Below are positions 1 through 46,133 of a stretch of 46,133 nt of DNA, one piece after another; position 1 is the stretch's first letter; every line of letters begins with the position of its first letter. The stretch lies in assembly GCA_015711825.1 (NCBI GenBank), contig JACVJD010000007.1, forward strand, positions 1 through 46,133, written 5' to 3'. Position numbers and translations under genes: made by a program. The notes beneath the pieces were generated by a model, which ran no database searches, was not told where the DNA came from, and saw only the letters and a program-made list of their open reading frames with translations. Source of the DNA: Candidatus Solincola daggyaiensis (lineage in GTDB: Bacteria; Actinomycetota; Geothermincolia; Geothermincolales; RBG-13-55-18).

Positions 1-152
1 GGCGTATTAAACTGGATATGCGCATTTCTCCCTCCTGGATTCCGGTGCTATTACAACAACCAGAATCTAGGGGGAGAATGCCTTTATTGCAAGGTTTGCT
101 GGGACTCAGCTACCCACAGATTCTTGCAAGGAGCTAATTCAGAAAACGCGGG

Positions 153-440
153 GTGAGCGAGGAGGAGGTCGAGGCGAGAATACAGGCATTGAAGGACCTC
201 TGCCTGGTGATGGATTACGTCGTCGAGGTGGACAAGGAATCGGGCATGGTCTCGGGATTTGGATTCACGTGGGATGAGGACGTTATAGCCGTCATGGGCC
301 CGATGATGGGGGACGAGCCCTTGCCCGAGGGGGTAAGCGTCAAACTCTCTGCGGATTTCCAGCTCAGCGACTATGGCAAGGCCTTCGACCTCGCGCTTCC
401 GGAAGAGGCCAAAGAGGCCACGCCGCTCGAGGATTGGTAA
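153..440 (+). CDS. Small acidic hypothetical protein (95 aa)
   Basis: I do not recognise this protein. It is 95 residues, strongly acidic, with no signal peptide, membrane segment or cysteine motif. The middle is rich in Gly, Met and Val around a GFTWDEDVIAVMG stretch. The start is a GTG; an in-frame stop at 135-137 rules out a longer N-terminus. The only SD-like run, AAGGAG at 128-133, lies about 19 bases upstream, farther than usual. Codon third positions are GC-rich like the neighbours, which supports real coding. It ends 284 bases before hisC, and the gap contains a TATAAT at 592-597 without a convincing -35. Confidence 0.55.
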   Translation: MSEEEVEARIQALKDLCLVMDYVVEVDKESGMVSGFGFTWDEDVIAVMGPMMGDEPLPEGVSVKLSADFQLSDYGKAFDLALPEEAKEATPLEDW

Positions 441-724
441 CCGCACTGCCTCAGGAAATATTGGCGGCAGGCTGCATAGCATGCGGGCCGGGACAGCGCC
501 TCCTTCGTTCCTGCCGGTTGACGGCGAGCCTGATGTGTCGAAAGCAACTGCCCCCATCCCACGCGCTCGGCGGTAATGGCGCTGAATGGCATATAATATC
601 CGTTATCGAGCCGGAAAGCCGTGGAAGAAGCAGCGAGAGAAGCGCTGGGGAAAAAGAGAAGGAAGCAGGAGAAAAAGAAAGCACGAGCAGACCGAGAGGA
701 GCTCAGGAGCAGACGGAGAAGGGG

Positions 725-1828
725 ATGGACTTCGACATTGACAGGCTCATGCGGGAGGAGATCAAGGACCTCCCCATGTACAACCCCGGCAAATCGCCGG
801 AGGACGTGGCGAGGGAATACGGGATCGCGGACTGCGTGAAGATGGCCTCCAACGAGAACCCCCTCGGCCCTTCCCCTCTGGCGGTGGAGGCCGCGAAGAA
901 GGCCATGAGCATGGCTCACCTTTATCCCGACGGCAACAGTACGCGGCTGCGCGAGGCCCTCTCCCGCCGCCTGGGAGTGGGCGTGGAATGCATCCTGGCG
1001 GGCCACGGTGCCGACGAGATCTTCGACCTCCTCGCCTATGCCTTCCTGCGGCGTGACGACGAGATGGTGGTGGGAGACCCATCCTTCAGCTCCTATGAGC
1101 TGGCGGCGATGACCATGGGGGCGAGGGTGCGCAAGGTGCCCTTACGCGAGTACCGCCAGCACATACCCGCCATGCTCGACGCCGCGGGGGCGCGCACCAA
1201 GATGGTGGTGCTCTGCTCCCCCCTCAACCCCACCGGGACCACGGTGAGCAGGGAGGAGCTGGAGGAGATGCTCGAATCCCTCCCGCGCGACGTGCTCCTG
1301 TTGCTGGACGAGGCCTACGTGGAATACGTGACCGACCCCGAGTACCCGGATGTTATGGTATATTTTACCATACACCCGCGGCTGGTGATAACCCGTACCT
1401 TCTCCAAGATCTACGGGCTGGCGGGTTTGCGGGTAGGGTACGCCGTGTGCCACCCTACGGTCAGGGAGGCGCTGGAGAAGGTCAAGCTGCCCTTCAACGT
1501 AAACCGCATCGCCCAGGAGGCCGCCCTGGCCGCCCTGGAGGACGAGGAGCACGTGCGCAGGTCGCGTGAGGCCAACCGCAGGGGAAAAGAGAGGCTTTAT
1601 CTCCTCCTTGAAGAGCTGGGCATGGAGTATGTGCCCACCCAGGCAAACTTCATCCTGGTGAAAAACGGTCCCTATGCGGATCTCTTCGACCGCTTGCTGA
1701 GACACGGAGTGATCGTGCGTGCCGGGGAGGCGATGGGCTTGCCGGGCCACGTGCGCATCACCATCGGCGATGACGCCCAGAACGACGTGCTGGAGCGGGC
1801 CCTGCGCGCCATCGTGGGGGGAGGTTGA
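725..1828 (+). CDS. hisC: Histidinol-phosphate aminotransferase (HisC-type, PLP-dependent)
   Basis: Fold-type I PLP aminotransferase of 367 aa, the usual HisC length. In the family it converts imidazole acetol phosphate plus glutamate to histidinol phosphate in histidine synthesis. Visible motifs are SNENPLGPSP near residue 42, LCSPLNPTGT, LLLDEAYVEY (Asp195) and TRTFSKIYGLAGLRVGYAV, where Lys228 should carry PLP. I chose the ATG at 725 because GGAG at 715-718 sits six bases upstream and the protein begins like other HisC enzymes; the reading frame stays open farther upstream without homology. No other his gene is in view, so it may instead serve phenylalanine/tyrosine transamination or a specialised pathway with the next gene. 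The downstream dehydrogenase starts 9 bases after the stop. Confidence 0.85.
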   Translation: MDFDIDRLMREEIKDLPMYNPGKSPEDVAREYGIADCVKMASNENPLGPSPLAVEAAKKAMSMAHLYPDGNSTRLREALSRRLGVGVECILAGHGADEIFDLLAYAFLRRDDEMVVGDPSFSSYELAAMTMGARVRKVPLREYRQHIPAMLDAAGARTKMVVLCSPLNPTGTTVSREELEEMLESLPRDVLLLLDEAYVEYVTDPEYPDVMVYFTIHPRLVITRTFSKIYGLAGLRVGYAVCHPTVREALEKVKLPFNVNRIAQEAALAALEDEEHVRRSREANRRGKERLYLLLEELGMEYVPTQANFILVKNGPYADLFDRLLRHGVIVRAGEAMGLPGHVRITIGDDAQNDVLERALRAIVGGG

Positions 1829-1837
1829 GCGCGGGCC

Positions 1838-2857
1838 ATGCCCCTGATCGGAGAGCGCGAGGGAAGGGCGGGAGCCGGGCGACTGTTCGTCTTCCTCGAC
1901 GGCCTGGAGTTCATCGCCGGCACTGACGCCTACGAGCGGGTGCTGGAACCGCTGCGCGAGTTCGGGTCCTACCGCTACTACAAGAACCGCCTCGAGGAGG
2001 ACCACCTGCTGGAGGAGCGCGTGCGCGACGCCCACGCCGTCTTCCTCGACTGGTCCAACCTCGACGCCGCGCTGCTCGAAAAATGCCGGAATCTGGAAAT
2101 AGTTTCCTATATCGGCGTGGGGGCGGCGAACTTCGTGGACATCGCCGCCGCCACCGCGCTGGGGATTGTGGTGACCAACACGCCCGACTACGGCAACCGC
2201 TCCGTGGCCGAGCACGCTCTGGGGCTCATCCTGGCCGTGGCCCGCCGCATCGCCTGGGGGGACCGCGACCTGAGGGCGGGGCGCTGGACCTCCTGGGACC
2301 GCGAGGGGATCCAGGTCTCCGGGCGCAGCATCGGCCTGGTGGGTATGGGCGCGGTGGGGAAGGAGATGGCGCGCCTCTGCCATGCCTTCGGCCTCAGGGT
2401 CTTCTACTACGACGTGGAGCGCAAGCCGGAGATGGAGGACATCGCCGCCTTCCTGGATATGGAAGAGCTTTTCTCCTCCTGCGACATCATAAGCCTGCAC
2501 GTGGCCTACACCCCGCGGACGCGCGACCTCATCGGGGAAAAAGAGATCTCCCTCATGCGCGAGGGGGCCATCCTGATCAACACCAGCCGCGGCGAGGTCC
2601 TGGACCATGACGCCCTGGCGCGGGCGCTGGAGGCGGGCCGTATCGCCGGGGCCGGCCTGGACAACTTCCCCGGCGAGCCCCGCCCCGACCTGAGCCGCCT
2701 GGTCCGCCTCGACCAGGTGGTGCTCACCCCCCACATCGCCTTCAATACCCGGGAGGCCAAGGACCGCATGACGGAAATCGCGGTGGAAAACGTGGCGGCT
2801 TTTTACCGCGGCGAGCCACGCAACGTCATGAACCCGTCCGCCATCAAGGGGCGCTGA
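1838..2857 (+). CDS. D-isomer-specific 2-hydroxyacid dehydrogenase (SerA/GhrA-like)
   Basis: NAD(P)-dependent D-2-hydroxyacid dehydrogenase of 339 aa. The Rossmann motif GLVGMGAVG lies near residues 166-174. The catalytic set follows: Arg in NTSRGEV (about 250), a Glu in the GLDNFPGEPRP region, and His in TPHIAFN (about 298). It has no C-terminal ACT domain, so it is not a classical regulated phosphoglycerate dehydrogenase. The substrate cannot be read from sequence; phosphoglycerate, glyoxylate/hydroxypyruvate or another 2-oxo acid are all possible. GGAGG near 1820 precedes the ATG. It is co-directional and almost contiguous with hisC, suggesting one transcript. The hydroxyacid link to the glycerate-type glycosyltransferase downstream is suggestive only. 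Confidence 0.85.
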   Translation: MPLIGEREGRAGAGRLFVFLDGLEFIAGTDAYERVLEPLREFGSYRYYKNRLEEDHLLEERVRDAHAVFLDWSNLDAALLEKCRNLEIVSYIGVGAANFVDIAAATALGIVVTNTPDYGNRSVAEHALGLILAVARRIAWGDRDLRAGRWTSWDREGIQVSGRSIGLVGMGAVGKEMARLCHAFGLRVFYYDVERKPEMEDIAAFLDMEELFSSCDIISLHVAYTPRTRDLIGEKEISLMREGAILINTSRGEVLDHDALARALEAGRIAGAGLDNFPGEPRPDLSRLVRLDQVVLTPHIAFNTREAKDRMTEIAVENVAAFYRGEPRNVMNPSAIKGR

Positions 2858-3184
2858 ACGGCCTGTGCGGTGGATATGCGCGCGGGAGAGGATGCGCGGC
2901 GTCGGAAGGCGTTCAAGGGCGGGGTCGAAAAACCCGAGACAAGGGGAATAAAAGAGCTGGATCCCCTAAGGCGCGAGGAAACCGCCTCCCACCCCTCGCG
3001 GCGGGCTCGGAGGCGCGGCGCGCGAGCCCGGAACGTCGCCTCGAGGGGGAGGCGGGGCCTGGAAGGAGTCCTTTCCGTGGAGAGGGAGAAAAGCGAAACG
3101 CTGCTCCGTCGCACGGCCGGCTGTCTTGCCGCCCTGCGTGAGCGGAGCGGCTGCTTGCGGTGAGCGAAAGGAGCAGGGGTCGAG
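2858..3184 (+). other. Gap between dehydrogenase and glycosyltransferase genes
   Basis: These 327 bases hold no gene I can support. An open frame of 97 codons (2870-3163) is almost pure Arg/Glu/Ala with no recognisable fold and no good SD, so it looks like GC-driven open frame. No clear promoter or terminator was seen. Confidence 0.5.
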
Positions 3185-4423
3185 ATGTCGAGCGCAAAAC
3201 GGTTGGTCATCGTCATCCCCTCCTACTGGGGAAGAAGGTCGGGAGAGCCCTTCAACGAGGAGGACGCGGTTTACGACCATCCCACGCCCCTGGATAAGAC
3301 GGGGACCCTGGCGCGCGCCCTGGAGAGCGTGCGTATCCTGAGATACCGGGACTTCCGCGTGGTGGTGCTGGGGCCGGCCACCCATCCCGAGCTGGAGTCG
3401 GCGGTGGAGGAGAAGCTGTGGGAGATAAGCGAGCCCTTCAAGGGATACTATCCCCTGGCCCTCCTGACCCACGCTCACGAAAGGCGGATAAAGCAGGTTC
3501 TGGAAGATAAGGGAAGGGCGCAATATACCCCGTTCGTATCCCTGCGGGGATATTCCAATATCAGGAATTTCTGCCTCCTCGCCGCCCACCTCGCGGGCGC
3601 GGAGGCGGCGGTGCTCTTCGACGACGACCAGGTGTACGAGGACCCCTATTACCTCGACAAGGTGGCGCAGAACATCGGGGAGGAGCGGGGCGGAAGCGCG
3701 GTGCTCGCCGTGGCCGGGTATTACGTCAATCCCGACGGCGGCTACCGCGTGCAACCCAACCGCGATCCCGTGCTCGCGGAATGGCCGGCGGCGGAATTCA
3801 TGAACCGCGCCTTCGAGATCATCGCGGGCGGGGAGAGGCTGAAGCCCACGCCCTGGGTCTTCGGGGGGAACATGGTGGTGCATCGGGATCTCTTCACCCG
3901 CGTGGCTTTCGATCCCCTGGTGACGCGGGGCGAGGACATCGACTACCTTATCAACGCCAAATTCCTCGGACATGACTTCCTGCTCGACAACACCCTCTGG
4001 ATAAGGCACCTGCCACCCCCCAAGACCGCTCCCCTATGGCGCAGGTTCCGGGAGGACGTGGACCGCTTCATCTACAGCCGCGCAAAACTGCGCGACCAGG
4101 AGCCTCTGGAGGAGGTGGCGCGGGAGGTGAGGGTGGAGGAGCTGGACCCTTACCCGGGGCGCTTCCTCCGCGACGACCTTGAGGACCTCGTATTCCGCAC
4201 CTGTGTGCTCATGGCCATGCGCTGCCTTTGCGAGGGCGACGCCAAGGGCTATGAGGAATGTATGAACAACCTCCTGCGGGCGCGCTCTCCGCAGTGGATG
4301 CCCCGACGCCCCTTCCGCGCGTACATGGAGTGGCGGCGGGGATGGGAGGATTTCATGCGCGAGGCGGAGGGGGACGAGGAGCTGCGGGCGGTGGTGGAGG
4401 GAGCCTTCGATGATCGGGGCTGA
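3185..4423 (+). CDS. GT-A fold glycosyltransferase, family uncertain (412 aa)
   Basis: Cytoplasmic GT-A type glycosyltransferase. The N-terminus RLVIVIPSYWG is the usual first strand of nucleotide-sugar binding. The metal-binding acidic motif is VLFDDDQVYED (Asp146-148). A GGNMVVHRD segment and TRGEDIDYLINAKF follow, matching the late acceptor-side acidic motif of GT2-like enzymes. The C-terminal 120 residues are helical and charged. No transmembrane segment is seen. SD AAAGGAG at 3166-3172 is 12 bases from the ATG. It ends three bases before a second, different GT-A enzyme, so the two probably act on one glycoconjugate or compatible solute. Donor and acceptor are unknown. Confidence 0.7.
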   Translation: MSSAKRLVIVIPSYWGRRSGEPFNEEDAVYDHPTPLDKTGTLARALESVRILRYRDFRVVVLGPATHPELESAVEEKLWEISEPFKGYYPLALLTHAHERRIKQVLEDKGRAQYTPFVSLRGYSNIRNFCLLAAHLAGAEAAVLFDDDQVYEDPYYLDKVAQNIGEERGGSAVLAVAGYYVNPDGGYRVQPNRDPVLAEWPAAEFMNRAFEIIAGGERLKPTPWVFGGNMVVHRDLFTRVAFDPLVTRGEDIDYLINAKFLGHDFLLDNTLWIRHLPPPKTAPLWRRFREDVDRFIYSRAKLRDQEPLEEVAREVRVEELDPYPGRFLRDDLEDLVFRTCVLMAMRCLCEGDAKGYEECMNNLLRARSPQWMPRRPFRAYMEWRRGWEDFMREAEGDEELRAVVEGAFDDRG

Positions 4424-4426
4424 TCG

Positions 4427-5722
4427 GTGATGGGCGAATCGCGAACCGTGCTCGATCCCGAGGTCATACGCCGCTGCGAGGAGATAGGATGCGCGGACAT
4501 CCTGGTAGGCATACCCAGCTTCCGCAACGCCGATACCATCGCCCACGTGGTGCGCGCCGCCGCCGAGGGCATGGTGAGGTATTTCCCGGGCCTGAGGCCG
4601 GTGATCGTGAACTCCGACGGCGGCTCCACCGACGACACCGTGAAAGTGGTGCTGGACACCCCGGTTCCCCCGGAAGTGGAGAAGATCGTCACCCCTTACA
4701 AGGGGTTGCCCGGAAAGGGATCCGCCTTCAACGCCATCTTCGAGATAGCCTCCCGCCTGAGGGCGCGCATCTGCGTGGTGGTGGATTCCGACCTGCGCAG
4801 CATCACCCCGGAATGGATCCGCCTGCTGGGGGAGCCGGTGTGGAAGAACAGCTACGGCTTCGTGGCCCCCTATTATATCCGCCACAAATACGACGGCACC
4901 ATCACCAACTGCCTGGCCTACCCCTTGACCCAGGCCCTCTACGGGCGCCGCATCCGCCAGCCCATCGGGGGGGATTTCGGTTTCACCGGCTCCCTTGCCC
5001 TGCTTTATTCGCACATGGACGTCTGGAAGTCGGATATCGCCAAGTTCGGCATCGATATCTGGATGACCACCACCGCCATAACCGAGGGCTTCCGCATCTG
5101 CCAGTCGGCCATGGGGGTGAAGATCCACAACGTCAAAGACCCCGGCAGCGACCTCGGCTCCATGTTCAGGCAGGTGGCCTCCACCATCTTCTACCTCATG
5201 GGGGTGCACGAGGTGAAATGGATGCAGGTGAAGGGCTCCACGGCCACGCGGGTGTTCGGTGACCCCCGCTATATCGAGCCGGAGGCCATGGAGATAAGCG
5301 TGGAGAACCTCATCGACCACTTCCAGAGCGGTTTCCAGAGTTACCAGGAGCTGTGGGAGCGCGTGCTGGAGCCGGCCAACATGATGGAGGTGTCCTTCGC
5401 GAGGATGGCGGAGAAAGAGGAAGAATTTTCCTTTCCGGAAAAGCTGTGGGCCAAGATCGTGTACGATTTCGCGGTGGCCTACAACTTCGACTGCGAGATG
5501 CCGCGTCGGGAGCTCATCGACTCCCTCATCCCGCTCTATTGCGCGCGCACCGCCGACAACGCCGTGAGGACGCGCAACATGACCAGCATGGAGGCGGAGT
5601 ACCTGGTGCAGCGCCAGGCGGAGGAGTTCGAGTGGTTCAAGCCCTACCTGGTGGAGAAATGGCTTAGGGCCAAGGCGCTGGCCGGGGGAGCGCCCATCGA
5701 CAGCCTGCCGGCAAGCGGCTGA
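4427..5722 (+). CDS. GT-A glycosyltransferase resembling GT78/GT81 (mannosyl-/glucosyl-(phospho)glycerate synthase-like)
   Basis: A 431-aa inverting/retaining GT-A enzyme. Motifs in order are DILVGIPSFRNADTI, NSDGGSTDD (near 62), GLPGKGSAFNAIF, VVVDSDLRSITPEWI (DxD at 120-122), IRQPIGGDFGFTG (near 177-189) and KFGIDIWMTTTAI. From memory, this order (GKG, DxD, QPxGG, the GID acceptor helix) matches mannosylglycerate synthase and glucosyl-3-phosphoglycerate synthase. I infer a glycerate-type acceptor, making an osmolyte or a polysaccharide precursor. The start is GTG 4427 or the adjacent ATG 4430; SD support is weak, consistent with translational coupling to the upstream transferase. Last gene before the dcw promoter region. 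Confidence 0.65.
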   Translation: MMGESRTVLDPEVIRRCEEIGCADILVGIPSFRNADTIAHVVRAAAEGMVRYFPGLRPVIVNSDGGSTDDTVKVVLDTPVPPEVEKIVTPYKGLPGKGSAFNAIFEIASRLRARICVVVDSDLRSITPEWIRLLGEPVWKNSYGFVAPYYIRHKYDGTITNCLAYPLTQALYGRRIRQPIGGDFGFTGSLALLYSHMDVWKSDIAKFGIDIWMTTTAITEGFRICQSAMGVKIHNVKDPGSDLGSMFRQVASTIFYLMGVHEVKWMQVKGSTATRVFGDPRYIEPEAMEISVENLIDHFQSGFQSYQELWERVLEPANMMEVSFARMAEKEEEFSFPEKLWAKIVYDFAVAYNFDCEMPRRELIDSLIPLYCARTADNAVRTRNMTSMEAEYLVQRQAEEFEWFKPYLVEKWLRAKALAGGAPIDSLPASG

Positions 5723-5880
5723 GGCCCTTATCCGGCGAGAGCCCCATCCTCGTCACGGCCATATTCCCCGCTCGCATATGCCCGCGGCGGCCCAGCCGCC
5801 CCATAAATTGTGTTCCGTCCTCTTGTCACGGCACATGATGTTGATTTTGAAAAAAAGTCCCTTCAAGTGGTTGATTTTCC

Positions 5881-5904
5881 CCTCTATATGGCCGAATATA
5901 GAGG
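5881..5904. promoter_or_regulatory. Perfect inverted repeat CCTCTATAT-N6-ATATAGAGG (putative operator)
   Basis: Nine-base arms match perfectly around a 6-base centre. An exact third half-site, ATATAGAGG, recurs at 5946-5954 in direct orientation just after the pentamer array. The arrangement suits a dimeric repressor or activator. No protein can be assigned. Confidence 0.5.
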
Positions 5905-5909
5905 CATAA

Positions 5910-5944
5910 TGGAGGAAAATGGTTTGTTGTGGAGTATAATGGAG
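5910..5944 (+). promoter_or_regulatory. MraZ-box array: four TGGNN pentamers at exact 10-bp period
   Basis: TGGAG (5910), TGGTT (5920), TGGAG (5930) and TGGAG (5940) are each separated by 5 bases. MraZ proteins studied elsewhere bind direct TGGGN repeats separated by 5 bases upstream of their own gene, so spacing and position fit autoregulation of mraZ. A TATAAT (5935-5940) overlaps the last two boxes, so bound MraZ would cover a -10 element. Confidence 0.65.
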
Positions 5945-6037
5945 TATATAGAGGGGCGATGTGGAGCCCCGGTGGCGCCATAGGGCGCAACGGGGGTCGC
6001 GTCGCGGGAGCCGGGGGAGCGGAACGGGAAAGCAAAG

Positions 6038-6469
6038 ATGTTTTTCGGGTCCTTCGAACACGCGCTCGACGACAAGGGGCGCATCATCATGCCCTCCAAG
6101 TTCCGCGCCAGGCTCGCGGAGGGAGTGGTCATGGCGCGCTGGATCGAGCAGTGCGTGGCGGTGTTCCCCCGCAGCGAGTTCGAGAAGATGGCGGAGCGCA
6201 TACAGGCCCTGCCCGAGGGCAGCGCCGAGAAAAGGGAGTTCGTGCGCGTGCTCTTCGGCCACGCCTTCGAGGCGGTGCCGGACCGCCAGGGGAGGCTGAC
6301 CATCCCCCCCAAGCTGCGGGAGGTGGCGGGCCTCGACCGCGAGGTGGAGGTGGTGGGGATGATGAACCGCGTGGAGATCTGGGACCGCCGCCGCTGGTCC
6401 GAGTCCACCCAGGGCGGGCTGGAGCGCTTCGAGCAGACGGCGGAAAAGCTTTCGGAGATGGGGTTCTGA
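6038..6469 (+). CDS. mraZ: MraZ, transcriptional regulator of the division/cell-wall cluster
   Basis: A 143-aa protein with two SpoVT/AbrB-like halves. The first half carries FGSFEHALDDKGRIIMPSKFR and the second PDRQGRLTIPPKLREVAGL, the paired DxKGR/DxQGR signatures of MraZ. In the family it forms ring oligomers that bind repeats upstream of its own gene and repress or tune the dcw operon. It is the first gene of the cluster, 94 bases after the pentamer array. The start ATG follows a purine-rich GGGAAAGCAAAG run. Length is normal. Confidence 0.95.
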   Translation: MFFGSFEHALDDKGRIIMPSKFRARLAEGVVMARWIEQCVAVFPRSEFEKMAERIQALPEGSAEKREFVRVLFGHAFEAVPDRQGRLTIPPKLREVAGLDREVEVVGMMNRVEIWDRRRWSESTQGGLERFEQTAEKLSEMGF

Positions 6470-6495
6470 GGCCGGTACGCATGGGAGGTCGGCGC

Positions 6496-6597
6496 ATGTT
6501 GGATCTGATCGCGCAAGGCCGCCGCCAGTGGCCGCACAACCGGGGGGAGGCGCGCCGTACCCTGCGCCACCTGCTGGAAGCATATGGGCGAAGGTGA
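6496..6597 (+). CDS. Possible 33-aa small protein between mraZ and rsmH
   Basis: The ATG at 6496 follows GGGAGG at 6483-6488 with 7 bases between, a better SD than mraZ itself has. The peptide begins MLDLIAQGRRQW and is Arg-rich (pI high), without membrane segment. It overlaps the rsmH start by 14 bases, so its translation could couple ribosomes into rsmH. Third codon positions are mostly G/C. I know no family; it may only be a coupling leader. An in-frame ATG at 6481 would add five residues. Confidence 0.35.
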   Translation: MLDLIAQGRRQWPHNRGEARRTLRHLLEAYGRR

Positions 6598-7528
6598 TGC
6601 GAGGCATGTACCCGTCATGTTGTCGGAGGTCGTGGGCTTACTTCGCCCCCGGCCGGGAAAGGTCTTCGTGGACGCCACCGTCGGCGAGGGCGGGCATGCC
6701 CTTGCTCTGCTGGAAGAAATGGGGGGGTCGGGTTGCCTGATCGCGCTGGACCGGGACGAGGAGGCGCTGGAGAAAGCGCGGGAGCGCCTGCGCCCCTACG
6801 CCGACGCCACGCTGCTGCTGCACGCGGAGTTCTCGCGCCTGGAGGAGGTGCTGGCGCAGGCGGGGGTGGAGGCTCCGCACGGCATACTCTTCGACCTCGG
6901 GGTGTCCTCCTTGCAGCTGGAGGAAACGCAGAGGGGCTTCTCCTTCCGCCGCCCGGCGCGCCTGGACATGCGCATGGACAGAAACCAGGATCTCGATGCC
7001 TGGAAGGTGGTGAATCTCTATGAGGAGAGAGAGCTGGCGCGTATTATCCGCGCCTACGGCGAGGAGCGTTGGGCTTCCCGTATCGCTCGGAACATCGCTG
7101 TCGCGAGAAAGCGCGCGCCCGTCGATACCACGGATCGACTTGCTGAGATTGTGAGGGATTCCATCCCCGCGGCGGCGCGCCGCAGGGGCGGGCATCCCGC
7201 GAGAAGGACCTTTCAGGCCCTGCGGATGGAGGTGAACGGGGAGATGCGCAACCTGGAGGCGGCCCTCCCGCAGGCCGCGAGAGCCCTGCGCAGCGGGGGC
7301 AGGATGGTGGTCATCTCCTATCACTCCCTTGAGGACAGGATGGTCAAGCGCTTCTTCGCCGCCCACGGCTCGCGCTGTCCCTGCCATCCGGAGCTGGAAG
7401 GCTGCGGGTGCGGGGCGCCGGGGGAGCTGCGCATACTGACTCCCGGACCCCTGCGGCCCACGCAACGGGAGATAGAGGAGAATGCGAGGTCCCGTAGCGC
7501 CAAGCTGCGGGCGGCCGAAAAGAGGTAG
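6584..7528 (+). CDS. rsmH: 16S rRNA (cytosine(1402)-N(4))-methyltransferase
   Basis: RsmH (MraW), 314 aa. It methylates N4 of C1402 in the decoding centre of 16S rRNA using S-adenosylmethionine. Motifs are HVPVMLSEVV at the N-terminus, the SAM site VDATVGEGGHA, ILFDLGVSSLQLE, HPARRTFQALRMEVNGE and VISYHSLEDRMVKRFF. The C-terminal CPCHPELEGCGCG is the cysteine-rich tail seen in many family members. The ATG at 6584 gives the canonical N-terminus. It follows mraZ as in most dcw clusters. Confidence 0.96.
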   Translation: MGEGDARHVPVMLSEVVGLLRPRPGKVFVDATVGEGGHALALLEEMGGSGCLIALDRDEEALEKARERLRPYADATLLLHAEFSRLEEVLAQAGVEAPHGILFDLGVSSLQLEETQRGFSFRRPARLDMRMDRNQDLDAWKVVNLYEERELARIIRAYGEERWASRIARNIAVARKRAPVDTTDRLAEIVRDSIPAAARRRGGHPARRTFQALRMEVNGEMRNLEAALPQAARALRSGGRMVVISYHSLEDRMVKRFFAAHGSRCPCHPELEGCGCGAPGELRILTPGPLRPTQREIEENARSRSAKLRAAEKR

Positions 7529-7540
7529 GAGCGGATAAAG

Positions 7541-8005
7541 ATGTCGCTGGCCCTGGAATGGAGATCCACCGCCGACCCCGCGCCGAGGGAGGAGAGTCCG
7601 AGGGCGCGGCCGGCGGAGCGCCCCCGCCGCGGAGCGGAGGATGGGCGCAGGGTGCGCATCGTCTTTGTCTGTTTCTCGTGTGTGGCCGCGTTCGTATGCG
7701 GTTTGCTCCTGCTCTCGGTGATCCTGCACGTGATGGTGGTGCAGAACGAGATGAGGGCCCGGGAGCTGGAGAAGCGCATAGAGCTGGAGAAGCGGGACCA
7801 GGAGGCGCTGCGCCTGGAGATCGCCTCGTTGGAAGCCCCCGCGAGGGTTGAGCGCATAGCGGTCGAGGAACTGAGGATGGAGCAGGTCGCGCGCGTCGAA
7901 TACCTGGAGACGCCGGCTTTCCGGGCGGCAAGGAGCGACGGCGGCGCGCCTTCCAACGGTGTGGAGGGAATGGTCAGCGACGCGTCTTCACAGGGAGGTA
8001 TATAG
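7541..8005 (+). CDS. ftsL: FtsL-like bitopic division protein
   Basis: A 154-aa bitopic membrane protein in the ftsL position. There is a charged Arg/Pro cytoplasmic tail of about 40 residues, one transmembrane helix (about 41-66), a coiled-coil rich in Glu/Lys/Arg/Leu (about 67-95), then ARVERIAVEELRM, typical of FtsL/DivIC. FtsL scaffolds the FtsQLB complex and activates FtsWI. The C-terminal 35 residues are low-complexity Ser/Gly/Ala and probably extracytoplasmic. Sequence similarity in this family is weak, so the call rests on architecture and position. The 109 bases before ftsI hold no clear element except SD GGGGAGG. Confidence 0.8.
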   Translation: MSLALEWRSTADPAPREESPRARPAERPRRGAEDGRRVRIVFVCFSCVAAFVCGLLLLSVILHVMVVQNEMRARELEKRIELEKRDQEALRLEIASLEAPARVERIAVEELRMEQVARVEYLETPAFRAARSDGGAPSNGVEGMVSDASSQGGI

Positions 8006-8114
8006 CCGGCCATAGGGGAGCGAGCCGAAGGTCATCCGCCGCAAGACGGCGAACCCCATTACAGGGCCCTGAACGGGCGTTGAAATATCGCGAGAGGCAT
8101 CCGGGGAGGACGAG

Positions 8115-9833
8115 ATGTCGAAGGGCGGCAAGGGGTATGCCAGGATAAACCTGGCAGCCCTGGTATTATTTATCTCATTCGCGGGCGTGGCTTACCGCCT
8201 CGTCGACCTCCAGCTGGTGAAGGCCGATCGCCTCGGCGCGCTGGCGGAAAACCAGAGGTCCCGCCTCGCCGATCTCCAGCCCACCCGTGGTTGCATCCTC
8301 GACCGTGACGGAGAAGTGCTGGCCATCAGCCGGGAAGCCTATTCCGTTTACGCCACCCCCTACCTGGTGGAGGACCCGGAGATGGCGGCGGCGGAGCTTT
8401 CCCTGGCGCTTCAGAAACCGCGTCAAGAGGTGGAGGAGAAGCTGAGGTCGGAGGGGGGGTTCGTTTACCTGCAGCGGAAGGTGAGCCCGGAGGTGGCGGA
8501 GGAGATCGAATCCCTGGGGTTGGCGGGCATCGGCTTGGAAAAGGAGAGCAAGAGGCTCTATCCCCAGGGCTCGCTGGCTGCGCACATCATCGGGTATGTG
8601 GGCACGGACAACGTGGGGCTCTCGGGCATCGAGCTGCAGTACGACGCGCTCCTGGCGGGCGAGAAAGGGGAGGCGGCGGTGGAGCTGGATCCCCTGGGAG
8701 ACCCTATCCCCGGCGTCACCAGGATGATCAAGCACCCGGTGGACGGAAGCGACGTGCAACTTACCATAGATTCCCAGATACAGTTCAAGCTCCAGGAGGA
8801 GTTGGCCCGCTCCGTGCAGGAGAGCGGGGCGTTGAGCGGTTCGGGGCTGGTGATGGACTGCCGCACGGGCGAGGTCCTGGCCATGGCCGTGCACCCCGAT
8901 TTCGACGCCAACCTTTTCGCTTCCGTTCCCCCGGAGAGGTCGCGGACCAGGCCGGTGACGGACGCCTTCGAACCCGGATCGGTGCTCAAGATGGTCACCG
9001 CCATGGCCGCGCTGCAGGAACGCGTGGCGGCTCCCGCCTCGGTGATCAACGTGCCGGCACGCATAGAGATAGGAGAGTACGAGTTCAAGGACGATCACCC
9101 CATGCCCAAGTCCGATCTGACCTTCTCGGAGGTGATAGCCTATTCCTCCAACCTGGGGACCATCAAGACGGCGCAGGCCTTGGGCAAGGAAAAGCTCGCT
9201 GCATACCTGGCGGCCTGCGGGCTCGGGAAGCCCACGGGCATCGATTACCCCGGGGAATCCCCCGGTCTGGTGCCTTCCCTGGAAAAATGGACCATGACCT
9301 CACTTCCCACCATCGCCATCGGTCAGGGGATAACGGTGACCCCGTTGCAACTCGCCCGCTTGACCGCCATCATCGCCAACGGGGGCAAAACGGTCACCCC
9401 GCATCTTATGCGGCGCGTCATCGGGCGGGACGGCGGCGGCACGGAATACCCCGTTTCGGAGGGCGAGGAGGTGATCTCCGCCAATACCGCGGCCTCCCTG
9501 CGCTTCGTGCTGGGAGAGGTGGTAAGGATAGGCACGGGGACCCGCGCCGCCATGGCCATGTACAACTGCGCCGGAAAGACGGGGACGGCCATGAAGCCGG
9601 ATGCCGCGGGCGGCTATCGCGAGGCCTACATCGCCACCTTCGCGGGTATGGCTCCCATGGAGGATCCCAGGCTGGTGGCGGTGATCACCCTTGACGAGCC
9701 GGATACCGTTTACGGCGGACTGGCATCCGCGCCTTGTTTCTCGAGGGTGATGGAGTTCGCGCTCCAGCATCTCGAGGTGACGCCGAGCCTGGAGAAGGTA
9801 AATACCCGGGACAGGGTGGTGAGCGGGGAGTGA
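8115..9833 (+). CDS. ftsI: Septal peptidoglycan transpeptidase (class B PBP, FtsI/PBP2-like)
   Basis: A 572-aa class B penicillin-binding protein. It crosslinks septal peptidoglycan with FtsW. An N-terminal membrane anchor (about 10-30) precedes the dimerisation/pedestal domain with LQPTRGCILDRDGEVLA. The transpeptidase domain has SxxK in EPGSVLKM (Ser289, Lys292), SxN in AYSSNLG (Ser344, Asn346) and KTGT in AGKTGTAMK (Lys488). No PASTA domain is present at the C-terminus. ATG with SD GGGGAGG at 8102-8108. The stop overlaps the murE start by four bases. Confidence 0.95.
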   Translation: MSKGGKGYARINLAALVLFISFAGVAYRLVDLQLVKADRLGALAENQRSRLADLQPTRGCILDRDGEVLAISREAYSVYATPYLVEDPEMAAAELSLALQKPRQEVEEKLRSEGGFVYLQRKVSPEVAEEIESLGLAGIGLEKESKRLYPQGSLAAHIIGYVGTDNVGLSGIELQYDALLAGEKGEAAVELDPLGDPIPGVTRMIKHPVDGSDVQLTIDSQIQFKLQEELARSVQESGALSGSGLVMDCRTGEVLAMAVHPDFDANLFASVPPERSRTRPVTDAFEPGSVLKMVTAMAALQERVAAPASVINVPARIEIGEYEFKDDHPMPKSDLTFSEVIAYSSNLGTIKTAQALGKEKLAAYLAACGLGKPTGIDYPGESPGLVPSLEKWTMTSLPTIAIGQGITVTPLQLARLTAIIANGGKTVTPHLMRRVIGRDGGGTEYPVSEGEEVISANTAASLRFVLGEVVRIGTGTRAAMAMYNCAGKTGTAMKPDAAGGYREAYIATFAGMAPMEDPRLVAVITLDEPDTVYGGLASAPCFSRVMEFALQHLEVTPSLEKVNTRDRVVSGE

Positions 9834-11326
9834 GGTTAGGGGAGCTGGTGAGCGGCATGGAAGGCCTGCGCCTGGAGAGCGGGGCGGATAGGGAGGTGCG
9901 AGGCATCTCCTACGACTCGCGCCGGGTGGAAAAAGGAGACCTCTTCGTGGCGATCAAAGGGATGCGCACCGACGGGCACCTCTTCATCCCGCAGGCGTTG
10001 CAGCGCGGCGCCACGGCGGTAGCGGTTTCCAGCGACTGGAAAGGGGGCGTGGAGGTGGTGCGGGAGGCGGCGCTGGTAAGGGCCGCGGATACGCGTCTCG
10101 CCCTCGCCTTGCTCAGCGACCGCTTTTACGGGCACCCCAGCGGAAAGCTGGCTTTGGTCGGGGTGACCGGCACCAACGGCAAGACCACCACCGCCCACCT
10201 GGTGGAAGCGGCGGCGGCGAGCTGCGGCATGGCGTGCGGCCTGGTGGGCACGGTGTCCTACCGCGTGGCGGGGAGGGAAATGCCGTCGTCCCGCACCACC
10301 CCGGAATCGTCCGATCTGCAGGCGATGCTGGCGGAGATGGTCACGGCGGGTTGCGAGGTGGCGAGCATGGAGGTCTCCTCTCATGCCCTCGCTCTGCGAC
10401 GCGTGGACGGCTGCGATTTCGCCGTCGCCGTGTTCACCAACCTCAGCCAGGACCACCTCGATTTTCACTCCCACATGGAGGATTACTTCCGCAGCAAGGA
10501 AAGGCTTTTCGTCTCCCGCTCCCAGGGGGGGCTGGAGGCGCGCGCGGCCGCCGTCAACGTGGACGATCCTTACGGAAGGCGGCTGGCGGAACGGGCAGCG
10601 GGGAGGGTGCTTTCCTACGGGGTTTTACAGCGAGCGGAGTTGAGGGGATCGCTGCTCGAGGCCGGACTGAAGCGCAGCAGGGTGGCTTTCTTCTACCGGG
10701 GAGAGAGGTGGGAGGGGGAAACCGCTCTCACCGGTCGCTTCAACCTCTATAACCTCCTGGCAGCCCTGGCGGCGAGCATCCTCTTGGGCTTGGAGCCGGA
10801 GCGGGCCTTGGAGGGGATATTATCCCATCCCGGGGTGCCGGGAAGGTTCCAGGCAGTGGAGGAGGGGCAGGGTTTCTCCGTGCTGGTGGATTACGCCCAC
10901 ACCCCCGATTCCCTGCGGCGCGTGCTGGAGGCGGCGAGGGAGATAACGCCGGGGCGCGTCATCGTCGTCTTCGGTTGCGGGGGAGACCGCGACCGCGGCA
11001 AACGCCCCCTCATGGGCGAGGCGGCGGTAAGCCTGGCGGACCTGGTGTTCATCACTTCCGACAACCCCCGCAGCGAGGACCCGCTCGCCATCATCGCGGA
11101 GATAGAAAGAGGAGCCAGAAAGGCGGCGGGCGGCGGGCGTTACGAGGTGATCGCGGACCGGCGCGCGGCCATAAGAGCGGCCATCGATGCGGCTGGGGAC
11201 GGCGACGTGGTGGTGGTGGCGGGCAAGGGACACGAAAGGGGACAGATACTGTCCGACCGGGTGATCCCCTTCGACGACGTGGAGGAGGCCAGGAAAGCCC
11301 TGCGGGAAAGGGGGGCGGGAAGGTGA
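9830..11326 (+). CDS. murE: UDP-MurNAc-L-Ala-D-Glu--meso-diaminopimelate ligase
   Basis: Mur ligase of 498 aa, third amino-acid addition in the muropeptide pathway. It has an N-terminal UDP-binding domain with ISYDSRRVEKGDLFVAIKG, the ATP site GVTGTNGKTTTAH (Lys118), FTNLSQDHLDFHS, VDYAHTPDSL and a C-terminal DNPR (411-414). In known MurE proteins DNPR selects meso-diaminopimelate rather than lysine. The start is GTG 9830, whose bases overlap the ftsI TGA; the frame is open upstream into ftsI, but the family N-terminus (LGELV) begins here. It overlaps the murF ATG by one base. Confidence 0.94.
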   Translation: MRLGELVSGMEGLRLESGADREVRGISYDSRRVEKGDLFVAIKGMRTDGHLFIPQALQRGATAVAVSSDWKGGVEVVREAALVRAADTRLALALLSDRFYGHPSGKLALVGVTGTNGKTTTAHLVEAAAASCGMACGLVGTVSYRVAGREMPSSRTTPESSDLQAMLAEMVTAGCEVASMEVSSHALALRRVDGCDFAVAVFTNLSQDHLDFHSHMEDYFRSKERLFVSRSQGGLEARAAAVNVDDPYGRRLAERAAGRVLSYGVLQRAELRGSLLEAGLKRSRVAFFYRGERWEGETALTGRFNLYNLLAALAASILLGLEPERALEGILSHPGVPGRFQAVEEGQGFSVLVDYAHTPDSLRRVLEAAREITPGRVIVVFGCGGDRDRGKRPLMGEAAVSLADLVFITSDNPRSEDPLAIIAEIERGARKAAGGGRYEVIADRRAAIRAAIDAAGDGDVVVVAGKGHERGQILSDRVIPFDDVEEARKALRERGAGR

Positions 11327-12738
11327 TGCCGGCGACGGCCGAGGAGATAGCGCGCGTGGTCATGGGAACGCTCCTGAGCCCGCCGCGCGACCGGCGGCGC
11401 AGGTTCAAAGGGGTGAGCACCGACACGCGCACCTTGGCCGCCGGGGACGTCTTCATCGCCTTGAGGGGAAAGCGCCACGATGCTCATTCCTTTCTCGGGG
11501 AAGCGCTGGAGCGGGGGGCGGGGGCGCTGCTGGTGTCCAGGGCGGAGCAGGATCTGTTGCGCCTGGCGTGGGAGAAGGGCGCGGCGGTGGTGCGCGTGCG
11601 AGGCACCATGGCCGCCCTGCGTCGCCTTGCGGCCTGGCAGAGGGAGCGGAGCGCCGCGAGGGTGGTGGCGATAACCGGCTCCACCGGCAAGACCCTCACC
11701 AAGGACTTGACCGCCTCCGTGCTCTCGCGAGCGGGAAGGACGGTATGGGCCCGCGGCAGCTTCAACAACGAGATAGGCGTCCCGCTTACCATGCTGGAGG
11801 TGTCTCCGCGCACCGAGTTCCTGGTGCTGGAGATGGGGGCGCGCGGGATGGGCCACATACGCGAGCTGTGCGCGACGGCCCGTCCCGAGGTCGGCGTGGT
11901 CACCAACATAGGGGTGGCTCACCTGCGCTTCTTCCGCACCCGCGACAACCTGGCGCGCGCCAAGGCGGAGTTGCTGGAGTCGCTGCCGCGGAGCGGCAGG
12001 GCGGTGATCAACGGCGACGACGACTATGCGGGATTGCTGCGGGAGAAGAGCCCCTGCCCGGTGATGAGCTTCGGATACTCGTCGCGTTGCGAGGTAAGGG
12101 CGCGGGACGAGGAGGTGGACGAGGCGGGAAGGGCGGTGTTCACCCTGAGCGTGAGGGGAGGTGGTGGTACCAGGGTCAGGTTGCCTTTGCCCGGCCGCCA
12201 TAACGTGTACAACGCGCTGGCGGCTGCGGCGGTGGGAAAGATCATGGGGGTAGATATGGCAGGCATAGTGGAGGGACTTCAGGATGCCGAGACGACGGGA
12301 TGGAGGATGGAGATGATTACCAGGCCGGACGAGATCACCATCATCAACGACGCCTACAACGCGAACCCCGTCTCCATGCGGTCCGCCCTCATGGCCCTGG
12401 GGGATATCTCGCGTGACCGCAGGGCCATCGCGGTGCTCGGGGACATGGGGGAACTGGGGCCGGTTTCGGAGAAGGCCCACGAGGAGCTGGGGCGCATGGC
12501 CGTGGAGTACGGCACGGACATCCTCATCACGGTGGGGAGGAAGACGCGCCGCACCGCCCAGGCGGCCTGCGAGCAGGGCCTTCCCAGAGGAAGCGTCTTC
12601 GCCACCGACGGGGTGGACAAGGCGGCGGAGATCCTGCGCGCCATCATCGAGCCCGGAGACGTGGTGCTCATCAAGGGCTCCCGTTTTCTGGGTCTCGAGA
12701 GGTTGGTGGAACTGGTGGCGTACGACCGCGTGGCATAG
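11326..12738 (+). CDS. murF: UDP-MurNAc-tripeptide--D-alanyl-D-alanine ligase
   Basis: Mur ligase of 470 aa that adds D-Ala-D-Ala to the UDP-MurNAc-tripeptide. Signatures are GVSTDTRTLAAGDVFIALRG in the N-terminal domain, ITGSTGKTLTKD (P-loop Lys122), RGSFNNEIGVPLTML, EMGARGMGHI, VTNIGVAHL, NDAYNANPVSMRSAL and VLGDMGELG. GSTGKT in place of GTNGKT is normal for MurF. The ATG shares its A with the murE stop; a GTG at 11323 is a less likely start. The 94-base gap to mraY holds that gene's SD. Confidence 0.95.
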   Translation: MPATAEEIARVVMGTLLSPPRDRRRRFKGVSTDTRTLAAGDVFIALRGKRHDAHSFLGEALERGAGALLVSRAEQDLLRLAWEKGAAVVRVRGTMAALRRLAAWQRERSAARVVAITGSTGKTLTKDLTASVLSRAGRTVWARGSFNNEIGVPLTMLEVSPRTEFLVLEMGARGMGHIRELCATARPEVGVVTNIGVAHLRFFRTRDNLARAKAELLESLPRSGRAVINGDDDYAGLLREKSPCPVMSFGYSSRCEVRARDEEVDEAGRAVFTLSVRGGGGTRVRLPLPGRHNVYNALAAAAVGKIMGVDMAGIVEGLQDAETTGWRMEMITRPDEITIINDAYNANPVSMRSALMALGDISRDRRAIAVLGDMGELGPVSEKAHEELGRMAVEYGTDILITVGRKTRRTAQAACEQGLPRGSVFATDGVDKAAEILRAIIEPGDVVLIKGSRFLGLERLVELVAYDRVA

Positions 12739-12832
12739 AATGTCACTTTGAGCGAGAGTCCCGGACGCCGTCGGCATGCGGCCGGCGGTGGAGCCGGCGG
12801 TTGCCACGCACGGGTGGCGAGGAGGCAAGTCC

Positions 12833-13852
12833 TTGTACAGGGTTATGGGAGCATTGCTCCTGAGCTTGGTGATCTGCATAACCTGCATGCCCTGGCTCAT
12901 GGGATGGCTGAAACGCCGGGGCATAGGCCAGTTCATACGCGAGGACGGTCCCCAGGCCCACCTCGCGAAGCAGGGCACGCCCACCATGGGGGGGATCCTG
13001 ATCGTGGCTTCGGCGCTGGTGGGGTTCCTGGCCATGGCCCAGAAGCTGCAGGCGGGCACGGGATTCGCCCTCGGCCTGGCTCTGCTCGGCGGCGGGTTGC
13101 TGGGGTTCTCGGACGATTACACCAAGCTGCGCTACGCTCGCTCCCTGGGCCTGAAGGCGCGCAGCAAGCTTTTCTGGCAACTCGCGCTCTCGCTGGCCAT
13201 CGCCTTCCTTGCCACGCAGCGTTTCGGGGTGGACACCAAGCTGTATTTTTTCCGCAGGGACGCGGTGCTCTGCGATCTGGGGCCGTTCTATTTTGTGCTC
13301 GTTTTCGTGATGATCATCGGCGCTTCCAACGCCGTAAACCTCACCGACGGCCTGGACGGACTGGCCTCCGGTGCGACCATACTGGCCACCACCGCTTATA
13401 TCCTTATCTCCTTCACCCAGTTCCGCAATCACCAGTTTCTCTATACCCACGTGCAGGGCTCTCTGGACATCGCCATATTCTGCGGCGCTCTCATGGGCGC
13501 CTGTATCGGTTTCCTATGGTGGAACTCCCCGCCCGCATATATCTTCATGGGCGATACGGGCTCCCTGGCGCTGGGCAGCAGCCTGGCGACCATCGCGGTG
13601 CTCTCCAAGACCGAGTTGCTGCTGGTGGTGCTGGGAGGGCTGTTCGTGCTGGAAGCGCTGTCGGTGATCATCCAGGTGGCGGTGTTCAAGGTCACGCGCA
13701 GGCGCGTTTTCCGCATGGCGCCGCTCCACCACCACTTCGAGCTCAAGGGGTGGTCGGAGTTCACCACCCTTATACGGCTGTGGATCGTGGCGGGGTTCTT
13801 CGTGGGCATCGGTTTCATCATCTTCTATATCAATTACGTGGGAGGTAAGTAG
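12833..13852 (+). CDS. mraY: Phospho-MurNAc-pentapeptide transferase
   Basis: Polytopic membrane enzyme that transfers phospho-MurNAc-pentapeptide to undecaprenyl phosphate, giving lipid I. Motifs are KQGTPTMGG, SDDYTKLR (Asp94, Asp95), NLTDGLDGLA, FMGDTGSLALG and PLHHHFELKGW. About ten transmembrane helices are evident. I place the start at TTG 12833: AGGAGG at 12820-12825 is 7 bases upstream, and the first helix then begins at once, as in other MraY. An ATG at 12776 would add 19 unlike residues and has no SD. Length from TTG is 339 aa. Confidence 0.93.
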   Translation: MYRVMGALLLSLVICITCMPWLMGWLKRRGIGQFIREDGPQAHLAKQGTPTMGGILIVASALVGFLAMAQKLQAGTGFALGLALLGGGLLGFSDDYTKLRYARSLGLKARSKLFWQLALSLAIAFLATQRFGVDTKLYFFRRDAVLCDLGPFYFVLVFVMIIGASNAVNLTDGLDGLASGATILATTAYILISFTQFRNHQFLYTHVQGSLDIAIFCGALMGACIGFLWWNSPPAYIFMGDTGSLALGSSLATIAVLSKTELLLVVLGGLFVLEALSVIIQVAVFKVTRRRVFRMAPLHHHFELKGWSEFTTLIRLWIVAGFFVGIGFIIFYINYVGGK

Positions 13853-13853
13853 G

Positions 13854-15296
13854 GTGACGGGGAGGAAGGGCGGCGGCGCTTTGCCGGATGGATTGGGCTC
13901 GGCCCTGGTGGTGGGCTTGGGCATATCCGGGCGCGCGGCGGCCGAGAAACTGCTGCGGGAGGGCGTGCGGGTCACCGTTAACGATATCTCGCATAAGGGG
14001 GAGGTCCTGGAGGCGGCCCTGGCCCTGCGGGAGATGGGGGCGCAGTGCGAGCTGGGGCATCACCATCCCGCGCTGCTTACGGGGATCGACCTGGTGGTGG
14101 TGAGCCCAGGGGTGCCGGGCGGCACCGAGCTGCTGCGGGAGGCGCGCCGCAGGGGCATCCCGGTCTGGAGCGAGGTGGAGCTGGCGTGGAGGTTCGTGCG
14201 CGGACCGGTGATCGCGGTGACCGGCACCAACGGCAAGACCACCACCACCCGCATGGTGGAATGGATCTGCCGGCACGCGGGCATAAGGGCACGCGCGGCG
14301 GGAAATATCGGCCATCCCTTCGTGCAGGCGGCGGAGGAGGCCGAGGAAGGGGAGCTGTTGGTGGTGGAGGTCTCCAGCTTCCAACTGGCCCATACGCAGA
14401 CCTTTCGCCCGCATGTCTCGGTGCTGTTGAACGTGGCCGAGGACCATTTCGACTGGCACGCGGATATGGGGGAGTACGTGGCGGCCAAAAGTCGCATCTG
14501 GGCCAACCAGCGCCGTGAGGACCTGGTGGTGTGCAACCTGGATGACCCGGCTTGCGTAGAGGCCTCGCGTTCCGCGCAGGCCCGGGTGGCGTATTTCTCG
14601 CGCCTGCGGGAGGAGGGCGCGGACGTGTTCGTGAGGGATGGGGTGATGCTGGCGAGGAGGGGGCGCATCACCGCGGTTGCCGGCGACGAGCTGGTGGAGA
14701 TAATGCGCGCCGATTGCCTGCCCCTCCCCGGGGGGCACAACCTCGAGAACGCCATGGCGGCGGCGGCCGCGGCCATGGGCTTGGGCGTGGGGGCGGCAAT
14801 GGCGGGAGAGGCGCTGCGGACCTTCAAGGGCCTCTCCCACCGCCTGGAGTTGGTGGCGGACACGGGGGAAGTGCGTTTTTACGATGATTCCAAGGCCACC
14901 AACCCCCATGCGGCCATGCGCGCCCTGGAGGCTTTCAGGGGTCCGCTGGTGGTGATCATGGGCGGCAGGAACAAGGGCTTGGATTTCGCGGAGATGGCCG
15001 GGGCCTTGCGGGCTCGAGCGCGGCGGGGCGAGGTAAAGGCGGTTTTTCTCATCGGAGAGGCGGCGGGGGAGATAGCCTCCGCCCTGCAGGGGGAGGAAAT
15101 GCCGGTGGAGGTCATGGTCATGGGCGGCCTGGAAGATGTTTTCGGGCGCCTCGGCGCGGTGTTGGAGAGCGGAGATACGGTTCTGTTCACCCCCGCATGC
15201 GCCTCTTTCGACCGCTACGCGAATTACCGCGAGCGAGGCAGGCATTTCCAGGAACTGGCAAGAAGATTCACGGCGGAGGTCAGGGGCCATGAGTGA
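13854..15296 (+). CDS. murD: UDP-MurNAc-L-alanine--D-glutamate ligase
   Basis: Mur ligase of 480 aa that adds D-Glu. The N-terminal Rossmann-like domain has ALVVGLGISGRAAAEKLL. The central ATPase has VTGTNGKTTTTRM (Lys128) and LLNVAEDHFDWH. The C-terminal domain has YDDSKATNPHAAMRALEAF, IMGGRNKGLDF and FTPACASFDRYANYRERG. GTG start, with GGGAGG at 13840-13845. It starts two bases after mraY stops. About 30 residues longer than the shortest family members, through a basic N-terminal extension of about 12 residues. Confidence 0.95.
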   Translation: MTGRKGGGALPDGLGSALVVGLGISGRAAAEKLLREGVRVTVNDISHKGEVLEAALALREMGAQCELGHHHPALLTGIDLVVVSPGVPGGTELLREARRRGIPVWSEVELAWRFVRGPVIAVTGTNGKTTTTRMVEWICRHAGIRARAAGNIGHPFVQAAEEAEEGELLVVEVSSFQLAHTQTFRPHVSVLLNVAEDHFDWHADMGEYVAAKSRIWANQRREDLVVCNLDDPACVEASRSAQARVAYFSRLREEGADVFVRDGVMLARRGRITAVAGDELVEIMRADCLPLPGGHNLENAMAAAAAAMGLGVGAAMAGEALRTFKGLSHRLELVADTGEVRFYDDSKATNPHAAMRALEAFRGPLVVIMGGRNKGLDFAEMAGALRARARRGEVKAVFLIGEAAGEIASALQGEEMPVEVMVMGGLEDVFGRLGAVLESGDTVLFTPACASFDRYANYRERGRHFQELARRFTAEVRGHE

Positions 15297-15474
15297 CGAA
15301 AAGGCCCGCCAAGGCATGTGTTGCAACCGGCGCATCGCCGTCGCAAGCGTCGAGGCGGTTCCTTTCGCTCCCTTGCGCGCTCCTTCCTACCGCTATGCGC
15401 ATTACCGTAAAAGCGGGATGATATACCAGGATCTGGGATTAATATACACGCTGGAGGTGAAGGGCTTTGGGTAA
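15289..15474 (+). CDS. Possible 61-aa small protein bridging murD and ftsW
   Basis: The ATG at 15289 lies 9 bases after a clean GGAGG (15275-15279) and overlaps the murD stop by 8 bases; the stop overlaps the ftsW start by 8 bases. The product has Cys-Cys near residue 11 and an aromatic C-terminal half. It has no signal peptide or membrane helix, and I know no homologue. GC at third positions falls toward the 3' end (ATATACC..., TTAATATAC), unlike the neighbours, so it may instead be an AT-rich spacer. The overlaps at both ends suggest translational coupling. Confidence 0.35.
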   Translation: MSDEKARQGMCCNRRIAVASVEAVPFAPLRAPSYRYAHYRKSGMIYQDLGLIYTLEVKGFG

Positions 15475-16840
15475 ACCCGCCGTCGCCCGGAGGGAGGCGG
15501 AGAGGGTCAAGCCCCCGCCGCGCGCCCTGGTGGAGGCGCGCAAACGCCGCCAGGCAACGGCGGCGCCGAAACGGTCGGGGGCCGCAGGGCGGCAGCGAAG
15601 CGGCAAAAGCGAGGCGGCGCGCCCACGCTCCCGGACGTCGGGCGGCCTTACCGCCACGGGGTATTCCATCATGGGCGTGACTCTGGTGATGTTCCTCTTC
15701 GGCATGGTGATGATCTTTTCGGCCAGCTCCGGCACCGCCCTGCGAGCCCATGGGAGCAGTTATTATTACCTCCTGCGCCAGGCGGTGTGGTTCGGGGTGG
15801 GGATGGCGGCCATGTGCGCCCTGGCCTACATGGACTACCACCGCCTGGCGGAGCTATCGCCGTTGCTCACGGCGATATCCCTCGCGGCCTTAGCGGCGGT
15901 GCCGTTCATGGGCACGGAGGCATACGGCTCCAAGCGCGCCATCGAGCTCGGGCCCATCGTGGTGCAGCCCTCGGAGATGGCCAAGCTGGCGCTCCTGCTC
16001 TTGGCCGCGCATTTCTACAGCCGTCGCGCGGACCGGCTGGAAGACTGGAGGGAGATCGTCAACCCGGTGCTCATCGCCACCGCCCTGGCCTGCGGGCTGA
16101 TCATCATCGAGCCAGACCTGGGAAGTATGCTCATCGTGGCCCTCACCGTGTTCATCATGCTTTTTTTGGCGGGAGCGCCCATGCGCCGACTGGGGGTGCT
16201 GGCGGCGCTTGGGGGGTTAGCCACGGCGATCTTCATCTTCTCATCCGCCTATCGCAAGGCGCGCTTTTTTTCCTTCCTGGATCCGTGGAAGGTGGCAAGG
16301 GAGGGCGGCTTCCATATCATCCAGTCCATGATCGCCCTCGGTTCGGGAAGGATAAGCGGTTTGGGCCTGGGCATGAGCCGGCAAAAGTTCTTTTACCTTC
16401 CCAACGCTCACACCGATTTCATCTTCTCCATCATCGGCGAGGAGACGGGCCTCATAGGCACAATGGCGGTGCTGCTCCTCTTCGGGCTGTTTACCTACCT
16501 GGGCCTGAAGGCGGCAAGGAGGGCCCCCGACCGCCTCGGGAGGGTGCTGGCCATGGGGATAACCTGCATGTTGGGCGTTCAGGCGGTGATAAACATGGGG
16601 GCGGCCACGGGAATCATGCCCATTACCGGCATAACCCTGCCTTTCTTCAGCTACGGAGGTTCCTCGCTGGTGATTTGCATGTGCCTGGCAGGTATACTCA
16701 TAAACGTCTCCCGCCAGGAGGCGGAGACGAGGGAAAGGCAAGCGGGAAGGAGCGGAAGTGCGGGTGGCGATATGCGGAGGGGGGACCGGAGGGCATCTCC
16801 ATCCCCTGCTCGCACTGGCCGGGGAGCTCGCGTCGCGTGA
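15467..16840 (+). CDS. ftsW: Septal peptidoglycan glycosyltransferase FtsW (SEDS family)
   Basis: SEDS-family polytopic protein of 457 aa. It polymerises lipid II at the septum with FtsI. About ten transmembrane helices begin near residue 65; GITLPFFSYGGSSL near the end is the SEDS signature. The N-terminal 64 residues are a very basic Arg/Ala/Lys/Pro cytoplasmic tail, longer than usual. The start is TTG 15467, supported by GGAGG at 15453-15457. The C-terminus is a basic tail of about 40 residues whose last 83 bases overlap murG in another frame. Confidence 0.94.
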   Translation: MGKPAVARREAERVKPPPRALVEARKRRQATAAPKRSGAAGRQRSGKSEAARPRSRTSGGLTATGYSIMGVTLVMFLFGMVMIFSASSGTALRAHGSSYYYLLRQAVWFGVGMAAMCALAYMDYHRLAELSPLLTAISLAALAAVPFMGTEAYGSKRAIELGPIVVQPSEMAKLALLLLAAHFYSRRADRLEDWREIVNPVLIATALACGLIIIEPDLGSMLIVALTVFIMLFLAGAPMRRLGVLAALGGLATAIFIFSSAYRKARFFSFLDPWKVAREGGFHIIQSMIALGSGRISGLGLGMSRQKFFYLPNAHTDFIFSIIGEETGLIGTMAVLLLFGLFTYLGLKAARRAPDRLGRVLAMGITCMLGVQAVINMGAATGIMPITGITLPFFSYGGSSLVICMCLAGILINVSRQEAETRERQAGRSGSAGGDMRRGDRRASPSPARTGRGARVA

Positions 16841-17861
16841 GGGGGTGGAGCTGACCCTTTTTCTGAGCAGCAAAACCCCGACCGGCTCCCTTCTGGCGGG
16901 GAAAAAGGTGGTGGCGTTGGAGCTCCGCGGGTTCACGCGCTCTCTATCACCACACAACCTTAGTTCGCTCGCCTTGCTCCTTTCCGCATTCCGTCGTTGT
17001 CGCGCGGAGATGAGGGAGCTACGACCGCATGTTGCGGTTTCCTTCGGAGGATACGCGGGGGTACCGGGTTCGCTGGCCGCGGTGAGCTTGAGGGTGCCGC
17101 TGGTCATACATGAGCAGAACGCGGTCCCCGGCCTTGCCAACCGCATGCTTGCTCCCCTGGCGCGCAGGGTAGCGGTTTCTTTCCAGCGTACCCTGGATCA
17201 TGCCCCGGGATGGAGAGAGAAGGCGGCGCTCACCGGCAACCCCTTGCTGCCGCGCGCAACGGAACGGGAGATAAAGGACCCCTGGGCCTTTTTCGCCCTG
17301 GAGAGGGGACGCAAGACCCTCGCCGTGGTGGGCGGCAGCCAGGGCGCCGCTTCCCTTAACCGCGCCGTGCTGGAAGCCCTTCCCGCCTGGAGGGAGAGAA
17401 GCGACCTCCAGGTGGTGCATGCGGTGGGCGCGGACAAGTACGGGGAGACGGCGTCGCGGGTGAAGGGAAGGGAAACGGACCCTCTTATCTACCGGCCCTT
17501 CCCCTACATCGAACGCATGGATCTGCTCTATGCCGCGGCGGATTTGGTGGTATGCAGGGCGGGAGCATCGACCATTGCCGAGCTGGCGGAAGCGGGTCGC
17601 CCCTCCATCCTGGTCCCGTATCCTTATGCCACCGCCGGCCACCAGGACGCCAACGCCGCCGTGCTGGCCTCCATAGGGGCGGCGGTGGTGGTGCCGGACC
17701 GCGAGATGGGGGGTGAAAGGCTCCGCGCGGAGGTGGAGGCGCTGTTTGCGGACGATTCCAGGTTGGCGCGCATGAGCGAGGCGGCGCGTCGGGCCGCGAT
17801 GCCGGATGCGGCGGAACGCCTGGCGGATGTGGTGATGGAGGTGGCGGGGAGGACGGGATGA
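16758..17861 (+). CDS. murG: UDP-GlcNAc:lipid I N-acetylglucosaminyltransferase
   Basis: GT-B glycosyltransferase of 367 aa that makes lipid II from lipid I on the inner membrane face. Motifs are VAICGGGTGGHLHPLLALA at the N-terminus, VSFGGYAGVPGSLAA, IHEQNAVPGLANR, VVGGSQGAASLN and VCRAGASTIAELAEAGRPSILVPYPYA with the GHQDANA acceptor/donor loop. GTG start with AAGGAG at 16747-16752. The start lies inside ftsW, giving an 83-base out-of-frame overlap; the N-terminal glycine loop makes this start secure. It overlaps murC by four bases. Confidence 0.95.
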   Translation: MRVAICGGGTGGHLHPLLALAGELASREGVELTLFLSSKTPTGSLLAGKKVVALELRGFTRSLSPHNLSSLALLLSAFRRCRAEMRELRPHVAVSFGGYAGVPGSLAAVSLRVPLVIHEQNAVPGLANRMLAPLARRVAVSFQRTLDHAPGWREKAALTGNPLLPRATEREIKDPWAFFALERGRKTLAVVGGSQGAASLNRAVLEALPAWRERSDLQVVHAVGADKYGETASRVKGRETDPLIYRPFPYIERMDLLYAAADLVVCRAGASTIAELAEAGRPSILVPYPYATAGHQDANAAVLASIGAAVVVPDREMGGERLRAEVEALFADDSRLARMSEAARRAAMPDAAERLADVVMEVAGRTG

Positions 17862-19258
17862 TCGGCGGGGAAAGAGTTCACTTTGTGGGAATAGGGGGAG
17901 CGGGCATGAGCGCCATAGCAGTGGTGATGCTCGCGCGCGGCATACAGGTGAGCGGTTCCGACCTCAAGGAATCCCGCAACACCCGCAGGCTGCGGCAGAT
18001 GGGGGCGCGCATCTTTATCGGGCACCGCCCCGAGAACGTCGATGGCGCCGACGTGGTGGTGGTGTCGTCGGCCATCCCGGAGCGAAATTTGGAGCTTGCC
18101 CGGGCGCGCGAACTGGGTCTGGATATCCTGCCCCGCGCCGCCATGCTGGGGAGGATCATGGAAAGCGGAAAGGGCATAGCCGTCGCCGGCACGCATGGAA
18201 AGACCACCACCACCTCCATGGCGGCCATGATCCTTCGCGAAGCGGGGTTGGATCCCACCTACGTGGTGGGAGGGGAGCTTAACGACGTGGGGAGCAACGC
18301 CCATGCCGGTCAAGGCGTGTACGTGGTGGCGGAAGCCGACGAGAGCGACGGATCCTTTCTCCTCCTCAAGCCCTGGGCGGCGGTGGTCACCAACGTGGAG
18401 GAGGACCACCTCGATTACTTCGCGCATCGTGACGCGATCGTGGAGCATTTCCGCCGCTTTGTTTCCTCGCTGCCCCCCGAGGGCTTGCTGGTGGTGAACG
18501 CCGACGACGCGGGCGCCGCGGAGGTGCTCGGCCATACCCGGGCACGGCAGGTTACCTTCGGGACGGGGGAGACAAGCGACTACCGCTGTACGGACATCCG
18601 ACTCCACAAGGGGGGTTCCGAGTTCGTGCTCCGCACGCCCGGGGGCATGTTGAGGGAAGTGCGGTTGCGGGTCCCGGGACGCCATAACGCGTTGAACGCC
18701 ACCGCCGCTTTGGCCTTGACCTTGTCGCTGGGGGTTGACCCGGAGAAGGCGGCAAGGGCCCTGCGGGAATTCGGCGGCGTGCAGCGGCGCTTCCAGGAAA
18801 TGGGGAGGGTGGCCGGCGTGAGGTTGGTGGACGACTACGCCCACCACCCCTCCGAGGTCGCAGCTACCTTGGAGGCGGCCGGAAACGAGGGGGCGGAGCG
18901 CGTGGTATGTATCTTCCAGCCCCACCGATACACCCGAACCGCGTCGCTTTGGAGGGAATTCGGGAAAGCCCTGGGGCTGGCGGACGTGGTGATCGTGACG
19001 GATGTCTATTCCGCCGGTGAAGAGCCCTTGCCGGGCGTAAACGGCAAACTCATCGTCAACGCCGTGCTTGATCACCATCCCACCAGCCAGGTGGTTTACC
19101 TCCCCCAGCGTTCCACCCTGGGAGAGGGCGCGGCTCGCTTCATCCGCTCCGGAGACCTGGTGCTGACCATGGGGGCGGGCGACGTGTCGCAGTGCGCGGG
19201 AGAGATAGCGGGCGTGCTGCGGTCAAGGGAGGAGGGAGCAAGCGGTGAGCGCCAGTAG
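17858..19258 (+). CDS. murC: UDP-N-acetylmuramate--L-alanine ligase
   Basis: First Mur ligase, 466 aa, adding L-Ala to UDP-MurNAc. Motifs are HFVGIGGAGMSAIA at the N-terminus, VAGTHGKTTTTSM (P-loop near 113), EADESDGSFL, VTNVEEDHLDYF, DDYAHHPSEV, FQPHRYTRT and a late DVYSAGEEPLPGV. GTHGKTTT with His is diagnostic for MurC. The ATG overlaps the murG stop by four bases. It is followed by murB with a 14-base overlap. Confidence 0.96.
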   Translation: MIGGERVHFVGIGGAGMSAIAVVMLARGIQVSGSDLKESRNTRRLRQMGARIFIGHRPENVDGADVVVVSSAIPERNLELARARELGLDILPRAAMLGRIMESGKGIAVAGTHGKTTTTSMAAMILREAGLDPTYVVGGELNDVGSNAHAGQGVYVVAEADESDGSFLLLKPWAAVVTNVEEDHLDYFAHRDAIVEHFRRFVSSLPPEGLLVVNADDAGAAEVLGHTRARQVTFGTGETSDYRCTDIRLHKGGSEFVLRTPGGMLREVRLRVPGRHNALNATAALALTLSLGVDPEKAARALREFGGVQRRFQEMGRVAGVRLVDDYAHHPSEVAATLEAAGNEGAERVVCIFQPHRYTRTASLWREFGKALGLADVVIVTDVYSAGEEPLPGVNGKLIVNAVLDHHPTSQVVYLPQRSTLGEGAARFIRSGDLVLTMGAGDVSQCAGEIAGVLRSREEGASGERQ

Positions 19259-20210
19259 GCCGGGCGGGAGCGAGTGCTCGGAGGTGGCGGCAAGGTTGAA
19301 GGGGCGGTTCTTGGGCAGCATGGTAGAGAAGGCCATGCTCTCGGAATACACCACTTTCCGCATCGGAGGCCCCGCCGACCTACTCGTGTTTCCCAAGGGA
19401 ATAGGAGACCTCGCGCGTTTGTTGCAGGCCATAGCGGACACGGGATGCCGGTGGATGGCCATGGGGAACGGCTCCAACCTCCTCTTTTCCGACCGGGGGT
19501 TCCGCGGGGTCGTGGTGGTGCTGGGCAGGGGATTGAGCAGGATAAAGAAGAACAATAAACATGAAGTTTACGTTGAGGCAGGATGCTCTATGAAGCGTTT
19601 CCTTTCCTGGGTCGAGGAGGCCGGGCTGGGCGGTCTCGAGGATCTTGCCGGGATACCTGGAACCATGGGCGGCGCAGCGCGGATGAACGCCGGGGCCATG
19701 GGCACGAGCATGGGAGATCTGGTCTCGGAGCTAAGCATAATGGGTGAAAAAGACGGCGAAGTGTACTGCGGACTCTACGATCGCGAAAGAGTGGGCTTCG
19801 GCTACAGAAGCACGGGCATAAGGGATAACGAGATAATATATATAGTTAAACTTCAGCTTGAGAAAAGAGGCAGGACGGAGGTGAGGGAGCGGAGGGAAAG
19901 GGTGTTGGGGTGGAGGAGAAGGCATCAGCCGCTTGAGTATCCTTCGGCTGGAAGCGTCTTTAAAAACCCGCCCGGCATCTCCGCTGGTGAGGTCATCGAA
20001 CGCTGCGGCCTCAAGGGGGCGCGCTCCGGCATGGCGCAGGTCTCCGAGAAGCATGCCAATTTCATCGTCAACCTCGGAGGCGCCACGGCGAGCGACGTCA
20101 GGGAGCTTATCGTAAGGGTGAAGGAAGTGGTGCGCGAGCGGGAGGGAATAGAGCTGGAAGAGGAAATAAAGATAGTAGGGGATAGGGAAGGAGAGGGCCG
20201 GGAGGCCTGA
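19245..20210 (+). CDS. murB: UDP-N-acetylenolpyruvoylglucosamine reductase
   Basis: FAD-dependent enzyme of 321 aa that reduces UDP-GlcNAc-enolpyruvate to UDP-MurNAc. Motifs are YTTFRIGGPADLLVFP, MGNGSNLLFSDRGFRG, GIPGTMGGAARMNAGAMG, FGYRSTGIR and YPSAGSVFKNPPG. The region 19535-19580 is locally AT-richer, as is 19830-19860, without disrupting the frame. GTG start after a GGAGGGAG run. It shares one base with ddl. MurA is not in the window. Confidence 0.95.
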   Translation: MSASRPGGSECSEVAARLKGRFLGSMVEKAMLSEYTTFRIGGPADLLVFPKGIGDLARLLQAIADTGCRWMAMGNGSNLLFSDRGFRGVVVVLGRGLSRIKKNNKHEVYVEAGCSMKRFLSWVEEAGLGGLEDLAGIPGTMGGAARMNAGAMGTSMGDLVSELSIMGEKDGEVYCGLYDRERVGFGYRSTGIRDNEIIYIVKLQLEKRGRTEVRERRERVLGWRRRHQPLEYPSAGSVFKNPPGISAGEVIERCGLKGARSGMAQVSEKHANFIVNLGGATASDVRELIVRVKEVVREREGIELEEEIKIVGDREGEGREA

Positions 20211-21184
20211 TGGCGATGCGCGTCGCAGTGCTCATGGGCGGGATATCCGCCGAGAGAGAGGTTTCGCTGCGCTCCGGAAAGGCGGTGGCGGAGGCCTTGC
20301 GCGAACTGGGACACGAGGTGGTGGAGGTGGACGTGGGCCTGGATGTCGCGGAGCGCATGGCGGAGTTGCGGCGGCGCGTCGATGCCGCCTTCCTGGCGTT
20401 GCACGGGCGCATGGGGGAGGACGGCACCATCCAGGGACTGTTGGAGGTGCTCGGTATACCGTACACCGGCTCCGGGGTCATGGCCAGCGCGCTGGCCATC
20501 AACAAGCACGTGAGCAAGCAGGTTTTCAGGTCCTGCGGCATTCCCGTGGTGGAGGACGAGGTGGTGAGCGCGGAGCAGGTGGCCTTGAAGGGCCTCGGCG
20601 ATATCGCCGGCGAGGTGGCCTCAAACCTGGGTTTCCCGTGTATGGTCAAGCCGAACTGCGAGGGATCGACGGTGGGAGCGCGCAAAGCCCACGACCGCCC
20701 TGAGCTCGAGCAGGCCATGCGGGAGGCATTGGAGTACGACGACCTCCTTTTGATCGAGCGCTTTATCGAGGGCCGTGAGATGACCGTGGGTCTCGTGGGC
20801 AGGGAACCGCTGGTGCTGCCCGTGCTCGAGGTGGTGGCCAGCAAGGGCGTGTACGATTACGAGTGCAAGTACACGCGCGGGATGACGGAATACATCGTCC
20901 CCGCCCCTATACCGAGGGAACTCGCCGAAAGGCTGCAGCGACTGTCCCTGGAGGCCCACGCCGCCCTTTGCTGCGAGGGCCTTTCGCGCGTCGATTTCAT
21001 GCTCGATACCGAGGAACGACCGTATTGTCTGGAAGTCAACACCATCCCCGGCATGACCTCTTTAAGCCTCATCCCCAAGGCCGCTGCCGCGGCCGGACTT
21101 TCCTTCCATCGCGTAGTGGAGATGATCCTGGAGACCGCGCGCTTGAAGGTCAACAGGGAAGGTGGTTGTGGTGACAAGGCGTAG
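20210..21184 (+). CDS. ddl: D-alanine--D-alanine ligase
   Basis: ATP-grasp ligase of 324 aa making D-Ala-D-Ala for MurF. Motifs are VAVLMGGISAEREVSLRSG, LHGRMGEDGTIQGLLE, IPYTGSGVMASALAINKH, CMVKPNCEGSTVG and CLEVNTIPGMTSLSLIPKAA. The Tyr in the omega loop (YDYECKYTRGMTEY) suggests a D-Ala-D-Ala rather than D-lactate product. ATG 20210 overlaps the murB stop by one base; ATG 20216 gives the more usual N-terminus and better spacing from GGAGG (20201-20205). Confidence 0.94.
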   Translation: MAMRVAVLMGGISAEREVSLRSGKAVAEALRELGHEVVEVDVGLDVAERMAELRRRVDAAFLALHGRMGEDGTIQGLLEVLGIPYTGSGVMASALAINKHVSKQVFRSCGIPVVEDEVVSAEQVALKGLGDIAGEVASNLGFPCMVKPNCEGSTVGARKAHDRPELEQAMREALEYDDLLLIERFIEGREMTVGLVGREPLVLPVLEVVASKGVYDYECKYTRGMTEYIVPAPIPRELAERLQRLSLEAHAALCCEGLSRVDFMLDTEERPYCLEVNTIPGMTSLSLIPKAAAAAGLSFHRVVEMILETARLKVNREGGCGDKA

Positions 21185-22424
21185 CGGCGGGCGTGAAGGC
21201 GCCAAGGTCAGGGCATCAAGGGCCAGGTCCCGCGTCACGGCAAGGCGGAGGGCCGAAGCCAGCCGTCGTAAGGAAGACGACGCCGGCAGCGCCGAAAGGG
21301 CGTGGAGGCTTGACCGCTGCGGGAACGGCGGAGAACGCGCAAGGCGTGATCTTGCTGCCGGCGCCGGCCACGATTCAGGGGGCGCGAAAAAGACCGGGCG
21401 CTCGCAACAGGGGGGCGCGTCGGCCCGGAAGGAGATGCGGGCCGTGAAAGGGAGGGCGAGGGGAAAGGAAGGGACGCTGGGAGCCGCGCCCCTTAGCGCC
21501 GCCGTAAGGACGGAAACGGTTATGACGGACCGGGCAGAGATGAGGGGGAAGCGCGCCTCCGCTCGCCGAGGGCCGGGGAAGGGGGAGCCTCGAGGGGTCG
21601 GGGCGAAAAGAAAAAAGACAGCGCTGCCCACGTCGCATAAGGTCAAGGCCGCGCCTATGGAGGGCGGACGCGGCATGGAGGATGACGCGCGCAAAGAGCG
21701 GAAGAGGGCGATGACGCGCACGGTCTTCCTCTCCGCCGTCATGGTGGCGGCGATGGGCTGTCTGCTCTGGGTGTACGTGGCTACGGGGGTCCTGAACGTA
21801 AGAGAAGTCGAGATAGGAGGAAACGAAAGGCTGGACGATTCCTACTTACGCGCCTTGAGCGGCATAACCCCCGATACGCATCTTCTGAGAATGGATGTGA
21901 AAGCGGTGGAAAAGGCCTTGCTGACGGAACCCTACGTCGAGGCGGTGGAGGTGTCGAGGCGTTTTCCGGCCACCGTCCAGCTCACCGTCAAAGAGAGGAA
22001 AGCGGTGGGTTTCTTGCGGCAAAACGGCAGAAGCGCTCTGGTGTCGCAAGACGGCATGGTGTTGGAGTGCGTGGAACAGGCCCCGGAGGGGCTGGCGGAG
22101 ATCAAGGTCTCCGGCATGCCCCTTCTGGTGCCGGGCACGAAACTACAGTCGGAGGACTTCAACCTCGTGTCGTCACTGCTCGCCAGCCTGGACGAGGATC
22201 TCGCGGCCATGGTCAGCGCGGCGGTATGTGACGGCGGCAGGCTATATCTTGAAGCCGGCGGGACGAGGGTCGTCTACGGAGACCTCTCGGAGCTCGCGCG
22301 CAAGAACGCCGTCGCCTACCTGGCTTTGAAAGAGATCATGGGGCGCTATGGCGCGGTTGAATATATCGATCTATCCTTCCCTGACCGTCCGGTGATAAAG
22401 CCGCTTGTGGGCGGGGATGCCTGA
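21162..22424 (+). CDS. ftsQ: FtsQ/DivIB-type division protein with very long basic N-terminus
   Basis: Bitopic division protein, 420 aa. Residues 1-186 are a low-complexity cytoplasmic tail rich in Arg, Lys, Ala and Gly. A transmembrane helix follows (about 187-208), then a POTRA domain (LNVREVEIGGNERLDD ... RFPATVQLTVKERKAV) and the FtsQ-type beta domain. FtsQ recruits FtsLB and restrains septal synthesis. The tail is several times longer than in typical FtsQ. Three clustered GTG codons (21162, 21168, 21171) could start it; all overlap the ddl end. Continuous codon-position GC bias supports the long frame, but a later internal ATG (for example 21714) is possible. Confidence 0.85.
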   Translation: MVVVTRRSGGREGAKVRASRARSRVTARRRAEASRRKEDDAGSAERAWRLDRCGNGGERARRDLAAGAGHDSGGAKKTGRSQQGGASARKEMRAVKGRARGKEGTLGAAPLSAAVRTETVMTDRAEMRGKRASARRGPGKGEPRGVGAKRKKTALPTSHKVKAAPMEGGRGMEDDARKERKRAMTRTVFLSAVMVAAMGCLLWVYVATGVLNVREVEIGGNERLDDSYLRALSGITPDTHLLRMDVKAVEKALLTEPYVEAVEVSRRFPATVQLTVKERKAVGFLRQNGRSALVSQDGMVLECVEQAPEGLAEIKVSGMPLLVPGTKLQSEDFNLVSSLLASLDEDLAAMVSAAVCDGGRLYLEAGGTRVVYGDLSELARKNAVAYLALKEIMGRYGAVEYIDLSFPDRPVIKPLVGGDA

Positions 22425-22456
22425 ACGCGGCCGATTCCTCCGGTATGAATAAAGAC

Positions 22457-22486
22457 TTAACATTTATATAATTTTACAAGTATAAT
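22457..22486 (+). promoter_or_regulatory. Strong sigma-70-type promoter for ftsZ
   Basis: TTAACA (22457-22462), an 18-base spacer and TATAAT (22481-22486). A second TATAAT lies at 22500-22505 without a matched -35. The region is AT-rich against the background. Transcripts would have a leader of about 355 bases before ftsZ, so ftsZ can be expressed apart from the upstream operon. Confidence 0.7.
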
Positions 22487-22592
22487 GTTGCCGTTAAGGT
22501 ATAATGGTGGGATACGGCCTAGGGCGTGCAGGATGCTGAGGTCGCCCGGCATGCATCGGGATGCGACTCCGACGCGTAGCGGAGGAGGAGCG

Positions 22593-22724
22593 GTGAAAAG
22601 AACCCCACGGCAAGCGGTAGGATGGGAGCAACGGCTAGCCGAGGAGGAAACCGGGATTGGAAAAAGTATGAAGGACAGGAAGGATGGGGAAGGAGTTGGC
22701 CCCGGGCTTGTCGTAGTAGTGTAA
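22593..22724 (+). CDS. Possible 43-aa leader peptide in the ftsZ 5' region
   Basis: The GTG at 22593 follows AGGAGG (22582-22587) by 5 bases. The peptide starts MKRTPRQAVGWEQ, is charged, and ends in GLVVVV. No homologue is known to me. It sits in the 423-base interval between ftsQ and ftsZ, which otherwise holds the promoter and the ftsZ SD (AAGGAGG near 22832). It may be a regulatory uORF or a chance frame. Confidence 0.3.
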   Translation: MKRTPRQAVGWEQRLAEEETGIGKSMKDRKDGEGVGPGLVVVV

Positions 22725-22847
22725 AGGCGGATACGGGGAGAGAGGAAAAGGAAGGCGGAGGGCGCAAAAGTCTCAATCACAAGTTTATGCTTTGAGAGCG
22801 CGCCTCGAGGATTTTACCAAGAGGCCGGGGATAAGGAGGGACCGGAA

Positions 22848-23909
22848 ATGCCGGAGACAGCGACCAATTATCTGGCGGTGATCAAGGTGGTCGGCGTGGG
22901 GGGTGGCGGCACCAATGCCATCAACCGTATGATCGACGCCGGGCTCAAGGGCGTGGAGTTCGTGGCGATCAACACCGACGCACAGGCCCTCCTGATGTCC
23001 GATGCCGACGTAAAGGTGTACATCGGCGGCAATATCACCCGCGGGTTGGGGGCGGGATCCAACCCGGAGGTGGGAGAGCAGGCCGCGCTCGAGAACAGGG
23101 ACGCCATTGCGGAGTCCATCAAGGGCGCGGACATGGTCTTCATCACCGCGGGAAAAGGAGGCGGAACGGGCACCGGCGCATCGCCCATCGTGGCCGAGAT
23201 CGCCAAGGATCAAGGGGCGCTTACCATTGGCGTGGTCACGCGGCCGTTCTCCTTCGAGGGGAGAAAACGCGCGCAGCAGGCGGAGGCGGGGATCGATAAG
23301 CTGCGGGAGAAGGTGGATACCCTCATCATCATCCCCAACGACCGCCTTCTGGAGGTCGCGGAGCAGAAAACCTCCATCCTCAACGCCTTCCGCATGGCCG
23401 ACGACATCCTGCGCCAAGGCGTGCAGGGCATCACCGACCTCATCACGGTGCCGGGGTTGATCAACCTGGACTTCGCGGACGTGCGCACCATCATGTCCAA
23501 CGCGGGATCGGCGCTCATGGGCATAGGGGTGGGAAGCGGGGAAAACCGCGCCTCCGAGGCCGCGAGGGCCGCCATCTCGAGTCCCCTGCTGGAGGCCTCC
23601 ATCGAGGGAGCCAAGGGCATACTGCTCAACATCTCGGGAGGCACGGACCTGGGTTTGTTCGAGGTGAACGAGGCGGCGGAGATCATCGCCAGCGTCGCCG
23701 ACCCCGACGCCAACATCATTTTCGGAGCGGTGATCGACGACTCCTTGGGGGACGAACTGAAGGTCACGGTTATCGCCACGGGGTTCGAGTTCGGAACCGT
23801 GCCCTCCAAGCCCGGGCGTCGCGCCGGCAAGACGGAGGTCCCCCCGGAGAAGACCATGGTCTTCGAGTCGGAGGAGCTGGACATCCCGGTTTTTCTGCGC
23901 AATAAGTAA
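22848..23909 (+). CDS. ftsZ: Cell division GTPase FtsZ
   Basis: Tubulin-like GTPase of 353 aa that forms the Z ring. Features are [18 protein letters not shown] at the N-terminus, the tubulin signature [10 protein letters not shown] (about 103-112), the T7 synergy loop [11 protein letters not shown], and a short linker ending in the conserved tail [10 protein letters not shown] that docks FtsA/SepF/ZipA-type partners. The linker is short (about 25 residues). ATG with SD AAGGAGG. It ends the dcw cluster; no sepF or divIVA follows, unlike many actinobacteria. Confidence 0.97.
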
Positions 23910-23961
23910 AGAAGGGCCGGATCCCGGGGCCGGCCGCGGGCCGGCCGGAGAGAAGCGAATG

Positions 23962-23990
23962 AGGCGGCTCTGTGGGCCGCCTTTGTTTTT
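23962..23990 (+). terminator. Rho-independent terminator after ftsZ
   Basis: AGGCGGC (23962-23968), a 7-base loop, GCCGCCT (23976-23982), then TTGTTTTT. A second GC-rich palindrome (GGCCGGCC-GCG-GGCCGGCC) lies just upstream at about 23928-23946. Confidence 0.85.
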
Positions 23991-24011
23991 GAAAGGACGG
24001 ATGAGGCGGAA

Positions 24012-25862
24012 TTGGATATCAGAGGATTTTTGCGCCATGAGCTCGCCGGGGTTTCCCGCCCGGGGCGCTATCTCGGTATCGAGGTAAACGCCCGGCGCAA
24101 GCCCATGAGCGACGCAGGGGTAAACTGCGTACTCGTCTACCCGGATGCCTACGAGATCGGCATGTCCCATCTCGGGCTGTTCATCCTCTACGAGGAGATC
24201 AACGAGCGCGAGGATGCCATGGCCGACCGCGCATATCTTCCCTGGGTGGATATGCAGGAACGCATGGTTGCGCGCGGCATTCCCCTCTTCGGGCTGGAAA
24301 GCCGGGCTCCCCTGCGGGATTTCGACCTGGTGGGGATAACCCTTCAGCACGAACTCACCTATGCCAACGTGGCGAGGGCGCTCGACTTGGCGCGCGTCCC
24401 CTTGCTGGCGACGGAAAGGGACGACGCCTGTTCCCTGGTGGTGGGGGGCGGTCCGGGCGCTTGCAACCCCGAGCCCCTGGCCGGGCTCTTCGACTTGCTG
24501 GTGATAGGGGAGGGGGAGGAGGTCGTCCACGAATTGTTGGATGCCGTCAAGGAATGGAAGGCGGCAGGCAAGAGGGGCCGCGCCGCCTTCCTCCGCGCTT
24601 GCGCCTCCATACAGGGAATATACGTGCCCTCCCTTTACCGGGTGAGATACCGCGCCGACGGGAGGTTGGAGAGCATCGAGCCGGAAAGGGGAGCGCCGCT
24701 GCCGGTGCGCAAGCGCAGGGTGGAGGACCTGGACGCCTGGCGATACCCGCGGCGACCGCCGGTTCCTTTGGTGGAGTCGGTGCACGACCGCTGCAGCCTG
24801 GAAATATTTAGGGGATGTACCAGGGGATGCCGCTTCTGTCAGGCGGGGATGATCTACCGTCCCGTGCGCGAGCGCGGCGAGGAGTTGCTCAAGCGGTGGG
24901 GACGTGAGTTGGTGGAAAACACCGGTTGCGACGAGCTCACCCTGGCCTCCCTCAACAGCGCGGACTACGGGCGCATCTCTTCCCTGGTCGACGACTTGGC
25001 GCGGGAGATGGAGAGCAGGCGCGTGGCGGTCTCGCTACCCTCGCTACGCACCGACACCTTCAGCGTGGAGCTTGCTTCCAGGCTGAGGCGGGTGAAGAGG
25101 ACCGGGCTCACCCTGGCCCCGGAGACCGCTTCCGAGCGCCTGCGCAGGGCGGTGAACAAGGGGGTTTCGGACGAGGATCTTCTGCAGGCTGTTTCCAGCG
25201 CCTACCGGGAAGGCTGGAGAAAGCTCAAGCTCTATTTCATGGTGGGGTTTCCCGGCGAGGAGGAGGAGGACGTGGAGGCCATATGCGGCCTGGTGCGGCG
25301 TATCATGCGGGAGGGAAACGACGGCTCGCCCGCAAAGGGGCTGCAGATATCCGTTAGCGTCTCCACCTTCGTGCCCAAGCCCCATACGCCTTTGCAGTGG
25401 GCGGGGCAGATGCCCTTGCCCGAGGTAGCGCGCCGCCACTTCATCCTCAAGGAAGGCCTGCGCATGCGCGGGGTGACCCTGCGCTGGCACGCTCGGGAGA
25501 TGAGCCGCCTGGAGGGGGTGCTGTCGCGCGGGGATCGCAGGTTGCTCCCGGTGGTGCTGGAGGCGGCGCGCCACGGGTGCCTGGACGGCTGGAGCGAGTT
25601 TTTCTCCTGGGAGCGCTGGGAGCGGGCGCTGGATGCGGCGGGCCTGGAAGCTGCGTGGTATGCGGAAAGGGAAAGGGATGGTGACGAGGTATTGCCCTGG
25701 GATCACATTCACGCCGGCGTGGACAAGGCTTTCCTGTGGGAGGAGTATGAGCGGGCGAAGCGTGGGGAGGAGACGCAGGACTGCCGCTTCGGCGCCTGCG
25801 CAGGTTGCGGGGCGTGCCCGGAGAAGACCGGGAGGCGCGGCTTGGGGGAGGAAGCCGGGTGA
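24012..25862 (+). CDS. B12-binding-like radical SAM protein (TIGR03960 family)
   Basis: A 616-aa radical SAM protein. The N-terminal 200 residues resemble a cobalamin-binding-type domain (VLVYPDAYEIGMSHLG ... VVGGGPGACNPEPL). The [4Fe-4S] motif RGCTRGCRFCQAG gives Cys269, Cys273 and Cys276. TLAPETASERLRRAVNKG and YFMVGFPGEEEEDV follow in the barrel. The C-terminus has extra cysteines (CRFGACAGCGAC), possibly a second cluster. The family is usually paired with DUF2344, as here (overlapping stop and start). The reaction is not established to my knowledge. Start is TTG 24012; SD is weak (AGGCGGA close by). It begins just after the ftsZ terminator. Confidence 0.88.
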   Translation: MDIRGFLRHELAGVSRPGRYLGIEVNARRKPMSDAGVNCVLVYPDAYEIGMSHLGLFILYEEINEREDAMADRAYLPWVDMQERMVARGIPLFGLESRAPLRDFDLVGITLQHELTYANVARALDLARVPLLATERDDACSLVVGGGPGACNPEPLAGLFDLLVIGEGEEVVHELLDAVKEWKAAGKRGRAAFLRACASIQGIYVPSLYRVRYRADGRLESIEPERGAPLPVRKRRVEDLDAWRYPRRPPVPLVESVHDRCSLEIFRGCTRGCRFCQAGMIYRPVRERGEELLKRWGRELVENTGCDELTLASLNSADYGRISSLVDDLAREMESRRVAVSLPSLRTDTFSVELASRLRRVKRTGLTLAPETASERLRRAVNKGVSDEDLLQAVSSAYREGWRKLKLYFMVGFPGEEEEDVEAICGLVRRIMREGNDGSPAKGLQISVSVSTFVPKPHTPLQWAGQMPLPEVARRHFILKEGLRMRGVTLRWHAREMSRLEGVLSRGDRRLLPVVLEAARHGCLDGWSEFFSWERWERALDAAGLEAAWYAERERDGDEVLPWDHIHAGVDKAFLWEEYERAKRGEETQDCRFGACAGCGACPEKTGRRGLGEEAG

Positions 25863-26443
25863 TGGCGCGCCTGATGGTCAAATATGAGAAATGCGGGGAC
25901 GCGGCGATGCTCTCGCACCGCGAGTGCATGCGAGCTCTGGAAAGGGCGCTGAGGCGCTCGCGGCTTCCGATCGAGTTCACCGCCGGGTTCAACCCCAGGC
26001 CGCGTATGAGCTTTTCGCCCGCTCTGCCCCTGGGGGTCGCAGCGGAGGCGGAGTACCTGGAGGTGTCGGTGGCGGGAGGGGTGGATGAAGGCGAGGCGGT
26101 GGAGGCCCTCAACCGCGCCTTGCCCGAGGGGTTGAGGGTACGCGAGGTGCGCCTGCTGGCGCCCAATATGCCCAAGCTTTCCCGCTGGGCGCGCTACGGC
26201 CTCTACCGCCTGGAGAGAGAAGAAGGCGGGTTCCATCTTCTCCTCAAGGTGAGCGGAGAGGGGCAGGCGAGGTTGAAGGACGCCCTGGAGGAGGCGGCAA
26301 GGCGTCTGGGGTGGGTTCCGGCGCTGGAGAGAGTGGTCAGGGTCGGTCTTTACGCTTCCCCGGAGGAGGTGTTCGAGGATGTGCGAGGCGAGGTCTATCA
26401 TTATGACGTGGAGAAAGGCGAGCTGCGTGTGTTGGAGGAATAG
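25862..26443 (+). CDS. DUF2344 / TIGR03936 protein, radical SAM partner
   Basis: A 193-aa protein with MVKYEKCGDAAMLSHRECMRALERALRR and FTAGFNPRPRMSFSPALPLGV, diagnostic for DUF2344. In other genomes it is encoded next to, or fused with, the TIGR03960 radical SAM protein, suggesting a shared modification reaction. Placement before RNase E/G and rplU hints at RNA or ribosome modification, which is inference. GGGGGAGG at 25844-25851 precedes ATG 25862; the adjacent GTG 25859 is an alternative. Confidence 0.88.
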   Translation: MARLMVKYEKCGDAAMLSHRECMRALERALRRSRLPIEFTAGFNPRPRMSFSPALPLGVAAEAEYLEVSVAGGVDEGEAVEALNRALPEGLRVREVRLLAPNMPKLSRWARYGLYRLEREEGGFHLLLKVSGEGQARLKDALEEAARRLGWVPALERVVRVGLYASPEEVFEDVRGEVYHYDVEKGELRVLEE

Positions 26444-26581
26444 GGCTTCCCGAGCTTCCGCGCCAGGCGCAGGGCGGAGGTCGAGCGGAACCGCTCCTTC
26501 CGCGCGGCGATGCGAGGCGGGCGGGTGAAAGGCATGGCGAGAGGAAAGAGCGCCCCCGCAGAAGGGAGGAGGAGCGAGCCC

Positions 26582-27814
26582 TTGCGGAAGGAGATGGTGG
26601 TGGCCTCCTACCGTGACGAGACCAGGGTCGCGGTATTGGAATCGGGCGAGCTGCAGGAGATCTTCGTGGGTCACCACGAGCGCCGGTCCATCGTCGGCGA
26701 CATCTACAAGGGGAGAGTGCAGAACGTCCTCCCCGGCATGGAGGCGGCGTTCGTCAATATCGGCCACAACCGCAACGCCCTCCTCTACGCGGGGGACATC
26801 TTCGTGGAGGATGACCGCCAGAAGGGGAGGCGCGACATAAGCAAGCTGTTGAAGGTGGGGCAGGAAGTGGTGGTACAGGTGACCAAGGACCCCATGGGCA
26901 GCAAGGGAGCGCGCCTAACCACCTACCTCTCCATACCGGGTCGCTACCTGGTCCTTCTCCCTCAGATGAACACGGTGGGCATCTCCCATCGCCTTGACGA
27001 GGAGGACAGGGCACGCCTGCGCAAGCTGGTGGACGAGGTCAGGCCGAAGGACGTGGGGATAATCGTGCGCACGGCGGCCAGGGAGGCGGAGGCGGCGGAG
27101 CTGAGGAAAAGCTTGGCCTATCTGAACAAGGTATGGCGGCAGGTGCACCGGGCGGCGGAGAAGAAAAGGGCCCCTGCCATTCTCTACCAGGAGCCCGAGC
27201 TGGAGATCAAGGTGATCAGGGATGTCTTGGACGGCAGCTTCGATCGCGTGCTGGTGGACTCCCACCGCTCCTTCCGCCGCATCAAGCAATACCTGAAAAT
27301 GGTGGCTCCGGACTTGGCCGACCGCGTGGAACGTTACGCGCATGAGACGCCGGTCTTCGAGGCCCTTGACATAAACCGCCAGATCCGCGACGCCCTGCGG
27401 AGGGAAGTCCCCCTGCCTTCGGGGGGCTCCATCGTCATCGACAACACCGAGGCCCTCACCGCTATCGACGTCAACACCGGCAGGTACGTGGGGGACAAAT
27501 CCTTGGAGGAGACGGTGCTGCGTACCAACATCGAGGCGGCGGCGGAGGTGGTGCGCCAGCTCAGGTTGCGCGATATCGGGGGCATCATCATCATCGACTT
27601 CATCGACATGAACGAGGCCAAGAACCGCCGCGCCGTCCTCAAGGCTCTCAACCAGGAACTGGAAAAAGATCGCACCAAGACCTACGTGGTGGAGCTCACC
27701 AAGCTGGGATTGGTGGAGATGACGCGCAAAAACGTCTCCGAGGGCCTGGTGGAGGTCTTCGGCGAGACCTGCCCCGTCTGCCATGGGCGGGGCGTGGTGT
27801 TCCGCGAGCCCTGA
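26582..27814 (+). CDS. rng: Ribonuclease E/G family endoribonuclease
   Basis: RNase G-size protein of about 410 aa. The S1 domain is GDIYKGRVQNVLPGMEAAFVNIG (about 39-61). The RNase H-like catalytic domain has AIDVNTGRYVG, with the metal-binding Asp, and FIDMNEAKNR. GLVEMTRKN follows, then the zinc-link CPVCHGRG near the C-terminus. There is no long RNase E-type degradosome tail. It processes rRNA and mRNA in relatives. I favour TTG 26582: AGGAGG at 26567-26572 is correctly spaced and the family N-terminus (KEMVVASYRDETRVAVLE) begins there. An ATG at 26510 would add 24 basic residues. Confidence 0.9.
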   Translation: MRKEMVVASYRDETRVAVLESGELQEIFVGHHERRSIVGDIYKGRVQNVLPGMEAAFVNIGHNRNALLYAGDIFVEDDRQKGRRDISKLLKVGQEVVVQVTKDPMGSKGARLTTYLSIPGRYLVLLPQMNTVGISHRLDEEDRARLRKLVDEVRPKDVGIIVRTAAREAEAAELRKSLAYLNKVWRQVHRAAEKKRAPAILYQEPELEIKVIRDVLDGSFDRVLVDSHRSFRRIKQYLKMVAPDLADRVERYAHETPVFEALDINRQIRDALRREVPLPSGGSIVIDNTEALTAIDVNTGRYVGDKSLEETVLRTNIEAAAEVVRQLRLRDIGGIIIIDFIDMNEAKNRRAVLKALNQELEKDRTKTYVVELTKLGLVEMTRKNVSEGLVEVFGETCPVCHGRGVVFREP

Positions 27815-27843
27815 ATACCTTAAGGGAGCTAAGGGAGCAGCCC

Positions 27844-28494
27844 ATGAGGGGAAGCGACGCCGAAGGCGGCGAGGAGAGGGGAAAGCCGGGACGAGACCGC
27901 CGCAAGGGAAAGGCGCTCATCGCCATCGGCATCTCCCTGATCCTCGCCGGCCTGCTGGCCCTGGCCGGGGTTTATGCCTACATCTACTATACCGACCGCC
28001 GGGCGGCGGCGGCACAGGAGGAGCTGAGGCGGGAGTGGGAAAGACGGCCGCCTTCCCCGGAAAGCGGCGAGGCTTCGGTGGGGGACGGTATCGCCCGCAT
28101 CATCGCGCCCCGCATCGGGCTGGACGCCATCGTGGTGCAGTTGTGGGGGCTCGACGACGCCGAGAACCTCAAGCGGGGCCCCGGCCATCTCCCCGGAACC
28201 GCTTATCCCGGGCAGGCGGGGAACTGCGTCATCTCCGGTCACCGCACCACCTACGGAGCGCCCTTCCGCCATATAGAGCAATTGACGGCGGGGGAGCGGA
28301 TCATCTTGGAAACCGCTTCCGGCCGCTACCAATACGAGGTTTACGAGCAACGCATCGTGCAACCCTCCGACCTCACGGTTCTGGAGCAGGGCGACGAGCC
28401 CAAGCTCACCCTCACCGCATGCCATCCCTGGTACAGCGCGGCGCAGCGCATAGTGATCATCTCGAGACTGGTGGAGAGCGGAGCGAGGGAATAG
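27844..28494 (+). CDS. srtE: Class E-like sortase
   Basis: A 216-aa membrane-anchored transpeptidase with one N-terminal transmembrane helix (about 24-48). The sortase beta-barrel carries the catalytic triad: His133 in SGHRTTYGAPF, Cys193 in LTACHPWYSA and Arg202 in AQRIVII. GHRTTYGAPF with a CHPxYSA cysteine motif resembles actinobacterial class E sortases, which attach LAXTG-type proteins to the wall. No LPXTG/LAXTG substrate is visible in the window; the neighbouring CAP protein lacks a sorting signal. Preceded by AAGGGAGC SD-like sequence. Confidence 0.85.
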   Translation: MRGSDAEGGEERGKPGRDRRKGKALIAIGISLILAGLLALAGVYAYIYYTDRRAAAAQEELRREWERRPPSPESGEASVGDGIARIIAPRIGLDAIVVQLWGLDDAENLKRGPGHLPGTAYPGQAGNCVISGHRTTYGAPFRHIEQLTAGERIILETASGRYQYEVYEQRIVQPSDLTVLEQGDEPKLTLTACHPWYSAAQRIVIISRLVESGARE

Positions 28495-29084
28495 CCCCAA
28501 GGCCGAGCGCGCAAGAGCTTAGCGGGAGAAACCTCTCAGGATCGGAAACGCGGGCCCTTCTCCCGGAAATGCCGGTAAAGAGGATGACGCGGCGGTGAGG
28601 GAAAAACCGGCGGTCGATGCGAAGGGGATATTCTCGAGCGCTCGCCGCAGGCGGAAAACCCGCGCGCTACGGAGAAGGGATAAAAAAAATAGAGACCGGA
28701 AAGTGGGCAGGCTTTCCGGTCGAGGCCAAAACTCACTCGGCGTAGATATTTTGGCAATTATTCTATCGGCGTTTTCCGGCCGGCACTTTAGACCTTTTTT
28801 GTCCCCATCTCCAACCCGTTTTTGCCCTCCCAGACCCCGCTTTGTCTCTCGGGAAGGGACCGGGAACGCGATGCGGCCGCATTGCCCGTGCGTCTCCGCG
28901 TTGTATTTACCCGGGCCGTGAAGACGGTCGGTCGACCGAAAGGCTGCGCGGTGGAATCGCGACCCATCGCTCCCGCCCGGGGAGGGCGACCTGTTGACCC
29001 GTTACTTTAATTTGATTTTGAAGCTCAAGGATCGCGTGCGGGAAGTCGATAAAGAGAGCGTACATTGAGAACAGCATATCCCTG
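28495..29084 (+). other. Long noncoding interval before the riboswitch
   Basis: About 590 bases with no supported gene. It includes a 10-bp hairpin next to an A8 tract (28684-28721), a pyrimidine-rich AT-richer stretch (28740-28850), and TTGACC at 28994-28999 without a good -10. A 192-codon minus-strand frame (28907-29485) runs through the riboswitch and is rejected. The riboswitch promoter must lie here but was not identified. Confidence 0.45.
28685..28721 (-). terminator. Intrinsic-terminator-like hairpin reading on the minus strand
   Basis: GACCGGAAAG (28694-28703) pairs perfectly with CTTTCCGGTC (28712-28721) across an 8-base loop. The A-rich run on the left (28683-28690) becomes a T tract on the minus strand, so termination is expected for leftward transcripts. 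On the plus strand no T tract follows. It would shield the sortase end from antisense transcription. Confidence 0.5.
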
Positions 29085-29180
29085 TAGGTGATAAAGGCAA
29101 ACTCTTCCGAAAGGAGAGGGCGCAAAGCCATGGGTCTAAGGCCGCGAAAGCGGTTATGATCGCCAGGCTGCCGCCTCGTA
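29085..29180 (+). promoter_or_regulatory. Cyclic di-GMP-I (GEMM) riboswitch aptamer
   Basis: The GEMM-I core is present in order. GGCAAA (29096-29101) leads into the P1b hairpin with a GAAA tetraloop (CTCTTCC-GAAA-GGAGAG). Then come GGGCGCAAAGCC (29118-29129), TGGGTCTAAGG, a second GC hairpin with a GAAA loop, and TTATGATCGCCAGG-CTGCCG closing the helix. CTAAGG and TATGAT form the expected tetraloop-receptor pair that docks the GAAA loop. It precedes a terminator hairpin and the CAP-repeat gene, so c-di-GMP should control that secreted protein. Confidence 0.9.
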
Positions 29181-29185
29181 AGCGA

Positions 29186-29220
29186 CGCCCTTTCCCTAGG
29201 AGGAAAGGGCGGTTCGTTTT
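29186..29220 (+). terminator. Expression-platform terminator of the riboswitch
   Basis: CGCCCTTTCC (29186-29195) and GGAAAGGGCG (29202-29211) form a perfect 10-bp stem around CTAGGA, followed by GTTCGTTTT. The T tract is imperfect. The stem lies 6 bases after the aptamer, so ligand binding can plausibly decide whether it forms. Whether c-di-GMP turns expression on or off cannot be read from sequence. Confidence 0.65.
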
Positions 29221-29273
29221 CAGGGGAACGGGAGAGTTGCCACCGGCCTCGGGGACAAAGGGAGAGGCTGACA

Positions 29274-31121
29274 ATGAAGGGGCTCACTCGGTGGCAGAAG
29301 GGCGCAACACCTCTACTCGTGATCGTCTTTCTCGCCCTCACCGTATCGATGCCGATGATCTTCCCGGCCGTGGGGACCGCGGGGGCGGTCAACGCCTCGG
29401 CCGGAGAGGCCCGCATGCTGGAACTGGTCAACCAGGCCCGTAACCAGGCGGGCCTTCCTTCCCTGTATGCGGAGCAACAGCTCACCGATTTCGCGCGCGC
29501 CTATTCCTCGGAGATGATGCAGTACGATTTCTTCGGGCACGTGTCGCCGGTCTCGGGTAACCTGCAGCAGCGCATCGCGGCGAGGGGCATCACGGGATGG
29601 ACCCTGGCGGGAGAGAACATCGCCAAGGCGCCCAGCGTGGACGTGGCCTTCGAGGCGCTCATGAACAGCCCGGGGCACAGGGAGAACATCCTGCGGCCCG
29701 AGTTCAACTGCATCGGGATAGGGGTGGTGGCGGAGGGGAATACCCTTTACATCACCCAGGAGTTCATGTGCTTCTCTCCCATTCCCGACAGCGCCGATAT
29801 GGGCGTCGCGTCGCCTCAGCCTGAAAACCCCTCTCCCACCCCGGCGCCTCCCGCGCCATCTGCCGACAGCTTCGACTCTTACCTTCTGCTTATGAACCCC
29901 AACCCGCGGGCGGCCCAGGTCAAGGTGGACTTCCAGGGCGAGGACGGGAGCAGCCGCGAGTTCACCTACACGGTGATGCCGGGAAGCCGCTTCACGGTGC
30001 CGGTGCGGGAAACGGTGGGGCGGGGTTCCTTCTCCACCCAGGTGGAGAGCGACCTCCCGGTGCTGGCGGAGCGCGCCATGTACTTCGACTACCAGGGCAG
30101 GCGCGGCGGCCATGACTCCATAGGCGCCGACGCCCCCTCCCGTACCTGGTTCTTCGCCGAGGGCTACACCGGGGATTCCTTCGATACCTGGATCCTGCTC
30201 CAGAACCCCAACGACGGCGAGGCGGAGGTGACCTTGAGCTTCATGCGTCCCGACGGGGCGGTTATCACCCGCCAGGTGAAGATCCTCCCCAGGCGCAGGC
30301 ACTCCGTGCACGTGGACGAGATACCGGGGCTGGAGGCGAGCGACGTCTCCACCCAGGTGACCGCGAGCCTCCCGGTGGTGGCGGAGCGCGCCATGTACTT
30401 CAATTACGCGGGCAAGGACGGCGGCCACGGCTCCATCGGGGCCAGCTCGCCCTCGCAGACCTGGTTCTTCGCCGAGGGCTACACCGGGGATTCCTTCGAT
30501 ACCTGGATCCTGCTCCAGAACCCCAACGACGCCGCTTCCACCGTGACCCTGAGGTTTATGAAGCCGGACGGCAGCGTGGTGGAGCGTCAGTTCAGCGTGC
30601 CGGGACGCCGCAGGCACTCCGTGCACGTGGACGAGATACCCGGTCTGGAGTCCACCGACGTCTCCACCTCGGTGACCGCCGATGTGCCCGTGGTGGCGGA
30701 GCGCGCCATGTACTTCGATTACCGGGGCAGGCGTGGAGGGCACGTTACGGTGGGAACGCCCGAGCCCGGGTGTTCCTGGTATCTGGCGGAGGGCTATACG
30801 GGAGGGGATTTCGACGCGTACGTGCTGCTGCAGAACCCGGGCGATGAGGCGGCGGTGGTGAAGGTCTGCTTTATGCGTTCCGACGGCCTGAAGGTGGAGC
30901 GTGAGGTGAGGATGGGGCCCCACGCCCGCCACACCATTCACGTGGACGAGGTGGAGAGCCTGGGGGACGCCGAGGTGAGCACCCAGGTCAGCTCGAGCTC
31001 GCCGGTGGTGGTGGAGCTGGCGCAATATTTCAACTATCGCGGCATGGCCGACGGAAACAACGCCATGGGGGCCAGAGAGCCCTCCACCTCGTGGTTCTTC
31101 GCGGAGGGATGCGTGGAATAG
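29274..31121 (+). CDS. Secreted CAP-domain protein with four tandem WFFAEG-type repeats
   Basis: A 615-aa exported protein. The signal peptide/anchor covers residues 1-38. A CAP/SCP domain (about 44-165) follows, with LELVNQARNQAGLPSL, FFGHVSP, AGENIAKA and MNSPGHRENIL, as in bacterial YkwD-type proteins. A Pro-rich linker (about 182-195) leads to four repeats of about 105 residues starting near 197, 302, 407 and 511. Each has FDxWILLQNPN, RRRHSVHVDEIPGLE, VVAERAMYFDYxG and a closing WFFAEGYTG. The chain stops right after a fifth SWFFAEGC, with no sorting signal. SD GGGAGAGG. Function is unknown; the repeats suggest surface binding. Expression lies behind a c-di-GMP riboswitch. Confidence 0.88.
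   Translation: MKGLTRWQKGATPLLVIVFLALTVSMPMIFPAVGTAGAVNASAGEARMLELVNQARNQAGLPSLYAEQQLTDFARAYSSEMMQYDFFGHVSPVSGNLQQRIAARGITGWTLAGENIAKAPSVDVAFEALMNSPGHRENILRPEFNCIGIGVVAEGNTLYITQEFMCFSPIPDSADMGVASPQPENPSPTPAPPAPSADSFDSYLLLMNPNPRAAQVKVDFQGEDGSSREFTYTVMPGSRFTVPVRETVGRGSFSTQVESDLPVLAERAMYFDYQGRRGGHDSIGADAPSRTWFFAEGYTGDSFDTWILLQNPNDGEAEVTLSFMRPDGAVITRQVKILPRRRHSVHVDEIPGLEASDVSTQVTASLPVVAERAMYFNYAGKDGGHGSIGASSPSQTWFFAEGYTGDSFDTWILLQNPNDAASTVTLRFMKPDGSVVERQFSVPGRRRHSVHVDEIPGLESTDVSTSVTADVPVVAERAMYFDYRGRRGGHVTVGTPEPGCSWYLAEGYTGGDFDAYVLLQNPGDEAAVVKVCFMRSDGLKVEREVRMGPHARHTIHVDEVESLGDAEVSTQVSSSSPVVVELAQYFNYRGMADGNNAMGAREPSTSWFFAEGCVE
30144..30531 (+). repeat. Identical 73-bp blocks, 315 bp apart, within the CAP-protein gene
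   Basis: Bases 30144-30216 and 30459-30531 are identical over 73 positions and encode TWFFAEGYTGDSFDTWILLQ plus following residues. The 315-bp offset equals one 105-codon repeat. A second near-identical block (GGCACTCCGTGCACGTGG) recurs at the same offset. Such identity, including synonymous sites, indicates recent duplication or gene conversion. Confidence 0.9.
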
Positions 31122-31142
31122 ACGGTTGAGGGACTTCATAAA

Positions 31143-31174
31143 GGAGGGGCGTCGGCGCGGCGCGGCGCCCCTCC
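31143..31174 (+). terminator. GC-rich hairpin after the CAP-protein gene
   Basis: GGAGGGGCG (31143-31151) pairs with CGCCCCTCC (31166-31174) across a 14-base GC-rich loop. It lies 21 bases after the stop. Only a short pyrimidine run (GGCTTTC) follows, so termination may be partial. Confidence 0.55.
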
Positions 31175-31320
31175 GGCTTTCGGCAAGCCCCGAGGCCGGC
31201 AGGCGCGAAAGAGCCCCCGCTCCTTTTGCTCTGGTTGTCGGCGTGGCCACAAGGCGGCGATCGCGGGGCCGGATGCCCTGCGGAAGAAGAGGACTCGATA
31301 TGTGAACAGGGACACGAGCT

Positions 31321-31349
31321 TTACATGGCTTCGCGCGCGTGTTACTGTT
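31321..31349 (+). promoter_or_regulatory. Promoter for rplU operon
   Basis: TTTACA (31321-31326), 17-base spacer, TACTGT (31344-31349), fitting the TANNNT -10 common in actinobacteria. The start point would leave a leader of about 28 bases with SD GGAGG (31375-31379). A TAAAAT at 31362-31367 is an alternative -10 but would leave almost no leader. Confidence 0.5.
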
Positions 31350-31384
31350 TGTTGCTGTGGTAAAATTAGCCCTGGAGGTATGCG

Positions 31385-31750
31385 ATGTTCGCAGTGATCG
31401 AGACGGGAGGAAAGCAGTACCGCGTGGAGCAGGGCTCGGTGATACGCATCGAGAAGCTCGACGTACCCGAGGGAGAATCCGTGGTGTTCGATAACGTGCT
31501 GCTGGCGGGCGAAGGCGGAGAGATCCTGGCGGGCACAGAGGCCGGCAAGGTGAAGGTCGAGGGCACGGTGATCAGGCACGGCAAGGGCAAGAAGATCATC
31601 GTCTTCAAGTACAAGCCCAAGAAGGGTTACCACCGCAAACGCGGCCACCGCCAGCTCTTCACCGAGGTGAGGGTGGAAAAGATCGCCGGAGCGCCCGGCG
31701 CCGGGGAGGCGGGAAAAAGCGGAAAAGCGGAGGAGGCCGGGGAAGGCTGA
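31385..31750 (+). CDS. rplU: 50S ribosomal protein L21
   Basis: Ribosomal protein bL21, 121 aa. The core [17 protein letters not shown] through [24 protein letters not shown] is complete. A C-terminal extension of about 20 Gly/Ala/Lys/Glu residues is beyond the usual 103-aa core. ATG with GGAGG 5 bases upstream. It leads the classic rplU-rpmA-obg operon. Confidence 0.97.
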
Positions 31751-31777
31751 TCCCTTGTGAGGGAGGAGTGATCAAGG

Positions 31778-32035
31778 ATGTCCAGTAAGAAAGGCGTGGG
31801 AAGCTCGCGCAACGGTCGCGACAGCCACTCCAAGAGGCTGGGGATAAAGAGCTACGGCGGGCAGTTCGTGAGCGGGGGCTCCATACTGGTGCGACAGTGC
31901 GGAACCAAGGTAAAGCCGGGCGACAACGTGGGGGTGGGCAAGGACTACACCCTTTACGCAAAGACGGACGGGTACGTGAGCTTCCGGCGCAGCGGAGACC
32001 GCCATATCGTGAGCGTGATGCCGGCGCGGGAATAG
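31778..32035 (+). CDS. rpmA: 50S ribosomal protein L27
   Basis: Ribosomal protein bL27, 85 aa, whose N-terminus reaches the peptidyl-transferase centre. The start [21 protein letters not shown] and [15 protein letters not shown] are canonical. There is no cleavable N-terminal extension of the Firmicutes type. It follows rplU by 27 bases with SD GGGAGGAG. Confidence 0.97.
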
Positions 32036-32061
32036 GTTGCGCCGAGCGGCTTTTCATAGCG

Positions 32062-32092
32062 GGCAGAACCCCGGCCGTGCCGGGGTTCTGCC
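32062..32092 (+). other. Perfect 14-bp hairpin with triloop between rpmA and obg
   Basis: GGCAGAACCCCGGC (32062-32075), CGT, GCCGGGGTTCTGCC (32079-32092). No T tract follows, so it is not a standard terminator. It may be an RNA-processing or stability element, or attenuate obg relative to the ribosomal proteins. Confidence 0.6.
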
Positions 32093-32129
32093 GTTACGGG
32101 GGACGGCACAGGCCGGGTGGCGAGGAAAG

Positions 32130-33410
32130 ATGTTCATAGACGAAGCGAGGATAAAGGTGAGGGGAGGCCGTGGAGGCGACGGCTGCACCAGCTTTCACCG
32201 TGAGAAGTTCAGGCCGTTGGGGGGGCCCGACGGCGGCGACGGCGGCAAGGGCGGTTCGGTCATCGTGCGCGCGTCGGAAGGCGTGAACACCCTGGTGGAA
32301 TACACGCGCAAAAAGCACTTCCGGGCGGGAGACGGGTCGGGCGGGTCCGGCAACAACCGCCGCGGGATGGACGGAAAGGACCTGGTGATCCTGGTGCCGG
32401 TGGGCACCCAGGTCAGGGAGGAGGGGGGAAAGCTTTTGGCGGACCTGTCCATACCCGGCAGGGAAGTGGTGGTAGCCGCGGGCGGTCGGGGAGGCCGCGG
32501 CAACGCCTCCTTCGCCACCCCGGCGCGAAGGGCGCCGGATTTCTCCGAGCGGGGAGAAGCGGGAGAGGAAAGATGGATACAACTGGAGCTGAAGCTCCTG
32601 GCGGACGTGGGGGTGGTGGGGCTGCCGAATGCCGGAAAGTCCACCCTCGTCTCGCGTCTCTCGGCTGCGAGGCCGCGCATCGCCGATTATCCTTTCACCA
32701 CCCTGGAGCCGGTACTGGGGGTGGTGAGGGTGGACGAGGAGAGGAGCTTCGTCATCTCCGATCTTCCCGGCCTGGTGGAGGGGGCGCACCAGGGCAGGGG
32801 ATTGGGGCTGCGCTTCCTGCGCCACGTGGAGAGGACCTCGGTGATCCTTCACCTGCTCGACCTCTCTTGCCATGCCCCCGTCGGGCCCGCCCAAGCCCTG
32901 GAGATCATGCTCGAGGAGCTGTCCTCCTACGGGGCGGGGCTGATGGAGAGGCACCACCTGGTGGCGGGAAGCAAGCTGGACGTCGCCGACCCCTCGCGGC
33001 TGGCGGAGGCGAGGGAGGCGGCGGCCGTGAGGGGCTGGGATTTTTTCCCAATATCCTCCGTGAGCGGGGAAGGGCTTCCGGACCTGGTACGGCGGCTGGC
33101 GGGCCTGGTGCAGGAATCGCGCGCCCAAAGGGCGGATATGCTGCCGCGGGAGAGGACCCTCTACGCTTACGATCCGGAGAGGGAACGCGGCTTCAGGGTC
33201 TTCCGCTGCGGCGAGGAGTTCCATGTGGAGGGGAAAAGGGTGGAGAGGCTGCTGAAAAGCATGGACCTCTCCAACCCCCAGGCCCTTTCCTATCTCCAGG
33301 CGCGCATGAAGAGGATGGGGGTGGAGGAGGAGCTGGCAAGGCACGGCGCCAAGGAGGGAGATACGGTGGTAATCGCCGGTTACGTGTTCGATTTCCTCCC
33401 CGAAAGCTGA
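32130..33410 (+). CDS. obg: Obg family GTPase (ribosome assembly, CgtA)
   Basis: GTPase of 426 aa that binds the 50S subunit. The glycine-rich OBG fold covers about 1-158 (VRGGRGGDGCTSFHREKF, GGDGGKGG). The G domain has GLPNAGKST (Lys170), DYPFTTLEP and DLPGLVEG. A C-terminal OCT domain (about 345-426) includes YDPERERGFRVFRCGEEF. NKxD appears as GSKLD. ATG 32130 with GAGG 4 bases upstream; the open frame extends upstream through the hairpin but without homology. Confidence 0.96.
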   Translation: MFIDEARIKVRGGRGGDGCTSFHREKFRPLGGPDGGDGGKGGSVIVRASEGVNTLVEYTRKKHFRAGDGSGGSGNNRRGMDGKDLVILVPVGTQVREEGGKLLADLSIPGREVVVAAGGRGGRGNASFATPARRAPDFSERGEAGEERWIQLELKLLADVGVVGLPNAGKSTLVSRLSAARPRIADYPFTTLEPVLGVVRVDEERSFVISDLPGLVEGAHQGRGLGLRFLRHVERTSVILHLLDLSCHAPVGPAQALEIMLEELSSYGAGLMERHHLVAGSKLDVADPSRLAEAREAAAVRGWDFFPISSVSGEGLPDLVRRLAGLVQESRAQRADMLPRERTLYAYDPERERGFRVFRCGEEFHVEGKRVERLLKSMDLSNPQALSYLQARMKRMGVEEELARHGAKEGDTVVIAGYVFDFLPES

Positions 33411-33479
33411 TCGCCGGGGGCCGGGCTCGATGGCGTGCGGCGCCCGCGGCGAAGGGGAGCCGGCGCATGGGAATCATAC

Positions 33480-33503
33480 TTAAGGTGTGTTTTAAGGTGT
33501 GTT
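33480..33503 (+). repeat. Perfect 12-bp tandem repeat TTAAGGTGTGTT x2 upstream of proB
   Basis: Two adjacent identical copies (33480-33491, 33492-33503) in the 169-base obg-proB gap, 77 bases before the proB start. The AT-rich islet stands out locally. It could be a regulator site; no promoter match was found around it. Confidence 0.7.
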
Positions 33504-33579
33504 GCGCGATGCGCGGGAAGGGAAACGGCAGGAAGTCGAGGGAATAGGCGGCGGCGCCGGTAAGAGGAGAGGTGAGGGG

Positions 33580-34722
33580 ATGACCTCGGTGAAGGGGCGG
33601 AAGCTTGACGCCAGGCGCGTGGTGGTGAAGGTGGGGACATACACCCTTAGCGATGCCGCGGGGCGGCTTGACCGCGACCAGATGCGAACCCTGGTGCGGC
33701 AGATAGCATCCCAGCGCAAAGGTGGGCGCGAGATGGTGCTGGTGTCCTCCGGAGCCATAGCGGCGGGAGTGGAGGTCTTGGAACTGGGAGAACGTCCTCG
33801 CGACATCCCCACTCTGCAGGCGGCTTCCTCGGTGGGGCAGGGGCTCCTGGTAAGCCTTTACGCGCGTTTCTTTGCGGAGGAAGGGCTGAAGGTGGGACAG
33901 GTTCTCTTCACCCAGTACGATTTCGCCCACCGCAGGCAGTATCTCAACGCCCGCAACACCTTCCGGCGCCTGCTGGACATGGGGGTGGTGCCGCTGGTGA
34001 ACGAGAACGACACCGTGGCCGTGGAGGAGATCCGTTTCGGGGACAACGATCGCCTGGCGGCGCTGGTGGCGGTGCTGGTGGAAGCGGATCTGCTGCTCAT
34101 GTTGTCCGACACCGAGGGCTTTTTCACCGCCGACCCCAAAAAACACGGCGACGCGAGGATCATCCGGGAGGTGGAGCGCATCACCCCGGAGATACTGAGG
34201 CTGGCTGGGAAAGCCGTGGAGGAACATTCCAGCGGAGGCATGGCGGCGAAGATAGATGCCGCCAGCATAGCGGGGGCTGCCGGTATCGGGACGGTGATCG
34301 CGCATGGGCGGGAGCCCGAGGTGCTGGAGAGGGTGTTGGCGGGGGAGCCCCTGGGCACCTACTTTCGCCCTGCGGCGAAGACGTTGCGCGGGCAGAAGCA
34401 CTGGATAGCTTACGGTGCGCGCCCACGCGGAATTATAGTGATAGACAAGGGAGCTCGCGAGGCCCTGTTGCGCGACGGGCGAAGCCTGCTGCCGGCAGGG
34501 GTGTTGGAATGCCGTGGGGATTTCGTGGCCGGAGACGCCGTTGAGGTGGTGGATGAGGAGGGAAGAAGGATAGCCCGCGGCATCTGCGGGCTGTCTTCGG
34601 CGGAGCTGGAGCTGGTGAAGGGCCTGCGCAGCGACGAGGCGGCATGCCGGCTGGGAGAAGAGGAATGCGAGGAGGTAATCCATCGCGATTACCTGGTCAT
34701 CCTGGATCGCGGGTCAGGATGA
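33580..34722 (+). CDS. proB: Glutamate 5-kinase
   Basis: A 380-aa enzyme, first step of proline synthesis. The amino-acid-kinase domain has [51 protein letters not shown] and GTGGM-equivalent [14 protein letters not shown]-terminal PUA domain (about 285-365, from [17 protein letters not shown]) is present, as in E. coli. TYTLSD replaces the more common SSSL. ATG 33580 with a GAGGAGAGG SD; the open frame begins farther upstream without homology. proA follows 178 bases later. Confidence 0.95.
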
Positions 34723-34900
34723 GCGGCGCGCCGGCACGGGTTTTCACGCTTGCTCGGCGTGGCGGCGCATGGACGCCCAACCGCGAGGGGCAAGGGGACC
34801 GGTGGGCGGTGTTCCTTGCGGCGCCTGTGATGTCGCTGTCCCTCATAGGCAGGAATGGCGTAAAAAGCGGCAAAAGATAAGAAAGGAAAAGGGAGGAGAA

Positions 34901-36148
34901 ATGGGCTTGATAGAGGAGATCGGGGTCAAGGCCAAGGCCGCGTCGAGGGAGCTTTGCCTCATGAACGCGGAGAAGAAGAACCGCGCCCTGGAGGAGATGG
35001 CCCTCGCCCTCTCGGCCCGGCGTGACGACATCCTCGCCGCCAACCACGAAGACCTGGACGCGGGCAGGGAGGCGGGGCTGAGCGATGCGCTTATGGACCG
35101 CCTCACCCTGACGGAGAAAAGGATCGAGGACATGGCGCAGGGTTTGCGGGAGGTGGCGGCGCTTACCGACCCCGTGGGGGAGGTCATCGACGGCTGGAGG
35201 TTGGCCAACGGGCTGGAGATACGCAGGGTGCGCGTTCCCCTGGGGGTGGTGGGGATAATCTACGAGGCGCGCCCCAACGTCACCGTGGACGCCGCCGGGC
35301 TGTGCGTGAAGTCCGGGAACGCCGTCATCCTGCGCGGCAGTTCCTCCGCCATCCGCTCCAACCTGGTGCTCACCGAGGTTATAGCGCAGGCGGGAGAGGG
35401 AGCGGGCCTGCCGGCGGGATCCATCCAGCTCATCCCCCTCACCGATCGCGAATCCGCCAAGGAGCTCATGCGCATGCGCGATTACGTGGACGTGCTCATC
35501 CCCCGCGGCGGGGTCGGCCTCATCCGCACCGTGGTGGAGGAGAGCACGGTTCCGGTCATCGAGACCGGGGCAGGCAACTGCCACACCTACATCGATGCGT
35601 CCGCGGACCTGGAGATGGCGGAGAGGATCGTGATCAACGCCAAGACGCAGCGCCCCGGGGTGTGCAACGCCATGGAGACCATGCTGGTGCACGAGGCGGT
35701 GGCGGAGGAATTCCTCCCCCGCGCCGCGGCGGCCCTGCGCGAGCGGGGCGTGGTTCTGCGAGGATGCGAGCGCGCGCGCTCCATCCTGCCGGGCATCGAG
35801 GCCGCCACGGAGCAGGATTGGTACGAGGAATACCTGGACCTCATCCTGGCGGTGAAGGTGGTGACCTCGCTGCGCGAGGCCATCGACCACATCAACACCT
35901 ACGGCTCACGCCACTCCGAGGCCATCGTCACCCGCGACCTGGAGGCGGCGCGCCGCTTCACCGCCGAGGTGGACTCCGCGGACGTATATGTCAACGCCAG
36001 CACCCGCTTCACCGACGGGGGTCAATTCGGGCTGGGAGCGGAGATCGGCATCTCCACCCAGAAGCTGCACGCCCGCGGGCCCATGAGCCTGCGCGAGCTG
36101 ACCTCCAGCAAGTTCGTGATCTACGGAGAAGGCCAGGTGAGGCCCTGA
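34901..36148 (+). CDS. proA: Gamma-glutamyl phosphate reductase
   Basis: NADPH-dependent reductase of 415 aa making glutamate semialdehyde. Motifs are [43 protein letters not shown], the catalytic Cys255 in [11 protein letters not shown] and [23 protein letters not shown] 34901 has GGGAGG 4-5 bases upstream; an earlier in-frame ATG (34769) lacks family sequence. The 178-base gap from proB shows no terminator. nadD begins one base after the stop. Confidence 0.96.
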
Positions 36149-36149
36149 C

Positions 36150-36779
36150 ATGGGCAGGCTGAGGATAAAGCGCATCGGGGTGATGGGGGGAACCTTCGAC
36201 CCCATCCACACCGGTCACCTGGTCACGGCGGAGGAGGCGTTGCACCAGTTCAAGCTGGACGAGATCCTTTTCGTCCCCAGCGGCCACCCCCCCCACAAGG
36301 AGGACCGCGAGAGCCTGGACCCGGAGAGCCGCTACATCATGACGGTGATAGCAACCGCCACCAACCCGCGCTTCCGGGTGTCGCGCATGGAGATCGAGCG
36401 ACCCGGGCCCAGCTATACCATCGATACGGTGAAGGAACTGAGGCGCCTATACGGCGCCAACAGCGAGATATATTTCATAACCGGAGCGGACGCCATCCTG
36501 GAAATCCTGACCTGGAAAGAACCGGAAAAGCTCCTGCGGGAGGCGATGTTCATCGCCGCCACGCGGCCCGGGTACGAGTTGAGGCGGTTGGAGGAATCCC
36601 TGCCGCAGGAGGAGAAGGAAAGGCACGCCGTGGCGCCGCGCGTGCTGGTCATGGAGATACCCGCCCTCGCCATATCCTCCACCGACATCCGCAGTAGGGT
36701 CAGGGAGGGAAGGCCCATCACCTACCTTGTGCCGCAAGGGGTAAGGGAGTTCATAGAGAAGAACGGGTTCTATCGTTGA
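36150..36779 (+). CDS. nadD: Nicotinate-nucleotide adenylyltransferase
   Basis: Nucleotidyltransferase of 209 aa, making nicotinate adenine dinucleotide from NaMN and ATP. It has GVMGGTFDPIHTGHLVTAEEA (HxGH), FVPSGHPPHK, GPSYTIDTVKELR, FITGADAI and ISSTDIRSRV. It occupies the position seen in many Gram-positives, but the yqeK hydrolase that often follows is absent; an LCP-type gene overlaps the stop instead. Confidence 0.95.
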   Translation: MGRLRIKRIGVMGGTFDPIHTGHLVTAEEALHQFKLDEILFVPSGHPPHKEDRESLDPESRYIMTVIATATNPRFRVSRMEIERPGPSYTIDTVKELRRLYGANSEIYFITGADAILEILTWKEPEKLLREAMFIAATRPGYELRRLEESLPQEEKERHAVAPRVLVMEIPALAISSTDIRSRVREGRPITYLVPQGVREFIEKNGFYR

Positions 36780-38056
36780 GGAAGGAAAAAGGCCCGGAGG
36801 TACCCGCGCCCGAGGCCAAGATCAAACCCTCGCGGGTCATGAGGCGTCGGGATGCTGAGACGAGGAGAAAACGCCGCGTACTCGTCGCCGTGGCGCTCGC
36901 GGTGGGACTGGCGCTCGCCGTCGGCGCCGCGCTTAACATCCCCTATATAAACCTGGCCCGGGTGGCGGGAGAAAAACTGGGCGAGCTGTTTACCGCCTCG
37001 CGGGAGGTCGAGCAGGCGGCACGGCCCGAGTATCTTTTCCTCACCCATCCCCAGAACGGAAGACGCATAGAGGGTGACGCATCGGTGCTGGTGGCGCTCT
37101 ACGCCTCCGAGGTCGAGGGCGAGAAGGGCCCCACCGTGCTGGGGCTCGCACTCTTCAACTACTCCACCACTTCCGGCCAGGGGGAGGTATATGTCATCCC
37201 GGAGGATTCCGTGGCCTACAACGCCGCCGGGCAGGCGACCGATCTCCGCCGTGCACTGCGAGAGGAAATGGGCGGCGATCTCCTCACCAGCACGGTGAGC
37301 AATCTCGCGGGGGAAAAGGTGGACTACCTGGTGACGGTGGAGTTCTGGGAGGCGGTAAGGTTGTTGCAGAAGACCTCTCCCCCTCCCGTGGTGATGCAGG
37401 AGGACACGGTGCTGGTGAATCCCCTCAACGGAGAGACGAACTTCCTGACAAGGGGGCAGGAGATCAGGGACGCCGACCGCCTGTTGATGTGGATCCTGGG
37501 CGCCGACGAGCCGGATCGCAGGGAGGCGTACGCCCTGCGCGGGGAGCGCGCGCGCCTTTACCTGCAGGAGTTCAGGGCGGACAAAGGGGGAAAGGCGGAC
37601 GGGCTCGAGGGGGGAGAAGCGGTGCCGGAGGCGGGGGGATTGGAGATGAGGCCCGCCACCGGTTCCGGGGAGGGCGACTGGGAATACCTCTCGTCCATGC
37701 TCCAGGCCTTCCTCGAGCTGGGCGAAGGCGACCTCACGGTGAGGGGGGTGCCGCGAGTGGAGGTTCTGAACGGGTGCGGAGTCCCCGACCTGGGAAAGAA
37801 GGTGGGGGAGAAACTGCTTGCGCTGGGAGTGCCCCTGGCCGGCACGGGCGGCAACGCCAAGGTGACGGTAGAGGGCGAGGAGGTGAACGATTTCAGCCAC
37901 CAGGAGAGCGCTATCCTGTACCGCAGCGACGCCGGGAGGGTGGCGGCTTACGCCCGCTACCTGGGGGTTATCCTGGGGGTGAAAGAGGTGAGGTTCGAGG
38001 CCGGGGCCGGTCCCGAGATCGTCTTTATCGCGGGCAGGGACATGGCGAGGCCGTGA
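36776..38056 (+). CDS. LCP-like envelope protein with LytR_C domain (degenerate LCP core)
   Basis: A 426-aa membrane-anchored protein. It has a basic cytoplasmic tail, one transmembrane helix (about 35-56), an extracytoplasmic LCP-like domain (EYLFLTHP ... GEKVDYLVTVEFWEAVRLL) and a C-terminal LytR_C domain (RVEVLNGCGVPDLGKKV near 325). The arginine/aspartate set (RxDT-type) used by LCP wall-teichoic or arabinogalactan ligases is not visible, so catalytic function is doubtful. The TTG start overlaps the nadD stop by four bases. The following 303 bases to rsfS hold no gene; a TGTGGTAAGCTAGG promoter-like string lies at 38272-38285. Confidence 0.75.
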   Translation: MRKEKGPEVPAPEAKIKPSRVMRRRDAETRRKRRVLVAVALAVGLALAVGAALNIPYINLARVAGEKLGELFTASREVEQAARPEYLFLTHPQNGRRIEGDASVLVALYASEVEGEKGPTVLGLALFNYSTTSGQGEVYVIPEDSVAYNAAGQATDLRRALREEMGGDLLTSTVSNLAGEKVDYLVTVEFWEAVRLLQKTSPPPVVMQEDTVLVNPLNGETNFLTRGQEIRDADRLLMWILGADEPDRREAYALRGERARLYLQEFRADKGGKADGLEGGEAVPEAGGLEMRPATGSGEGDWEYLSSMLQAFLELGEGDLTVRGVPRVEVLNGCGVPDLGKKVGEKLLALGVPLAGTGGNAKVTVEGEEVNDFSHQESAILYRSDAGRVAAYARYLGVILGVKEVRFEAGAGPEIVFIAGRDMARP

Positions 38057-38359
38057 GGGATGGGAGGCGCTTGTTCCCGCGAACGGACAAGGGGATGATG
38101 TGGGGGAAACGCTCCGGAGAGCGCCGTTGCATATACCGGGGCTTCGAGCGTCGTACTTAACGCCTCAATTCCGCCTCCAGGGGGAGAAAAGGTGGCCGTG
38201 CCCACACTGGTGCCGGCCACGAGATTTCGCTCCACGCGGAGCTGGACACGCCGGGAACGGCGGGGCTGGGTTGTGGTAAGCTAGGCTCAGGGAAGCGCGC
38301 TTTTTGGCGCGCGCCGAAACACGAGAAGGAGGTGCGTAACGGCGGGGGAAAGCAGGGAA

Positions 38360-38716
38360 TTGGCCGTCGCGGCGGCAAGGGCGGCCTGCGGCAAAAAGGC
38401 GGAGGACATCCTGGTGATGGACATGCGGGAGGTGATGGTTCTCACCGACTACTTCGTGATCTGCAGCGGCAATACGGACCGGCAGGTGGGCAGCATCCGC
38501 GAGGCGGTGGAGGAAAGGCTCGCCGCCATGGGGCGCAAGCCGGCCCGGCGCGAGGGTGAGCGCCACCGCAGGTGGGTACTGCTCGATTATGTGGACGTGG
38601 TGGTGCACATCTTCCGAGCGGAGGAGCGCGCTTACTACGAGATCGAGAGGCTTTGGAAGGACGCTCCCCTGGTGGAATGGGAAGACGAGGCCCACCGGGC
38701 CGTCACCACCCGCTGA
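38360..38716 (+). CDS. rsfS: Ribosome silencing factor RsfS
   Basis: RsfS (Iojap) of about 118 aa. It binds uL14 and blocks subunit joining in starvation. Motifs are KKAEDILVMDM, LTDYFVICSGNTDRQV, GERHRRWVLLDYVDVVVHIF and YYEIERLW. TTG 38360 is the first standard in-frame start. However, homology (SRELAVAAA) begins about 5 codons earlier, and the SD AAGGAGG (38326-38332) sits beside non-standard codons GTA 38336/ACG 38339. The true start may be upstream or the sequence may hold a one-base error. Confidence 0.9.
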   Translation: MAVAAARAACGKKAEDILVMDMREVMVLTDYFVICSGNTDRQVGSIREAVEERLAAMGRKPARREGERHRRWVLLDYVDVVVHIFRAEERAYYEIERLWKDAPLVEWEDEAHRAVTTR

Positions 38717-38726
38717 AACCCGGTCG

Positions 38727-38755
38727 TTGACGGGCTTTTCGCCAGTCCTTATACT
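38727..38755 (+). promoter_or_regulatory. Promoter for tRNA-Ala
   Basis: TTGACG (38727-38732), 17-base spacer, TATACT (38750-38755), near-consensus sigma-70. The start point falls about 10 bases before the mature tRNA. Confidence 0.8.
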
Positions 38756-38772
38756 TCATTAAGTGCGTTTAT

Positions 38773-38847
38773 GGGGCCGTGGCGCAGTGGGAGCGCGCTA
38801 CCTTGGCATGGTAGAGGTCACGGGTTCAAGTCCCGTCGGCTCCACCA
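38773..38847 (+). tRNA. tRNA-Ala (anticodon GGC)
   Basis: The cloverleaf folds fully. The acceptor GGGGCCG pairs with CGGCTCC with one G-U. The D arm is GCGC/GCGC, the anticodon stem CTACC/GGTAG encloses TTGGCAT (anticodon GGC, reading GCC/GCU), and the T arm ACGGG/CCCGT encloses TTCAAGT. The discriminator is A and CCA is encoded. Confidence 0.95.
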
Positions 38848-38850
38848 GGT

Positions 38851-38878
38851 AAAACAGGGTCGAAAGGCCCTGTTTTTT
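38851..38878 (+). terminator. Rho-independent terminator of tRNA-Ala
   Basis: AAAACAGGG (38851-38859) pairs with CCCTGTTTT across an 8-base loop, ending in a run of T to 38878. The unit is promoter-tRNA-terminator, hence monocistronic. Confidence 0.88.
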
Positions 38879-39330
38879 ACCTCGTGCCAGCCATTTTTCT
38901 GCCGGAGTCCCCCCTCTTTATCCTTTCCTCAAACCGGGCGATGAGAACAGAGGGGAACGGAGCGCGATCGCCGTCGAGGGACGGCGAAGGGATTTCGGGC
39001 ATGGACGCTGGTCTTTGTTCGCAAGCCGCTGCATGGGTATAGGAGATTTCCGGGTTGGACAGGATGGGAAAGGTGCCACGGTCTCAGCAAACTAAGCCAG
39101 TTCCGACAAGGACAAGAAGGGATGGTCTCCAGAACCTCCATGCGGGAACCGATGCGCTGGCCGCAACTTCTTATGCAAAAAGGAGGAAGGAAAAACTGCG
39201 AAGGGAGGGTGGACTTTTGAGGTCTATTCCTTCATGCTGGACATAAGGCCGATGCAAGGGAAGGGTGGCCGGGCATTCGGCGGCCGGATAAGCATGCCGG
39301 CCGTCTGGGAGAGGAAAAGGAGGTAGCCAG
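38879..39330 (+). other. Noncoding interval before the lipoprotein gene
   Basis: 452 bases with no secure gene. A 63-codon Lys/Arg-rich frame (39055-39246) lacks a good start context. TTGTTC (39015-39020) with TATAGG 17 bases later (39038-39043) is a possible promoter for the downstream gene. GCAAACTAAGCC (39087-39098) recalls a riboswitch core but the partner elements are missing. Confidence 0.4.
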
Positions 39331-39840
39331 GTGAGGAAATCCATAGCGCTGCTGTTCTTGCTGGCCCTGGTGGCCACGCTGGTCATCGCCACGGGATGCG
39401 GCGGCAGCAAGACCACGGTGAAGACCCCCGAGGGAGAGGTGAAGGTCGAGGAGAAGGAAGGAAAGGTCACCTATGAGACCGAGGAGGGCAAGGTGACCTA
39501 TGAGGGCTCGGACAAGGCCCCCAGCGAGGCGGAACTGGGAGCGCCGGTCTACCCCGGCGCGGAGTACGTCGAGGGCAGCGGGGGAACCGCCACCGCCAGC
39601 GGGCCCGAGGGGCAGTTCACCACCTCCGGCGCGGAGTTCGTGACCGAGGACGCTTACTCCAAGGTGGTGGATTTCTATACCGGAAAACTTGGTGAACCCA
39701 TGTACCAGGACACCTCCACCAAGGAGGCCACTTGGATGATCAACGTGAACGAGGAGTCGTTCACGGTGGTCACCGTCTCCGAGGAGGAGGGCAAGGTAAA
39801 GATCTCCCTCGGCCGCATGGCCGGCAAGAGCGGCATGTAG
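39331..39840 (+). CDS. Small secreted lipoprotein (169 aa), function unknown
   Basis: Signal peptide with lipobox ending ATGC (Cys23), so it should be a lipid-anchored protein outside the membrane. Residues 30-60 are an acidic repeat-like stretch alternating GEVKVEEKEGKVTYE and EEGKVTYEG. The C-terminal half (about 70-165) has LGAPVYPGAEYVEG, EDAYSKVVDFYTGKLG and MINVNEESFTVVTVS, resembling small alpha/beta domains seen in actinobacterial lipoproteins, without known function. The GTG start follows AAAGGAGGT with good spacing. It stands alone between two terminators. Confidence 0.8.
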   Translation: MRKSIALLFLLALVATLVIATGCGGSKTTVKTPEGEVKVEEKEGKVTYETEEGKVTYEGSDKAPSEAELGAPVYPGAEYVEGSGGTATASGPEGQFTTSGAEFVTEDAYSKVVDFYTGKLGEPMYQDTSTKEATWMINVNEESFTVVTVSEEEGKVKISLGRMAGKSGM

Positions 39841-39878
39841 GCGATCTCGCTCTGCGCTTTGGGTCCTAGATGAATAAC

Positions 39879-39908
39879 GCCGGGCGCGTGCCCGGCTCTT
39901 TCTTTCTT
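39879..39908 (+). terminator. Rho-independent terminator after the lipoprotein
   Basis: GCCGGGC (39879-39885), GCGT loop, GCCCGGC (39890-39896), followed by TCTTTCTTTCTT. Confidence 0.82.
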
Positions 39909-40040
39909 CTGCTCCAAGACGAGGGCTTCCAAATGGGGAGGAGAGCGCGCCGAGGGCAGGTTATCGGAGATCTGCGGACCGCAGTTGACCCTCCCTGAAT
40001 CATGAGTCAATTCGCCCTCTTGACGGGTGGGATCCCGTAC

Positions 40041-40121
40041 CCTCTGTGCATGCCGGGGTGTCCGGCATACCTCGACGGCGCCATGTCCTCTACCGCACCG
40101 CCTCTGTGCATGCCGGGGTGT
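40041..40121 (+). repeat. 21-bp direct repeat, two copies exactly 60 bp apart
   Basis: Copies at 40041-40061 and 40101-40121 are identical, starting CCTCTGTGCATGCCGG. In the first copy ATGCCGG (40050-40056) pairs with CCGGCAT (40062-40068) to form a hairpin; the second copy has lost the pairing arm. Confidence 0.85.
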
Positions 40122-40123
40122 AT

Positions 40124-40284
40124 GCGATCACCGCCTTCCCTTTTGGCCCACAAAAGACCGAAGAATGAACGCCGTTAGGTTTAGGCGTTCGTTTGCTGGC
40201 CAGGCGGCGCACGCGATCACCGCTACCGTGCATTTTCGCCCGCAAAGGCTGGAATATGAACGCCACCGCCTATACGTGTTCGTT
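40124..40284 (+). repeat. Two degenerate ~70-bp repeats ending at the ligase promoter
   Basis: Three conserved blocks recur in order. GCGATCACCGC is at 40124 and 40213, ATGAACGCC at 40165 and 40256, and GTTCGTT at 40187 and 40278. The offset is 89-91 bp. In the first unit GAACGCC/GGCGTTC (40167/40184) form a 7-bp inverted repeat. The last block overlaps the -35 of the downstream promoter. Confidence 0.75.
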
Positions 40285-40311
40285 GACTATAGGGTAACAC
40301 GCATTTATAGT
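40283..40311 (+). promoter_or_regulatory. Promoter for the acyl-CoA ligase gene
   Basis: TTGACT (40283-40288), 17-base spacer, TATAGT (40306-40311). It lies 128 bases before the start codon and abuts the repeat units, which are therefore candidate regulator sites. Confidence 0.75.
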
Positions 40312-40439
40312 AATGACGTGTCAGTTCTAAAACGACGATGTTCAAGGCGGCCTACGCGGTTCGGGCCGCCACCTCCAACGTACGGGATCGGTGCAGCGGG
40401 CGGTCTGGCCCCATAGGGTCGAGAAAGGGGTAAAAGACG

Positions 40440-42278
40440 ATGGACTATCCGTGGTTCAAGGAGTACAGGCTTTTCGGGGTTCCCGAGACTTTGGAGCCGT
40501 ATCCGGACGAGCCCACGCATTTTTTCCTGGATCAGGCCGCTTCGACATGTCCGCGCCTGGGGTGCGTGCAGCTCGGCCTGGAGATGCGCTACGCGGAGGT
40601 CAAGGAGCACGCTGACCGCTTGGCCAACGCGCTGGCCGCTATGGGGGTGGAAAAAGGCGATAGGGTGGCCACTCTCCTGCCGACCTCCATACAGTTCGTG
40701 GTGGCCGACGCGGGGATTTCCAAGGCCGGCGCGGTGCACGTGCCGTGCAGTTTCCTGGAGCCCGAGGATACCCTGGCCCATAAGTTCGGGGAGAGCTCCC
40801 CCAAGGCCCTCATCTGCCTGCAGGAGCACCTTGCGATGGCCGAAGGATTGCGCCGGCACATGGGGGCGCCCAACGTCATCCTCACCTCCCTGGAAGATTA
40901 TTCCTCAAACCCCCCCAAGCACGGCGGCGTCGAGGGCGCGTTCTGGCTTACCGAGGTCATCGAGCAGGCCAGGCCGGTTCCCCCCGCCATTGCCTTCCAG
41001 CCGGCGCGGGACCTGGAGACGCTGCTGTTCACCGGGGGCACCACCGGGCTACCCAAGGGGTGTATGCTCACCCACCGCAACGTTCTGGCCAACGCCCTGC
41101 AGAACATCGCCATCTTCGGCCCCGTGACCAAGATCCTGGAGGGCAACGTGTCCGTGATCATGGGCCTGCCCTTCTTTCACAGCTACGGCCACTGCATGAT
41201 GCACACCATGATCGGGGGTCTGCGCGCCAACATGCTCATCATACCCGACCCCCGCGACACCAGGTCCATGGTGGAGATGGTGAAGAAATATCACCCCGTG
41301 CTCCAGTTCGGGGTGCCCACGCAGTTCATGAAGCTCTTGAGCGAGGACCTCAAGGGCACCCACATCATCGGCATCTCGGGATCGGCGGCCCTGCCGCCCA
41401 ACGTGCAGGAGGAGTTCGAGAAGAGCAGCGGCGGGTTCGTCTCCGAGGGCTACGGCCTCTCCGAGCTGTCGCCGGTGACCCACTTCAACGTATCCACCAA
41501 CATCCGCATCATGGGCGGTCGCGAGAGGGTTCCGCTCATGAACAAGCTCCTCTTCAATAAGGCGAACATCGCCTTTATGCGAGCGCAGGCGAAACTGCTG
41601 GGCCCGGCGAGATACGGCCGCATGTTCAGCACCATCATCGGCCTTTTGACCAGGGTCGCGGGCAGCGGGAAGAAAGCGCGCCAGGTGGAAAAACGCGCCA
41701 CCATAGGCATTCCCCTGCCGGATACGGTGGTGAAGGTGGTGGAGGTGGACAGCGGCGCGCCTCTTTCCTTCGAGGAGCTCTACCGTGACGGGAAGGTGGG
41801 CGAGATGCTTTTGCAGGGGCCGCAGCGCATGCTCGGTTACTGGCCGGAGCCGGGCAGGGGGCTGGATGAGGAGGGCTTCGTGCACACCGGCGACGTGGTG
41901 AAGATGGACGAGAACGGCTACTTCTCCATCGTCGACCGCACCAAGGACATGGCCATCGTATCGGGGTACAAGGTCTATACCCGCGAGGTGGACGACATCC
42001 TCTACGAGCATCCCGCCACCGCCATGGCCGCGACCATCGGGGTGCCGGACCCGGAGCGCGAGGGCAGCGAGCGCATCAAGGTGTTCGTGCAGCTCAAGGA
42101 GGAATACAAAGGCAAGGTGAGCGAGGAGGACTACCTCGAATACCTGCGGGCCAAGGTCGCCAAGTACGCGGTGCCCCGGTCGGTGGTATTCCTGGACGAG
42201 ATGCCCCTCACAGAGGTGTTCAAGGTCAACAAGAAATACCTGCGCGATATGGAGATAGAGGCCATGAGCGAGGCCTGA
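40440..42278 (+). CDS. AMP-dependent acyl-CoA synthetase (long-chain fatty acid ligase-like)
   Basis: ANL-superfamily enzyme of 612 aa that activates a carboxylate to its acyl-adenylate and CoA thioester. It has the P-loop-like LLFTGGTTGLPKGCMLTHRN (about 195-214), LPFFHSYGHC, SEGYGLSELSPVTHFN, FVHTGDVVKMDENGYFSIVDR and the hinge/C-terminal VSGYKVYTREVDD. A catalytic Lys is plausible in VFKVNKKYL. An unusual insertion of about 60 basic/hydrophobic residues (about 360-420) separates the N-terminal motifs from IGIPLPDTVV. The substrate is unknown. ATG with SD AAAGGGG. It has its own promoter and is convergent with the minus-strand operon, 24 bases away. Confidence 0.88.
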   Translation: MDYPWFKEYRLFGVPETLEPYPDEPTHFFLDQAASTCPRLGCVQLGLEMRYAEVKEHADRLANALAAMGVEKGDRVATLLPTSIQFVVADAGISKAGAVHVPCSFLEPEDTLAHKFGESSPKALICLQEHLAMAEGLRRHMGAPNVILTSLEDYSSNPPKHGGVEGAFWLTEVIEQARPVPPAIAFQPARDLETLLFTGGTTGLPKGCMLTHRNVLANALQNIAIFGPVTKILEGNVSVIMGLPFFHSYGHCMMHTMIGGLRANMLIIPDPRDTRSMVEMVKKYHPVLQFGVPTQFMKLLSEDLKGTHIIGISGSAALPPNVQEEFEKSSGGFVSEGYGLSELSPVTHFNVSTNIRIMGGRERVPLMNKLLFNKANIAFMRAQAKLLGPARYGRMFSTIIGLLTRVAGSGKKARQVEKRATIGIPLPDTVVKVVEVDSGAPLSFEELYRDGKVGEMLLQGPQRMLGYWPEPGRGLDEEGFVHTGDVVKMDENGYFSIVDRTKDMAIVSGYKVYTREVDDILYEHPATAMAATIGVPDPEREGSERIKVFVQLKEEYKGKVSEEDYLEYLRAKVAKYAVPRSVVFLDEMPLTEVFKVNKKYLRDMEIEAMSEA

Positions 42279-42302
42279 GAGAAGCGGCGCCTTAAAAGCG
42301 CG

Positions 42303-43100
42303 TCATATCTCCAGGAAGCCGCTCCCCAGCACCGCGGCCTCCACCGCCTGCAGGGCTTCGCAATCCGGGAGCTCCAGGAAACTCCTGGCAGAGGAGTCGA
42401 ACGATCTGACCGCATCGTCCTCGGGCACCCAACCGAGCAGGGGGAGCTCGCTGCGCGAGGCCAGGGAGCGCGCCTCGCGCTCGTCCCGGGCGCGGTTTAT
42501 CAGCAGCCCCAGACGGCGGTAGTTCACCGCTTCCTCCGCCACTTTTCGTATGGTTTCGGCCACGTTCAGGCTCTTGGGCGTGGGGTCGCATACCAGCATG
42601 AGGTGGCTCACGGAACGCATCACCCGTCGGTTGACCTGCTCGACGCCGGCTTCGGCGTCGATGAGGGTGAGATCGAAATGTCCCGACAGGGTCTCGATGG
42701 CCTCGCGCAGCAGGGTGTTGAGCTGGCAATAGCAGCCCTCGTCCTCGGGGCGCCCCACCGATAAAAAGCCCAGCCTGCCGTTCTGGCTCACCGCCTCCAT
42801 GAGTTTGTAGTCCACCGACGCCGCGAGGTCCAGGCTGTCCGTGGCGTGCTCCCGCACCGTGGAGACGATCTCCTTGCGGATGTCGTTAACGGTGCGCTCC
42901 GGGAAGATGCTCATGGCCATGCCTAAACCCACCGCGGGGTCGGCGTCCACCAGGAGCACGCGTGTGTCGCCGCGTCGGGAGAACAGGCGGGCCAGGAGGG
43001 CGGAGACGGTCGTCTTGCCCACCCCTCCCTTGCCGCATACCGCGAGCACGGTGTTACCGAGCTCCTTGCCCTCCTGGTGATGGTGATCTCCCAATATCAT
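42303..43100 (-). CDS. CooC/AcsF-type MinD-family ATPase
   Basis: A 265-aa P-loop ATPase of the deviant Walker-A (SIMIBI) class: VCGKGGVGKTTVSALLARL (about 22-40), VLLVDADPAVGLGMAM, LTLIDAEAGVEQVNRRV and LLINRARDEREA. The DAEAGxEH-like segment with DPxPxSL following is typical of CooC/AcsF, which insert nickel into CO dehydrogenase or acetyl-CoA synthase. No carbonyl dehydrogenase gene is in view. ATG 43100 is preceded by GGAAAGG; a GTG at 43049 would give a shorter N-terminus. Third gene of the minus-strand operon. Confidence 0.8.
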   Translation of the reverse strand: MILGDHHHQEGKELGNTVLAVCGKGGVGKTTVSALLARLFSRRGDTRVLLVDADPAVGLGMAMSIFPERTVNDIRKEIVSTVREHATDSLDLAASVDYKLMEAVSQNGRLGFLSVGRPEDEGCYCQLNTLLREAIETLSGHFDLTLIDAEAGVEQVNRRVMRSVSHLMLVCDPTPKSLNVAETIRKVAEEAVNYRRLGLLINRARDEREARSLASRSELPLLGWVPEDDAVRSFDSSARSFLELPDCEALQAVEAAVLGSGFLEI

Positions 43101-43139
43101 CCCGCCTTTCCGTGCCCGGTGTTGAAAGCGAAAAGGCGT

Positions 43140-43886
43140 TCACGGCTCCCGCGAAGCGCCTCCGCCGCCCCCCTCGCCTTTCTCCTTTTGCAGCCGGTCG
43201 CGTATCTGGCGCAGCTCCACTACGCTGTCGCAAACCTCCAGATATTCGCATTCCTCGCAGTCGAAGTTCATCTCCTCGTACATCTTTATCAGCGCCTCGA
43301 CGATGTCCATGACCATGTCCGCGGGGTCGGCCAGCTTCTCGATATCCTCGCGGGAGGAGGTGACCAGCAGCACCTCTGCGGCGTTCACATAGGGCAGTTG
43401 CTTGACCGCCTGGATGAGAGCGCTTCCCAGCATCTGGGCGCTGAAACCCGCCTCCAGCGCTTCCTTGCCGATGCGGCACCACACCGACTGCCTGCCGGGG
43501 AAGACCCTGGTCATGAAGCCCCGCAGCCTGAGGTTGTAGGTGGCGTCGCGCAGGTCGCGGTAGCAGTCGTACTCGTCGCTGAACTCCCCACCCACCATGA
43601 CCACCTGGGCGTAGGGTAGGCTTGAGGAGGGGGCCTCCCGGAAGTCCGGCCCCACCAAGACGATGCGGCCGTCGTTCACCATGCCGTCCGAGTCCCAAAG
43701 CAGGAGGGACCGCGAGGCCATACCGGGGTTCCCCAGCTCCAGGCCGGTGTCCTCGCTCAGGATGACCTGGGTGTTTTGGGCGCGCGGCAACACGTGGGTG
43801 AAGGGGAGGAGCCTCGCCTCGCCTGATGCCAGTTTGCCCTCCATGAAAGCGCGTATCTCCTCCAGGGGGCGGTCGAAGAGTCCCAA
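43140..43886 (-). CDS. Acetyl-CoA synthase (CdhC/AcsB)-like middle-domain protein with C-terminal cysteine motif
   Basis: About 248 aa. From memory the central part parallels the ferredoxin-like second domain of acetyl-CoA synthase: DGRIVLVGPDF, YAQVVMVGGEF, LRLRGFMTRVF, QSVWCRIGKEALEAGF, ALIQAVKQLPYVNAAEVLLVT. The A-cluster domain that should follow is absent; instead there is CEECEYLEVC (Cys210, 213, 219), able to hold an iron-sulfur cluster, and a charged tail. It therefore cannot be a complete synthase. TTG 43886 is chosen because AGGAGG (43892-43897) is 5 bases upstream. It lies between activase and CooC-like genes in one operon. The homology claim is recalled, not computed. Confidence 0.6.
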   Translation of the reverse strand: MGLFDRPLEEIRAFMEGKLASGEARLLPFTHVLPRAQNTQVILSEDTGLELGNPGMASRSLLLWDSDGMVNDGRIVLVGPDFREAPSSSLPYAQVVMVGGEFSDEYDCYRDLRDATYNLRLRGFMTRVFPGRQSVWCRIGKEALEAGFSAQMLGSALIQAVKQLPYVNAAEVLLVTSSREDIEKLADPADMVMDIVEALIKMYEEMNFDCEECEYLEVCDSVVELRQIRDRLQKEKGEGGGGGASREP

Positions 43887-43887
43887 G

Positions 43888-44658
43888 TCAATCCTCCTCC
43901 GACGAAAGGGCGGCGCCCACCGCTGCCGCCATTTGAGGGTCCAAGGGGAAGGGCACGTACCCGACATCCAGGCGCCTGCGCGCCAGCTCCACTACCGTGC
44001 CGACCTTCGCTACCCCTCCCGTGAAGGTGTAACGGTTGCCCATACCGAAGCGCCTTGCCTGGGAGGCTACGATGCGTGCCACCGCGTCGCAGAGCCCGGC
44101 CACGATGTCCTGGGGTGCCTCCCCGTTGTTGACGTGGGTGATGACCTCGCTTTCCACGAAGACTCCGCACTGGGAGCTGATGGAAACCTGTTTTGTGGCC
44201 CTAGACGCCTGATCATCGATGCTTTCCACCGGCACGCCCACCGCATTGCTCATCACCTCGAGGAAGCGGCCGGTGCCGGAAGCGCACTTGTCGTTGCGCA
44301 TGAAGTCCAGCACGTTTCCTTCCTCATCCAGCAGAAGCGAGGTGATGCTCTGGCCGCCGATGTCCACCACCAGGTCTACCTCGGGGAGAAAACACCGCGC
44401 CGCCCAGGCGATGCAGGCTATCTCGTCCTCGAGGAAAGACGCTTCCGTTACCAGCTCGGCGCCGCTGCCGGTGGCCACGATACCGTCCAGGGAGTCGCGT
44501 TCCAGGCCGGCGTCGGCGCAGGTCTCCTCGATGAGCTCGTCGATCTTGGAGGCGATGTCGCCGGTGGTGGCGACGATCCTGGCAGCGAGCAGGCGCTCGC
44601 CCTCCAACACCACCGCCTTGGTGAACAGGCTGCCGACGTCGCAGCCCATGCTCTTCAT
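43888..44658 (-). CDS. BadF/HgdC-type ASKHA ATPase (reductive activase)
   Basis: A 256-aa ATPase of the acyl-CoA dehydratase activase family. Phosphate-1 loop GCDVGSLFTKAVV, VVDIGGQSITSLLL, and the two conserved cysteines that ligate the dimer-bridging [4Fe-4S] cluster: Cys125 in KCASGTGRF and Cys164 in SQCGVF. The adenosine motif is FTGGVAKVG. Relatives drive ATP-dependent electron transfer to benzoyl-CoA reductase, 2-hydroxyacyl-CoA dehydratase or double-cubane proteins. No such dehydratase is nearby, so its partner may be the next gene. ATG 44658 (or 44649) follows AGGGAGGGAAGG. First gene of the operon. Confidence 0.85.
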   Translation of the reverse strand: MKSMGCDVGSLFTKAVVLEGERLLAARIVATTGDIASKIDELIEETCADAGLERDSLDGIVATGSGAELVTEASFLEDEIACIAWAARCFLPEVDLVVDIGGQSITSLLLDEEGNVLDFMRNDKCASGTGRFLEVMSNAVGVPVESIDDQASRATKQVSISSQCGVFVESEVITHVNNGEAPQDIVAGLCDAVARIVASQARRFGMGNRYTFTGGVAKVGTVVELARRRLDVGYVPFPLDPQMAAAVGAALSSEED

Positions 44659-44821
44659 CCTTCCCTCCCTTGGCGCATCCCCTGCTTTGGCGTAATGAGC
44701 CCGGCACGCGCGCCGCCGCTTATCTCCGGGCCGAAAAGCGTGCCCGCGGCGCGGCGATGTCGCTTTGCGGAGGCAACCATCCGTACTTTTTATGATTCTA
44801 TGTTCGCACGCAAAGCGCTAC

Positions 44822-44857
44822 AAGGGGGTATTCCCCCTTAAAAACGGGTATTAACCC
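44822..44857 (-). terminator. Weak minus-strand terminator(s) between AIM24 and activase genes
   Basis: Reading leftward, GGGT/ACCC (44846-44857) is followed by a TTTTT run (44840-44844) and then a second hairpin, AAGGGGG/CCCCCTT (44822-44839). The stems are short, so confidence is limited. Confidence 0.4.
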
Positions 44858-44905
44858 CCGGGGAGAGCGGATCCCAGAGCCCCGGTATCGGCTGCGTGCA
44901 ATGCA

Positions 44906-44936
44906 GGGGATCGACGGCGTTTAACCGTCGATCCCC
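44906..44936. other. Perfect 12-bp hairpin after the AIM24 gene
   Basis: GGGGATCGACGG (44906-44917) pairs with CCGTCGATCCCC (44925-44936), loop CGTTTAA. No T tract follows on either strand. It sits 14 bases after the AIM24 stop and probably protects or ends that transcript. Confidence 0.55.
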
Positions 44937-44950
44937 GGGGCGAGCGGATC

Positions 44951-45925
44951 TTAGCGCCCCAGTACCCCCCCGAGGATGCCGCCTGCGGGACCGCTTCCGC
45001 CGCTCTTAGGGTCCTGCAGGGAGGTCTTGGGCGCCTCCTCGCTGGGTTGCACCACCACGAAGCCGTTTCCCTGGAAGGCGAGCTGGAAGAGCTCGCCGTG
45101 GGCGGAGCCGAAAATTCCCCTCAAGCTGCTGAGGTTGGCGTCCACATGCACGGTGGGGTTTAGCCCCGCCGACCAGGCGATGGTGGCGTTGGGGTCGGTG
45201 TAGGTGGGCTGGTCGGGAGTCACCTTGAGGGTCATGGGTTCTCCCTTGGAGATCAGGGCCAGGTAGCCGGTGCCGCTAAGTGCCACCGTCCACAGCCCGC
45301 CGCCCAACATACCCGCGGCGCTCTTGATCATCACGATGTCCCAGGAGATGCTGGGGCTGAAGGCGAGAAGGTTCAGCGCCTCCACGGTGATGCTCTCGTT
45401 GTTGAGGTAAAGGAGCACGATATCGTTTGAGGCGTCGGCGAGAAAGAGGTCGCCGGTTCCCTGGCAGAGCATGAGGGTGAAAGACTCGCCGGAGACGGCT
45501 TTCTTCATCCACTTGGCCGCGCCGCCGCTCCCCTGGCGGGTGAAGCTTATCTGCCCCTGGTAGGCGATCATGGACCCCGCCTTGGCCAGCACCGAACCCC
45601 CGGAGGCGGCCATGTTCACGCGCAGCAGCTTCTTGCTCTGGAGGTTGAAGGCGTTGGGGCTCTCCACCTCCATGGATTCCTTCACCAGTTGCGCCAGGGT
45701 GGTGGGGGCCAGTTCCTCGGAGAAGGGCACACCCGCGCCGGAAGCAGCTGTCGCCGGGGCTTGGGGCGGCGCGGACGTCGGCGCCGCCTGGGGCGGGGGA
45801 GCGGCCTGCTGGGGGGGATTTTGCGGTGGCGTGGCGGTGCTCGCGGCGCCCGCAAGCGCCTGGCCGCAAAAACGGCAGAAGGCCGCGCCGTCGGCGTTTT
45901 CCTGGCCACAGTTGGGACAGAACAT
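44951..45925 (-). CDS. Zinc-ribbon and AIM24-domain protein
   Basis: A 324-aa protein. The N-terminus is a double-cysteine zinc ribbon (Cys3, 6, 17, 20: FCPNCGQ and FCRFCGQ). A Pro/Ala/Gln-rich linker (about 27-68) leads to an AIM24 (TraT/tryptophan-attenuator-like beta) domain covering most of the rest, with MAASGGSVLAKAGSMIAYQG, GTGDLFLADASND and GTGYLALISKG. AIM24 proteins in bacteria are mostly uncharacterised. ATG 45925 follows AGGAGGT (45932-45938) by 6 bases, better than an upstream ATG at 45955. The Gly-rich C-terminus ends in GGILGGVLGR. Confidence 0.85.
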   Translation of the reverse strand: MFCPNCGQENADGAAFCRFCGQALAGAASTATPPQNPPQQAAPPPQAAPTSAPPQAPATAASGAGVPFSEELAPTTLAQLVKESMEVESPNAFNLQSKKLLRVNMAASGGSVLAKAGSMIAYQGQISFTRQGSGGAAKWMKKAVSGESFTLMLCQGTGDLFLADASNDIVLLYLNNESITVEALNLLAFSPSISWDIVMIKSAAGMLGGGLWTVALSGTGYLALISKGEPMTLKVTPDQPTYTDPNATIAWSAGLNPTVHVDANLSSLRGIFGSAHGELFQLAFQGNGFVVVQPSEEAPKTSLQDPKSGGSGPAGGILGGVLGR

Positions 45926-45996
45926 CTTCCTACCTCCTTTATTTGTGGAGCCCATGCAGAAAAAAGAAGCACACCGAAACTCTTAACCTTTCCCGA

Positions 45997-46002
45997 TTAT
46001 AA
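45997..46002 (-). promoter_or_regulatory. -10 element (TATAAT) for the AIM24 gene
   Basis: A perfect TATAAT on the minus strand, 72 bases before the start codon; a weak TTATGA lies 18 bases upstream. A GC hairpin (CCGGCGG/CCGCCGG, about 46071-46097) farther right may be the terminator of a gene outside the window. Confidence 0.4.
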
Positions 46003-46133
46003 GCCAACGCAAAGTGATTTCATAACCTCATGCAGGAGAGAGTGAAGCGAAGCGCTTATGGGCGAAGAGTCCGGCGGCGGCGGATAAACCGCCGGCCTAC
46101 CGCGTCAGGAGCGTATGGACCTACTTCCTATCG

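Follow-up and report, generated by a model that had tools for sequence, protein, structure and literature searches.

A c-di-GMP-I riboswitch behind a putative WhiG-type promoter upstream of a CAP-DUF5719 gene in Candidatus Solincola daggyaiensis, a candidate for double control by c-di-GMP

The CAP-DUF5719 gene and its riboswitch

The window analyzed here is the whole 46,133-nucleotide stretch of Candidatus Solincola daggyaiensis DNA, and the unit discussed lies on its plus strand (Table 1). It consists of a predicted promoter, a c-di-GMP-I riboswitch aptamer, a terminator-like hairpin and a single long gene; at one end it is flanked by an RNase E/G-type gene and its neighbor, and at the opposite end by rplU-rpmA-obgE. 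An L21-like sequence also lies 3' of the CAP-DUF5719 gene in five relatives.

Table 1. Features of the leader and regulated gene (window positions)
Feature	Position	Strand	Sequence or content	Basis
Flagellar/WhiG-type promoter, putative	29025-29052	+	TCAAGG-N14-GTCGATAA	Exact match; aligned in class loci
Strand F	29079-29084	+	UCCCUG; pairs with G' in the predicted ligand-free fold	Covariation
c-di-GMP-I (GEMM-I) riboswitch aptamer	29086-29175	+		Rfam RF01051
Strand A	29096-29108	+	GGCAAACUCUUCC; J1/2 and P2 5' strand; alternative partner E	Invariant in 14 genomes
Strand B	29113-29122	+	GGAGAGGGCG; P2 3' strand and junction; alternative partner arm C (putative antiterminator)	Duplex tests, folding
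Intrinsic-terminator-like hairpin	29186-29211	+	Arms C (29186-29195) and D (29202-29211)	T-rich tail to about 29220
Element E	29230-29241	+	GGGAGAGUUGCC; complementary to A, 3' of the terminator	Kept in 14/14 CAP leaders
Strand G'	29250-29255	+	CGGGGA; partner of F	Covariation
Likely Shine-Dalgarno sequence	29260-29267	+	GGGAGAGG	Read from sequence; 6 nt 5' of ATG
CAP-DUF5719 gene	29274-31121	+	Signal-like N-terminal segment, CAP domain, four DUF5719-type repeats	Pfam, translation, AlphaFold2, Foldseek
Strand H	29289-29296	+	CGGUGGCA; codons 6-8; complement of the 3' half of E and possibly a translational arm	Conserved complementarity

The regulated gene encodes a protein of 615 amino acids in which residues 49-164 form a CAP domain (Pfam PF00188, 56.1 bits against a cut-off of 21.1, E 8e-15), and the protein also matches DUF5719 (PF18986, E 3e-20). 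The N-terminal part of its AlphaFold2 model (pLDDT 84) resembles the CAP proteins 4ifa and 4h0a in Foldseek searches, and single repeats resemble TM1070 (1nc7; TM 0.8 on target) and the Anabaena sensory rhodopsin transducer (2ii8, 2iia). A sequence-only reading of this locus had predicted a secreted CAP-repeat protein and called it an undescribed surface repeat protein. The CAP and repeat parts of that prediction are confirmed by Pfam, while "secreted" draws on the N-terminal sequence and the CAP family, and "surface" is a conjecture; the repeats fall in a known Pfam family, and the model resembles solved beta-sandwich proteins. The gene probably encodes a secreted envelope protein that is made at low c-di-GMP. 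Relatives carry many further genes with DUF5719-type repeats (dozens of loci, L023-L091), and in them such repeats look like an extracellular module in wide use. Codon 7 of the signal-like N terminus (29274-29297), a Trp codon (TGG), is unusually conserved, being present in 14 of 14 orthologues, and is perhaps kept for RNA pairing with element E.

In the Rfam covariance scan of the window, RF01051 matches the plus strand at 29086-29175 with 76.0 bits (E 2.8e-13; the gathering score is 35 bits). The alignment spans model positions 1-87 of 87, its NC line marks zero non-standard pairs, and nothing is missing from the GEMM-I core blocks, the GAAA tetraloop or the consensus columns of the receptor. 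The c-di-GMP-I riboswitch had been recognized from the letters alone, with a covariance scan named as the check and a score without significance as the outcome that would speak against it; the scan gave the significant score above. Its identity as a c-di-GMP-I riboswitch is nearly certain, and it would be expected to bind this ligand. It is the only RF01051 copy in the 3.0-Mb genome (G000) and, taken alone, a new member of a well-known class.

The riboswitch is present in 15 of 31 genomes of the class, 13 of them among the 15 of its own family and two more from the same order, and RF01051 was found in none of the 13 more distant class genomes. It lies 5' of the same CAP-DUF5719 gene in 14 genomes, namely all 13 riboswitch-bearing family genomes (this one included) and G014, and because the pairing is conserved in these 14 genomes, the regulatory link from riboswitch to CAP-repeat gene drawn earlier stands. 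The two riboswitch-free family genomes, one of which is only 62% complete, have no close CAP-DUF5719 orthologue either. Riboswitch copies in G014 and G016 lie 5' of type IV pilins, and G016 has a CAP relative that lacks the riboswitch. A second riboswitch in G022 (L016, G022:C158) has a promoter, a terminator and an E-like element and is followed by a glycosidase-like gene. Elsewhere in the phylum, in a sample made up of the best-scoring riboswitches and uncorrected for phylogeny, type IV pilins and CAP genes are the two commonest c-di-GMP-I targets (16 of 93 match the pilin N-methylation motif and 15 encode CAP proteins), followed by glycosyl hydrolases 26 and 16 and subtilases. Since 15 of these 93 sampled genes encode CAP proteins, CAP is a recurrent target and not a peculiarity of this lineage.

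A putative WhiG-type promoter and an RsiG homologue

The putative promoter ends about 33 nt 5' of the aptamer, and transcription is predicted to start near 29058-29060. It fits 10 of the 12 positions of the flagellar/WhiG consensus (-35 TAAA; -10 GCCGATAA), which was taken from the paper that used it for Rubrobacter (PMC8325347), and the chance expectation for the promoter pattern in the window, with up to one mismatch, is 0.21 matches. An alignment of the upstream regions of the class loci shows a conserved TCAAGG/TAAAG-N-GYCGATAA element. When a promoter is called at 10 or more of 12 consensus matches within 15-140 nt 5' of the riboswitch, 15 of 17 class riboswitches have one, these loci sharing descent and being non-independent, as do 35 of 97 riboswitches from the rest of the phylum (best-scoring riboswitches, phylogeny uncorrected). 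The corresponding controls give 2 and 1 calls for the reverse complement (class and phylum, respectively), 1 and 1 for the reversed motif, 0 and 1 for the next 125 nt upstream, and 0 and 0 for a downstream stretch. In the phylum sample, 13 of the 15 CAP loci score at least 9, as do 14 of the 17 pilin loci and 22 of the remaining 65. A search for a sigma-70-type promoter found none within 28500-31800. A second WhiG-type site (TAAAGTGCCGGCCGGAAAACGCCGATAG, one mismatch to the search pattern) lies on the minus strand in the interval 28694-28790. No more than about 40 nt beyond it comes a terminator-like hairpin of 10 pairs that has a T-rich tail, and only a very short RNA would be expected from this site.

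The genome encodes a WhiG-like sigma factor of the FliA/WhiG family (G000:C31:27758-28435; 297.8 bits against a cut-off of 189.6) in the gene order dprA-xerC-sigma-rpsB-tsf-pyrH-frr, the names being read from the translations; the order is presumably similar around Streptomyces whiG. A search with the motif E(X)3S(X)2R(X)3[QH](X)3D identified an RsiG homologue of 102 amino acids (EARVSYQRRVLHGKID; G000:C36:8731-9036), which carries the motif once, as E(X)3S(X)2R(X)3H(X)3D. Its only PDB matches are the RsiG chains 6pfj, 7lq4, 7lq2 and 7lq3 (E 2e-11 to 6e-10; 6pfj is filed as AmfC, i.e. Streptomyces RsiG), and no NCBIfam model matches it. RsiG requires c-di-GMP for WhiG binding, single-motif RsiGs are known from Rubrobacteria and Thermoleophilia, and type IV pili are the presumed target of the RsiG-WhiG switch in Rubrobacter (PMC8325347).

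Within the class, RsiG is present in all but one of the 15 genomes of the family and also in G014 and G016, while no distant genome has it. This is nearly the distribution of the riboswitch; because these genomes form one order, a single gain or loss could explain the agreement. In the phylum sample of 396 genomes, 155 have the riboswitch, 223 have an RsiG-like match, of which some weaker ones may be chance matches or distant paralogues, and 133 have both (odds ratio 10, uncorrected for descent). The genome has eight GGDEF matches and seven matches to HD_5 (HD-GYP-type). Both domains occur in all 31 class genomes, and EAL phosphodiesterase domains were found in none of the 31, HD-GYP-type HD_5 domains standing in their place.

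These findings suggest that c-di-GMP controls the CAP-DUF5719 gene twice, at initiation through WhiG and RsiG and again through attenuation by the riboswitch, and we consider such double control reasonably likely. A simpler explanation is that only the riboswitch responds, the aptamer attenuating the CAP gene while the flagellar-type sigma factor uses the promoter independently of c-di-GMP and RsiG is inactive here. The RsiG-WhiG binding in this lineage is itself a prediction. With flagellin in the genome, the WhiG-like sigma factor could be tied to flagella, and another sigma factor of the FliA/WhiG type (G000:C5, 219 bits) is present as well. This explanation nevertheless seems rather unlikely to us, given that the nine of 15 riboswitch-bearing class genomes in which flagellin was not detected all keep RsiG and that the promoter score is at least 10 of 12 at seven of their nine loci (only G023, at 9, and G016, at 8, fall short); the nearly equal distributions of RsiG and riboswitch in the class, and their co-occurrence in the phylum with its uncorrected odds ratio, also speak against it.

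Predicted terminator, antiterminator and downstream pairings in the leader

The hairpin at 29186-29211 (CGCCCTTTCC-CTAGGA-GGAAAGGGCG, followed by GTTCGTTTTC) has 10 pairs, in agreement with the 10-bp terminator stem previously described. Its T tract (29212-29221) is interrupted, and the near relatives L007 and L013 have T7. Thirteen of the 14 CAP leaders have the hairpin and one, L005 (G019), has lost it. Strand B can pair with arm C instead of completing P2, and the z scores of the B:C duplex relative to shuffles run from -2.3 to -5.7 across all 13 terminator-bearing leaders, as against +0.8 in the terminator-free L005. In folding predictions for growing ligand-free transcripts P2 forms first, B:C forms once C has been made, and C:D once D has been made; the probability that B:C displaces P2 is 0.90-1.0 in nine of 13 leaders, and B:C is weakly favored in two of the 13 (L010, 0.21; L011, 0.11). 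No covariation beyond column make-up was found for B:C, because this pairing is nearly invariant.

The P1 3' strand ends 5' of the terminator stem with zero overlap, and therefore bound ligand cannot block the terminator directly. Given this layout, and with B held in P2 by the ligand, arm C would be left to the terminator, an OFF logic like that of the Cd1 riboswitch. According to the duplex tests and folding, the leader has what characterizes an OFF riboswitch, a terminator together with an antiterminator that excludes it and is in competition with the ligand-bound aptamer, and it is probably a transcriptional OFF switch. Attenuation cannot be the whole story, since the L005 leader has no terminator.

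Further pairings are predicted downstream. The A:E duplex is worth -14 to -19 kcal/mol (z -2.2 to -4.3 relative to shuffles), and the bulged U of P2, present in 14 of 14 leaders, is paired in A:E. The folding model gives A:E a high probability in the full-length ligand-free RNA of 13 of 14 leaders, and the outer helix F:G', which extends A:E, covaries: for F:G' with A:E, 4 pairs are changed on both sides as compared with 0.8 +/- 0.8 in shuffles, and 1 of 500 shuffles reaches 4. Element E is made after the terminator and so cannot affect termination there; it may lock the read-through RNA out of the aptamer fold, or it may influence translation through strand H, which it would free or block. 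The L005 leader, in which E is kept and the terminator lost, is a naturally occurring case of one part of the expression platform without the other.

If translation were the main level of control, ligand would free E to pair with H and so close the start region, and the hairpin at 29186-29211 would be a weak terminator or spacer. The retention of E in L005, the conserved Trp codon, and the conserved complementarity of E and H, of which the distant L002 has an 11-bp version, fit this idea, which we nonetheless judge to be quite unlikely: only about half of the ligand-constrained folds contain E:H, and this pairing shows no covariation beyond column make-up, so that it rests, as B:C does, on conserved complementarity and folding. 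Masking of the Shine-Dalgarno sequence was also considered as the main mechanism and rejected, its accessibility showing no consistent difference between aptamer-forced and free folds. Less likely again is an ON switch, in which c-di-GMP binding would raise expression, so that the loop with RsiG would be incoherent. Cyclic-dinucleotide riboswitches of the ON type are known that have almost the same aptamer (PMC9262584), and one sampled locus, L144 (G215), where the riboswitch lies 5' of a chemoreceptor-like gene, has the ON layout, with the P1 3' strand inside the terminator; an ON switch is argued against here because the P1 3' strand does not overlap the terminator, and the competitor for arm C is strand B, which the ligand would keep in P2. 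That the ligand is 3',3'-cGAMP is very improbable: the c-di-GMP-I and cGAMP classes have a common fold and were formerly annotated together (PMC9262584), but the equivalent of G20, whose change to A is the one linked to cGAMP binding (PMC6274999), is a G before CAAA (29097, by hand-transferred numbering) in all 14 aligned loci, as for c-di-GMP.

Proposed double control by c-di-GMP

Taken as a whole, the locus is best read as a transcriptional OFF riboswitch behind a WhiG-type promoter, with c-di-GMP acting twice on the CAP-DUF5719 gene, and we lean toward this reading with some reserve. RNA polymerase carrying the WhiG-like sigma factor would start near 29058; in this proposal few starts would occur at high c-di-GMP because the RsiG homologue would then hold the sigma factor. 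In the transcripts that are made, the aptamer would fold, and c-di-GMP, if bound, would lock P1-P3 and keep strand B in P2. When there is no ligand, B would leave P2 and pair with C as it is made, and the polymerase would read through; when ligand is bound, C would be free for D and transcription would end near 29220. The pairings of this step are supported by conservation and folding. In the full-length RNA, F:G' and A:E would then form and dismantle the aptamer. Both layers would reduce expression at high c-di-GMP, which amounts to a coherent double repression.

The sequence-only reading is partly supported by this analysis; it included neither the WhiG-type promoter nor the RsiG gene nor the alternative pairings that hint at the mechanism and direction of the switch. 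A wider proposal, which in our view could go either way, is that throughout the Actinomycetota the c-di-GMP-I riboswitches belong with the c-di-GMP-dependent RsiG-WhiG sigma switch to one regulatory module for CAP, type IV pilin and other exported-protein genes, with a WhiG-type start followed by a c-di-GMP check in the leader RNA. If this is true, one messenger would have two readers on the same transcript, a protein and an RNA. The coupling would then help to account for the persistence of WhiG-type sigma factors in lineages with no detectable flagellin, would make CAP proteins a main c-di-GMP output in Actinomycetota, and would provide a directly testable double-gate design. No description of such a coupling was found in a search of open-access literature.

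Comparison with known systems

The encoded protein has the CAP domain in common with YkwD/SCP-type proteins such as 4ifa and 4h0a, but here this domain is N-terminal and followed by four beta-sandwich repeats, and the protein falls below the cut-off of TIGR02909, the YkwD sporulation subfamily (108.6 against 171 bits). The repeats match PF18986 and resemble the fold of TM1070 (1nc7) and the Anabaena sensory rhodopsin transducer (2ii8/2iia), and in contrast to these they occur as four tandem copies within a secreted-type protein.

With the Rubrobacter RsiG-WhiG system (PMC8325347) this locus and its genome have in common a WhiG-like sigma factor, a single-motif RsiG and flagellar-type promoters 5' of surface genes. 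It differs from that system, in whose published text the word riboswitch is absent, in having a c-di-GMP riboswitch in the leader transcribed from such a promoter. The leader itself is most like Cd1, the c-di-GMP-I riboswitch of Clostridioides difficile, a transcriptional OFF switch of flagellar genes in which the ligand-free antiterminator dismantles the aptamer (PMC9262584). Both have a c-di-GMP-I aptamer followed by a separate terminator, and here too an antiterminator is predicted to dismantle the aptamer when there is no ligand. In contrast to Cd1, the target here is a CAP-repeat protein gene, the promoter itself is of the flagellar/WhiG type, and an extra conserved element lies 3' of the terminator.
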